Virus record (IMG/VR): IMGVR_UViG_3300023082_000004
Span: 1 to 42,196 of that record
Direction: 5' to 3' (one strand)
Length of the DNA stretch: 42,196 nt
Source: a virus
Part shown: positions 1 through 42,196 of the stretch, piece after piece
Numbering within the stretch: position 1 is the stretch's first letter
How the letters are laid out: every line of letters starts with the position of its first letter
The notes under the pieces: generated by a model
Told to the model about the DNA's origin: nothing
The model's input: the letters and a program-made list of their open reading frames with translations, nothing else
The model's database searches: none
Made by a program: the position numbers and the translations under genes

Positions 1-83
1 ACTTTGAGTTGGAAAAAGAAAATAAGAAGCTTAGAACTGATATTTTTGCGTTAACACAATCACTAGAAGATGAAACTAATTGA
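1..83 (+). CDS. 3' end of the 120-residue coiled-coil protein (partial copy)
   Basis: These bases encode the last residues (from FELEKENKKLR to SLEDETN) of the gene that is complete at 41790-42152. The gene appears cut here only because the circular sequence was opened inside it. The stop TGA at 81-83 overlaps the start of the next gene by 14 bases. Confidence 0.9.
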   Translation, partial: FELEKENKKLRTDIFALTQSLEDETN

Positions 84-127
84 TATTAACGGAGCGTACA
101 TCCAAACGCAATTTACGAACAACGGCA
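1..127. repeat. Terminal direct repeat (left copy)
   Basis: Bases 1-127 are identical to 42070-42196. A perfect overlap of exactly 127 bases at both ends of a contig is what a short-read assembler using a k-mer of 127 leaves on a circular or circularly permuted molecule. It is therefore probably an assembly overlap and not a biological terminal repeat, and the unit genome is 42,069 bp. The junction lies inside a gene. Confidence 0.95.
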
Positions 128-348
128 CGATATGGACTTTAATCGGAACAGAATGTATTCCTCATCAAGTACAAACGTTTAAATTAAGTAAATCGGAATT
201 TCGGGAACATATTTTAGTCACAACTAGGGATTTCTTTAAAAGCGATAAGGGAGAATACAAGGATTACATGAGGCACACAGTCGATGTAAAATTTAATCAA
301 GGAATAATTAAGTTAATCAACCAAAATAAACCAAGTAACACGAAGTAA
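70..348 (+). CDS. Hypothetical protein, 92 aa
   Basis: I do not recognise this protein. It begins MKLIDINGAYIQ, is polar throughout and has no membrane segment or cysteine pair pattern. Its ATG lies inside the end of the preceding coiled-coil gene (14-base overlap) and its stop is 2 bases before the next ATG, so it is part of the rightward run of small genes leading from the helicase to the terminase. Confidence 0.7.
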   Translation: MKLIDINGAYIQTQFTNNGTIWTLIGTECIPHQVQTFKLSKSEFREHILVTTRDFFKSDKGEYKDYMRHTVDVKFNQGIIKLINQNKPSNTK

Positions 349-350
349 TT

Positions 351-563
351 ATGATTACACTAGATAAAATGGTTTATGACCACGAAGGTAAATTAGTAAA
401 TGGCAAAACAATAGATTTGTCAAAAGGATTTAAAGAGCATTGTGATTTTAAAAATGCTCCATGTAATTACAATGGGCATGGATGGTATGATAGGTGCGCT
501 TGGTGTAAAGATAACAACGGATTTAAAAGGTATAATGAAGATAAGTTTGATAAACCATTTTAG
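351..563 (+). CDS. Small cysteine-containing hypothetical protein, 70 aa
   Basis: The C-terminal half holds four cysteines and a histidine: CDFKNAPC at residues about 31-38 and CAWC about 49-52, separated by a glycine/tyrosine-rich loop. This could bind zinc as a small zinc finger, which is inference. It is packed between two other small genes. No family is recognised. Confidence 0.65.
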   Translation: MITLDKMVYDHEGKLVNGKTIDLSKGFKEHCDFKNAPCNYNGHGWYDRCAWCKDNNGFKRYNEDKFDKPF

Positions 564-613
564 CAACTAAATTGTTACAAAACCGAATTGAATTAAAAGG
601 TAAATTTACAGGT

Positions 614-976
614 ATGAAAGCAAACGAAATTCGAGTTGGAAACATTTTTATTGGCTACGACGATAAATTATTCTCGTGGGGATTAAAAGAGTTTTCTTTT
701 ATTGAGCCAGATGTTAATATTTCAATTGATGAAATAATTAAGTCTCCCGTCGTTGTTTCGGAAGAAATACTTTTGAAGGTTGGGTTTGAAAAAGTTCTTA
801 ATAAATACACTTTAAAAACTTGTGATAAACCATTTATAATTATTTTTTTAGATAACTCTTTTAAATATGATGACCTAAGATTTGAAACTGCTGTTAATAA
901 CCTCCACCAACTACAAAATATATACTTCGCATTAACAGGGAAAGAATTAGATACATCAAACCTAACAGATTTATAA
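614..976 (+). CDS. Conserved phage hypothetical protein, 120 aa
   Basis: The frame extends upstream to a TTG at 572, but the ATG at 614 (MKANEIRVGNIFIGYDD) is the better start because the resembling gene at 38503 begins at the matching point. The N-terminal 45 residues (IRVGN-FIGYDDK-FSW-KEF-IDEIIKS) closely resemble that protein. The C-terminus (NLHQLQNIYFALTGKEL) is a tail I recall from Bacteroidota phage and prophage proteins of unknown function. The two proteins share the N-terminus but not the C-terminus, which suggests module shuffling. Confidence 0.7.
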   Translation: MKANEIRVGNIFIGYDDKLFSWGLKEFSFIEPDVNISIDEIIKSPVVVSEEILLKVGFEKVLNKYTLKTCDKPFIIIFLDNSFKYDDLRFETAVNNLHQLQNIYFALTGKELDTSNLTDL

Positions 977-997
977 ACAATTTAAAGTAATAATAAC

Positions 998-1231
998 ATG
1001 AGCACATACGAAGGAAGTAAAATGCAAGAAAATGACCAAGACAGAAAACATGGTTTTTTAGGTCACATTAAAGATGCCAAAGAAGCCAAAAAAGAAGTTG
1101 ATAAGGAAAATGAACTATCTGAAATTGGGTTAGAAACGGTTTGGCATAAAGCACAGATTCTATCGATTGATGAATTAAAAGGATGGCTAAAAGGAGAGGG
1201 GTATATTTTAATTAGGCGTGAAACAATTTAA
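998..1231 (+). CDS. Hypothetical protein, 77 aa
   Basis: A highly charged small protein (MSTYEGSKMQENDQD...) with a lysine/glutamate-rich helical middle. No motif or family is recognised. It lies in the small-gene run with a 21-base gap upstream and 9 bases before the next ATG. Confidence 0.65.
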   Translation: MSTYEGSKMQENDQDRKHGFLGHIKDAKEAKKEVDKENELSEIGLETVWHKAQILSIDELKGWLKGEGYILIRRETI

Positions 1232-1240
1232 AGTAACATT

Positions 1241-1477
1241 ATGAAAAATTCAGAATTACCAATGGCTTATAGATTGTGGAAGAATGAAGCTCGATTGCTT
1301 TTAAGAAAAGTATTGCAAGAAATGAGATATTGCAGCGAAGGCGATTTGTTATTAGACCCCATCCATAAAGCAGAATGCAACCTTAAAGGTAATTACAACA
1401 CCTATAACGAGCAAGGAAAATTATTGAATGAAATAGATGAATTTCTTAACAAGAGAGCATCATTAACAGATATTTAA
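1241..1477 (+). CDS. Hypothetical protein, 78 aa
   Basis: Probably all-helical (MAYRLWKNEARLLLRKVLQEM near the start). I recognise no family. It is co-directional with its neighbours. Between its stop and the RuvC-like gene there is only a 13-codon micro-frame at 1480, which I do not call. Confidence 0.65.
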   Translation: MKNSELPMAYRLWKNEARLLLRKVLQEMRYCSEGDLLLDPIHKAECNLKGNYNTYNEQGKLLNEIDEFLNKRASLTDI

Positions 1478-1513
1478 TCATGCAAATAGAACATAAAACA
1501 GAAAAGGGAATGG

Positions 1514-1948
1514 ATGACTGAGGTAAAAGTAAAGCCAAGATTTATAATTGGCATAGACCCTGACACGAATAAAAGCGGAATGTCAATATTCGACACGAAG
1601 TTGAAAAACCTTGTTGTTGGAGAAATGACCTTATGGGATATATTTAATGACCTGATTAAATTTAGTATGCACAATATTTTAGTTCGCTTAGAAGCTGGGC
1701 ATAAAGTCAAATCAACGTGGCATAAAGGCGGAAATGGAATGGCTAAACGTGTTGGAGCTAATCACGAGATAGGCAGGCAAATTGAAAAGTTTTGCATTGA
1801 ATACAATATTCCTTTCGAATTAGTTAAACCTTGCGGGCTATCAAACATCAACCACGAAACATTCTGCAAAATAACCGGATGGGATTTTAAAAAGTTAACC
1901 AATCCAGAAAAAAGAGTAGCTGGATTATTAGCATTTGGTAAAAAGTAG
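1514..1948 (+). CDS. RuvC-like Holliday junction resolvase / RNase H-fold nuclease
   Basis: At 144 residues this has the size of phage RuvC-like resolvases, which cut branched DNA before packaging. The N-terminal strand IIGIDPDTNKSG puts the first catalytic aspartate at D15, and E60 (VRLEAG) fits the second acid. The C-terminal motif, where RuvC proteins normally carry one or two aspartates followed by small residues, reads NPEKRVAGLLAFG here, with V135 where an aspartate is expected; only E132 is acidic. The gene sits directly before the terminase genes, as in other Bacteroidota phages. The fold assignment is good, but catalytic competence is uncertain. Confidence 0.8.
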   Translation: MTEVKVKPRFIIGIDPDTNKSGMSIFDTKLKNLVVGEMTLWDIFNDLIKFSMHNILVRLEAGHKVKSTWHKGGNGMAKRVGANHEIGRQIEKFCIEYNIPFELVKPCGLSNINHETFCKITGWDFKKLTNPEKRVAGLLAFGKK

Positions 1949-1966
1949 TTTTAATTCGTATATTTG
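1934..1966 (+). promoter_or_regulatory. Bacteroidota-type promoter before the terminase genes
   Basis: TTTG at 1934-1937 is followed after 21 bases by TATATTTG at 1959-1966, matching the Bacteroides -33 TTTG / -7 TAnnTTTG consensus. The terminase start ATG is only 5 bases further on, so the transcript would be leaderless or nearly so. This looks like the start of the late operon. Confidence 0.6.
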
Positions 1967-1971
1967 GGGGT

Positions 1972-2355
1972 ATGGCAGGAGGTAGACCAGCGCATTTTGA
2001 TAATGCAGAAGAACTAAAGATCGAGGTTGATAAATACTTCGAAAGTATTAAGGATATAGAGCATCCAACAGTAACAGGATTGGCTTTATTTTTAGGTTTT
2101 GAAAGCCGTCAGTCCGTTTATGATTACGAAAAAAATGGCGAGTTTTCTTACATAATAAAAAGAGCCAGGTTGATGGTCGAGAACGGTTACGAAAAAGAAC
2201 TTAGATCAGACAAGCCAACGGGTGCGATTTTTGCACTTAAAAACATGGGGTGGGTTGATAAACAGGAATCAACAGTAACCAACTTAAACGTTAACATTGA
2301 GCCATCCGCAGAAGAAGCTAAAAAAATTAAAGAATCATTCGATAAAGATTTTTAA
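1972..2355 (+). CDS. terS: Terminase small subunit
   Basis: This 127-residue protein would recognise phage DNA and load the large subunit for packaging. It begins MAGGRPAHFDNAEEL and contains TVTGLALFLGFESRQSVYDYE, a helix-turn-helix-like segment typical of small DNA-packaging proteins, and GAIFALKNMGW. Its stop directly abuts the ATG of the large subunit, as usual for terS-terL pairs. A promoter box lies 5 bases upstream of the ATG. Confidence 0.85.
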   Translation: MAGGRPAHFDNAEELKIEVDKYFESIKDIEHPTVTGLALFLGFESRQSVYDYEKNGEFSYIIKRARLMVENGYEKELRSDKPTGAIFALKNMGWVDKQESTVTNLNVNIEPSAEEAKKIKESFDKDF

Positions 2356-3888
2356 ATGCCAGATTTAACCGTCGAAGAAATAAAAGAATTAAAAGTCGCC
2401 CATGTTTATTGCAAGGACGACTTTATTTTTTTTGTGCGTTATTTTTTTAAGAAGCAGTATAAAAGAAAGTGGGCCAAATGGGAACATCTTTATTTAATCG
2501 CTGAACAACTTAGAAAAGTTATATCTGGAGAAGTAACCAGGTTGATAATAAATATTGCGCCTCGTTACGGTAAAACTGAATTAGCTGTTAAAGCATTTAT
2601 CGCGTACGGACTTTGCTTAAATCCATCGGCTAAATTTATCCATTTATCATATTCGGACGATTTGGCCTTAGATAATTCAGAGGCTGTAAAAGATTTAGTC
2701 ACATCTGAAGAATATCAATTATTATTTCCATCGGTTAAGCTTAAACAATCATCTAAAGCTAAAAAGAAATGGTACACAGAACAAACAGGAGGTGTTTACG
2801 CAACATCAACAGGAGGGCAGATAACTGGCTTCGGTGCTGGATTAGTGGACGAAGATGAATTAAGTGAAGAAGAAATATCCGAACTTGAAGAATTAAAACT
2901 TGAATTAGATGAATTGCCAGAAAATAAGTCAAAATTTGGTGGTGCAATTATTATAGATGATCCAAACAAGCCCGATGATGCGGATAGCGAAACATTGCGA
3001 AACAAAGTAAATGAGCGCTATGACAGCACTATTTCAAATCGTGTTAACAGTCGAAATACCCCAATAATAATAATCCAACAGCGAACACACGAAGATGATT
3101 TAAGCGGTTATTTAATTCGCAAGCAAGGCAATGCTTTAGATGGTGGGTTATGGCATGTATTAAGTTTACCGTCAATTAAAGAAGATGGAACAGCTCTTTG
3201 TCCTCAGAAACATACGATTGAAGAATTAAAGGCTTTAGAAAAGCATAACGATATTGTTTTTCAGAGACAGCACATGCAAAATCCTAAGCCTAAAGCTGGA
3301 TTATTGTTTCCTATTGATGAATTACAATTTGCAGATATGGATTCAATCGAGGCTTTAAAAGATCCAGATTTTACATACACTTGCGCTGACCCTGCCAATT
3401 TAGGAGGCGATGATTTCGCTGGCGCACCGTTTAAGCTTGTTGGCGATAAGATTTACGTTACGGAAGCCCTTTATAATACCGATGGTGCAGATTATAACGA
3501 ACTTGAAATGGTAAACATGATAAAACGTAATAAATCTAAATCAGTAGGTATAGAGGGTGTGTTAGGTTGGATTGAAACAGCTAAACGTATTCGTGAAGAA
3601 TTAGACAGAATTAATTTTGATGGAGAATTTAGGGTACTAAGGCCGCGAACATCGAAGCCGTCAAGGATATTGAACAGAGCATCGTTTATTCGTAATAACT
3701 TTGTTTTTAGGCATGATTGGGAAGAATACCCTCAGTATGCAAAGTTTATGAGAAACTTAACTTCATACTTGAAAATTCAAGAGGCAGGCAAGGGCAACAA
3801 ACATGATGATGCGCCCGATTTATGCGAAATGGCAGCAACTTATTTTGAACAAAATTTTCCTCATTTGTTCGGTATGAATAAAGTTTAA
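2356..3888 (+). CDS. terL: Terminase large subunit (packaging ATPase-nuclease)
   Basis: This 510-residue motor pumps DNA into the prohead and cuts it. The ATPase domain carries Walker A APRYGKTE (residues 68-75) and Walker B IIIDDP (198-203). The RNase H-like nuclease domain begins with ADPANLGGDD (344-353, first metal-binding acid D345) and ends with HDDAPD (about 483-488). An acidic stretch at residues 163-190, rich in E, D and L, lies between the conserved QITGFGAG and the Walker B strand and looks like a lineage-specific insertion. The small subunit precedes it without a gap and the portal follows. Confidence 0.95.
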   Translation: MPDLTVEEIKELKVAHVYCKDDFIFFVRYFFKKQYKRKWAKWEHLYLIAEQLRKVISGEVTRLIINIAPRYGKTELAVKAFIAYGLCLNPSAKFIHLSYSDDLALDNSEAVKDLVTSEEYQLLFPSVKLKQSSKAKKKWYTEQTGGVYATSTGGQITGFGAGLVDEDELSEEEISELEELKLELDELPENKSKFGGAIIIDDPNKPDDADSETLRNKVNERYDSTISNRVNSRNTPIIIIQQRTHEDDLSGYLIRKQGNALDGGLWHVLSLPSIKEDGTALCPQKHTIEELKALEKHNDIVFQRQHMQNPKPKAGLLFPIDELQFADMDSIEALKDPDFTYTCADPANLGGDDFAGAPFKLVGDKIYVTEALYNTDGADYNELEMVNMIKRNKSKSVGIEGVLGWIETAKRIREELDRINFDGEFRVLRPRTSKPSRILNRASFIRNNFVFRHDWEEYPQYAKFMRNLTSYLKIQEAGKGNKHDDAPDLCEMAATYFEQNFPHLFGMNKV

Positions 3889-3890
3889 TT

Positions 3891-3898
3891 TATATTTG
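3891..3898 (+). promoter_or_regulatory. Candidate -7 box before the portal gene
   Basis: TATATTTG matches TAnnTTTG and lies 26 bases before the portal ATG. A TTTG at 3864-3867 is 23 bases upstream, slightly longer than the usual spacing. This would be an internal late promoter. Confidence 0.4.
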
Positions 3899-3924
3899 GT
3901 ATTATTGCATTAAAAAATACTTGA

Positions 3925-5385
3925 ATGAGCCTTTTAAATCCGTTTTCATGGGGTAAAGATATTGTAAAGCGAAACGCTTCAATTGAGGTTCCCGAAAAAG
4001 TATTTATTGAAAGAGAATACAATGATAATAATCTTGGTGGCTCTTACGAATATTCAGAGATTGAGCCATCGCAATTCAGAGGCGGTTACGACATTGAAGA
4101 TATTCTTTATGGAGCTTATGGGAGACAAAACTTCATAACCCTTTTTTATTGTTTGCCAGAAATATTTGCTCCAGTAAACGAGATTGCATCAAGGGTGGCA
4201 GAAGCTACATGGCAATTATGCTCAACCGCTAACGATTCTGTAGATTATAAAAATAAAGCATTTAATAGATTGTTTGAAAAGCCTAATCCATTAATGACAA
4301 TGAAACAGTTTGTTTGGCAATCCGTTTGTTACGACATTCTAACTGGCGCAAACTTTCAATATCTTAACAAGCCATCAACATTACCAGATGAATTGGATTC
4401 TGTTTTATCATGGTGGAATGCTCCAACACACCAAGTAAATATTGATAAAAAGAAAAACGTCGATGTTTACTCTGCCACTTCAATCGATGATTTTGTAAAT
4501 AAATTCACGGTTTCTGAATCTGGAAATAAAAGGGTAATGGATATCAAAAATGTTATTCCTTTCATTAAATTCGACCTACAACAAGGCAACCAAATAGATA
4601 AGTTTAAGTCAGACTTAAAAGGGGCAGAAATAGCAATTAAAAATCTTTTACCTGTTTACGAGGCTAGAGGTGTTATTTATATTAAACGAGGCGCATTAGG
4701 TTTCTTGGTAAGTAAGAAGTCGGACATAAGCGGAATGGTAAGCTTAACGCCTGGCGAAAAAGAAGAAGCGCAAAAGATTTATCAACAAACTTACGGATTA
4801 ACAAGAGGTAAAAATCAAGTTGGTGTTTCGGCTGCTCCAGTAGAATACATTTCTACATCAATGAACATTCAGGAGCTACAGCCATTTGATGAAACTTTGG
4901 CTGATGCAAATGTAATCTACAAAACATTAAGAGTGCCAAAACACTTTGTTCCATCAAAAGATAGTTCAACTTTTAATAATGCCGAAAGTGATACAAGGGC
5001 TTTTTATGATGATGTTATTCTTCCGTATGCAAATAAGTACGCTCAGGGTTGGAATGAAAAATTTAACGTTCCAAATCGGTACATTCGTGCTGATTTTAGC
5101 CATATAGCTGTCCTTAAATCAAATAAAAAAGATGATGCTACTGTTGACAAAACAAATGGCGCAACAATGCTCGAAAGGTGGCAAAATGGTGTTATTTCGT
5201 TAAACGATTGGATTCGTTCTTTCGATGGAGACAAAGGAGTTGGCGATATTTACGAAAAGAAAATTTTCGAATTATCATCAGAACAAGTAGATTTAGTAAA
5301 AAATATTATAAATTTGAAATCAAATGCAACTACACAGCAAAATACAGGAATTAAAACACCGAGCAGCTCCGATCAACTTCAGTAA
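3925..5385 (+). CDS. Portal protein, HK97 family
   Basis: This 486-residue protein forms the dodecameric ring at the capsid vertex through which DNA enters and to which the tail attaches. Length, position directly after terL and before the prohead protease, and segments such as IYKTLRVPKHFVPSKDSSTFNNAE are typical of HK97-type portals. The last 62 bases overlap the protease frame, which suggests translational coupling. Confidence 0.9.
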   Translation: MSLLNPFSWGKDIVKRNASIEVPEKVFIEREYNDNNLGGSYEYSEIEPSQFRGGYDIEDILYGAYGRQNFITLFYCLPEIFAPVNEIASRVAEATWQLCSTANDSVDYKNKAFNRLFEKPNPLMTMKQFVWQSVCYDILTGANFQYLNKPSTLPDELDSVLSWWNAPTHQVNIDKKKNVDVYSATSIDDFVNKFTVSESGNKRVMDIKNVIPFIKFDLQQGNQIDKFKSDLKGAEIAIKNLLPVYEARGVIYIKRGALGFLVSKKSDISGMVSLTPGEKEEAQKIYQQTYGLTRGKNQVGVSAAPVEYISTSMNIQELQPFDETLADANVIYKTLRVPKHFVPSKDSSTFNNAESDTRAFYDDVILPYANKYAQGWNEKFNVPNRYIRADFSHIAVLKSNKKDDATVDKTNGATMLERWQNGVISLNDWIRSFDGDKGVGDIYEKKIFELSSEQVDLVKNIINLKSNATTQQNTGIKTPSSSDQLQ

Positions 5386-6079
5386 CATAAGTGTCGAGGA
5401 AAGAGGTGGATTATTAGCTAACGGTTCTGATTTTGAAAAAAGGATCATAGCTGGATATCTTTTTGTTTGGGGGGTTCCAAACCTTAGTCGTGAAGTAATG
5501 GTTAAGGGTAGTTGCGCAAAATCTTTAGAAGCAAGAGGCGTTAATAGTAATGCTAAATATAAAATTACCTTTCTTTGGCAGCACAAACAGGACGACCCTA
5601 TTGGAATGTTTGATGAGCTTTATGAGGATGATTATGGGTTAAGATTCAGGACTAAACCTCTTGACGATGTTCCGAACGCAGACAGAGCTTTGAAACAAAT
5701 TCAGTCAGGAACTATAAACCAGTTCTCGGGAGGATTTAAATACGTCTGGGATAAAATGGAATATGACGATAAGAATGACTTAATCATAATGAAAGAGGTT
5801 AATTTATTCGAGGGTAGCGTAGCGACAATCGGAGATCAACAAGAAACGTATGTTATTCGTTCGCTAGATCAATTGGATGATTTGACTGATGATACAGAGG
5901 ATTTTATTAACTTAATACCTCGCTCTTTACAATTACAAGCAAGAAATTTATTCGCTCGCCATAAATCACTCGTTGATTTTGAGCCGCTGGAACAAAGGAT
6001 GAAAGCACTCGAAAAACATGAGCCGAATGAGGATAAAGTGAAAATTATAGATTACAATTATTTAACAGAAAATTTTTAA
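5324..6079 (+). CDS. Prohead maturation protease (HK97 / U35 family)
   Basis: This 251-residue protease would cleave the scaffold-like N-terminus of the capsid protein during maturation. The catalytic histidine fits H87 (FLWQHKQDDPIG) and the serine S135 (NQFSGGFKY); E163 in the following strand (NLFEGSVATIGD) may complete the active site. The ATG at 5324, inside the portal gene, is preferred because KIQELKHRAAPINFSNI resembles the usual N-terminus and the next in-frame methionine is far inside the domain. It lies between portal and capsid genes, the canonical order. Confidence 0.9.
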   Translation: MQLHSKIQELKHRAAPINFSNISVEERGGLLANGSDFEKRIIAGYLFVWGVPNLSREVMVKGSCAKSLEARGVNSNAKYKITFLWQHKQDDPIGMFDELYEDDYGLRFRTKPLDDVPNADRALKQIQSGTINQFSGGFKYVWDKMEYDDKNDLIIMKEVNLFEGSVATIGDQQETYVIRSLDQLDDLTDDTEDFINLIPRSLQLQARNLFARHKSLVDFEPLEQRMKALEKHEPNEDKVKIIDYNYLTENF

Positions 6080-6098
6080 ACTTTAAATCATTTAGAAA

Positions 6099-7421
6099 AT
6101 GACAGCAGAAGAAAAAGCAGCGCAAGACGCTCTTTTATTAAAGGTTAAAGAAGCCGCTAAAGCCGAGATTGAAACTCGTGGGCTTCAAGATAAAACCGCT
6201 GTTCAAGCATTATTAGATAGTGCATTGGATGGTATGCCGTTAGAAGCTTTGCGTACATACGAAAGCGACAACGAGAAATTAAATTTAACGATTCGCAACA
6301 TTGCGACAGAACTTGAAAAAGTTAAAAACATCCGCGCTGGCGAGTTGGAAAACAACGAAAAAGAGTTAATCCAACGATCTATCAACTCATTATTATTTCC
6401 AGAAGAAGGTAAAACTTCAGATGTTGAAATGATTATGCGGAGTAAAGGCCAGGCAGGGCAAAAAGAGGTTGTTTTGAATATTCGTGCCGCTGCAAATATG
6501 CAGACCGATAACACGATTAATGAAAACAATTATCCTTTGCCGATGATTGAAAGCTTTAACGTAATCGATGGCGTTGTTAAAAAACGTAGAGGCACTCAGT
6601 ATATCTTCGATATTGCTGATGTTACTACCGTAGCTGAATTAGAGGAATATACAACATGGTTAGAAGAAGGTAACAGCGAAGGTGCATTTGCTATCGTTGC
6701 AGAGGGCGCAGTTAAGCCTTTAGTTTCTTACGCTTTGGTTCGTAACTTCGCTAAAGCTAAAAAAGTAGCAGCAAAATACGTGATTACTGAAGAATTTGCT
6801 AAATTCCGTAAGAAAGCTTTATCAATCATTCAAAACCTTATCAACGATAAGATTTTACGTGATTATGCTGCAATCTTAACAACCGATTTACAAACACAGG
6901 CGGCTGGTTACGTTGGTACTTCTTTGGATGATACAATTGTAGCTCCAAACGATTACGATGCTATCGGTGCTGTTGCGGCTCAAATCGAAACTTTAAACTT
7001 TTTCCCTGACTTGTTGATTATCCATCCACAAGACAAATGGAGATTATCTTTAGAAAAAGATTCGCAAGGTCGTTATTACATGATGATTCCTATGTACAAT
7101 CCTCAAGGATTAGTTACAATGATGGGTTTCCGTGTTCTAACATCTACTTATCAAACTATCGGTACTTTCACTTTGGGAGAATCAGGTTTATTCAAAATCG
7201 AGCAAGAGGCCTTAACAATTCGTTTGGGTTATGGTATCGACTTTACAACTGCAACTGTTTCTGGTTCAACCGTTGTAACTTCAGTATCAAGCGATTTTGA
7301 TAACAACCGTATGCGTATTATCGTGGAGAATTTCTTCAAAGATTATATCGCAACAAACAACATCGGTTCATTCGTTACAGCATCATTTGCAACTGTTAAA
7401 GCTGCATTGTTAAAACCTTAA
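6099..7421 (+). CDS. Major capsid protein, HK97 fold
   Basis: This 440-residue protein builds the icosahedral shell. Residues 1 to about 130 are rich in E, K, A and L and helical, as expected for the delta domain that acts as internal scaffold and is cut off by the protease; the cut probably falls near RAAANMQTDN. The rest has HK97 features, for example LIIHPQDKWRLSLEKDSQGRY and a C-terminal MRIIVENFFKDYIATN. It is the last gene of the portal-protease-capsid trio. Confidence 0.92.
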   Translation: MTAEEKAAQDALLLKVKEAAKAEIETRGLQDKTAVQALLDSALDGMPLEALRTYESDNEKLNLTIRNIATELEKVKNIRAGELENNEKELIQRSINSLLFPEEGKTSDVEMIMRSKGQAGQKEVVLNIRAAANMQTDNTINENNYPLPMIESFNVIDGVVKKRRGTQYIFDIADVTTVAELEEYTTWLEEGNSEGAFAIVAEGAVKPLVSYALVRNFAKAKKVAAKYVITEEFAKFRKKALSIIQNLINDKILRDYAAILTTDLQTQAAGYVGTSLDDTIVAPNDYDAIGAVAAQIETLNFFPDLLIIHPQDKWRLSLEKDSQGRYYMMIPMYNPQGLVTMMGFRVLTSTYQTIGTFTLGESGLFKIEQEALTIRLGYGIDFTTATVSGSTVVTSVSSDFDNNRMRIIVENFFKDYIATNNIGSFVTASFATVKAALLKP

Positions 7422-7425
7422 TATC

Positions 7426-7698
7426 ATGGCACAAGAACCAAAAAAACAAGCTGTAGTACCAGCAGGTCAAGAAGACGTACAAGCGCTAACTACTGAAAAC
7501 TCGGTAGTTGATGGAGGTACTTTGGTAAGACCAAAAGAAGATACGGTTATCTATGGAGCAAAAGGCAGTTTATTAGGCGAAGGAGTTAAGCACACGGTTC
7601 ATCGTGTGTTAGCTGAAAAGCTTATTAAAAAAGGTCAAGCAACCAAAGATAAGCCTAAAGCTTCAAAAGAGGATAAAGAAACCTCAAAAGAAGATTAA
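7426..7698 (+). CDS. Small protein downstream of capsid gene, 90 aa
   Basis: Its core GAKGSLLGEGVKHTVHRVLAE is flanked by polar tails, and the C-terminus is a run of K, E, D and S residues. Short proteins with a similar core follow capsid genes in many phages and may be virion-associated, but the role is not known. It starts 4 bases after the capsid stop. Confidence 0.7.
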   Translation: MAQEPKKQAVVPAGQEDVQALTTENSVVDGGTLVRPKEDTVIYGAKGSLLGEGVKHTVHRVLAEKLIKKGQATKDKPKASKEDKETSKED

Positions 7699-7716
7699 TT
7701 TTAAAAAGCATCAACA

Positions 7717-8217
7717 ATGCCAACAATCATTAGCCCAGCAATTTTTAAAGGCGAAATAACGATCGCTCAGACTGAAAATAATTTCATGGTAACTAACGTG
7801 CAAGAATTTATCGATAAGTATGAGCCAAAGTTTCTTAAAAAATTGCTGGGCGTTACGTTGGCAAATGATTTTGTTAATGGCTTGGCTGTTGAGCCTATTG
7901 AGGCTAAATGGCTTGCTTTGCGTGATGAAACCGATCTAAAGGAAATGATTGCTAATTACGTTTACTATTTCTACAAACGTGATGAAACAACCCAAAGCGG
8001 AGGAATAAGCGAAGTTAAACCAAAAGGCGCAAATAGCACCGTAACCAATTCGATAGATAAACAGGTTCGCGCTTGGAATGAAATGGTAGGCATGACTAGA
8101 TTATTTGATTTAGATACTACTGTTTACCCTGACTACGTTCGTGTTTATTGGAGACGTTGGTATCGTGGATGCGAGGTTGATGATATTTATTATCCAATTA
8201 ATAGCTTAAATTTTTAA
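7717..8217 (+). CDS. Probable head-tail connector (adaptor-like) protein
   Basis: This 166-residue, mostly helical protein (FIDKYEPKFLKKLLGVTLANDF, then IANYVYYFYKRDETTQSGG) resembles proteins found directly after the capsid genes of Bacteroidota phages and annotated as connector-like (the family I know as DUF6712). Adaptors of this position bind under the portal. The assignment rests on position and general pattern. Its stop overlaps the next ATG by one base (TAATG). Confidence 0.55.
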   Translation: MPTIISPAIFKGEITIAQTENNFMVTNVQEFIDKYEPKFLKKLLGVTLANDFVNGLAVEPIEAKWLALRDETDLKEMIANYVYYFYKRDETTQSGGISEVKPKGANSTVTNSIDKQVRAWNEMVGMTRLFDLDTTVYPDYVRVYWRRWYRGCEVDDIYYPINSLNF

Positions 8218-8777
8218 TGGCACTTGAATACAGATACATAGAGGATGATTTAAGGACTGTAATTCAATCGGTAAGCGATGTGATTACGCCTAAATTACAA
8301 ATCTATGATTCGAAGATTACGGGCGTTCATTATTGGTTTGGAACTAAATTGGAGATTATCGAAACGTTAACCCAGAAAAGCAAAAACAATACTGATAAGT
8401 TTCAGAAATACCCTTTAGTGTGCTTGTTTATTGATGTAGATGAAAATAAGGGGGTTCAAAAAGGTAATATTGAGGATTTAAAGCTTAATATGGCTATTAT
8501 TTACGGCACATTAAATAATTTTAAAGCTTATGAAAGGCTTGAAAAAACATTTAAACCTGTAATTATGCCGATTTACTTTGAGTTGCTAAATCAAATTTCC
8601 TTAAATGGGAATATGTTTTTAGGAGCTTATCCAGTAAATAACATTAAGCATAAAATTGCCAGGAAATACCGATGGGGAGAAACACCGATCAGCGGAGATA
8701 ACCAAAACATGATACAGGATTATGTAGATGGATTAGAATTAACCTTAGAATTAAAATATTATTTTAACCGTTGCTAA
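8217..8777 (+). CDS. Putative neck / tail-terminator protein
   Basis: A 186-residue protein with alternating strands and helices (FQKYPLVCLFIDVDENKG, LELTLELKYYFNRC at the end). Genes at this position, between the connector and the tail-tube protein, usually code for head-closure or tail-terminator proteins. No catalytic motif is present. The function is inferred from order only. Confidence 0.45.
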   Translation: MALEYRYIEDDLRTVIQSVSDVITPKLQIYDSKITGVHYWFGTKLEIIETLTQKSKNNTDKFQKYPLVCLFIDVDENKGVQKGNIEDLKLNMAIIYGTLNNFKAYERLEKTFKPVIMPIYFELLNQISLNGNMFLGAYPVNNIKHKIARKYRWGETPISGDNQNMIQDYVDGLELTLELKYYFNRC

Positions 8778-8799
8778 TTGCAACATAATAAAAAGAAAC

Positions 8800-9738
8800 A
8801 TGGCAACTATTTTAAACACAATTAAATGCGTGGGAATTGGTGCAAATACAGGCTTTGGAGATTGCTTCTTTGATCCTAAGAATATCGTTGGCGGTATGTA
8901 CGTTCGAGATAGTTTCGAATTAACAGCTTCTCAACTTGCATCGCCTGCTTTGGCTTTAGCTGCTTTACAAGCCGCTGCCATCAACGATAACGAAAACTTA
9001 AGGGCTTATCCATTCCCAGAGTTTGACGGACTAACTGATTCAACAGAAGATCCAGTAAAACAAACTTTAGGTTATGGTAATCCATCGGTTGTTCGTGAGG
9101 GTAAATATGTTTTAGCTTTCCAATTTACCAAAGGCGGAATTTGTGTAAATAATGCTTTGCGTAAATTCAACGGAAACAAAGGCAAAGTGATTCTTTGGGA
9201 TGCAGAGGGAACGATTATCGGCACTAAAGTTGGAACATCTTTAAAAGGTATTCCGCTTACTTATTTTTACGCCAGGCCGTTTAAATTAAACGATGGTAGT
9301 AATGTAAGTTTGTATACAATTGAGTTTAGCTTTAACCCTAACTACATCAACGATAACATTGCGTTTATTCGTTTAAGTTTAGGCGATTTGTCTAACATCT
9401 ACGGTTTGCAAAATGCTGTTTTATCTTTACCTATTCCGAGAGCGACCGCGGTTATTAAAGCTGCAGTTACTAAAGGTTGTGGAGGAGAGGATTTATACGA
9501 TACGTATTCTGCTGAACTTGCTGTAGTTGGAATGTGGAGAGCAACGCGTAATGGTGCTGCTGTAAACATTTCAAGTGTTGCAATTGATCCGAATTTAAAA
9601 GCGTTTACAATTACCTTAGATACTACCGATCCAGATTATAATGCTGCGGGCCCGTTTGTGTTAAACCTTGCTCCTGTAAGCGTTTTAACTACTGGTGGAG
9701 TTACAGGTATTGAAGGTAAAGCAATTGATGTTGTGTAA
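8800..9738 (+). CDS. Probable major tail (tube) protein
   Basis: A 312-residue, beta-rich protein lying where siphophages carry the tail-tube gene: after the neck proteins and upstream of the tape measure. The last 85 residues (from about KGCGGEDLYDTYSAELAVVG) have a repetitive strand pattern with ITLDTTDPDYNAAGPFVLNL and could be an added Ig-like domain displayed on the tail surface, which is inference. No membrane segment or catalytic motif is seen. Confidence 0.6.
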   Translation: MATILNTIKCVGIGANTGFGDCFFDPKNIVGGMYVRDSFELTASQLASPALALAALQAAAINDNENLRAYPFPEFDGLTDSTEDPVKQTLGYGNPSVVREGKYVLAFQFTKGGICVNNALRKFNGNKGKVILWDAEGTIIGTKVGTSLKGIPLTYFYARPFKLNDGSNVSLYTIEFSFNPNYINDNIAFIRLSLGDLSNIYGLQNAVLSLPIPRATAVIKAAVTKGCGGEDLYDTYSAELAVVGMWRATRNGAAVNISSVAIDPNLKAFTITLDTTDPDYNAAGPFVLNLAPVSVLTTGGVTGIEGKAIDVV

Positions 9739-9905
9739 TGGAAAAGCTTAAAAAATCAACTACTCAATACGATTTTGATAAAGGTTATTTAGGTCGTATT
9801 AGTAGAGAGGCTTTTATCAAGGATAATGAGCATCTAAAGCATTTACCTTTAGCTAAAATTTGGGATGAAGCAAATCCTAAAAAAGAAAAGGAAGAAAAAA
9901 AGTAA
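9738..9905 (+). CDS. Small hypothetical protein, 55 aa
   Basis: The ATG at 9738 overlaps the stop of the tail-tube gene (TAATG), which supports translation. The product (MEKLKKSTTQYDFDKGYLGR...) ends in a lysine/glutamate run. It could be a small tail accessory protein; I do not recognise it. It is the last gene before the terminator at 9927. Confidence 0.6.
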   Translation: MEKLKKSTTQYDFDKGYLGRISREAFIKDNEHLKHLPLAKIWDEANPKKEKEEKK

Positions 9906-9926
9906 TTGTAACAACAACATTACCGA

Positions 9927-9962
9927 GCCTATGCATTAGTTTGTATAGGCTTTGTTATTTTT
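9927..9962 (+). terminator. Rho-independent terminator after the head/tube genes
   Basis: GCCTAT (9927-9932) pairs with ATAGGC (9945-9950) across a 12-base loop, followed by the T-rich run TTTGTTATTTTT. It closes the head operon and separates it from the exported-protein cassette. Confidence 0.65.
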
Positions 9963-9963
9963 G
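9956..9963 (+). promoter_or_regulatory. Candidate -7 box of the exported-protein cassette
   Basis: TATTTTTG fits TAnnTTTG, overlaps the T-run of the terminator and lies 4 bases before the ATG at 9968. I see no good -33 TTTG. If used, the mRNA would be essentially leaderless. Confidence 0.4.
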
Positions 9964-9967
9964 GTGT

Positions 9968-10468
9968 ATGAAGAAAATAGCAACAATTTTATTATGCCTT
10001 TTATCATTATCGGCATATTCTCAAAAGAAAAGCAATAAATCACAATGGATTTCTTACGGAGAGCAATGGACTTATAAAAATGATAAAGTAGATACTATTA
10101 TTAAAACATTAGTAAATACATCTGCAGGTAAAAAATATTTCAACAAACAAAACAAAGACTATATCAAAGGCATTCAATTTACTTGGTATGATGGTAAAGA
10201 ATTAAAAACATCGGTTTGCGATTCTCTATTTACCTATTCGTCTTGGGAATGCTCAAAGACTTACCAAAAGAAAGCTTTCTATTTAAATGGCGTTAAGGTT
10301 AAAGAAACAAAGCCTTATTGGGATAATTCTGGAGTTTGCATATCTAATGATAATTTGGTTATTTCTTATGGGTTTACTGGAGACAAAACCAAGCCCTACT
10401 ATTACGGAAGCAGAAAAGAACCAATAAAGGTTGTTTCAATTCAAATGAAAACTATAATTAAAAACTAA
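9968..10468 (+). CDS. Exported protein with Sec signal peptide (moron-like), 166 aa
   Basis: The frame is open from 9941, but the ATG at 9968 gives a clean signal peptide, MKKIATILLCLLSLSAYSQ, with a lysine start, hydrophobic core and probable cleavage near SAYS/Q. The mature part is polar with three cysteines (SVCDS, WECSK, GVCIS) and many aromatics, and should end up in the periplasm or at the cell surface. It sits inside the structural operon but has its own terminator and promoter box, the typical build of a phage moron. It may alter the host envelope or exclude other phages; no homologous function is recognised. Confidence 0.7.
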   Translation: MKKIATILLCLLSLSAYSQKKSNKSQWISYGEQWTYKNDKVDTIIKTLVNTSAGKKYFNKQNKDYIKGIQFTWYDGKELKTSVCDSLFTYSSWECSKTYQKKAFYLNGVKVKETKPYWDNSGVCISNDNLVISYGFTGDKTKPYYYGSRKEPIKVVSIQMKTIIKN

Positions 10469-10472
10469 AGAT

Positions 10473-10613
10473 ATGATTTACGTAATTTACTTTTTTGCTA
10501 TAATAGGGGTTATGGCTTCTGTAGCATTATTCATAATAATGGGATGTGTAGCTTTAGGAAATAAAGTTAGCCACAAAAACGACATACATTTTAATAAGCC
10601 AGATAATGATTAA
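10473..10613 (+). CDS. Single-span membrane protein, 46 aa
   Basis: ATG at 10473 starts MIYVIYFFAIIGVMASVAL, one long hydrophobic segment that includes a cysteine (IIMGCVAL), followed by a short polar tail. It starts 4 bases after the exported protein gene and overlaps the next gene by 8 bases, which supports it as a real small gene. Confidence 0.6.
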   Translation: MIYVIYFFAIIGVMASVALFIIMGCVALGNKVSHKNDIHFNKPDND

Positions 10614-10803
10614 GATAGAGTTTAAGAAAACTGAAAAACTCTTAGATAAGAGGGGCGCAATGTCTGTAATTATGTTTTCTGTAAATAGCATAAACAGAAA
10701 TTCTAAAGTCTGGTATTTCGAGGTTGCAAAAGGTATTTTTTACTTTAATTACAATAATTCAAACATTATCAAATCAATTGAAGGAGTAAAAGGATGGATT
10801 TAA
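10606..10803 (+). CDS. Hypothetical protein, 65 aa
   Basis: Small basic protein starting MIKIEFKKTEKLL and overlapping both neighbours (8 and 10 bases), so probably translated in a coupled way. The opening MIKIEFKK resembles the opening MKIEFKK of the gene at 10963. No function is recognised. Confidence 0.6.
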   Translation: MIKIEFKKTEKLLDKRGAMSVIMFSVNSINRNSKVWYFEVAKGIFYFNYNNSNIIKSIEGVKGWI

Positions 10804-10979
10804 AAGTAATTTCAATTATCGTTTCATCTGTAGCATTCGTAGTAAATGTCGCAAACCTGATTTATTTAGAAATAAACCTAAAGAAATTCAAAAAAAAGCA
10901 AAAAGAAATTGATCAGGAATTAAAATTTCAAAGAGCTATTTACGATTTAAAACTTAAGAATTATGAAAATAGAATTTAA
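10794..10979 (+). CDS. Membrane-anchored coiled-coil protein, 61 aa
   Basis: Residues about 4-26 (VISIIVSSVAFVVNVANLIY) form one membrane segment, followed by a lysine-rich, probably coiled-coil tail. It overlaps genes on both sides. The build resembles an inner-membrane spanin or a small exclusion protein, but no such function can be shown. Confidence 0.6.
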   Translation: MDLKVISIIVSSVAFVVNVANLIYLEINLKKFKKKQKEIDQELKFQRAIYDLKLKNYENRI

Positions 10980-11334
10980 AAAAAACTCTTGCCGTCATAC
11001 TATGACATTTGAAAAATCAGATAAAGGCTTAGAATTAAACATAGGCGGTCTATTCGAGGGCGAATATGCGGAATTGGATAAAAAAGAAATAGTTGTTCTT
11101 ATTGATTTTCTTAAAGCCTGCATTGCAACAGAAGAAAATGTTAAACCCGAAAGCAAAGATTTGACGGTTACAATACGAAAGTCAGACAATAATTTTTACA
11201 TCGGAATAAACGGTCAAGAAGAAGAAATTGAAATGGATTACTTTTTATCAATGACGCCTGATGAATTTAAAGACGAAATAAGGAGACGTGTAGAATTTTT
11301 AAATCAGTCAAATATTGACCCAGATTATAGTTAA
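10963..11334 (+). CDS. Hypothetical protein, 123 aa
   Basis: Soluble acidic protein with two similar-looking strand pairs (LELNIGGLFEGEYAEL and NNFYIGINGQEEEIEM). It lies between the exported-protein cassette and the tail assembly genes and overlaps the preceding frame by 17 bases. No family is recognised; it could belong to either unit. Confidence 0.6.
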   Translation: MKIEFKKNSCRHTMTFEKSDKGLELNIGGLFEGEYAELDKKEIVVLIDFLKACIATEENVKPESKDLTVTIRKSDNNFYIGINGQEEEIEMDYFLSMTPDEFKDEIRRRVEFLNQSNIDPDYS

Positions 11335-11343
11335 CTTTACTTC

Positions 11344-11790
11344 ATGACAATTCCCGAAATGCTACGTAGAGTTAAGTATTTGAATATGCCGTTGGCTGTT
11401 CAAGAATCGCTTAAATCGACTGCATTTGAAGCTATTAAACTTAACCAAAATCAATTAAGGCTAAAAGGGCAAAAGTCGGACGGCTCGTTTCTTAAAGACT
11501 ATCAATCTGAATCCTACGCTGAATATAAGAACTTTTTAAATTCATCACCTGGATTTGGTAGACCAGATTTTTACGATACAGGCGATTTTCAAGATGGTTT
11601 TTATGTTCAAGTCAAAACGAATAGCTTAATATTTGGTTCGGTCGATGAAAAGTCTGATAAATTAGAGGCACGAGATGGCAAAGAAATATTCGGATTGACT
11701 AAAGAAAATAAAAAAGTTTATGCCGTTCAATTCGTTAAACCCGAATTATTCGCATACATAACAAGAGTTACAGGATTAAAATTTAGATGA
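11344..11790 (+). CDS. Putative tail completion protein
   Basis: The 148-residue protein contains NQNQLRLKGQKSDGSFL, then YDTGDFQDGFYVQV and IFGLTKENK, a pattern I associate with a minor morphogenesis protein encoded upstream of the tape measure in Bacteroidota phages. It would act in joining head and tail or finishing the tail. It overlaps the next gene by 4 bases (ATGA). Confidence 0.5.
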   Translation: MTIPEMLRRVKYLNMPLAVQESLKSTAFEAIKLNQNQLRLKGQKSDGSFLKDYQSESYAEYKNFLNSSPGFGRPDFYDTGDFQDGFYVQVKTNSLIFGSVDEKSDKLEARDGKEIFGLTKENKKVYAVQFVKPELFAYITRVTGLKFR

Positions 11791-12410
11791 TAAGACTTCG
11801 AAAAACATTTACCTCGTGTTCTGATATCCCACTATACAACTTCATTAAAGTAGTTGTTACGAATGATAAGAATTGGCTGTATTCAGAACCTAAAATGCCG
11901 TGGTTAAAATCAGCAGATTTAGAATCAATCTGGGAAAACATCTTTAACGAATACTCCGAGCTTTCAAATGATAAGCATGGAAAGGCGGTTTTTAGCATTA
12001 CGAAAACACTAACCGTACTTAACGGTAAGATTTGGGTTATTGAGCAATGTTTATCGCTTCTACAGTCAGTTAGTAGCGTTGGCGATGTAAAAGACTATGC
12101 TGAAACAATTCAAACGCTTAAATCGTATGGTTTCAATTATGAATGGCTAAATATCACACTCGATGATGATATTAAAAAAACCAGATCATCCATGAAGCGA
12201 ATAGTTTTGGAGCGAAACGATGCGCAAAAAAGCTACGAAAATTTACAATCTGATAATTCAAAACAAGCAACCGAAGCTGACTTTGATATTTTAATTGGAC
12301 AGTTATCTAAATTTCAAGGTTATTACATAGATAAAAAAGTAATAACCACAGCAGAATATATTTCGTATATTGCTGCGTTTAATTTAGCTAACAGTCCTAA
12401 AAATGCCTAA
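11787..12410 (+). CDS. Putative tail assembly chaperone
   Basis: A 207-residue, largely helical protein directly upstream of the tape measure, where siphophages encode chaperones that coat the tape measure before tube assembly. The segment DILIGQLSKFQGYYIDKK near residue 170 resembles proteins of this position in related phages. I see no slippery sequence for the frameshift used by lambda-type chaperones. It overlaps the tape-measure gene by 8 bases. Confidence 0.45.
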   Translation: MIRLRKTFTSCSDIPLYNFIKVVVTNDKNWLYSEPKMPWLKSADLESIWENIFNEYSELSNDKHGKAVFSITKTLTVLNGKIWVIEQCLSLLQSVSSVGDVKDYAETIQTLKSYGFNYEWLNITLDDDIKKTRSSMKRIVLERNDAQKSYENLQSDNSKQATEADFDILIGQLSKFQGYYIDKKVITTAEYISYIAAFNLANSPKNA

Positions 12411-15400
12411 TGAAGAATCTATAAACGAGATTGTCTCCCCAAAGGCCATAAGTCAAGTAGAAGTTGATTTAGTTAAAGCCTTAGAAAAATCTAATTTAGC
12501 ATTACAGGATAACATTAAATCTGTAGCCGCCCTAAACGATGCTATTGCAAATTCAAAGGGGTTTGCTTCTTATAATAAGAATACGGCTGACGCGGCAAAA
12601 GCTCAGGAACAATTAGCGAAAATAACAGCTTCAAGGCAATTAGCAGAAGAAAGGTTATCGGCGTTTCAAGCGGCTCAATCACAAAAAAGACAAAAGGAGC
12701 AAGATGCTCAAATAGCTAAGTCAAAAGAAATCTCTTTAGAGGAGGCTAAAGTTTCTCAAGCTATAGCAAAAAGCAACGGAGAAATAAGAAATCAAGCAAA
12801 AGAAATAAACGCAGCAAAAGGAAGTTTAGATCAAAGAGCGGCGGCACTCACAAGGCTTCAAAACGCATACGCAAAGCTTAGTGAACAAGAAAGAAACTCT
12901 CCTTTTGGTCAGAGATTATCCAAAACTTTACCTCTTTTAAATAACCAAGTCCTAACTTTAGAGAAATCTTTAGGAAAAGCTGGCAGAAACGTAGGAAACT
13001 ACACTAATGCAATAGGCAATGCAAACGGAGTTTCTCAGGAATTTACAAGAATAATACAAGATGCACCATTTGGTTTAATTGGCATAGGTAATAACATTAC
13101 TCAATTAACTGAAAATTTTAAAAATTATTCAAAAGCGGTAAAAGACGCTGCTGCTGCCGAAGGAAAATCAGTTTCTAATTCTTCAATATTAAAAGGTGCA
13201 TTAAGCAATTTACTAAGCCCTATAAATCTTTTAAGCTTAGGTATATCTTTAATTGTTTCTGGGTTTACTGCGTATCAACTTTGGGCGCAAAGATCGGCTA
13301 AAGCTACTAAGGATCTGAATAAAGAGGGTGCAGAATACATAGATACCTTAAGCGGCATAGATAAAATCGCCCTGAAAGGACAGCAAAACGCAGTGAAAGA
13401 AACCGAATCATTAAAGTTGCTTTATGAGGCTACGCAAAATTTAAAAATACCAACAGATGAGCGAATTAGAGCAGCGAAAGCTTTGCAAGAACAGTATCCT
13501 AAGACGTTCTCTAACTTTACTCAAGAACAAATATTACTAGGTCAAGCAAGCTCTGGTTACAAGCAACTTGCAAGTGATATTTTACTAGTAGCTAGAGCAG
13601 CGGCGGGAGTTGAAATAATAACAGAAAACACAAAAAAAATAGTAGAACAACAACTAAAATACAACAAAGCTAAAATTCAAGAAAAAAAATTAATACAAGA
13701 AATAGCCTCAGAAGTGGCAAAAGAAAAATCAAGAAGAGATGCTGATGATGAAAAACTTAGATTAACATCTACATTAAATGGCGGAAATGCATCTCAAAAT
13801 CCTGACGATTTAATCGCTTTGGAAAAAAGAAAACAATTGCTTGATGTTCAAAACACAATAAACTCTGCTCAAAAAACAAAAACAACACTTACTAACGAAA
13901 ATCTTAAGGTAGAAAAACTTATAACCGATGAGATAACCGAAAGGCAGTCTGTTACCTCTTTGCTAGGAGTTCAGGAAAGCCAAGAAAAAAAGACAAAAGG
14001 GCTTGCAGAAGCTTTACGTGTTTTAGCTGAAAATCTTAAAAAGGTCGACGATAACACTACTCTGACATTTAAGGAATCTACTGTAAAAAAAATATCAGCT
14101 TATACGGGAGCTTTAGGTTCTATTAGCAAAATAAAAGGCTCTGATGCAGCTAATGAAATAAGAAAAATTAATCAAGAGCTGCTTAAACTAAAAGCCTTAC
14201 TACCTAAGGAAACAAAAAAAACAGCATCAAAAAAAGACAAAATAGAGAACCCTATCGAGTCCGCCATAAAAGATTCAATCGAGATAATCAATAATGATAA
14301 GGCAAGTTTTCAAGAGCGTTTAGGTGCTTTAGAAAGCTTTTTGTCTGCTTCAAATCAGTTGTATAAAAACAAAGAAGGCGAACGCTCAAAAGCTTTAATT
14401 GATTATAAAGCGTATGAGAAAAAAATAAACGACGATGCAAACAAAGCTATTTTAGATCAGTTCACAAAAGATGAACAGGAACGAATAAGAGTTTTACAAC
14501 AGTCGAATAGTAATGAACTGGAAATAAACGAGCAGAAACGTTCTGCTGTTGCTTTGGCTTTAGATTCTCAGTACGCTGATGGAATCATAAGCAAAGAGGA
14601 ATACGATGCTAAAATCTATCAATTGGATAAAAAAGCATCAATGGATGCAATTAAACTTCAATTAGATACTTTAGATGCTATTTTAGAGATTCAAAGACAG
14701 GATTTATTTAATGGCATTGGTTCTGAAGATGAATATACTGCCAATTTAAAAAAGCAAGCCGAATTAAGAATTAAGTATTCAAAAATAGAAGTTGATGCTA
14801 AGATTAAAGCACGTGAAGATTCAGCTAAGGCCGCTGAAAAAGAACTTGATGCAATAAAGCAATTAACTGCTAAATCATTGGAATTTGGAAAGGCTTTAAT
14901 TGATGGAATTTATACACGCAGATTAAATGCCCTAGCTGATGAATCTGCAGCTTTAAATAAAAAGAAACAACAGGATATTGAAAACGTTAACGATTCTGTT
15001 TTAACCGAGCAACAAAAAGCCGATCAGATTGCTATTATAAACGCTCGCGCTGATGCTCAACAAACTGTAATCGATGAAAAGATTAGGCAACAAAAAATAA
15101 AACAGGCTAAAGCAGATAAAGCGCAAGCAATAGCTCAGATCATTATTCAAACTGCTTTAGCACAAGTTAAAGTTATTGGCCAGGCTGGTTTATTGGGATT
15201 TGTGTTTAGCCCCTTAATTACGGCTTTGGGTGCTTTATCATTGGCTACAGCTTTAGCTACTCCAATACCTCAATTTGAGAAAGGCGGAACCGTTAAGCGT
15301 GATGGGCAAATTATAACAGGAGAAGCAGGAACGGAATTAAGAATAAATCCAGATGGTTCACAAGAATTAACAGCCTCACAAGCAAATTTAAGTTATGCAA

Positions 15401-15654
15401 AAGCTGGCACCAAAATTATTCCTAATCATGAATTAGTCAGAATGATGGCAAAGCCTGATCAAATACAATATGTTGGTGGTCAGTCGGTGGATATGTCAAA
15501 ACTCATAGAAAGCAACGATAAGCTAGGTAAAAAGTTAACTAAAGCCTTTGGCGATCAATCCGTACATAGTACAATTGTCACTAAAAACGGATGGTTTGCA
15601 AATAATACTAAAATGGCAAGAGTAAAAAACCATATTAATCGTAATTTTAGCTAA
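12403..15654 (+). CDS. Tape measure protein
   Basis: At 1083 residues this is the longest gene. It sets tail length and is injected with the DNA. Residues about 20-190 and 560-840 are long alanine/lysine/glutamate/glutamine coiled coils. Two hydrophobic stretches lie near residues 265-295 (LLSPINLLSLGISLIVSG) and 915-955 (LLGFVFSPLITALGALSLA). The C-terminal part with GGTVKRDGQIITGEAGTEL is typical. By the usual 0.15 nm per residue the tail would be about 160 nm long, which is an inference. Confidence 0.9.
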   Translation: MPNEESINEIVSPKAISQVEVDLVKALEKSNLALQDNIKSVAALNDAIANSKGFASYNKNTADAAKAQEQLAKITASRQLAEERLSAFQAAQSQKRQKEQDAQIAKSKEISLEEAKVSQAIAKSNGEIRNQAKEINAAKGSLDQRAAALTRLQNAYAKLSEQERNSPFGQRLSKTLPLLNNQVLTLEKSLGKAGRNVGNYTNAIGNANGVSQEFTRIIQDAPFGLIGIGNNITQLTENFKNYSKAVKDAAAAEGKSVSNSSILKGALSNLLSPINLLSLGISLIVSGFTAYQLWAQRSAKATKDLNKEGAEYIDTLSGIDKIALKGQQNAVKETESLKLLYEATQNLKIPTDERIRAAKALQEQYPKTFSNFTQEQILLGQASSGYKQLASDILLVARAAAGVEIITENTKKIVEQQLKYNKAKIQEKKLIQEIASEVAKEKSRRDADDEKLRLTSTLNGGNASQNPDDLIALEKRKQLLDVQNTINSAQKTKTTLTNENLKVEKLITDEITERQSVTSLLGVQESQEKKTKGLAEALRVLAENLKKVDDNTTLTFKESTVKKISAYTGALGSISKIKGSDAANEIRKINQELLKLKALLPKETKKTASKKDKIENPIESAIKDSIEIINNDKASFQERLGALESFLSASNQLYKNKEGERSKALIDYKAYEKKINDDANKAILDQFTKDEQERIRVLQQSNSNELEINEQKRSAVALALDSQYADGIISKEEYDAKIYQLDKKASMDAIKLQLDTLDAILEIQRQDLFNGIGSEDEYTANLKKQAELRIKYSKIEVDAKIKAREDSAKAAEKELDAIKQLTAKSLEFGKALIDGIYTRRLNALADESAALNKKKQQDIENVNDSVLTEQQKADQIAIINARADAQQTVIDEKIRQQKIKQAKADKAQAIAQIIIQTALAQVKVIGQAGLLGFVFSPLITALGALSLATALATPIPQFEKGGTVKRDGQIITGEAGTELRINPDGSQELTASQANLSYAKAGTKIIPNHELVRMMAKPDQIQYVGGQSVDMSKLIESNDKLGKKLTKAFGDQSVHSTIVTKNGWFANNTKMARVKNHINRNFS

Positions 15655-17678
15655 TGTTATTACTACCTCAAAACGATTTTGAATATTATTTAACCATTGA
15701 TGGATTAGAGACAAAGCTTGTTTTTGCTCCCGAGGGATGGGATACTGATACAATTGGTAGCTTTAAGCGTGACGTTTTTTATCGTGGCTTAATACGTACT
15801 TTATCGCTTCCAATGAATTTCGTTTTAGATGGATACAATATTTGTAAATACGCTTTCGATAAATATGCTTATGAAGCTGAAGTAATTTTTGAAGTTAAGA
15901 AATTAAAACGCCAAACATTTACATACGAAACTATTTTTAAATCTGAATTGGATTTTAGCCAATACGATGATGATGGCACCCGAATAGCATTAATATTAAT
16001 GGAGGGCGGTGTAAGCAAGGAAATAAAAGCTAAGGAAGATACAAAATTTGAATATGCGTTAACGGGTAGCGATGTTGTAAACATGATTTTACCTGGCGTT
16101 GCTTTTAACGAAAAAGGAGATAGTATTTTTGTTAATGAGGGCGAATCTGATAGGTTTATGCCAGCTATTGATTTGGTGGTTAATGATACTAATTCTGGAT
16201 TTGTAACACTTCAAAATGTTGCACAGGAAGAAAACATAACCGATGAATCAATTTTTACATCATCTGGCAATTGGTTTGCGAAAGGAAACAGGATTGCTGG
16301 CGTTCCGATAAATATTAAAGGAGTCATCAAAGTTGATGCTTATAGGCCGCCATTAACCGACCACGGTAACGACTTCGCTATTTTGCTAAAGGATAGTACG
16401 GGGGCAACTGTATCAACTATTTTTCAATCTCCATCTTTAAATCAAGGTCAACATTATTTATACAGCATTCCTTTTGATATAAATTTAACTTTAGCCTTAG
16501 ATAGAAAACTTTTTATTTTCATCCGAACCGATGTTATTCCATCTGATTTAAAAGTTACAGTAACCGATGGAGACTTGGTTGTTTCTTATGCTCAGGTTTC
16601 AGATCCGTCAAACTGTAAAGGTATTCGAGTAGAGGATTTATATAAAAGAATTATAAAAAGAATTTACCCCCAAATTTCGGCTCAATCTGATTTATTAAAA
16701 ATGAATTGGAACGGCTTAATAATTACTTCGGGAAATGGAATACGCGAGAAGTCAGATGCAGTTATTCAAATTACTTTAAAAGAGTTTTTTAATGCTGTTT
16801 CTTCGTGGAACGATGCGGCCTTTGGTGTTTTGAATAACATTGCAAGGTTAGAGCTTGCTACATTCTTTTATAGAAATACGCCAATTGCTAACGTAGGGAA
16901 TGTTAATAAATGTAATTTTACCGTAGCTACTGATTTTATCTTTAACAAGCTTGAAATTGGCTACAATGACGGGAATACGGATGATACAGACGGTCAATTT
17001 GAGTTTAACTCGAAACAGGAATGGCAAATGCCAGTTACAAGGATTCAAAATCCAGAATCAAAGATAAGCCCAATTCGAGCGGACCAATACGGCATAGAAA
17101 AAATACGTGTTAATTACATCAAAAAAACAGACGATACAAGTTCTGATAATTCGGTTTTTGCGGTAAATTGTACTTTTGACGGGGTTAACTGGATTCCAAT
17201 TTTAGGCAGTTCTTATCAATCGGTAACAGGGATGAGTTCCGCACAGGCTGGACAAACTTCTTATAACTTAGATTTAAGCCCTAAACAATCATTACTGAGA
17301 CAGGCTCCTTATTTACGTTCGATGCTTTATAAATTAGATAGCAGATACATTGAATTTGCTTCTGCAGAGAAGAACAAAGAGCTTGTCACGATATCAACAG
17401 GAGGTATGATTTCAAACCCTGTTAGAGTAGCTGAAAAAGAAAGCGTTTTGGTTTCTAATTTAGGTGGAAATTATTTCAGACCTATTATCGCAACGATATC
17501 ATGCCAATTAAACAGAAATATGATGCAGATGGTAGACAATACGCCATTTGGGTTTATTGAATTTAATTTTAACGGACAAAATTATAAAGGATATATTGAA
17601 GATGCAGGAATTGATTTAGCAAAGAATACAGAAAGGGAATTTACTTTGTTATTAACACCAGAAGTTTGGGTGCCTTAA
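15654..17678 (+). CDS. Tail-tip / distal tail protein
   Basis: A 674-residue protein, beta-rich, starting at the A of the tape-measure stop (TAATG). It occupies the distal tail position and resembles large minor tail proteins of Bacteroidota siphophages (N-terminal FEYYLTIDGLETKLVFAPEGWD...). It probably forms the baseplate or adsorption hub. No enzyme motif was seen. Confidence 0.6.
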   Translation: MLLLPQNDFEYYLTIDGLETKLVFAPEGWDTDTIGSFKRDVFYRGLIRTLSLPMNFVLDGYNICKYAFDKYAYEAEVIFEVKKLKRQTFTYETIFKSELDFSQYDDDGTRIALILMEGGVSKEIKAKEDTKFEYALTGSDVVNMILPGVAFNEKGDSIFVNEGESDRFMPAIDLVVNDTNSGFVTLQNVAQEENITDESIFTSSGNWFAKGNRIAGVPINIKGVIKVDAYRPPLTDHGNDFAILLKDSTGATVSTIFQSPSLNQGQHYLYSIPFDINLTLALDRKLFIFIRTDVIPSDLKVTVTDGDLVVSYAQVSDPSNCKGIRVEDLYKRIIKRIYPQISAQSDLLKMNWNGLIITSGNGIREKSDAVIQITLKEFFNAVSSWNDAAFGVLNNIARLELATFFYRNTPIANVGNVNKCNFTVATDFIFNKLEIGYNDGNTDDTDGQFEFNSKQEWQMPVTRIQNPESKISPIRADQYGIEKIRVNYIKKTDDTSSDNSVFAVNCTFDGVNWIPILGSSYQSVTGMSSAQAGQTSYNLDLSPKQSLLRQAPYLRSMLYKLDSRYIEFASAEKNKELVTISTGGMISNPVRVAEKESVLVSNLGGNYFRPIIATISCQLNRNMMQMVDNTPFGFIEFNFNGQNYKGYIEDAGIDLAKNTEREFTLLLTPEVWVP

Positions 17679-17701
17679 TTTTTAAAACACAACAATTTAA
17701 C

Positions 17702-17709
17702 TATATTTG
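17702..17709 (+). promoter_or_regulatory. Candidate -7 box inside the tail operon
   Basis: TATATTTG lies 5 bases before the ATG at 17715, the same spacing as before the small terminase. No convincing -33 TTTG is present at 19-21 bases. Confidence 0.4.
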
Positions 17710-17714
17710 AAGAA

Positions 17715-19346
17715 ATGATAGGAACGCCAGCAATATTAAATACGCTAAGATTTATTGACACATCAAATCTTAACAGCGGTTTTGATGGCAACTACTATCG
17801 GAATCAACTTTTAGATTATCAAACAGGCAAATGTTACGCTCAAAAGCTTAAAAAAAGCGACACTTTAACGCTTCAATTAATAGTTGATAGCTCAACTTCT
17901 CCTAGTGTACCGCCAGATTTAGAGTTTTACAATGAAAGTAATTTGCTTTATTTATCTATTCCGTGGCAATTAAACCCTTTAGTTATTGCAGGAAATCCAG
18001 ATTTAAAGATTTATGAGATAATTTATTCTTTAGCTGGATTTGTTTCGGGCGCATACGTGGCGCAGTTTGATGTTTTTACAACTGAAACATTAAGCATCGA
18101 AGATCAGCAGGATTACACAACCTTATTAAAGTACAAAAACAAAGAAAATAACTACGATGTTGTTTTTGATACGGGTATTGAATTTCAATTTCGTGTTGAA
18201 TCATGGGTGGAATACGAAACTACAGAAAACGAAAGGGCTGTTTATGCAGATCAAGTTCATAACTTAACTCAATTATCATCTGTAGCGTTTAGAAAGCATA
18301 ACTTTTATGTAGGCTTTGAAGTAGGCGTACCTAATTGGATATTAGATAAGGTAGTACATATTCAGCAATGCGATCAGGTTTCGTATGATGGTATTTATTA
18401 CCAGGTGCCAGCTGAAGAACAATTTGAGTACGAAAAAAACCCAGATAATAACTATATTGGTGGAAAAATTGTAATTCATCCATCTGAAAACAATTTTACA
18501 AAATATACAACACAGCCAGGTCAATCTGGAACAACATTTACGCCCGTGCAAAAGACAAACCAATATTTAGGTGTAATAGCTCCGTTAACTGTTAATGGCC
18601 TATTTAAGCTCGCGTCTGTTTTAGAGTATGTAGCAATCTTAAAAACGGGTGCTGATTATGTTTTAAATATTGGCATTACGCCAAACGGTAACGAGATAGG
18701 TCAATTCATCGTAGACAGTCAGGAAAATTCTTTTGAGGTTCAATATGTATTCAGAAACGCAACGCCTGTTTATTTTAGCGGAACAGGAATAAATGCTGAT
18801 GAACTGTATTTAGTTTGGAAGCAATTAAATGAAATACCCGTGCCTATTGGCGGAGGAAATGTACCGCCTCCCGTTGGCATTGGGGCGAAAATGCTTTATG
18901 AAGAAGTTAATCCAGGAGATTTTGCTTTAGATTTCGACCAAACTACAGGCTTAGGCGATTCAAATAGAGATTGGAGAGGATGGGCAGTTTCGGGAACCAA
19001 TGGGCGTGTTGATATGAGTAATGCTTATCCTATAGGATGGGATAGAGTAGATTCAAATGATATCGGAACTAGTGTAGGCGCAAACGCAAAGCTTATACCA
19101 AAAGCAGCATTACCAGCCGAGGGCATAGCAACTTTATCCGTTACCGTGAATTCAAGTCCTGGCGATATTCCAGATGCAAATAATCCAGTAGCAAGAGCAG
19201 GAAGTAATAACGGTGCTTTTGCTTACGAACTAAGAAAGGGTACAGGAGCCGCTACTTTGGGTAAATCTGCAAACTTAGGGGATGGCGCAAACTTTGATGT
19301 AAGACCAAATAGTATTGTTTCTGTTTGGGTTGTTAAAATAGCTTAA
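17715..19346 (+). CDS. Minor tail protein with collar-like C-terminal domain
   Basis: A 543-residue protein. Residues 1 to about 380 form a beta-rich tail domain. After a glycine/proline linker (PVPIGGGNVPPPVGIG, about 375-390) the last 150 residues (MLYEEVNPGDFALDFDQTTG, NRDWRGWAVSGTNGRV, AYPIGWDRVD) look like a tail-collar or receptor-binding type domain in which a glycine/asparagine-rich fold repeats short strands. It probably sits at the tail tip and may contact the host. Confidence 0.6.
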   Translation: MIGTPAILNTLRFIDTSNLNSGFDGNYYRNQLLDYQTGKCYAQKLKKSDTLTLQLIVDSSTSPSVPPDLEFYNESNLLYLSIPWQLNPLVIAGNPDLKIYEIIYSLAGFVSGAYVAQFDVFTTETLSIEDQQDYTTLLKYKNKENNYDVVFDTGIEFQFRVESWVEYETTENERAVYADQVHNLTQLSSVAFRKHNFYVGFEVGVPNWILDKVVHIQQCDQVSYDGIYYQVPAEEQFEYEKNPDNNYIGGKIVIHPSENNFTKYTTQPGQSGTTFTPVQKTNQYLGVIAPLTVNGLFKLASVLEYVAILKTGADYVLNIGITPNGNEIGQFIVDSQENSFEVQYVFRNATPVYFSGTGINADELYLVWKQLNEIPVPIGGGNVPPPVGIGAKMLYEEVNPGDFALDFDQTTGLGDSNRDWRGWAVSGTNGRVDMSNAYPIGWDRVDSNDIGTSVGANAKLIPKAALPAEGIATLSVTVNSSPGDIPDANNPVARAGSNNGAFAYELRKGTGAATLGKSANLGDGANFDVRPNSIVSVWVVKIA

Positions 19347-19348
19347 TC

Positions 19349-19741
19349 ATGCCAAATAGAGACAAACGACTTAGAGGATTAATTGTTGAATGGATAAGCG
19401 GAGTTTTAACTAATTTCATATCTGTTAATAGCCTTTTAAGATATAAAAACCCCAACAATTTTACTGACCCTCGAGATATTCCAGATTTGGGAGAAGTAAT
19501 GTATCAAATCGGACTAGCTGGCGGTTTGACTAAAAAAATCATAAACAAGTTAGGTTCTGATGTTGATGGTTCGGGAAATTTAGATTTGAGTTTAGAAACA
19601 GGAATACCAGCAAATGCAAATTATACAGTTTACATAAATGGATATGCTGGATTACAGGCTATAAGTTACGATGAAAACGGTATGATAATGGGCGGATTTG
19701 GAGTTGCGCCAACTGATACGATAAAAATAATATTCATATAA
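19349..19741 (+). CDS. Minor tail-region hypothetical protein, 130 aa
   Basis: Starts 2 bases after the collar-like gene and ends overlapping the fibre gene by 1 base. The second half, with TVYINGYAGLQAISYDENG, may be a small beta domain. It is likely a tail accessory protein by position only. Confidence 0.55.
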   Translation: MPNRDKRLRGLIVEWISGVLTNFISVNSLLRYKNPNNFTDPRDIPDLGEVMYQIGLAGGLTKKIINKLGSDVDGSGNLDLSLETGIPANANYTVYINGYAGLQAISYDENGMIMGGFGVAPTDTIKIIFI

Positions 19742-22665
19742 TGAAAAGATTAATAACCATATTTTTACTCGCAATAAGCGGCTTTGCTTCGGCTCAATAC
19801 CAACTTAACTATGCCGATATACGAATTGGAAATTCAAATACAGGTAAAATAGTTTTAAGGGGTTCTAATGTTCAGTTCCCTTTTTTGGCTTTAGGCTCGA
19901 CTACTGATAGTGTAGTTACTATTGATAATGGAGTTTTTAAAAAGGTTCCTCGTTCTCAATTTAGCGGAGGCGGTAGCGGTGCGGTAAGTAGCGTATTTGG
20001 TCGTACAGGCGATGTAGTTGCCCTATCAGCCGATTACAATGCATTTTACCCCTTACTTGCATCAACTTACAACAATCCAACATGGATAAACACTTTAGCT
20101 TATTCAAAAATTACGGGCGTTCCTGCATTTATTACAACTGAAACAGATCCTATATGGACTGGTGTATCTGCAAATTATAGAACAAAAACACAGAACGATG
20201 CTTTATACTATCCTTTAACAGGCAATCCTAGTGGTTTCTTAACAAGCTATACCGAGACAGACCCTTTATTCGACACTAAATTTGCAGGAAAAACAACCAC
20301 AGGTTTAGCAGAGGGTACTAATTTATACTTCACTCAAGGTAGGGTAAGCGCTAATACAGATGTAACAGCTAATACAGCAGCAAGACATAGTGCAGTTACA
20401 ATAGGAACGGCTAATGGACTTTCTTTAGTTGGTCAAGCATTATCATTAAGTTTATCGTCAAGCGGCGTTACAGGAGCGTTAAGCGGATCAGACTGGAATA
20501 CTTTTAACTCAAAACAAAATCAATTAGTTTTAACAACATTAGGAACAAGCGGAACAGCGAGCTTAATTGGGAATACTTTAAACATTCCTAATTATGCAAC
20601 AGGAGGTGGCGCAGGAAGTTCAGCTTTAAGGGTTCCGGTTACTTTGGCATCGGGAGCAACTGTTATACCAATTACTTGGGCTACATATTCGGCAACATAC
20701 GGCGTAAGCCCTACAGATTTGAGCTTAATTGAACTATCATCGACAGGCGACAGACAAGTATTTACCAATTGGTATTCAGATGATAATGGTGTTACTTATA
20801 AGTTTGATGTAGCACCCGAAACGGGAAGTAGAAACTTTGTAGTAGTTATTTCAGGAGGCAGTACTGTTACATCAGGCAACGTGACGAGCGTTACTAGTGC
20901 TAATGGGGATATAAGTGTTACTAATTCAACTACAACGCCTGTATTGACATTAAATAGTGGAACTGGTGCAAATCAGATTGTCAAAAGAAATGGTAGTGGT
21001 TCAATTGCGGATTTAGCGCCTTATCTATTAAGCTCAAATGCTGCTTCTACTTACTATCCCTTAACAAATCCAAATGGCTATACGTCTAATTCAGGAACAG
21101 TAACAAATGTTACTAGTGCAAACGCGAACATATCTGTTGCTACAGGAGGCTCAACACCTGTTTTGACATTAAATACAACTATAACCTCGAATACCACAGG
21201 GAATGCAGCCACAGCTTCTGCCGTTCCTTGGGCGGGAGTGACGGGCAAACCCACCGCATTAAGTCAGTTTACTAACGACTTGCCTATTCCAACTTTACAA
21301 CAAATAACTACATCTGGTAACATAAGTCAAAACAGTATTTTAGTACAAAAAACAAACACTACCATACCAACTTTGGGTTCTGGACAAAACAGTTTATACC
21401 TTATAGATTCAGGCGGCAATTACGGTACTCAGTTAGGTGTTCTGGGAACTGGATGGGGTTTTTTACAACAAGCAAGAACAGACGGAACCGCTACAGCATA
21501 CCCTTATTTAATAAATCCTAAAGGTGGAAATCTATTGATTAATACCGAAACCGACAATGGGGCTTCGCTTCAAGTGAGCGGTAAGGCAACGGTGTCAATT
21601 GCGCCAACAAACCCTACTGATGTTGTAAGAAAAACAGAATTAGATACAAAACAAAATCAAATTAATGGGACTGGATTTGTTAAAGCATCAGGGACTACAG
21701 TAAGCTATGACAACACGAGTTATTACCCTGCATCAAACCCAAATGGATACACATCAAATTCAGGCACTGTTACATCTGTTACAAGTTCGAATGCAAATAT
21801 AAGCGTAGCGACAGGAACAACAACTCCAATTTTAACGCTAAATAGCACAATTACATCAAATACTTCGGGTAATGCTGCGAGTGCTAGTTCTGTTCCTTGG
21901 ACAGGGGTAACATCAAGACCAACAGCGTTAAGTCAATTTACAAATGATTTGCCGATACCTAATCTTCAACAAGTTACCACCGCAGGAAATGTTATTACAA
22001 ACAACATGGTTATAGGGTCTGCAGATAACGTATTACCCTCTTTAGGGGCGGGCAATTATAAGTTGTTTTTAGGTAATAATGGTAATGCTTACGGTACTCA
22101 ATTTGGGGTTATTGGTAATGGAATGGGATATTTACAGCAAGCAAGGATAGATGGCACAGCGACAGCGTATTCCTTTATGTTAAATCCCCTGGGAGGTAAT
22201 GTGTTAATAGGCTCTACAACCGATAACGGAGCGTACAAACTCCAAGTAACGGGCGGTATAAGCGCTACGGGAAATGTAGGTATTAACGGCGATATTTCGG
22301 CCTCAAATTTAGCTAGTGGACCCTACACCCCGTCTTTAACGGCCGCAGCAAATAATACTAGCCCTAGTATATCGGGCGCGAAATATAGCAGGGTAGGTAA
22401 TATAGTGACGGTATCAGGAAATGTAACTATAAACGTGACGGCCGCAAGTACTAATACTGTCGTTGGGGTTGCATTGCCTATTCCATCCAATTTCACGCTG
22501 AATGACGATGTTACGGGAACACTTACAGCTTTAAATTCATACGGACAGCAACAATTAGTAACAATAGCAAATTCAACTTCGGACAGAATAGACTTATCTT
22601 TTTTTAGCGGCTCAACTACGGGGGCTAATACATTCTACTTCATTTGTCAATACATAATCAAATAA
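19741..22665 (+). CDS. Large tail fibre with N-terminal signal peptide, 974 aa
   Basis: The protein opens with a textbook Sec signal peptide, MKRLITIFLLAISGFASAQ, cleavage expected after FASA. Then come low-complexity T/S/N/G-rich repeats typical of trimeric fibres, including SSVFGRTGDVVALSADYNAF (about residues 84-103). A unit of about 180 residues is present twice (439-616 and 662-840). The last 110 residues (YTPSLTAAANNTSPSISGA...) match a C-terminal fibre domain I recall from other Bacteroidota phages. A signal peptide on a virion protein is unexpected. It is coupled to the preceding gene by TAATG. Confidence 0.75.
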   Translation: MKRLITIFLLAISGFASAQYQLNYADIRIGNSNTGKIVLRGSNVQFPFLALGSTTDSVVTIDNGVFKKVPRSQFSGGGSGAVSSVFGRTGDVVALSADYNAFYPLLASTYNNPTWINTLAYSKITGVPAFITTETDPIWTGVSANYRTKTQNDALYYPLTGNPSGFLTSYTETDPLFDTKFAGKTTTGLAEGTNLYFTQGRVSANTDVTANTAARHSAVTIGTANGLSLVGQALSLSLSSSGVTGALSGSDWNTFNSKQNQLVLTTLGTSGTASLIGNTLNIPNYATGGGAGSSALRVPVTLASGATVIPITWATYSATYGVSPTDLSLIELSSTGDRQVFTNWYSDDNGVTYKFDVAPETGSRNFVVVISGGSTVTSGNVTSVTSANGDISVTNSTTTPVLTLNSGTGANQIVKRNGSGSIADLAPYLLSSNAASTYYPLTNPNGYTSNSGTVTNVTSANANISVATGGSTPVLTLNTTITSNTTGNAATASAVPWAGVTGKPTALSQFTNDLPIPTLQQITTSGNISQNSILVQKTNTTIPTLGSGQNSLYLIDSGGNYGTQLGVLGTGWGFLQQARTDGTATAYPYLINPKGGNLLINTETDNGASLQVSGKATVSIAPTNPTDVVRKTELDTKQNQINGTGFVKASGTTVSYDNTSYYPASNPNGYTSNSGTVTSVTSSNANISVATGTTTPILTLNSTITSNTSGNAASASSVPWTGVTSRPTALSQFTNDLPIPNLQQVTTAGNVITNNMVIGSADNVLPSLGAGNYKLFLGNNGNAYGTQFGVIGNGMGYLQQARIDGTATAYSFMLNPLGGNVLIGSTTDNGAYKLQVTGGISATGNVGINGDISASNLASGPYTPSLTAAANNTSPSISGAKYSRVGNIVTVSGNVTINVTAASTNTVVGVALPIPSNFTLNDDVTGTLTALNSYGQQQLVTIANSTSDRIDLSFFSGSTTGANTFYFICQYIIK
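21055..21588 (+). repeat. Internal fibre repeat, copy 1
   Basis: Encodes fibre residues about 439-616. It starts at NPNGYTSNSGTVT and contains ALSQFTNDLPIP, LQQARTDGTATAY, NPKGGNLLI and LQVSGK. It is similar in protein, and partly in DNA, to 21724-22260; many third positions differ, so the duplication is not recent. Confidence 0.8.
21724..22260 (+). repeat. Internal fibre repeat, copy 2
   Basis: Encodes fibre residues about 662-840 with the same order of motifs as copy 1: NPNGYTSNSGTVTSVTS, ALSQFTNDLPIP, LQQARIDGTATAY, NPLGGNVLI, LQVTGG. A shorter, partial match to the first part also occurs near 20878-20960. Confidence 0.8.
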
Positions 22666-22667
22666 TC

Positions 22668-23963
22668 ATGAAAAAAATACTCATAATACTTTCTTTTTTT
22701 GTTTCTTATTCCGCATACGCTCAATACGTACCTAAAGCAGGAAACAAATTAAATGTTAAGCCTAACGGAATATTAGTTCCAACTTCATCAGCTGATGATA
22801 CGCCTATAGCAAGGCTAGAGGTTTTTGCTTCGGGCGTTTCTACCATAAAACCAACAGCTTTACCCATCGCATCCGCTTCTCTTTTAGGAGCTTTTAGAGT
22901 TGGCACAGGACTTTCGATAGATGGAAGTGGCATATTAAGTACGGTTGGCGGTTCTGCTCCTGACACGACTATTTATCGTACAGTAGCTAATAGTAGAAGT
23001 TTAGCGCAAACACAAACTGCTTTAAACGCAAAGCAAAACACTTTAGTAAGCGGAACAAATATTAAAACAATAAACGGGGCTTCTGTTTTGGGTAGTGGCG
23101 ATTTAATTGTAACGGGCTCAAGCCAAACTTTAGACCAAGTTTTAACAACTGGAAATACCTCAACTCAGAACGCTACAGTTGGAGGATTATCAGCATCGAA
23201 TAGAATAGCAGTTGGCGGGGCTTTAGATGTTAATTACGTTTCAAAGTTCATTTCAACCACATCGGATAATTACAACGCCTTTACATCAACATCAGGAACA
23301 GGAGAATATGGAATTTACGACAATGCTTTATACTTTCAAGCCTTGACGCTAAGTAACGGCATTCGTTTTTATGGCAATAATACAGCTCCTAATGCTGGGC
23401 TTTCAGTGAACGCATCTAATAATGTAGTTATTCAAAGTTCGCTAAACTTATCTCCTTTAACAGCTTCTACACTACTCAAACTAGACGCTTCTAAAAATGT
23501 AGTTAATGCAGTTTCCAACACCGACTTTTTACCTGTTGCATCGCCAACAATGACGGGAACGCCAGTAGCGCCAACTCCAGGAAGCAACATAAACACAACG
23601 CAAATTCCAACAACAGCATGGACCAACACATATTACGCAACTAAAGCAAGTCCGACTTTTACAGGCACGCCAGCAGCACCGACGGCAACTGCTAAAACGA
23701 GTACCACGCAAATAGCAACAACTGCTTTTGTAGGTAAACAATTTACGGCAACAGGAAGCGGAACAGGCGCAGCAACAACAATCAGCTTTGCTCATGGAGT
23801 TTCTGGCGTTACATCCGTAAATAGTGTGATCGTAACACCAAACAATGCCGCGGCTGCAGGATTGATTTATGTAACTCTCGATGCTACAAACGTAAATGTT
23901 GTATATTCCGTTGCTCCTGCTTCGGGTACAAATAATTTAGCTTATTCAGTTTCAATTAAATAG
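22668..23963 (+). CDS. Tail fibre-like protein with signal peptide, 431 aa
   Basis: The frame is open from 22644, but the ATG at 22668, 2 bases after the previous stop, gives the signal peptide MKKILIILSFFVSYSAYAQ. The body has fibre motifs: ALNAKQNTLVSGTNIKTING, then two copies of a TGTP-AP-T-TTQI-TTA unit (TMTGTPVAPTPGS and TFTGTPAAPTATA). The last 60 residues (ISFAHGVSGVTSVNSVIVTP...) resemble the end of the next protein and may be a shared receptor-binding or trimerising tip. Confidence 0.7.
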   Translation: MKKILIILSFFVSYSAYAQYVPKAGNKLNVKPNGILVPTSSADDTPIARLEVFASGVSTIKPTALPIASASLLGAFRVGTGLSIDGSGILSTVGGSAPDTTIYRTVANSRSLAQTQTALNAKQNTLVSGTNIKTINGASVLGSGDLIVTGSSQTLDQVLTTGNTSTQNATVGGLSASNRIAVGGALDVNYVSKFISTTSDNYNAFTSTSGTGEYGIYDNALYFQALTLSNGIRFYGNNTAPNAGLSVNASNNVVIQSSLNLSPLTASTLLKLDASKNVVNAVSNTDFLPVASPTMTGTPVAPTPGSNINTTQIPTTAWTNTYYATKASPTFTGTPAAPTATAKTSTTQIATTAFVGKQFTATGSGTGAATTISFAHGVSGVTSVNSVIVTPNNAAAAGLIYVTLDATNVNVVYSVAPASGTNNLAYSVSIK

Positions 23964-23965
23964 CC

Positions 23966-24478
23966 ATGAAAAAATTATTAATCTTATTACTATTTGTAAG
24001 TGCTTTTGCTAAAGCGCAATTAACGCCAGTTGCATCTAAATCTTTTGGCACTATATCAGATTTGAGGTCACAAAGCGGAAGTTCAAATACTCAGGTATTA
24101 TTGCAGGGTTTGAATGCCATAAATGACGGCAACGGCGGCATATATATGTGGGATGATTTAAGCACAGCTACAGATGATGGGCTTTCCGTTATCAAAGTAG
24201 CGAGCGTAACAACTGGAAGATGGCTTAAAATGCCAAATTCAAACACAATTAAAGGTAATGTAACTTTTAGCGCAGCAGTTCTGCAAACAGCTTATGTAGT
24301 TAATCACGGGCTTTCTTTTGCTCCAAATCAGATTTACATACAGGCGAGGTCGTCAAATGCTGCGGTTCCATCATGGGTAAGCAACATTACTTCAACGTCT
24401 TTTACGGTAAATTTTGCCAGCGTTCCTATTTTAGGAACCAATAACATTACTATTGATTACTTAATTATTAAGTTCTAA
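23966..24478 (+). CDS. Short fibre-tip-like protein with signal peptide, 170 aa
   Basis: Begins with the signal peptide MKKLLILLLFVSAFAKAQ. The C-terminal 70 residues (VVNHGLSFAPNQIYIQARSS..., ending ITIDYLIIKF) match in layout the end of the 431-residue fibre protein. It could be a tip protein that binds the host or caps the fibre. It overlaps the next start by 1 base. Confidence 0.65.
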   Translation: MKKLLILLLFVSAFAKAQLTPVASKSFGTISDLRSQSGSSNTQVLLQGLNAINDGNGGIYMWDDLSTATDDGLSVIKVASVTTGRWLKMPNSNTIKGNVTFSAAVLQTAYVVNHGLSFAPNQIYIQARSSNAAVPSWVSNITSTSFTVNFASVPILGTNNITIDYLIIKF

Positions 24479-25713
24479 TGAAAAAACTAATATTATTACC
24501 AGAAACAATACCTCCTATAAGTTCTACGGTAAGCAAAACAACTCATGTAATAACTTATTCTGATGGTGTTGTAATTACCTTAGTTGGCAGTAATACAGTT
24601 GCTATTCGTAAAGCTGCTTATTTAAAAGCTAAAGGCGATATTAAGCCTCCTATTTCGGATTTTAAAACGATTACTTACATCGAGTATGCGAACCTTTCGA
24701 ATGTATCGGATAAAAAATATAAAGTTATCCCAGGCATTTACAAGCAGGGCGCGTACCACGAAAATTTAACAAACGTCGATTTCGATTTAACGGGTGTTGT
24801 AATACAGGATTTAAACAATTCGGCTTTAACAATCGCGGGTAAAAGCATCAACGTTTCATACCGTAATGCCTCATTTAAAAACGTAAATGCTTACCAAATT
24901 AATTGTTATAATTCAGACAAGGTAGTTTACAATGGTTCGGCAGGAACTTACATTGATCGTTTAAAAATTGATGGATTTACTTTTGATGGTGGCGGTTCGC
25001 CTTTCCATTCAGACGGAAATGTAAGATCGAAGGGTGTGCATGACGGGGTTTTAAAAGGTTTTGTTTTCTCGAATAACGTAGTTAAGAACAACCTCGGCTC
25101 TAAGTTCATGGTTTACTTAGGTAATGGTTTTGACTTCGATATTTTCGGGAACACGTTTGAAAACATTAACAAGCAAAATAACGAAGATAATGGGATGTTT
25201 TACCTTAAAGCAACGGGTAAGCTCCACAATAACAAAGCATCAAATTATCAGGGGTATTTAGCTCGTATTTGGCCCCATAGTATTGGAGAGAGAAGAACGG
25301 TTGAAGTATATAACAACATCGGTTTAGATGGCGATAAATACGGGTTGATTGAACTGCAATTTTCGCCTGACTTTATTGAAAGAGGTGCAGAACCAGCTGA
25401 TGCAAAAGTGTATAATAACACCGCCTTAAACCTAAATAAAACAACTGATTGGGCTGGGGAATTACTAACTTTATATAATACTTACGGTAAAGTAGAATAT
25501 TACAACAACTTAGGAGCGACTTTAGTAGGCCAAGAGGGCGGAAGGCCAACAAGAGATTACAAAGTAATATCTGGAAATAAAATGGTTTTCGGTCAATACG
25601 ATGATAAGAAAACTACGTTAATAATATCTGGTCAGAACTTATATTTCGACAAAGTATCTGATGCAGTAAATGATAATTTAACAAGTAAACATAACGGAAT
25701 AGGAGCGAATTAA
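24478..25713 (+). CDS. Putative tailspike / parallel beta-helix protein, 411 aa
   Basis: From about residue 100 onward the sequence shows repeated short strands with N and G turns (FDLTGVVIQDLNNSALTIAG, FVFSNNVVKNNLGSKFMVYL, FDIFGNTFENINKQNNEDNG), the look of a right-handed parallel beta-helix as in tailspikes and pectate-lyase-like enzymes. It might bind or cleave a host polysaccharide; the catalytic residues cannot be assigned. Its start MKKLILLPETIPP lacks the hydrophobic core of the three preceding genes, so no signal peptide is expected. Confidence 0.65.
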   Translation: MKKLILLPETIPPISSTVSKTTHVITYSDGVVITLVGSNTVAIRKAAYLKAKGDIKPPISDFKTITYIEYANLSNVSDKKYKVIPGIYKQGAYHENLTNVDFDLTGVVIQDLNNSALTIAGKSINVSYRNASFKNVNAYQINCYNSDKVVYNGSAGTYIDRLKIDGFTFDGGGSPFHSDGNVRSKGVHDGVLKGFVFSNNVVKNNLGSKFMVYLGNGFDFDIFGNTFENINKQNNEDNGMFYLKATGKLHNNKASNYQGYLARIWPHSIGERRTVEVYNNIGLDGDKYGLIELQFSPDFIERGAEPADAKVYNNTALNLNKTTDWAGELLTLYNTYGKVEYYNNLGATLVGQEGGRPTRDYKVISGNKMVFGQYDDKKTTLIISGQNLYFDKVSDAVNDNLTSKHNGIGAN

Positions 25714-25714
25714 A

Positions 25715-25897
25715 ATGAAAAAAGACAGAGAAAAAGTAAACAGCAAAAAAGGCTTAGGCTCTAAAGGGATTTCAGAAAACAAACAGGAACAAGTTCCGCC
25801 AACAGGAACACCTTGCGACAAATCTAATCCAGACGATCCGCATCATGGCGAAGCTGGCGATTACGACGAAAAGTGCAATTGGATTCCAAGTGTATAA
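25715..25897 (+). CDS. Small hydrophilic protein, 60 aa
   Basis: Rich in K, E, D, P and H, with two cysteines (TPCDKSNPDDPHHGE and EKCNW) that with the histidines could bind a metal; this is speculation. It starts 1 base after the tailspike stop and is followed by a terminator-like hairpin at 25914. Confidence 0.6.
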   Translation: MKKDREKVNSKKGLGSKGISENKQEQVPPTGTPCDKSNPDDPHHGEAGDYDEKCNWIPSV

Positions 25898-26258
25898 CAG
25901 AAGTTTTCAAATCGCCTCGTTTATCGGGGCTTTTTGCTTTGTCTATTCCTGGTTTGTTTTAAGCGGTATAATGGGCTGGTTTGTATCGAGATTTCCAAGA
26001 GAGGCTTTTATTTCGGGTCTTATGGGTTCGTATTCCATATATCTAATTTATTTCGCTTATACCATCACCAAAAATAGAAAGGAACGATTATTGTTTAAGA
26101 TTGGTGTAGTAAATTTTATAGGCACAATAATAATGCGTACTTTAACGCCAATTGCATTAATGCCTTATCCCGTTGTGTATCTAATTGCGCTCAACAGTTT
26201 TACCCTCGGATATGTATTCTATGCTTTATTTAAATCTGATAATAACGGAGATTACTAA
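25845..26258 (+). CDS. Small multi-span membrane protein (start uncertain)
   Basis: Hydrophobic protein of up to 137 residues with three or four membrane segments (for example FCFVYSWFVLSGIMGWF and SIYLIYFAYTI). The first ATG, at 25845, lies inside the previous gene. A GTG at 25890 or an ATG at 25971 are alternatives, and the hairpin at 25914-25939 falls inside the longer versions. The longest frame is given. It heads a run of membrane proteins placed before the lysis genes; the function is unknown. Confidence 0.5.
   Translation: MAKLAITTKSAIGFQVYNRSFQIASFIGAFCFVYSWFVLSGIMGWFVSRFPREAFISGLMGSYSIYLIYFAYTITKNRKERLLFKIGVVNFIGTIIMRTLTPIALMPYPVVYLIALNSFTLGYVFYALFKSDNNGDY
25914..25939 (+). terminator. 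Terminator-like hairpin after the tail operon
   Basis: GCCTCG (25914-25919) pairs with CGGGGC (25925-25930), including one G-T pair, followed by TTTTTGCTTT. It is nearly identical to the hairpin at 35710. It may end the tail operon, but it overlaps the possible 5' end of a membrane-protein gene. Confidence 0.5.
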
Positions 26259-26259
26259 A

Positions 26260-26664
26260 ATGACATTTAGCTGGGTAAAGATTGTGATAAACTACATAAT
26301 ACTAAACATTTTATTCGATGCTCTTTCAATGGGGCATGGTGTTTTATATAACTTAGGTGTTGCAATCTCGGTTGTATTCGGGCTTTGCGTAAGGCTTATT
26401 ATGGAATACAGTAATGGAAGCTTAACTAAAAAGAAAGCTATTGTTCATTCGATATTGTCTATTACAATTTCTTACTTTTCATATTTCATTTATGAATCTA
26501 AATTTTCATGGGTTCCAATTCAGATATATTTAGGTATTGTTAGCTTTATGGCATTCTATTTGGTAAAGGTAGGCGAGAAGGTATTTATAATCGGATTACC
26601 TACTTATCTTAATTTACTTTGGGATACATTATTAGCAAAACGAGATAAGGGAGGTGTAAAATAA
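26260..26664 (+). CDS. Multi-span membrane protein, holin-like, 134 aa
   Basis: The frame opens at 26185, but the ATG at 26260, 1 base after the preceding stop and downstream of GGAG, is preferred. It has four probable membrane spans (INYIILNILFDAL, NLGVAISVVFGLCVRLIM, ILSITISYFSYFIYE, IYLGIVSFMAFYLV). Size and location before the endolysin allow a holin or related lysis role, but a better holin candidate lies after the endolysin. Confidence 0.6.
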   Translation: MTFSWVKIVINYIILNILFDALSMGHGVLYNLGVAISVVFGLCVRLIMEYSNGSLTKKKAIVHSILSITISYFSYFIYESKFSWVPIQIYLGIVSFMAFYLVKVGEKVFIIGLPTYLNLLWDTLLAKRDKGGVK

Positions 26665-27020
26665 TGACTTTACTAGCGAACATTTTATGTATAATAGTAA
26701 TGATAGGCATCTGGCTTTATGCATTTTTGTTTTTGTGTAAAATGCCTTATTCAATAAGTTATTGCCTGAGGCGTTGGATTTTCCAGAAAGACGATAAATA
26801 CATTAAATGGCTTTGGAAAAATAAATACTATTTAAAATATACTTTTTTTATAATAATACTTTTGCCAATCATAGCTTTGATGTTAGGTAGTTTCATGCAC
26901 AATAAGATATTTGATAGGCCAGCTTTATTAATCCAATTGTCACCGTTCTTATGGCTTGCTATTGCTATGCTTGTGGATGATAGAATAGGAATGTTTGAAA
27001 GATGGTTTAGCAGAAATTAG
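26664..27020 (+). CDS. Membrane protein, 118 aa
   Basis: Three probable membrane segments: ILCIIVMIGIWLYAFLFL at the start, FFIIILLPIIALMLGSF in the middle and PFLWLAIAMLVD near the end, with a basic loop between the first two. An unusually good Shine-Dalgarno, GGGAGG, lies upstream. Its start overlaps the previous stop by one base. No family is recognised. Confidence 0.6.
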   Translation: MTLLANILCIIVMIGIWLYAFLFLCKMPYSISYCLRRWIFQKDDKYIKWLWKNKYYLKYTFFIIILLPIIALMLGSFMHNKIFDRPALLIQLSPFLWLAIAMLVDDRIGMFERWFSRN

Positions 27021-27063
27021 GATTGTATCAAAATCGTTACATACAACCTATTATATTTCTTCA

Positions 27064-27071
27064 TACATTTG
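27064..27071 (+). promoter_or_regulatory. Candidate -7 box before a 39-residue membrane peptide
   Basis: TACATTTG fits TAnnTTTG and is 20 bases before the ATG at 27092. No clear -33 element was seen. Confidence 0.3.
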
Positions 27072-27091
27072 ATTCAACAAACGAAAAGAAA

Positions 27092-27211
27092 ATGAAAACA
27101 TTAAATTATAATCAGAAAGTGGCAACTGCACTAATAGTATTTTTAGCATCTGTAATAGCGTTATTAGTTTACGCTCAGTCGCAAGGAACATTAAGCAATT
27201 TGTCACATTAA
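27092..27211 (+). CDS. Single-span membrane peptide, 39 aa
   Basis: The frame is open from 27023, but the ATG at 27092 (MKTLNYNQKVATALIVFLAS) lies well placed behind a promoter-like box. Residues about 11-28 span the membrane; the C-terminal tail is short and polar. Function unknown. Confidence 0.5.
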   Translation: MKTLNYNQKVATALIVFLASVIALLVYAQSQGTLSNLSH

Positions 27212-27260
27212 AAATATTTAAAACACGCAATTGAGGGATTGGCGTAAATTTGTAAGGTGA

Positions 27261-27291
27261 GCGATACTGTCGAGAGATAGAATCGCTTTTT
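27261..27291 (+). terminator. Stem-loop 1 with T-run
   Basis: GCGAT at 27261-27265 pairs with ATCGC at 27282-27286 and CTGTC with GATAG inside, loop GAGA, followed by TTTTT. It is the strongest terminator candidate for the membrane-protein operon. Confidence 0.6.
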
Positions 27292-27300
27292 AAAAGCTTT

Positions 27301-27336
27301 ATTATCTATTCTAGAGGATAGATAATTTATTTGTTT
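27301..27336 (+). terminator. Stem-loop 2 (long AT-rich hairpin)
   Basis: ATTATCTATTC (27301-27311) pairs with GGATAGATAAT (27316-27326), with one T-G pair and a TAGA loop, followed by TTATTTGTTT. It could also be a protein-binding operator or an RNA structure. Confidence 0.4.
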
Positions 27337-27340
27337 GGAT

Positions 27341-27373
27341 AAACCCGATTATGGATGTAGTCGGGTTTTCTGT
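27341..27373 (+). terminator. Stem-loop 3
   Basis: AAACCCGA (27341-27348) pairs with TCGGGTTT (27361-27368) across a 12-base loop, followed by TCTGTTT. It lies 41 bases before the -7 box of the PP-loop gene. Confidence 0.5.
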
Positions 27374-27413
27374 TTATATCGAATTTGTTACGTATTTAAT
27401 CTGCTTAAATAGT

Positions 27414-27421
27414 TATATTTG
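27414..27421 (+). promoter_or_regulatory. -7 box of the PP-loop gene
   Basis: TATATTTG lies 22 bases before the ATG at 27444. An upstream TTTG at 27384-27387 is 26 bases away, longer than usual. The box gives the PP-loop gene a transcript of its own. Confidence 0.45.
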
Positions 27422-27443
27422 AATTCATTTAAAACTCGACAAA

Positions 27444-28511
27444 ATGAAAGTTTCTCCACAAGAATTACAACTACGTTTAGCGTGGTCTTTAGACATGAAA
27501 ATTGAATGGTTTTGCAAAATCTATTCTCAATTCATGATTCACACTAAAGGGAATTGTTATCAATCTTTTTCGGGAGGTAAAGATAGCCAGATAGGTTCTG
27601 ACATAATAGATAAAATACATGATGGAACTTTCAAGCACCTGACACCGAGATGGGACAAGGTTGTTTCTTACCCAAAACCCCCAAGGTTATTTTCGAATAC
27701 AGGATTAGAATTTCCAGAAATTGTTGATCATGTAAATAATTTCGATGACGTAGTTAAAATAAAACCAAAAATGGGGTTCACTCGCGTAATATCTGAGATA
27801 GGAGTCGCTGTTGGAAGTAAAAAAATAGCCATGATGGTTACAAGACTAAAAGGTTATATTTTAAATCCATCATCAAGCAATGAGGCAACTAAAAACCTCT
27901 ATTTAAACGGTATAAAAAAAGACGGCTCAAAGGCCCCATCTGGATCTAAACTTTCTGCAAAATGGGTTAAGCTATTAGACGCGCCTTTTAATGTTTCTGA
28001 CAAGTGTTGTGATATACTTAAAAAAGAGCCATTTAAAAGGTATGAAAAAGAAACGGGAAGGAAGCCAATAACTTTTACAACTACATCAGAGGGAGATAGC
28101 CGAGCGACTTCATATCAAAAAACAGGATGCAACTCATTCGAAGAAGGTAAAGAAAAAAGCAGACCATATTCAATATTTAAAGATATCGATACGTGGGAAT
28201 ATGCGTATAGATGGAAAATAAAGTTTGCGTCTGTTTACTATGACCGTGTCGTTGAGGTAGTTCAATTAGATGGGACTGTAAAAACTGAAAGTCTAAAAGC
28301 GGAAACAAGAACTGGATGTACATTTTGTATGTTTGGCCTTCATCTTGAAAGCAAAACAGATAATAATAGAATTCAAAGATTAGCCATAAGCCACCCTAAG
28401 TTTCATGACATTATAATAAATAAATGCGGTCTTGGCGATATACTAAAATGGCTTGAAATAAGCTATACCCCTATTAGTGAGTGCGGAAAACAGAAAAGTC
28501 TTTTTGACTAG
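27444..28511 (+). CDS. PAPS-reductase-like PP-loop protein
   Basis: The 355-residue protein carries the ATP-pyrophosphatase loop SGGKDS (residues 43-48), the following FSNTGLEFPE strand, DKCCD (C188, C189) and GCTFCMFG (C292, C295), four cysteines that probably hold a zinc or iron-sulfur site. This matches phage proteins of the phosphoadenosine-phosphosulfate reductase family, relatives of DndC and other enzymes that activate a substrate by adenylation. The real substrate in phages is not settled; DNA or nucleotide modification is possible. The gene stands alone, with stem-loops before and a terminator after. Confidence 0.8.
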   Translation: MKVSPQELQLRLAWSLDMKIEWFCKIYSQFMIHTKGNCYQSFSGGKDSQIGSDIIDKIHDGTFKHLTPRWDKVVSYPKPPRLFSNTGLEFPEIVDHVNNFDDVVKIKPKMGFTRVISEIGVAVGSKKIAMMVTRLKGYILNPSSSNEATKNLYLNGIKKDGSKAPSGSKLSAKWVKLLDAPFNVSDKCCDILKKEPFKRYEKETGRKPITFTTTSEGDSRATSYQKTGCNSFEEGKEKSRPYSIFKDIDTWEYAYRWKIKFASVYYDRVVEVVQLDGTVKTESLKAETRTGCTFCMFGLHLESKTDNNRIQRLAISHPKFHDIIINKCGLGDILKWLEISYTPISECGKQKSLFD

Positions 28512-28534
28512 GTTAGTCGAGTTTCTTAGTCTTT

Positions 28535-28575
28535 AAAGCGCGGTCATTGATTTGATTTGCGCTTTTTTGCTTTTA
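28535..28575 (+). terminator. Terminator after the PP-loop gene
   Basis: AAAGCGC (28535-28541) pairs with GCGCTTT (28559-28565) across a 17-base loop, followed by TTTGCTTTT. It overlaps the promoter elements of the endolysin gene. Confidence 0.6.
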
Positions 28576-28586
28576 CGATAGTTTTG
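28556..28586 (+). promoter_or_regulatory. Promoter of the lysis genes
   Basis: TTTG at 28556-28559, a 19-base spacer and TAGTTTTG at 28579-28586 match the Bacteroides consensus well. The ATG of the endolysin lies 14 bases downstream. Confidence 0.55.
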
Positions 28587-28600
28587 TTTAACTTTATTAA

Positions 28601-29062
28601 ATGAACATTTCGACAAACGGCATTAACTTCATTAAGAATGAAGAAAAGTTTATGAGCAAACCGTATTTAGATTCGGTTGGAGTTGCTACCATTGGATATG
28701 GATCAACTGTTTACGAAAACGGTGTAGCTGTTAAAATGACAGATAAACCAATTGCCGAAGCAAGAGCAACCGAGCTGCTTAATCATAAACTACAATCTCG
28801 TTACGTTCCTGCCGTTAAATCTGGATTAAAAGTAAATGTTACGCAAAATCAATTTGATGCGCTTACATCGTTCATTTACAATGTAGGTCCAGGCGGAACT
28901 TCATCAACTTTATTCAAAAAAATAAATGCTGGCATAAAAGACAAGGCAACGATTGAGTATTGGTTTGGTGTTTGGAACAAGGGAACTATTAAAGGTAAAA
29001 AGGTTGAATTAAAAGGCTTAACTTTGCGTAGGGCGAGAGAGGCTAAATTATTCTTATCATAA
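28601..29062 (+). CDS. Endolysin, T4-type lysozyme (GH24)
   Basis: A 153-residue muramidase that cuts peptidoglycan at lysis. The GH24 pattern E-x8-D-x5-T is present as E15, D24 and T30, followed by IGYGS, NQFDALTSFIYNVG and the C-terminal GLTLRRAREAKLF. Length is normal for phage lysozymes. No signal peptide is seen, so a holin should be needed. It has its own promoter and is followed by a coupled small gene and a holin-like gene. Confidence 0.9.
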   Translation: MNISTNGINFIKNEEKFMSKPYLDSVGVATIGYGSTVYENGVAVKMTDKPIAEARATELLNHKLQSRYVPAVKSGLKVNVTQNQFDALTSFIYNVGPGGTSSTLFKKINAGIKDKATIEYWFGVWNKGTIKGKKVELKGLTLRRAREAKLFLS

Positions 29063-29196
29063 TGGAATTGTCAAAAGAATTATTTATTGATTCTAAAGGC
29101 CAAATAGATTTGGTTAACAAAAAAACTAAAATGGGTAAATGGTTAGATCAAAATGGCTTCATATTTGATTTTAAAAAACGATATAATGGCAAATAA
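29062..29196 (+). CDS. Small hypothetical protein in lysis module, 44 aa
   Basis: The ATG overlaps the endolysin stop (TAATG) and the 3' end overlaps the holin-like gene by 11 bases. The product MELSKELFIDSKGQIDLVNK... is polar. Tight coupling on both sides supports it. Function unknown. Confidence 0.55.
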   Translation: MELSKELFIDSKGQIDLVNKKTKMGKWLDQNGFIFDFKKRYNGK

Positions 29197-29476
29197 AATA
29201 GTAGTAAACAAAAATCTTTCATGGAATTGGCAAGATTTATTAAAGGGCGGTGTATTAGCTGCGATATCTCCAGTATTTACAATTATACTTCAATCTTTAC
29301 AGGCTGAGGAATTAACAGTTAACTGGAAAAGCATTTTAAACGTTGCTATTATTGCTTTCGTTTCTTATATGCTGAAGAACCTTAACCTAATCGGAAGTCC
29401 ATCTGTAACGACTTATTACGATACAAATAGCAAGGTTGAAAAAGTCGCTAAAACAATTGAGCCTACAAAGAAATGA
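29186..29476 (+). CDS. Putative holin, 96 aa
   Basis: The start is placed at the ATG 29186 (MANKIVVNKNLSWNWQDLLK) instead of the upstream ATG 29153. Two probable membrane segments (GVLAAISPVFTIILQSL and ILNVAIIAFVSYMLKNL) are followed by a charged C-terminal tail. Size, topology and position right behind the endolysin fit a holin that permeabilises the inner membrane; the layout resembles proteins annotated as holins in Bacteroidota phages. Confidence 0.6.
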   Translation: MANKIVVNKNLSWNWQDLLKGGVLAAISPVFTIILQSLQAEELTVNWKSILNVAIIAFVSYMLKNLNLIGSPSVTTYYDTNSKVEKVAKTIEPTKK

Positions 29477-29556
29477 AACGCTTAAATATACAAGGTATCT
29501 TAATTGTTGCAGTATTCTTGTTTACTGTAGTTTCTTTATGCCTTATATTTGCTTAA
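29473..29556 (+). CDS. Membrane peptide, 27 aa
   Basis: ATG at 29473 overlaps the holin stop (ATGA). The product is a basic start (MKRLNIQ) plus one hydrophobic helix up to LCLIFA. Its stop overlaps the next ATG. It could be a lysis regulator; the small size makes the call tentative. Confidence 0.45.
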   Translation: MKRLNIQGILIVAVFLFTVVSLCLIFA

Positions 29557-29636
29557 TGGATGCTAAAAAATTCATAGGACTTTGCTTTGTTGCGATACTC
29601 CTATTTTATACAATGTTAATTTTATTTAATAGATAA
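29556..29636 (+). CDS. Membrane peptide, 26 aa
   Basis: ATG at 29556 overlaps the preceding stop (TAATG). The product MDAKKFIGLCFVAILLFYTM... is a single hydrophobic segment ending LFNR. Like its neighbour, it could modulate the holin. The frame extends upstream to 29436, but that start would cover most of the neighbouring gene. Confidence 0.45.
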   Translation: MDAKKFIGLCFVAILLFYTMLILFNR

Positions 29637-29641
29637 TCAGA

Positions 29642-29824
29642 ATGCGCAGACGTAAAATTGATTTACTTACAGATGATTTAAAGGATTCTTTAAAATCAGA
29701 GGCTAAAGGATTTTTTGGAACAATAATTAAATTGTTCTTATCCAAAATTGTTGAGATAATTATTCAGGCTTTGTTAAAAAAGCAATGGGTAGATGTTACG
29801 GATGATTGGGATATAAACGCATAA
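29642..29824 (+). CDS. Small amphipathic protein, 60 aa
   Basis: Begins MRRRKIDLLTDDLKDSLK, has an amphipathic to hydrophobic centre (FFGTIIKLFLSKIVEIIIQALL) and an acidic end. It may associate with the membrane. It is the last gene of the lysis operon before the bidirectional terminator. Confidence 0.55.
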   Translation: MRRRKIDLLTDDLKDSLKSEAKGFFGTIIKLFLSKIVEIIIQALLKKQWVDVTDDWDINA

Positions 29825-29850
29825 ATAGGCTCGGAACTTATTTTAAGCAA

Positions 29851-29881
29851 AAAACGCCAAGCGATTGCCTGGCGTTTTTTT
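29851..29881. terminator. Bidirectional terminator between convergent operons
   Basis: AAAACGCCA (29851-29859) pairs with TGGCGTTTT (29870-29878), with T-runs on both strands. It serves the lysis operon from the left and the leftward operon from the right. Confidence 0.8.
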
Positions 29882-30104
29882 ATTTACCTTCTTTTAAAAG
29901 CCTTGCGCATTTCTTTTTGGCTGACTTGGAATTTAAAGCAACAACCGTTATTCCATAAAATGTATATTTTTGACAACCTTTAGGCATTGGCGGTTCTTTC
30001 GGAATCCAATCTTTTGGGTCATAAAATCGACCTTGATTTGAATTTTGAGAAAAGATAAGCCCGCTCATTGCTATCATGCTCAAGATAGTAGCTTTGTTTT
30101 TCAC
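29880..30104 (-). CDS. Small exported protein, 74 aa
   Basis: MKNKATILSMIAMSGLIFSQ is a likely signal peptide, followed by a proline-rich part (WIPKEPPMPKGCQKY) and a basic C-terminus with two cysteines in the mature chain. Last gene of the leftward operon. It might act in the periplasm or at the host surface; no family is recognised. Confidence 0.6.
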   Translation of the reverse strand: MKNKATILSMIAMSGLIFSQNSNQGRFYDPKDWIPKEPPMPKGCQKYTFYGITVVALNSKSAKKKCARLLKEGK

Positions 30105-30107
30105 CCC

Positions 30108-30344
30108 TTACCCCTCCAAGTCTTTAACGCCAAACATTTCCTCGTGACTGATTACCAAATCATCGCCATTAGCTTTCATTTCAGAGATTGCCTCGTCGAT
30201 GAAGTTCGGATCGTTAGTTTTTAACTTAGCCTTAATGGCCGCTATAAATGACCAGTGTTTTACACCCCATTTTTTAGCCATGCTTTGTAATTCGTGCTGT
30301 TCATAACTCGTCATGAAGCTATCTTTTTTGCCTTGTTTTGCCAT
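30108..30344 (-). CDS. Hypothetical protein, 78 aa
   Basis: Helical protein with YEQHELQSMAKKWGVKHWSF and an acidic C-terminus. The segment KKWGVKHWSFIAAI faintly recalls small helix-turn-helix-like proteins such as DUF3606, but I do not assign it. It lies 3 bases before the exported protein gene in the leftward operon. Confidence 0.6.
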   Translation of the reverse strand: MAKQGKKDSFMTSYEQHELQSMAKKWGVKHWSFIAAIKAKLKTNDPNFIDEAISEMKANGDDLVISHEEMFGVKDLEG

Positions 30345-30356
30345 TTTGTTTATATT

Positions 30357-30623
30357 TTATAATTCTTTAAGTTTTTGATGAATATTCTTTATTGTGCTGC
30401 AATAATCTCCTTCATAGTTTACCAAATCTTCATTATAATATCCAGTTAAAGAAAATCCAGTATTCAAATTTCTAATATCAATAACTTTAGAGTTGTTGTT
30501 CAAAGAAAAATCTAGTCATTTTTTAATACACAATATCAAAATTTTAGGTATTAATTCAATAGCGTCTTTGACTTCTTTTTCTTTTACTATTTTCTCTGCT
30601 TTTAAATATGTTTCTAAATTCAT
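30357..30623 (-). pseudogene. Interrupted small gene with an in-frame TGA
   Basis: The leftward ATG at 30623-30621 opens a 35-codon frame (MNLETYLKAEKIVKEKEVKD...) that meets TGA at 30518-30516. The same frame then continues for 52 sense codons (LDFSLNNNSKVIDI..., GYYNEDLVNYEGDYCSTIKN) up to TAA at 30359-30357. The 89-codon frame has the length and composition of a normal gene of this operon, so it probably carries a nonsense mutation, or the base is an assembly error. Confidence 0.55.
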
Positions 30624-30625
30624 AA

Positions 30626-30718
30626 TTACTTGTTTTTAACTGGAAAAATCCATTTACCGTAATGCCTGTAATTAGGCCTGTAAAATAGATCGATGATGAA
30701 TAAAATTAAGTTGTTCAT
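30626..30718 (-). CDS. Very small protein, 30 aa
   Basis: Leftward frame MNNLILFIIDLFYRPNYRHY..., a short hydrophobic start then a basic aromatic tail. It fills the space between two other small leftward genes with gaps of 2 and 9 bases. Tentative. Confidence 0.4.
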   Translation of the reverse strand: MNNLILFIIDLFYRPNYRHYGKWIFPVKNK

Positions 30719-30727
30719 GTTGTTTAA

Positions 30728-30871
30728 TTATCTTGAATGGACCGCCGTAACCCATGCATTTTCTGTAATATATACAGTCGCTTTATTGTTAAGCCTCGAG
30801 CCTATAAATAACTCTCCTTCATTAGTACCAAATAGAAATTCATCGCCTACTTTAATGTGTTTTAATTCCAT
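30728..30871 (-). CDS. Small hypothetical protein, 47 aa
   Basis: Leftward frame MELKHIKVGDEFLFGTNEGE..., a small beta-type protein (strands around VGDEFLFG and ATVYITENAWV). It fits the leftward operon with 10-base gaps on both sides. No function is recognised. Confidence 0.5.
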   Translation of the reverse strand: MELKHIKVGDEFLFGTNEGELFIGSRLNNKATVYITENAWVTAVHSR

Positions 30872-30881
30872 GGTATTTATT

Positions 30882-30998
30882 TTAATTGGTTTTCAATTTA
30901 TCTCTTTCTGCTCTGATTATAATCAGTATTTTGTTTAATCGTTTGGTATTGCCTTTGCATTTCCAAAATAATATTTCGGCTCTTTGGAGTTTAGTCAT
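30882..30998 (-). CDS. Small basic hypothetical protein, 38 aa
   Basis: Leftward frame MTKLQRAEILFWKCKGNTKR..., strongly basic and helical. It starts 3 bases after the stop of the zinc-ribbon-like gene. No function is recognised. Confidence 0.45.
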   Translation of the reverse strand: MTKLQRAEILFWKCKGNTKRLNKILIIIRAERDKLKTN

Positions 30999-31001
30999 GG
31001 A

Positions 31002-31280
31002 TTAATCTTTTTTAATGCCGCAAAAAGGGCAAAATGAATGATATATGTTTACCGTTTCTTTTTTAGGTCGGCTTTGCGTGCCGTTAACTTTTTCAAACGA
31101 ACTCTCTATTTTAAATTCAGAGTAAGTTTTATAACCGCCATTTTCGCCCAAACTTAAAGCAACATTTTGCATTCCAGTTCCTTGAAATCCGTTAAGTTCT
31201 TCGTTAAAAGTTTTTTCTGGAAATCTTTCTTTTAAGTTTCCAATAATTTTTTGTTCTGTTTCTTTAATGCAATTACACAT
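31002..31280 (-). CDS. Conserved hypothetical protein with cysteine pairs, 92 aa
   Basis: Starts MCNCIKETEQKI and ends HSFCPFCGIKKD. The CxC at the N-terminus and CxxC at the C-terminus may form one zinc site. Proteins with this start and end are common in Bacteroidota phages and prophages but have no known role. The compact gaps place it in the leftward operon. Confidence 0.65.
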   Translation of the reverse strand: MCNCIKETEQKIIGNLKERFPEKTFNEELNGFQGTGMQNVALSLGENGGYKTYSEFKIESSFEKVNGTQSRPKKETVNIYHSFCPFCGIKKD

Positions 31281-31287
31281 AATGTTT

Positions 31288-31452
31288 TTAATTAATTTGC
31301 TTACCCCTGTTAAATCTTAATTCTCTTTTGCTAAAATACGTGCCTATATCGCTGCATGAGTAAAGCAATTCATGAAAGGCGTAATTAGCTTGCTCCTTAA
31401 CTTTTCGTTCGCCATTAAGGATGTTTTGGCGCTGATTAAATGTTTGTTTCAT
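31288..31452 (-). CDS. Small hypothetical protein, 54 aa
   Basis: Leftward ATG overlaps the stop of the XRE-type gene (ATGA), which supports coupled translation. The product MKQTFNQRQNILNGERKVKE... is basic and mostly helical. No family is recognised. Confidence 0.55.
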   Translation of the reverse strand: MKQTFNQRQNILNGERKVKEQANYAFHELLYSCSDIGTYFSKRELRFNRGKQIN

Positions 31453-31709
31453 TTTATTGATTTTAATAATTCAATTTGGTTTTCTAACTCTTTTAATTTA
31501 TTTGTTCTCCACTTGTTAAACATTACCCGAATTACAACTAAATACTTCCCAGGATTAGCAAGACCGTTTTCTATTTTAGAGTAATTGCCTTGATTAATAT
31601 TGTTTTGTTCGCAAAAATCAACAGCCTTAACGCCCATCATTTGCCGCTTGCTTTTAATTTCTTTAGCTATCTCAATAAATTCGGTAGCTTTAATTTTTGT
31701 CTCTTTCAT
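31449..31709 (-). CDS. XRE-type helix-turn-helix regulator, 86 aa
   Basis: Residues about 8-65 form a helix-turn-helix of the Cro/CI type: EIAKEIKSKRQMMGVKAVDF, then QNNINQGNYSKIENGLANPG, with the recognition helix around GNYSKIENG. There is no peptidase domain, so it is repressor- or Cro-like and not an SOS-cleaved CI. It is the first gene of the only leftward operon and faces the early rightward genes across a 133-base divergent region, so it probably controls the switch between the two. Confidence 0.75.
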   Translation of the reverse strand: MKETKIKATEFIEIAKEIKSKRQMMGVKAVDFCEQNNINQGNYSKIENGLANPGKYLVVIRVMFNKWRTNKLKELENQIELLKSIK

Positions 31710-31713
31710 AATT

Positions 31714-31721
31714 CAAATATA
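31714..31721 (-). promoter_or_regulatory. -7 box of the leftward operon
   Basis: On the minus strand TATATTTG lies 4 bases before the ATG of the XRE-type gene. A TTG 17 bases upstream (minus strand, 31741-31739) may serve as -33. The transcript would be close to leaderless. Confidence 0.5.
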
Positions 31722-31752
31722 CAACTTTATATCGAATGCAAGTATAATTTAT

Positions 31753-31770
31753 TGTAATATTTATTTTACA
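31753..31770. promoter_or_regulatory. Candidate operator, inverted repeat TGTAA-N8-TTACA
   Basis: In the divergent region between the XRE-type gene and the early genes, TGTAA (31753-31757) and TTACA (31766-31770) form a spaced palindrome of the type bound by dimeric phage repressors. A further TTTACAT lies at 31816-31822. Binding is inferred only. Confidence 0.35.
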
Positions 31771-31787
31771 TATATTTTCTATAAACA

Positions 31788-31820
31788 TTTGCATATATAG
31801 ATTATACTCCGTTACTTTAC
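31788..31820 (+). promoter_or_regulatory. Candidate early rightward promoter
   Basis: TTTG at 31788-31791, then a 21-base spacer and TACTTTAC at 31813-31820, which keeps TA and TT of the -7 consensus but not its last two bases. It is the only promoter-like pair seen before the early gene at 31843; a weak match would fit a regulated promoter. Confidence 0.35.
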
Positions 31821-31842
31821 ATCACATTTAAAACAAACAAAA

Positions 31843-31992
31843 ATGGCAACAATCGAATCACTTCAGCAAATCAAACCTAGAATAAGGAAATCGTTTCAAA
31901 AGGTTTTAGGTCAGTCAATCTGGCAATCAGTGTTTGTATCGAGAACAGACAGAATGAAAGGCAGAAAAATTAAATCTAAAAGATTAAGATAA
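31843..31992 (+). CDS. Small basic early protein, 49 aa
   Basis: First rightward gene after the regulatory region. MATIESLQQIKPRIRKSFQK... is strongly basic, ending RKIKSKRLR, as expected for a nucleic-acid-binding peptide. The next ATG follows 1 base after its stop. No family is recognised. Confidence 0.55.
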   Translation: MATIESLQQIKPRIRKSFQKVLGQSIWQSVFVSRTDRMKGRKIKSKRLR

Positions 31993-31993
31993 T

Positions 31994-32269
31994 ATGAAAG
32001 ACGTATTTACATTTACTAGAGAAGATTGGTTTAACATCGGTAAAACAATCAGTAATGAATTTATAGAAGCTGAAAAAACATTTTCTTATCATAGATATGC
32101 TGGTTACAACTTTTTAGATACAAATCTTTGCGATGAAACCCCTTTGATTAGGGTTTATAATGATTTCTATAAAATATCTAAAATACAAGTTTGCGGAGAT
32201 TACACCGATGGATGGCAAGACATTCAGCCTAATACAATGGAGAGAATTGTTCAATACTTAAACCAATAA
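31994..32269 (+). CDS. Hypothetical early protein, 91 aa
   Basis: Acidic, aromatic-rich soluble protein (MKDVFTFTREDWFNIGKTIS...). Second gene of the early operon. Nothing identifies its function. Confidence 0.65.
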   Translation: MKDVFTFTREDWFNIGKTISNEFIEAEKTFSYHRYAGYNFLDTNLCDETPLIRVYNDFYKISKIQVCGDYTDGWQDIQPNTMERIVQYLNQ

Positions 32270-32273
32270 AAAC

Positions 32274-32531
32274 ATGATTATAAATTTTAACAACACAGTT
32301 GAAAACGGCTATGGAGAAATAGAGTTTTTAACGGTAAGAGGTATTAGTGTTAGAAAATATCCAGTATCTAAACTAGATAAATTTGTTTCTAATAAATATA
32401 ATATAAACGAAGAGGATTTAACTGATTACATAGACGAAAATTGGCTTTCTGTAACTCAGGATTTCTACAACGCAATGAACCAAACGGAACATATTGCAAA
32501 TACCAAACCACAACAAAATCGGGGGATATAA
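32274..32531 (+). CDS. Hypothetical early protein, 85 aa
   Basis: Acidic protein MIINFNNTVENGYGEIEFLT..., with a polar glutamine/asparagine-rich tail. It lies 4 bases after the previous gene and 1 base before the next. No family is recognised. Confidence 0.6.
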   Translation: MIINFNNTVENGYGEIEFLTVRGISVRKYPVSKLDKFVSNKYNINEEDLTDYIDENWLSVTQDFYNAMNQTEHIANTKPQQNRGI

Positions 32532-32532
32532 A

Positions 32533-32619
32533 ATGAAAACATTCCTCCTAAAACTCCTTGCAATATCCTTGCTTGTTGGACTGTTCATTTCGCAAATCGA
32601 AAAAATTAAAATATTATGA
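32533..32619 (+). CDS. Membrane or signal-like peptide, 28 aa
   Basis: MKTFLLKLLAISLLVGLFIS is one hydrophobic segment with a basic start, then a short charged tail. It overlaps the next gene by 4 bases (ATGA). Very short, so tentative. Confidence 0.4.
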   Translation: MKTFLLKLLAISLLVGLFISQIEKIKIL

Positions 32620-32795
32620 AATACGAGTATTTAGAAAGAGTTTGGTTCAATTCGAGAGGATTTAACTTTATAAAAAACCTTAATGATTTAGGTGAATACG
32701 GCTACTTAGTTGTAAGTATTCAATATGTGCCTATGTTAGATAATCCAAATGAAATATGGCAGTATAAATTACTATTAGCTAAAAAGATATGCTAA
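32616..32795 (+). CDS. Hypothetical early protein, 59 aa
   Basis: Aromatic-rich protein (MKYEYLERVWFNSRGFNF...) coupled to both neighbours by overlaps of 4 and 7 bases. No function is recognised. Confidence 0.55.
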   Translation: MKYEYLERVWFNSRGFNFIKNLNDLGEYGYLVVSIQYVPMLDNPNEIWQYKLLLAKKIC

Positions 32796-32923
32796 CCAAC
32801 AACGAACACAAAACAGACAGGCAAAGTCCTAAGTCTTTTTGGGAGCCAAACACAAAAGTAGATAAGATAGTTTACATAGCTTTGTTAATTTTAACAATAG
32901 CTTTAATTTTAAAATTTGGGTAA
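32789..32923 (+). CDS. Tail-anchored membrane peptide, 44 aa
   Basis: Polar N-terminal half (MLTNNEHKTDRQSPKSFWEP) and a C-terminal membrane segment, IVYIALLILTIALILKFG. It overlaps the preceding gene and ends 1 base before the next ATG. Function unknown. Confidence 0.5.
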   Translation: MLTNNEHKTDRQSPKSFWEPNTKVDKIVYIALLILTIALILKFG

Positions 32924-32924
32924 T

Positions 32925-33128
32925 ATGAAAAGAAAGCGCACATTATATGTTTACAAAACTACATTTCAGCAGCTTTGGTATATGTGGGATGTTAAGCCTT
33001 TTTCTAACTGGGAGGGTAAAGATTTATATATTCAATGTAACATAAAAGGTATTCCTAACTGGAACAAAGGCCTTGTTTATTTGAATGATGATTTAATTAA
33101 CAGACTTCATAAAGTTGTTAACGATTAA
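32925..33128 (+). CDS. Hypothetical early protein, 67 aa
   Basis: The ATG at 32925 (MKRKRTLYVYKTTFQQLWYM) is preferred over a TTG at 32916. Basic, aromatic-rich, beta-type protein. No function is recognised. Confidence 0.55.
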   Translation: MKRKRTLYVYKTTFQQLWYMWDVKPFSNWEGKDLYIQCNIKGIPNWNKGLVYLNDDLINRLHKVVND

Positions 33129-33298
33129 TTTATCATTGTAACAACCCTTTTACACTAAAACCTTTAACCTACAAATCTTTAACGGTAATTTTACATAACG
33201 CTACTGCAACAGCGATTAAGAAATTTAAACAGCCTGGATTAATATTGGAAACGTTGCAGATTCTGGTTTTATGAAAGGCTTTTTTGTTAAAAAATATT
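33129..33298. other. Intergenic gap within the early region
   Basis: No gene is visible in these 170 bases. Two CTTTAAC repeats (about 33160-33190) and a short CGCT/AGCG hairpin are present, but no convincing TAnnTTTG box or terminator. It may hold a regulatory site for the following recombination genes. Confidence 0.3.
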
Positions 33299-33502
33299 AT
33301 GGAAAATAATCTTAAATGGTTTAATGGGGATACGGTTTGTAGAGGAACCCATCCTAAAATGCCAAATTACGAAAGGCATTCAAGAGGTAGAGCTTATCAT
33401 TTAACTTCCGATGGAATAAAAACAAAATGTAATCTAACAGTAAGTTATCTTCTACTAAAACATGAGTGCCCAACTAAGAAGTGCAAAATCTGTTTTAAAT
33501 AA
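33299..33502 (+). CDS. Small cysteine-containing early protein, 67 aa
   Basis: The ATG at 33299 (MENNLKWFNGDTVCRGTHPK) is preferred over a TTG at 33284. The C-terminus carries LLLKHECPTKKCKICFK; its cysteines with nearby histidines may bind zinc. No function is recognised. Confidence 0.55.
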   Translation: MENNLKWFNGDTVCRGTHPKMPNYERHSRGRAYHLTSDGIKTKCNLTVSYLLLKHECPTKKCKICFK

Positions 33503-33509
33503 AAAAACC

Positions 33510-33683
33510 ATGATAGAATACATTAATAACCGAATCAAAGAGCTTGAAGATATAGAAATTGAAGCTCAGGCAAACAGCGATTGGGAATTAGCCACTAAGG
33601 TTAATTTCGCTAAATGCGAGCTTCTTGATTGCAAAACGCAGTATATAAATTCAAGTATCGACGAACAGTTAAATAAAATATAA
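33510..33683 (+). CDS. Helical hypothetical protein, 57 aa
   Basis: The ATG at 33510 (MIEYINNRIKELEDIEIEAQ) avoids the overlap that the upstream ATG at 33462 would cause. A coiled-coil-like helix fills the first half. It lies 2 bases before the next gene in the recombination cluster. Confidence 0.55.
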   Translation: MIEYINNRIKELEDIEIEAQANSDWELATKVNFAKCELLDCKTQYINSSIDEQLNKI

Positions 33684-33685
33684 TC

Positions 33686-33886
33686 ATGGCAGACAATTTA
33701 CCGCAGCAAAACGATCTTACAAGGCTAAGACGTTGTTTAGATATGTTCGAGGCTATGGTTAAATTAGATTTCGAAACTGAGGACGGAAAAAAGTTTAAAT
33801 TAACATTAAACGAATCTTTAATAGAAGTAATTAAGCCAGAAATGGTAAATGTTGGAAACAAATTAAAATCACAATTAAATAAATAA
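33686..33886 (+). CDS. Hypothetical protein, 66 aa
   Basis: MADNLPQQNDLTRLRRCLDM... is a small helical protein three bases before the putative annealing protein, with which it is probably co-expressed. No family is recognised. Confidence 0.6.
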   Translation: MADNLPQQNDLTRLRRCLDMFEAMVKLDFETEDGKKFKLTLNESLIEVIKPEMVNVGNKLKSQLNK

Positions 33887-33889
33887 AAA

Positions 33890-34795
33890 ATGTCAGAAAA
33901 CACAGAATTAGAAGTAATGCAAATATCTGGAAATGATATTGCGTTTTTACAGGAAAAGGCACAAGTTGATGTTCAAATATCAACAGCTAAAGCTTTTCCA
34001 AGAAACTTAAAGCGGTCATTAGAGAATGCAATCGTAACAGCAACAATCGACAGGGAAACCGCTTCAACTTGTACTTATTCAGTTCCGAGAGGAGGCAAAT
34101 CAATTACTGGTCCATCCGTTCACTTAGCTAAGATCTTAGCTCAATGCTGGGGCAATATGAGGATTGAGGCAAAGGTTATTGAGGTTGGCGATAAGCACGT
34201 AACAAGTCAGGCGGTGGCTTTTGATTTAGAAAACAATGTAGCTATTAAGGTAGAGGTTAAACGCTCAATCATGACACGTTCTGGCAGGATGAACGATGAT
34301 ATGATTGTCGTAACGGGTAATGCGGGAAATTCGATTGCGCTTCGTAATGCAATTTTATCAGTAATTCCTAAAGCCATTACTGACAAGGTTTATAATTCGG
34401 CAAAACAAACCATTACGGGCGATATATCAGACGCCACAAAGCTATTGAAGCGAAGAAAACAAGTAATGGACGGCTTAATGTCAACCTACACATTAACAGA
34501 AAAAGAAGTTTTATCTGCTATTGGAAAAGCAGCAGTTGACCACATTACGCCAGATGATTTGGTTGTCTTAATCGGTATCGGCCAAGCTATTAAAGACGGA
34601 GATACCAATGTTGATACGGCATTTAAAGGCAAAAAAGATGAACCTGTAGCTAAAACTTCAGAACAAATAGAAATAGAGAGAATGTCAGCTTTAATTAACG
34701 ACGCAACTTCAAAGGCTGATTTAGCTAAAATTGAAAAAGATGTTCAGCCAGAATTACTTGATTTATTTAACCAAAAGAAAGATGAACTTAAATAA
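33890..34795 (+). CDS. Putative single-strand annealing (recombination) protein, 301 aa
   Basis: This protein lies immediately upstream of, and overlaps by 14 bases, a PD-(D/E)XK nuclease gene, the classic arrangement of phage two-component recombination systems (annealing protein plus exonuclease). Its middle (ITGPSVHLAKILAQCWGNMR, then VTGNAGNSIALRNAILSVIP) belongs to a family common in Bacteroidota phages. I cannot place it firmly in the RecT, Erf or Rad52 groups from motifs alone, so the role is inferred from context. Confidence 0.55.
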   Translation: MSENTELEVMQISGNDIAFLQEKAQVDVQISTAKAFPRNLKRSLENAIVTATIDRETASTCTYSVPRGGKSITGPSVHLAKILAQCWGNMRIEAKVIEVGDKHVTSQAVAFDLENNVAIKVEVKRSIMTRSGRMNDDMIVVTGNAGNSIALRNAILSVIPKAITDKVYNSAKQTITGDISDATKLLKRRKQVMDGLMSTYTLTEKEVLSAIGKAAVDHITPDDLVVLIGIGQAIKDGDTNVDTAFKGKKDEPVAKTSEQIEIERMSALINDATSKADLAKIEKDVQPELLDLFNQKKDELK

Positions 34796-35702
34796 TATTT
34801 TTGATAAGCATTTATTCAGGGCAAGTAGCCTTGGATATTTGCTTGCTGAAGGCAAAGAAAAATCAAACCTTGACAAATGGCAGGATTCGGTAAATAGTTT
34901 AAATAAGATCAGCGAAGAACTAAATACAATGGCTAAGTTTTTGAAAGATGGAGTTACTGTTTCTAAAAACTGGGAAAAGAAAAAAGAAGCTTATTTAAAC
35001 GCTCAAAATTTAGAATCCGAACTAAGTAAGGTAAAAGATAAAGTAACGCTTTCAGATGGAGCAAAAACGCACCTAATGGATGTTTACATCTTTCTAACCA
35101 CAGGCAGGAAAGGAGATATTGAAAATCGTTACGTAAAAAAGGGATGCTTAGTTGAGGATGATTCGATTACGCTTTATTCAAGGGTTAAAAAACAGTTCTT
35201 TAAAAAGAATGAAACTCACTTAAATAATCTATTCATTAAAGGAACGCCAGATATTTTTGAGGGCGAAAGCATTCATACCGCTACCCGATTACCAGACATT
35301 AAATCATCCTGGAGTGTAAGAACTTTTTATCAAACATTTAAACGAAAATTAAACCCAATTTACTTTTGGCAAATTATCGCGTATATGTGGTTAACAGGCG
35401 CAAGGTCGGGAAGTATTGCTTATTGCTTAGTTGATACGCCAGAGGGCTTAATTCAAGCCGAAATCAATAAGCTATGGTATAAGATGGGCCATCCTCCAAT
35501 TGAATCAGAATTGTTTATAAAAGCAAGTAATGAAATTAGGCAAGAAATGACTTATTCCGACATTCCAATTAAACAGAGATTGCTTGAATACGAAGTGGAG
35601 TGGAAAGATGAATACATCGATAAAATTCAAAAGTATGTTATTGCAGGCCGAGAGTATTTGAAAGAAATACATCAAGAATTGCAAAGTAAGCAAGCCGCCT
35701 AA
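34782..35702 (+). CDS. PD-(D/E)XK exonuclease, recombination partner
   Basis: The frame opens at 34731, but the ATG at 34782 (MNLNNIFDKHLFRASSLGYL) gives a natural start overlapping the upstream stop. The nuclease core reads GTPDIFEG (D157) and PDIKSSW (D172-I-K174), the PD-(D/E)XK signature, preceded by GCLVEDDSI. Such YqaJ/lambda-exonuclease-like enzymes resect DNA ends so that the partner can anneal strands. The gene ends just before a terminator. Confidence 0.7.
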   Translation: MNLNNIFDKHLFRASSLGYLLAEGKEKSNLDKWQDSVNSLNKISEELNTMAKFLKDGVTVSKNWEKKKEAYLNAQNLESELSKVKDKVTLSDGAKTHLMDVYIFLTTGRKGDIENRYVKKGCLVEDDSITLYSRVKKQFFKKNETHLNNLFIKGTPDIFEGESIHTATRLPDIKSSWSVRTFYQTFKRKLNPIYFWQIIAYMWLTGARSGSIAYCLVDTPEGLIQAEINKLWYKMGHPPIESELFIKASNEIRQEMTYSDIPIKQRLLEYEVEWKDEYIDKIQKYVIAGREYLKEIHQELQSKQAA

Positions 35703-35709
35703 ACAATCT

Positions 35710-35737
35710 CGCCTCGTTATCGGGGCGTTTTTGTTTT
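35710..35737 (+). terminator. Rho-independent terminator after the recombination genes
   Basis: CGCCTCG (35710-35716) pairs with CGGGGCG (35721-35727) across the loop TTAT, followed by TTTTTGTTTTG. It is nearly identical to the hairpin at 25914. Confidence 0.8.
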
Positions 35738-35795
35738 GTAACGGATTGTAACTGAAATTTTACCCATAAACGTTTAATAAATTAATTAATGTTTA

Positions 35796-35803
35796 TATAT
35801 TTG
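35796..35803 (+). promoter_or_regulatory. -7 box of the second early operon
   Basis: TATATTTG lies 4 bases before the ATG at 35808, with TTTA at 35773-35776 as a weak -33 (19-base spacer). It follows directly on the terminator at 35710 and should drive the DnaA-C, HNH and methyltransferase genes. Confidence 0.5.
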
Positions 35804-35807
35804 AATC

Positions 35808-35987
35808 ATGATAGCAAAAACACTTAAAAACATGAAGGTTGATGAAAATTGCAATCTATTTTCTCCCTCAGATTATCAAACCTTGCAAAGCACAAGAACA
35901 AGGATAAAACGCCAGTTAGAGTATCAAGACTGGAACTGGCAAATTAAATTGGGCAACGGAAAAGTAACAGTTAAAAGAACATCGTAA
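35808..35987 (+). CDS. Small basic protein, 59 aa
   Basis: MIAKTLKNMKVDENCNLFSP..., followed by a basic helix (TRTRIKRQLEYQDWNWQ). First gene after the promoter, coupled to the next gene by TAATG. It might bind DNA; no family is recognised. Confidence 0.6.
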   Translation: MIAKTLKNMKVDENCNLFSPSDYQTLQSTRTRIKRQLEYQDWNWQIKLGNGKVTVKRTS

Positions 35988-36193
35988 TGACAAACAACGA
36001 ATACTTAAAGGAAAATGGTTTTATACCTAATCATTTTGGAAATTTCATTTACAGCAAAGATAGTCATTTTTTGAATTTAGACTATTTAATGAATGACGCT
36101 AAAGAACTTCTTAGGGATGATATTAGAGCCTTCATTAAAGCTAATCCAAAGGCTACAGCAAGTCAAATCATTCAATTTATAGAAAATGCGTAG
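35987..36193 (+). CDS. Hypothetical protein, 68 aa
   Basis: MTNNEYLKENGFIPNHFGNF... with a C-terminal helix pair ending SQIIQFIENA. It overlaps its neighbours by 1 and 8 bases. No function is recognised. Confidence 0.6.
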   Translation: MTNNEYLKENGFIPNHFGNFIYSKDSHFLNLDYLMNDAKELLRDDIRAFIKANPKATASQIIQFIENA

Positions 36194-36374
36194 CTGGGAT
36201 GAATTAATATCCGAGCGAATGGCAATTATTCCGATGATTGCTAATAAACTAAATGTTAGTCAAAATTATTTAACTTATCAAACAGACTTTTTAAAAGCGG
36301 TTACTTTAGGCAACAGGTTTTTAGCTGAAAAAGCTTTGTTAGATGCTAAAAAAAGATTGGAGGAATTGAAATGA
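36186..36374 (+). CDS. Hypothetical helical protein, 62 aa
   Basis: MRSWDELISERMAIIPMIAN... is fully helical. It overlaps the DnaA-C gene by 4 bases, so it may be an accessory factor for it. No family is recognised. Confidence 0.6.
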   Translation: MRSWDELISERMAIIPMIANKLNVSQNYLTYQTDFLKAVTLGNRFLAEKALLDAKKRLEELK

Positions 36375-36727
36375 CACCATACATATACGCAGGATTAAGC
36401 GAAAAAGATCGGTTCTTTTCAAAGAACAAAATTAAAATTGTTGATAAGCACGAAATAATACAAGCGGTTTGCATGGCTTTAGAAGTCACAAAAGAGCAGT
36501 TAATAAGCCCAACAAGGAAACGTCCGATAGTAATAGCCAGACAGATAGCAATTGGTTTAATTCGAAAATACAATCCCGAGGCAACACTTGTAAACATTGG
36601 CAAGCTTTTCAATAGAGATCATTCAACAATAATTTACGCACAAAGAACTTTTGACGATTTAAATGGGCGAGATAAAGTGTTTACTCAGGATGTATTAAAA
36701 GTTCTTAAATTAACTAATTATACGTAG
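36371..36727 (+). CDS. Stand-alone DnaA domain IV-like DNA-binding protein
   Basis: The 118-residue protein consists of little more than the C-terminal DNA-binding domain of DnaA: VIARQIAIGLIRKY (about 54-67), then NIGKLFNRDHSTIIYAQRT with the DnaA signature D-H-S-T at 83-86. The AAA+ ATPase domain is missing. In DnaA this domain reads the DnaA box; here it could mark the phage origin or compete with host DnaA. It is coupled to the preceding gene and followed by an HNH gene. Confidence 0.8.
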   Translation: MTPYIYAGLSEKDRFFSKNKIKIVDKHEIIQAVCMALEVTKEQLISPTRKRPIVIARQIAIGLIRKYNPEATLVNIGKLFNRDHSTIIYAQRTFDDLNGRDKVFTQDVLKVLKLTNYT

Positions 36728-36732
36728 ATATT

Positions 36733-37110
36733 ATGCCAATAAATTATAAAGAGTACCCTAAAGATTGGAAAATTATTAGGGAAAGGATATTAAAGCGTGC
36801 TGAGAATAAATGTGAGTTTTGCGGAGTTCCTAATTATTCTTTAATTCATAGAAACGGTAAAGATATTAATGATTGGGTTTATTGGCCAGAAGGAATGGAA
36901 AGCGAAGCATGGGATTTAGATGGCTTAAAATGCACTAAAATAGTTTTAACTATTGCTCATTTAGATCATGATAAAACGAATCACGAAGTTAGCGACGAAA
37001 GATTAAAAGCGTTATGCCAGAAATGCCACCTTCAATACGATATGCCTCGGCATATTCAAAACAGAAAGAACAATTTAGATATAAAAAGAAATCAAACTAA
37101 CTTATTTTAA
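36733..37110 (+). CDS. HNH endonuclease
   Basis: The 125-residue protein has the elements of the HNH fold: CEFCG (C27, C30), AHLDHD (H76, D78, H79) and CQKCH (C95, C98, H99), the four cysteines forming a zinc site around the beta-beta-alpha-metal core. HNH proteins near terminase genes aid packaging, but this one lies in the early region, so it may instead nick or degrade DNA or be a homing-type enzyme. Confidence 0.8.
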   Translation: MPINYKEYPKDWKIIRERILKRAENKCEFCGVPNYSLIHRNGKDINDWVYWPEGMESEAWDLDGLKCTKIVLTIAHLDHDKTNHEVSDERLKALCQKCHLQYDMPRHIQNRKNNLDIKRNQTNLF

Positions 37111-37251
37111 ATGGAAAACTTTAAAAACGGTGTAAGGCCTCAAATACATCAGCGAGAGTATTACGTAAGCAGAATATTATCGCCAGAAGCTTTGAAAGCA
37201 AGATGGAAATTAATTAAGTATAAACCAGGGCAGTTAAGTTTGGAGTTATGA
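37111..37251 (+). CDS. Small basic protein, 46 aa
   Basis: ATG directly abuts the HNH stop; the product MENFKNGVRPQIHQREYYVS... is basic and overlaps the next gene by 4 bases (ATGA). Such tight packing supports it. Function unknown. Confidence 0.55.
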   Translation: MENFKNGVRPQIHQREYYVSRILSPEALKARWKLIKYKPGQLSLEL

Positions 37252-37760
37252 AAAAAGAAGAAATAGAAATAGATGATTTTGCTGATGAATTAAGTTATAT
37301 ATCATGCAAAAGCGAATTATCATCGATAGAAGAAAAATGGAATTGCAAAATTTCAATGGATAAAGAAAAGCACAATGTTTTGCAATACACATATTATTAT
37401 GAAGCGGATTTCGGTTTTGATGAAAATCTAGTTATTGAAATTGAAAGCGGAATTAATAATGGAACAGTTATCCATAGTGCAGAATGGGGATCTTATGTTC
37501 GGGATTATGGCACAATAGCCAATGTTTTAATAGATATTGTGCTAGATAATAACTTCTATAAAGAAGGCTCATTCTTAAAAAAGAAAGCACAAGCTATTTT
37601 AGACATGAATAAACAAAAGCTTTTTGATTTCCATAGACAAAATAATTATGATAATTATGTAACGGGAGGTAACTCTAAAATGAAAATGGATAATCTATTA
37701 AGCGAACTAGAATTAGAATATATTTATGAGGAAATGGAAGTTGACCGAAATTTTGTATAA
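37248..37760 (+). CDS. Hypothetical protein, 170 aa
   Basis: Acidic soluble protein rich in Y and N (YTYYYEADFGFDENLVIEIE, SAEWGSYVRDYG). It lies 2 bases before the methyltransferase. An inhibitor or DNA-mimic role is conceivable from acidity but not supported by any motif. Confidence 0.6.
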   Translation: MKKEEIEIDDFADELSYISCKSELSSIEEKWNCKISMDKEKHNVLQYTYYYEADFGFDENLVIEIESGINNGTVIHSAEWGSYVRDYGTIANVLIDIVLDNNFYKEGSFLKKKAQAILDMNKQKLFDFHRQNNYDNYVTGGNSKMKMDNLLSELELEYIYEEMEVDRNFV

Positions 37761-37762
37761 TT

Positions 37763-38482
37763 ATGATAGAAATGTATAATGAAGATTTTCGAATAGGACA
37801 TACGAAAATAAAAGATAAATCAGTTTCTGTTTTATTTCTTGATTTGCCTTATGGAACAACACAAAATAAATGGGATGTTGTAATTGACTTTGTAAGCGTT
37901 TGGAGTGTAGCTAATAGAATATTAAAACCGAATGGAGTGGTTATTTTTACTTCAGCTGGAATGTTTACCGCAAAAGTTATAATGAGCATGCCGCATCTTT
38001 ATAAATATTCTTTAGTTTGGCAAAAAACCACAAAGACTAATTTTCTTAATTCAAAAAGGCAGTTTTTAAGATCGCATGAAGATCTCGTAATCTTTTACGA
38101 TAAGCAGCCTACTTTTAATCCGATAATTACAACAGGTCATAAAAGAAAGGTTTCTACCGCAGAGCATAAGCGAAATAGCAAAATGACTACTAATTACGGA
38201 GAAGCTAAAAAAGTAGGTTACGACTCTACTGAGCGTTTTTCTGGAAGTGTTTTAACTTTTGCTAATGACAAACAAAAAAGCTCAATTAATCCAACTCAAA
38301 AACCAGAGGCATTACTCGAGCGGTTGTTTTTAGTTTTTAGTAATGAGGGCGATCTTGTGGCAGACTTAACTTCAGGTTCTTTTACATCTGCAGTTGTGTG
38401 TAAAAAAATAAATAGAGATTTTATTGGATTTGAAACAGACAAAATTCAATTTGACAAAGGAGTTACAAGAGTAAATCAATAA
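37763..38482 (+). CDS. Orphan DNA methyltransferase (N6-adenine or N4-cytosine)
   Basis: The catalytic motif reads DLPYG (residues 27-31, a DPPY variant), and the S-adenosylmethionine-binding region DLTSGSFTSAV (from D201) lies C-terminal to it, the beta-class order. At 239 residues it is compact. No restriction enzyme is next to it, so it is likely an orphan used to protect phage DNA from host restriction or in regulation; the nearby HNH protein is not an obvious partner. Confidence 0.85.
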   Translation: MIEMYNEDFRIGHTKIKDKSVSVLFLDLPYGTTQNKWDVVIDFVSVWSVANRILKPNGVVIFTSAGMFTAKVIMSMPHLYKYSLVWQKTTKTNFLNSKRQFLRSHEDLVIFYDKQPTFNPIITTGHKRKVSTAEHKRNSKMTTNYGEAKKVGYDSTERFSGSVLTFANDKQKSSINPTQKPEALLERLFLVFSNEGDLVADLTSGSFTSAVVCKKINRDFIGFETDKIQFDKGVTRVNQ

Positions 38483-38502
38483 TACATTTTAATAGAAAAA
38501 TA

Positions 38503-38847
38503 ATGGAAAGAAAAGATATAAAATTAGGTGATAAATTCATCGGTTATGATGATAAAGTATTTACCTGGAGTTCAAAAGAATTTGATTTACTCGACAATGG
38601 TGTTGAGATAGATGAGATAATTAAATCTAAAATGACAACATTCGAAAATATATGCATTGCTATAAAAGGCGGCACGTTTCCATCGGTTTCTTATAATGGT
38701 ATAAAGGGCAAAATAAACGTTATCAAAGATAGCGGTAAATACAAAGGAGTTGGTGTAGATTTCGGGAAAGGATATGAAGATTGGTTTTACGATACCGATA
38801 GCGAAGATAATAGGCGGAACTACATTAGATCTTTAATTATTTTATAA
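38503..38847 (+). CDS. Hypothetical protein, relative of the gene at 614
   Basis: The N-terminus (IKLGDKFIGYDDKVFTW, then EIDEIIKSKM) matches the 120-residue protein encoded at 614-976, while the C-terminus (GKGYEDWFYDTDSEDNRRNY) differs. It appears to be a shared small beta module joined to different tails. Function unknown. Confidence 0.65.
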   Translation: MERKDIKLGDKFIGYDDKVFTWSSKEFDLLDNGVEIDEIIKSKMTTFENICIAIKGGTFPSVSYNGIKGKINVIKDSGKYKGVGVDFGKGYEDWFYDTDSEDNRRNYIRSLIIL

Positions 38848-38861
38848 ACTTAATAAATAAC

Positions 38862-39134
38862 ATGAAAACGAGAGAAGATATACTTTGTGAAATTGATACT
38901 GCCTTTATAAACGATGCCAGAACTTTATTCGAATGGGATGAAGTTTTAAAAGCAATGAAAATTTATGCCGAAAATGTTATTGACGAATTAGCAAGTCAGT
39001 CAAGAGAAATGATTTATGACAGAGGCAACCAAGAATTAACACCTAAAGCAGACGGATTGGTACTGAGGAACTTTCAGGTTTGCTATGCAACATCAAAACA
39101 ATCAATCTTAGCATTTAAAATAAAATTATCATGA
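38862..39134 (+). CDS. Hypothetical protein, 90 aa
   Basis: MKTREDILCEIDTAFINDAR... contains a helix with EVLKAMKIYAENVIDELA of a type frequent in Bacteroidota phage proteins of unknown role. It overlaps the next gene by 4 bases. Confidence 0.6.
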   Translation: MKTREDILCEIDTAFINDARTLFEWDEVLKAMKIYAENVIDELASQSREMIYDRGNQELTPKADGLVLRNFQVCYATSKQSILAFKIKLS

Positions 39135-39589
39135 AAAATACGGTAAAAAACAAAGCAAAGTTCTTTGCGCAATATTATGGACAATATGTAGGTATTAATT
39201 TAGAAGTTGAAAATAGGTTATTTCCTTTGATAGATGGTCGTATTAATTGTAATGATATACTTAAACTTAAACCCCTTTCATCAATAACAGATGAAGAATT
39301 AATAATTATTGGCAAAATATTAAATCAGGAAATAACAGAAGAGAATATTATTCGTAGTGGGTTAGTACATAAACCGCCATATATAGATGTTTCTAAAAGA
39401 GTGAACAATATTAAAACGACAATAATTCAATTTGCCCTTAAAGGCTCAACTTTTACAATAGGCTATAATAATAACTCAATGAAATACATAGAGGTTTGTG
39501 ATTATTTACGTTCAAAACGCTACGCTATGGCTTATATGGGATTATCAGTTGAAACATTGGTAGAATACGGATGGATTAAAACATTCTAA
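39131..39589 (+). CDS. Hypothetical protein, 152 aa
   Basis: Basic protein (MKNTVKNKAKFFAQYYGQYV...) with mixed strands and helices. It is the last gene before the stem-loop at 39608. No motif is recognised. Confidence 0.65.
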   Translation: MKNTVKNKAKFFAQYYGQYVGINLEVENRLFPLIDGRINCNDILKLKPLSSITDEELIIIGKILNQEITEENIIRSGLVHKPPYIDVSKRVNNIKTTIIQFALKGSTFTIGYNNNSMKYIEVCDYLRSKRYAMAYMGLSVETLVEYGWIKTF

Positions 39590-39607
39590 TGCTCCGCTAC
39601 TACATAG

Positions 39608-39638
39608 GAAACTTGCTTGTGACTTAATAGCAAGTTTC
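39608..39638 (+). terminator. Perfect 10-bp stem-loop after the second early operon
   Basis: GAAACTTGCT (39608-39617) pairs perfectly with AGCAAGTTTC (39629-39638) across an 11-base loop. The following bases (TTAAAATAAAAT) are not a T-run, so it is either a weak terminator or an mRNA-stabilising or regulatory structure. Confidence 0.45.
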
Positions 39639-39695
39639 TTAAAATAAAATAATAAAAATTATACATTTTGTCAAATAATTACTATATTTACATCA

Positions 39696-39869
39696 ATGGA
39701 AACAACAACATCAAATAAAATTAATCCTGCAAACCTTGCCACAGTTGCAATTTTCGCGAAACAAAAGGGAGTTGAAAGGCAAACGGTTTACAACTGGATC
39801 AAAGATGGAAGAATTAAACAGGTTACTTTTTTAGGAAAGTCATTTGTGGATAAGTCTACTTTCCAATAA
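39696..39869 (+). CDS. Small helix-turn-helix protein (excisionase/MerR-like), 57 aa
   Basis: ATG at 39696 opens a 57-residue protein with TVAIFAKQKGVERQTVYNWI, then DGRIKQVTFLGKSFVDK: helix-turn-helix plus wing, the layout of the excisionase/HTH_17 group. It may regulate the replication genes downstream. TATATTTA at 39683-39690, a near match to the -7 box, lies 5 bases before the ATG. No integrase is present, so an excision role is unlikely. Confidence 0.65.
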   Translation: METTTSNKINPANLATVAIFAKQKGVERQTVYNWIKDGRIKQVTFLGKSFVDKSTFQ

Positions 39870-39900
39870 TTTTTAGGCTTTATACTTTTTACAAACTGTA

Positions 39901-40566
39901 ATGGAGAAATTAACTTGGTTTAAATTTGTTATATCCGACTGGATGATGGGAAAGATTCAGAAATGCCCTGAAGTCACTCAGGCAAGGTTTATAAGGCTAT
40001 GTTGCTTATACTGGAATAAAGAATGTTTTTTGACTGTTGAAGATGCGGAAATTGAAATAGACGAAGAGCATTTAACTATTCTTAAAAATAAAAAGATTAT
40101 CGCTTTTGATGATTGGCACGTAAGGATAAAATTCCTTGACGAACAAAACGGAGAGGTGCTAGAATTATCTGAAAAAAGACGTTTAGCCGTTCAAGAAAGA
40201 TGGAGAAAATTAAAAGAAAAAAATACAATTGTATCAAAATCTAATACAATTGTAATACAAAGCGATACAGATAAGAGTAGAGTAGATAAGAGTATATTAA
40301 ATAATAATAGTATAGATGTACGAAAACTAAAGTTTTCTCAATCACTAATTCCTTTTGTTGATTTATATGGAGCGGAAGGGATAAGAGAGTTTTGCGATTA
40401 TTGGACCGAACCAAACAAATCAAATACAAAATTCAAACAGGAAACTGAAAAAACATGGGACACCACATTAAGATTAAAAAGATGGTTTAAGAATGATTTC
40501 AATAAACCTAAACAAAAATTAAACAAAGCAATTGACCAAAGCCAAAACAAAGAACTATTCAGTTAA
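39901..40566 (+). CDS. Putative replication protein / helicase loader, 221 aa
   Basis: The N-terminal part (WFKFVISDWMMGKIQKCPEV) resembles a winged helix, the middle is a polar linker, and the C-terminal part (IREFCDYWTEPNKSNTKFKQ, then TWDTTLRLKRWFKNDF) is the conserved end seen in DnaD-like or replisome-organiser proteins of Bacteroidota phages. It overlaps the helicase gene by 1 base (TAATG), which fits a loader that delivers the helicase to the origin. Confidence 0.65.
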   Translation: MEKLTWFKFVISDWMMGKIQKCPEVTQARFIRLCCLYWNKECFLTVEDAEIEIDEEHLTILKNKKIIAFDDWHVRIKFLDEQNGEVLELSEKRRLAVQERWRKLKEKNTIVSKSNTIVIQSDTDKSRVDKSILNNNSIDVRKLKFSQSLIPFVDLYGAEGIREFCDYWTEPNKSNTKFKQETEKTWDTTLRLKRWFKNDFNKPKQKLNKAIDQSQNKELFS

Positions 40567-41576
40567 TGAAAGCTAAAAAGAGAATATCAGATTATACCGA
40601 AAGCGTAATGCATCATTACGGAACAGGCGTACAGCGTGGAGTTGATACAGGATTTAAAACCTTAGATGAATTGTTAAGCTTTAAGCCTGGGTATAGCACT
40701 TTTTATTTAGGTTTTGCGGGGGCAGGAAAAACAGAGTTTCACATGGAAATGATGTTTAACCAGTCTGAAAAATTTGGATGGAAGCATGGTTTTTTATCTG
40801 GGGAGATTGGAAACATGGATGATGTAATCGCAGAGCTAATATCAAAAAGACTTAGAAAACCATTTTTTAAATCAAATCCTTATTCGGCAACTGAAAAAGA
40901 AATTTACCAAGCGATGAATTGGTTAGATGAATTTTTCTACCCGATTGATGGGGATGAAACCGATCATGATATTGAAAGTTTTTTTGCGTACTGGAAAAGT
41001 TTAGAGAAAGAATTAAAAATAAAATTAAATACAACCTCACTAGATCCGTTTAACGACTTAGAAGAAGATTTAGTTAAATACGGTGGTCGTGAGGATAAAT
41101 ACCTTGCTTGGGCGTTAAAAAAGGTTAGACAGGAAGCAAAGATTAACAATTGGCATAACAACATTGTAACCCACGCTAAAGACTTACCGCCAATCGTTTT
41201 AAAAGATATTACGGGGCAAGATGTTTACTGCACTGCAGTACCAACCTTAAATAGCTTTGCTGGTGGTGCTGTATGGGGGCGTAGAGCGTTTAATGTTGTG
41301 GGGGTTTGGAGGCCAGAGCATAACCGAATTAACGGAAAAGTAGATTTAACTATGAACCCATCAACAGGAACGCCATTCCAAGAAAATGAAGCGATTGTTA
41401 AAATATTAAAAGCAAAACCAAAAGGAACATCCAAAAAAGGCGCAACATCGGTTTTCTTCGACTGGCAAAAAAACAGGTACTACGAAATAATAGGAGGCGA
41501 AAACCTTTACGCTTTTGAACACGAAAATATTAACGAAACAATAAATACGGCGATAGTGCCAAACGATTTATTTTAG
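40566..41576 (+). CDS. Replicative helicase, DnaB/RecA-type ATPase domain
   Basis: This 336-residue protein has the RecA-like fold of DnaB C-terminal domains: Walker A GFAGAGKT (residues 49-56), then HGFLSGEIGNMDDVIAELIS and LDPFNDLEEDL (probable Walker B region), NNIVTHAKDLPP (sensor-like) and a C-terminal FFDWQKNRYYEI. The N-terminal DnaB domain is absent. It would unwind phage DNA or act as a related RecA-type ATPase. It is coupled to the loader upstream. Confidence 0.8.
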   Translation: MKAKKRISDYTESVMHHYGTGVQRGVDTGFKTLDELLSFKPGYSTFYLGFAGAGKTEFHMEMMFNQSEKFGWKHGFLSGEIGNMDDVIAELISKRLRKPFFKSNPYSATEKEIYQAMNWLDEFFYPIDGDETDHDIESFFAYWKSLEKELKIKLNTTSLDPFNDLEEDLVKYGGREDKYLAWALKKVRQEAKINNWHNNIVTHAKDLPPIVLKDITGQDVYCTAVPTLNSFAGGAVWGRRAFNVVGVWRPEHNRINGKVDLTMNPSTGTPFQENEAIVKILKAKPKGTSKKGATSVFFDWQKNRYYEIIGGENLYAFEHENINETINTAIVPNDLF

Positions 41577-41580
41577 AATT

Positions 41581-41793
41581 ATGAAAAGACTTAATATTGC
41601 TTTTATGGCATTTTACAATATTCTGTTTAACAAAACTCATATTTACGCTTCGCCTGCGCATACAACAGTATCGGCGACCAGAACCGAGGTAATTGATATG
41701 CAAAACGAAATTATTAGAATGTGTAATGATGAGATTATACAAACTAACTTAATAAACGAGGTAAAATCAATCTTAACAGAACAAAAAAAATGA
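41581..41793 (+). CDS. Hypothetical protein, 70 aa
   Basis: MKRLNIAFMAFYNILFNKTH..., with a helical acidic second half ending VKSILTEQKK. It starts 4 bases after the helicase and overlaps the next gene by 4 bases. No function is recognised. Confidence 0.6.
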   Translation: MKRLNIAFMAFYNILFNKTHIYASPAHTTVSATRTEVIDMQNEIIRMCNDEIIQTNLINEVKSILTEQKK

Positions 41794-42152
41794 AAGAGCT
41801 TTTGGAACATTACGAAAACCAAATACAAGCATGGCACCTGTTTTTTGAGTCATTTGAAAATTACCAGAATGCTATTTCAATAGTTCGCGGTATTTCAATA
41901 GAAATGAACAGCGAGTTAATTAAATTTGGAAAATCAAATCCTAATAGCCCGAAAATTGAAATATCGAAAAAACGCATAGATACTTTACTTGGCTGTATGG
42001 ATGTATTAGATGGATTAACCGCTAGATGCATAAAACAAAGCTCTCAGTTGAAAAAAAATAAAGAAATGTACTTTGAGTTGGAAAAAGAAAATAAGAAGCT
42101 TAGAACTGATATTTTTGCGTTAACACAATCACTAGAAGATGAAACTAATTGA
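41790..42152 (+). CDS. Coiled-coil hypothetical protein, 120 aa
   Basis: Helical throughout, with a coiled-coil C-terminus (QLKKNKEMYFELEKENKKLR). The end of the gene is repeated at the window start because of the circular overlap. It may be a small structural or accessory protein of the replication cluster; no family is recognised. Confidence 0.7.
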   Translation: MKELLEHYENQIQAWHLFFESFENYQNAISIVRGISIEMNSELIKFGKSNPNSPKIEISKKRIDTLLGCMDVLDGLTARCIKQSSQLKKNKEMYFELEKENKKLRTDIFALTQSLEDETN

Positions 42153-42196
42153 TATTAACGGAGCGTACATCCAAACGCAATTTACGAACAACGGCA
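42070..42196. repeat. Terminal direct repeat (right copy)
   Basis: This copy is identical to bases 1-127 and contains the end of the coiled-coil gene and the first 58 bases of the 92-residue gene that starts at 70. See the left copy for the circularity argument. Confidence 0.95.

Follow-up and report, generated by a model that had tools for sequence, protein, structure and literature searches.

Sec-type leaders on the tail-fibre-type genes of a probable Bacteroidota phage and their possible role in two-compartment virion assembly

Assembly of tailed phages is regarded as an entirely cytoplasmic process. In the virus analysed here, three consecutive fibre-type genes, fibA, fibB and fibC, each begin with a predicted Sec signal peptide. 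Judged from sequence, the fibre proteins appear to be sent out of the cytoplasm where tails assemble, and export with leader cleavage is highly probable for all three. We propose, at a probability of about 0.42, that a clade of Bacteroidota phages assembles in two compartments, with heads and tails built in the cytoplasm, receptor-binding fibres held in the periplasm, and the two joined at lysis.

The fibre genes and their leaders

The window is the whole 42,196 bp of an IMG/VR virus record, with a GC content of 34% and a tailed-phage gene order. Features given with coordinates lie on the + strand. Genes for the small and large terminase, portal, head protease, major head protein and a tail protein precede the tape measure gene (12403–15654; phrog_18891, 1.1e-13). 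Next come p15654 (15654–17678), a virion structural (tail) protein identified by phrog_15220 (2.7e-41) and alignments and used here as clade marker, p17715 (17715–19346) and p19349 (19349–19741). p17715, a leaderless tail-tip candidate of 543 aa, is conserved across the clade at 34–51% identity and belongs to phrog_26568, whose function is unknown; p19349, of 130 aa, is also leaderless and directly precedes the fibres. The fibre set is followed by three small membrane proteins with TM-like segments (25845–27020), a possible holin region in the interval between fibres and endolysin, then by a PAPS-reductase-type gene, an endolysin without leader (28601–29062; phrog_7, 1.5e-44), and recombination and replication genes. 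The fibres are thus flanked by tail-tip genes on one side and the lysis region on the other. A scan of 50 window proteins gave no match to an integrase or repressor family. By eye, the p17715 C-terminus resembles a gp12-type collar. AlphaFold models of p17715 and fibC were too poor for use (pLDDT 41 and 48).

Phages of Leeuwenhoekiella and Tenacibaculum have homologues of p15654, and a further one, found with a p15654 profile (3.7e-16), lies in L271, a prophage in a Bacteroidia genome. On the evidence of these homologous tail proteins and the prophage, the host of the virus is probably a member of the Bacteroidota.

fibB (22668–23963; 431 aa) matches PHROG tail fibre families (best 2.8e-11) and fibC (23966–24478; 170 aa) a PHROG tail spike family (1.2e-7). 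fibA (19741–22665; 974 aa) is linked to fibres through local similarity only, to proteins annotated as fibre or minor tail proteins. Searching the fibre sequences against Pfam, NCBIfam and PDB gave no useful matches, and a distant blastn search of phages with the fibre region gave none. The first ~150 aa of fibA are 82–98% identical across five phages. Beyond this conserved N-terminus identity falls to 6–38% in L087 and L088, and further on to 6–36% in L004 and L005. This pattern looks like that of an anchored fibre with exchanged receptor-binding tips. The divergent fibre tips that were found lie in leader-bearing genes, and most of the length of p17715 is conserved.

The earlier note had placed Sec-leader ORFs at 19741, 22668 and 23966, and its coordinates and translations proved exact. 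The fibA leader (residues 1–18; 19741–19794) is MKRLITIFLLAISGFASA, the fibB leader (residues 1–18) is MKKILIILSFFVSYSAYA and the fibC leader (residues 1–17) is MKKLLILLLFVSAFAKA; each is followed by Gln, giving predicted mature N-termini at Q19, Q19 and Q18. Leader assignment rests on the Q-rule, on conservation and on a rule-based signal peptidase I (SPI) test, which asks for Lys or Arg in the n-region, an uncharged h-core, and A-x-A (–3, –1) followed by Q, and not on SignalP. All three proteins pass this test with scores of 6.6–7.3 and h-cores of mean Kyte-Doolittle 3.1–3.8. The other comparable forward-strand match in the window, at 9968, scored 5.45. When residues 2–40 were shuffled, 0/20,000 trials per protein (3 x 20,000) reached the protein's own score. 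Among ORFs of at least 150 aa in other phage contigs, 8/1197 (~0.7%) carry a Q-type leader, and five of the eight are fibre-slot genes of L078 and L097–L099. The shuffles and the rare background rule out a chance origin of the leaders. Start-codon misassignment is also ruled out, because neighbouring genes overlap or abut (TAATG at 19741 and 24478; 2-nt gaps before 22668 and 23966) and neither fibA nor fibB has a further in-frame ATG close by from which a leaderless form could start. None is present among the alternative starts listed for fibA (codons 49–475), and in fibB, where the mechanical ORF opens earlier at TTG 22644, none follows ATG 22668 before codon 295.

Gln at +1 marks SPI substrates of Bacteroidota, averaging 71% across 334 species (PMC5837995), and a later paper (PMC10653852) reports that Q-rule processing raises the stability of extracytoplasmic proteins. 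A lipobox with Cys at +1 (SPII) is absent from all three proteins, +1 being Gln, and neither Pfam nor NCBIfam matched a type IX CTD (Por_Secre_tail, CHU_C) in the fibres. The leaders are conserved in L004, L005, L087 and L088, where their protein letters are nearly constant relative to the window. Across these four phages and the window, fibB leader codons have pS of 0.41–0.49 and pN of 0.045, and fibC leader codons have pS up to 0.35 and pN of 0. By these substitution patterns the leader codons are under purifying selection. Together, the rule-based test, the shuffles and conservation support well the earlier note's view that these fibre-type proteins carry Sec signal peptides.

Leaders among relatives

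Relatives were gathered with p15654 as marker, and identities were taken from alignment, or from tblastn for L174/L176/L177 and Pseudanabaena phage Pan5. Identity to p15654 is 60% in L004, 56% in L003, 51% in L005, 48% in L171, 43% in L173 and 42% in L172; by tblastn it is 27% in the L174/L176/L177 group and 25% in Pan5. Leader-bearing proteins occupy the fibre slot in L003, L004, L005, L088, L171, L172, L173, L174/L176/L177, Pan5 and prophage L271. These p15654-sharing relatives have one to four such proteins each in the interval from the tail-tip genes to the lysis region, located by gene position as well as by the SPI test, whose false negatives include 6H gp05 and Pan5 gp18. Their leaders differ in letters (for example MKIKLLIMLMLVGFGASA, MRRILLLFTLLSACLSTQA and MKKLLFLTIILFSAFAAFA, each before Q), and Gln is the +1 residue of each leader-bearing fibre detected in the slot. 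A 6.4-kb fragment, L168, has no leader in the part seen, and a tail-protein profile search of a genome-contig set gave no match.

Conservation of the leaders among related phages, raised in the earlier note, held within the p15654 tail clade and failed in seven named Bacteroidota phages. These seven (11b, 6H, FCL-2, RAP44, B124-14, Arctus_1 and JQ) have a similar tail and lysis neighbourhood, and Arctus_1 has fibre repeats in common with fibA, but the fibre and large tail genes checked lack a Sec leader. Five of them (11b, 6H, RAP44, B124-14, FCL-2) are cultured phages; Arctus_1 and JQ are distant sharers of the tail protein, among which L178, L179 and several Bacteroidia prophages also have no leader. 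Leader-bearing fibres were found with other tail modules in L078 and L097–L099, and an Aquimarina sp. AU58 prophage has two that adjoin an endopeptidase and a lipoprotein gene. A survey set defined by shared repeats ('GTNIKTING' fibres) mixes many unrelated phages. Leaders were counted there in 7/80 viral ORFs and 4/21 Bacteroidota genome ORFs, rough counts because the SPI test rewards Q at +1, and two of the latter four resemble host secreted proteins. By these counts, leaders are not a general feature of fibres in Bacteroidota phages.

The fourth gene of the set (24478–25713; 411 aa, beta-helix-like by eye) lacks a leader in the window, as the earlier note had it, but its homologues in L005 (91% identical) and L006 retain one, MKKLILFIALLIPIGLMA before Q. 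The L005 protein begins with MKKLILFIALLIPIGLMA followed by QTIPPISS, and those of the window and L004 begin with MKKLILLPETIPPISS; the latter two share a ~30-nt in-frame deletion at the leader. From this comparison, absence of the leader is a secondary loss. The mature part remains constrained (pS 0.47, pN 0.04, window against L005). The reverse is seen in L006, where MG replaces the leader of a fibC homologue (69% identical over 150 aa). The L006 protein before it is also leaderless and is 52% identical to fibB over its 225 C-terminal residues, and the L006 fourth gene retains its leader beside both. Leaderless homologues among the fibre genes of L006 suggest that fibB and fibC are fibre modules. 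By these with- and without-leader pairs, the leader is a module that can be separated at a domain boundary and has been gained or lost between homologous fibres. Because the fourth gene looks intact without its leader and L006 has a mixture, export is not obligatory for every fibre in the set. The Q-rule, the secondary loss, the leaderless homologues and the seven leaderless named phages are points absent from the earlier note.

A proposed export route and its alternatives

Sec export, SPI cleavage and pyroglutamate formation are established biology. In the proposed route, the host Sec system would export the tail-fibre-type proteins, SPI would cut the leader to leave an N-terminal Gln, and host glutaminyl cyclase would convert this residue to pyroglutamate. 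Mature fibres would then gather in the periplasm, away from the tails assembled in the cytoplasm. We infer periplasmic holding until lysis because no type IX CTD, lipobox or outer-membrane signal was detected. Cell lysis would bring the periplasmic fibres together with new virions, and the conserved N-terminal part (~150 residues in fibA) would dock on the tail tip, with p19349 and p17715 as candidate partners. Docked fibres would act as variable receptor-binding fibres, and for proteins that have been exported we rate such docking a little likelier than not. The whole chain of export, cleavage, periplasmic holding and docking at lysis has, on sequence evidence, close to an even chance of being correct.

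The leaders themselves could be read in other ways. An N-terminus that stays uncleaved, as an inner-membrane anchor or as a hydrophobic patch that functions in the virion, was among the options of the earlier note and is barely credible. One fibC window exceeds a loose TM threshold, but the h-regions are short, fibA and fibB contain no 19-residue TM-like window, and the perfect A-x-A sites before Q are those of Bacteroidota SPI, with Gln holding its position in leaders of different letters. It is very unlikely that the leaders are functionally neutral passengers, acquired by recombination with host-secreted fibre-like adhesins. Leader-bearing fibre-like proteins resembling host secreted proteins do occur in Bacteroidota genomes (L240, L244), and leaders are gained and lost between homologues; against this stand the purifying selection on leader codons and the retention of leaders in divergent relatives of the tail clade. 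Surface display on the living host, which the earlier note had also offered, found no support, as the searches matched neither a type IX CTD nor any other family.

The alternative that weighs most accepts export and gives the proteins no place in the virion. They may be binding proteins or enzymes that mask receptors in the periplasm or after lysis, degrade envelope or capsule glycans, or exclude other phages; with receptor masking, progeny would be spared loss on debris. This reading is credible, at somewhat below even odds. T5 Llp, lambda Lom and PblA/PblB of Streptococcus mitis phage SM1 are loose analogues of such a role. PblA and PblB are likewise phage tail-type proteins reaching the outside of the cytoplasm, but their host is Gram-positive, they are released via the lysis genes, and they are not known to have Sec leaders. 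Several slot proteins fit a non-virion role: Pan5 gp19 is annotated as heparin lyase I, a leader-bearing fibre of L172 has a sub-threshold GDSL lipase match, and the fourth gene has the look of a beta-helix. In addition, some relatives have leaderless candidates for a tail fibre, a fibre-sized 1061-aa protein at the p19349 place in L173 and Pan5 gp17, annotated with a short-tail-fibre domain. Lambda Lom is a leader-bearing, exported protein encoded amid tail-fibre genes, between tail spike and side fibre (PMC12309495), although Lom is no fibre but a beta-barrel of the outer membrane that lysogens express. On the other side, the conserved N-terminus and exchanged C-terminus of fibA suggest a fixed docking partner, the divergent tips were found in leader-bearing genes while p17715 is mostly conserved, and no outer-membrane secretion or lipoprotein signal was seen. 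The anchored-fibre pattern of fibA and the conserved p17715 make docking at lysis our first choice, and we favour it slightly over a non-virion binding role. The case for docking onto p15654 is weakened, because L003, L172 and L173 have fibre N-termini with no recognisable likeness although the tail proteins of these phages are 42–56% identical to p15654. Attachment after dilution at lysis may also be inefficient.

Known systems and implications

The nearest precedent is in Porphyromonas gingivalis phages (Nixviridae), for which five Q-rule proteins with no assigned function are described (PMC10367356). These share with the present genes phage-encoded Sec/SPI leaders that expose Gln in a Bacteroidota host; here, unlike there, the leaders sit on genes of tail-fibre or tail-spike type within the tail cluster. 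Pan5 (ON968456; PMC9837993) has a 25% identical tail protein and, at the corresponding slot, the two leader-bearing proteins gp18 and gp19. It differs in that the long n-region of gp18 fails the rule-based test, gp19 carries the lyase annotation and a cyanobacterium is reported as the host. A mass-spectrometric analysis of Pan5 virions is published (PMC9837993). Phage DGR target proteins in one survey were without signal peptides (PMC6199706). The literature searched, mostly outside subscription journals, contained no description of tail-fibre genes with Sec leaders.

The fourth gene and the L006 fibC homologue provide natural with- and without-leader pairs for testing the role of the leader, and the Q-rule leader on fibre genes is a sequence-level handle for finding such phages. 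If it is true that this clade routinely exports its fibres first, then either the last step of assembly lies outside the cytoplasm, or the phages use fibre-like binders at the envelope in undescribed ways.

Leader-bearing genes outside the fibre genes

A Q-rule leader, a signal peptide with Gln at +1 of the cleavage site (MKKIATILLCLLSLSAYS|Q), begins a 166-aa protein encoded between the head and tail genes (9968-10468, + strand), the fourth such leader in the window. It shows weak similarity (30% over 93 aa, E 0.006) to gp05, a DUF4468 protein with a leader from Flavobacterium phage 6H. Like gp05, which adjoins the 6H tape measure gene, the window gene lies by its tape measure gene. Directly 3' of the membrane protein genes, a 62-aa ORF (27023-27211, + strand) has a TM-like segment at residues 33-51 that ends in LVYAQSQGTLSNLSH; the ORF is possibly a very short leader-bearing gene.

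The place of p19349, the leaderless protein preceding the window fibres, is occupied in L173, which shares the p15654-type tail protein, by a gene for a leaderless 1061-aa protein (13675-16860), followed by a separate fibre gene with a leader. The corresponding genes of the other members encode stubs of 130-255 aa.

Fibre repeats in cellular genomes

The fibre repeat around GTNIKTIN was observed at at least 12 places in the Spiroplasma phoeniceum chromosome (CP110830.1; L183, L185, L186, L188, L196, L216-L220, L223, L234). Genomes of Paceibacterota, Parcubacteria, Nomurabacteria, Bacteroidetes and Flammeovirgaceae (L202, L208, L210, L215, L240, L244) also encode proteins that carry fibre repeats and begin with a hydrophobic or leader-like stretch. 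These genes are apparently chromosomal, and their products are perhaps secreted host proteins with domains common to phage fibres.

Q-type leaders in phages JQ and Pan5

Tenacibaculum phage JQ (L165) encodes a 152-aa protein with a Q-type leader (MKKLLLLALLLWGINTNA|Q) upstream of its portal gene (454-912). Pan5 (L166, ON968456), reported as a cyanophage, has three Q-type leaders (gp07, gp18 and gp19, at 14415-18459 and 2318), with gp07 annotated as a cement protein. Its tail protein is homologous to those of Bacteroidota phages. The true host of Pan5 may be a Bacteroidota companion in the culture.
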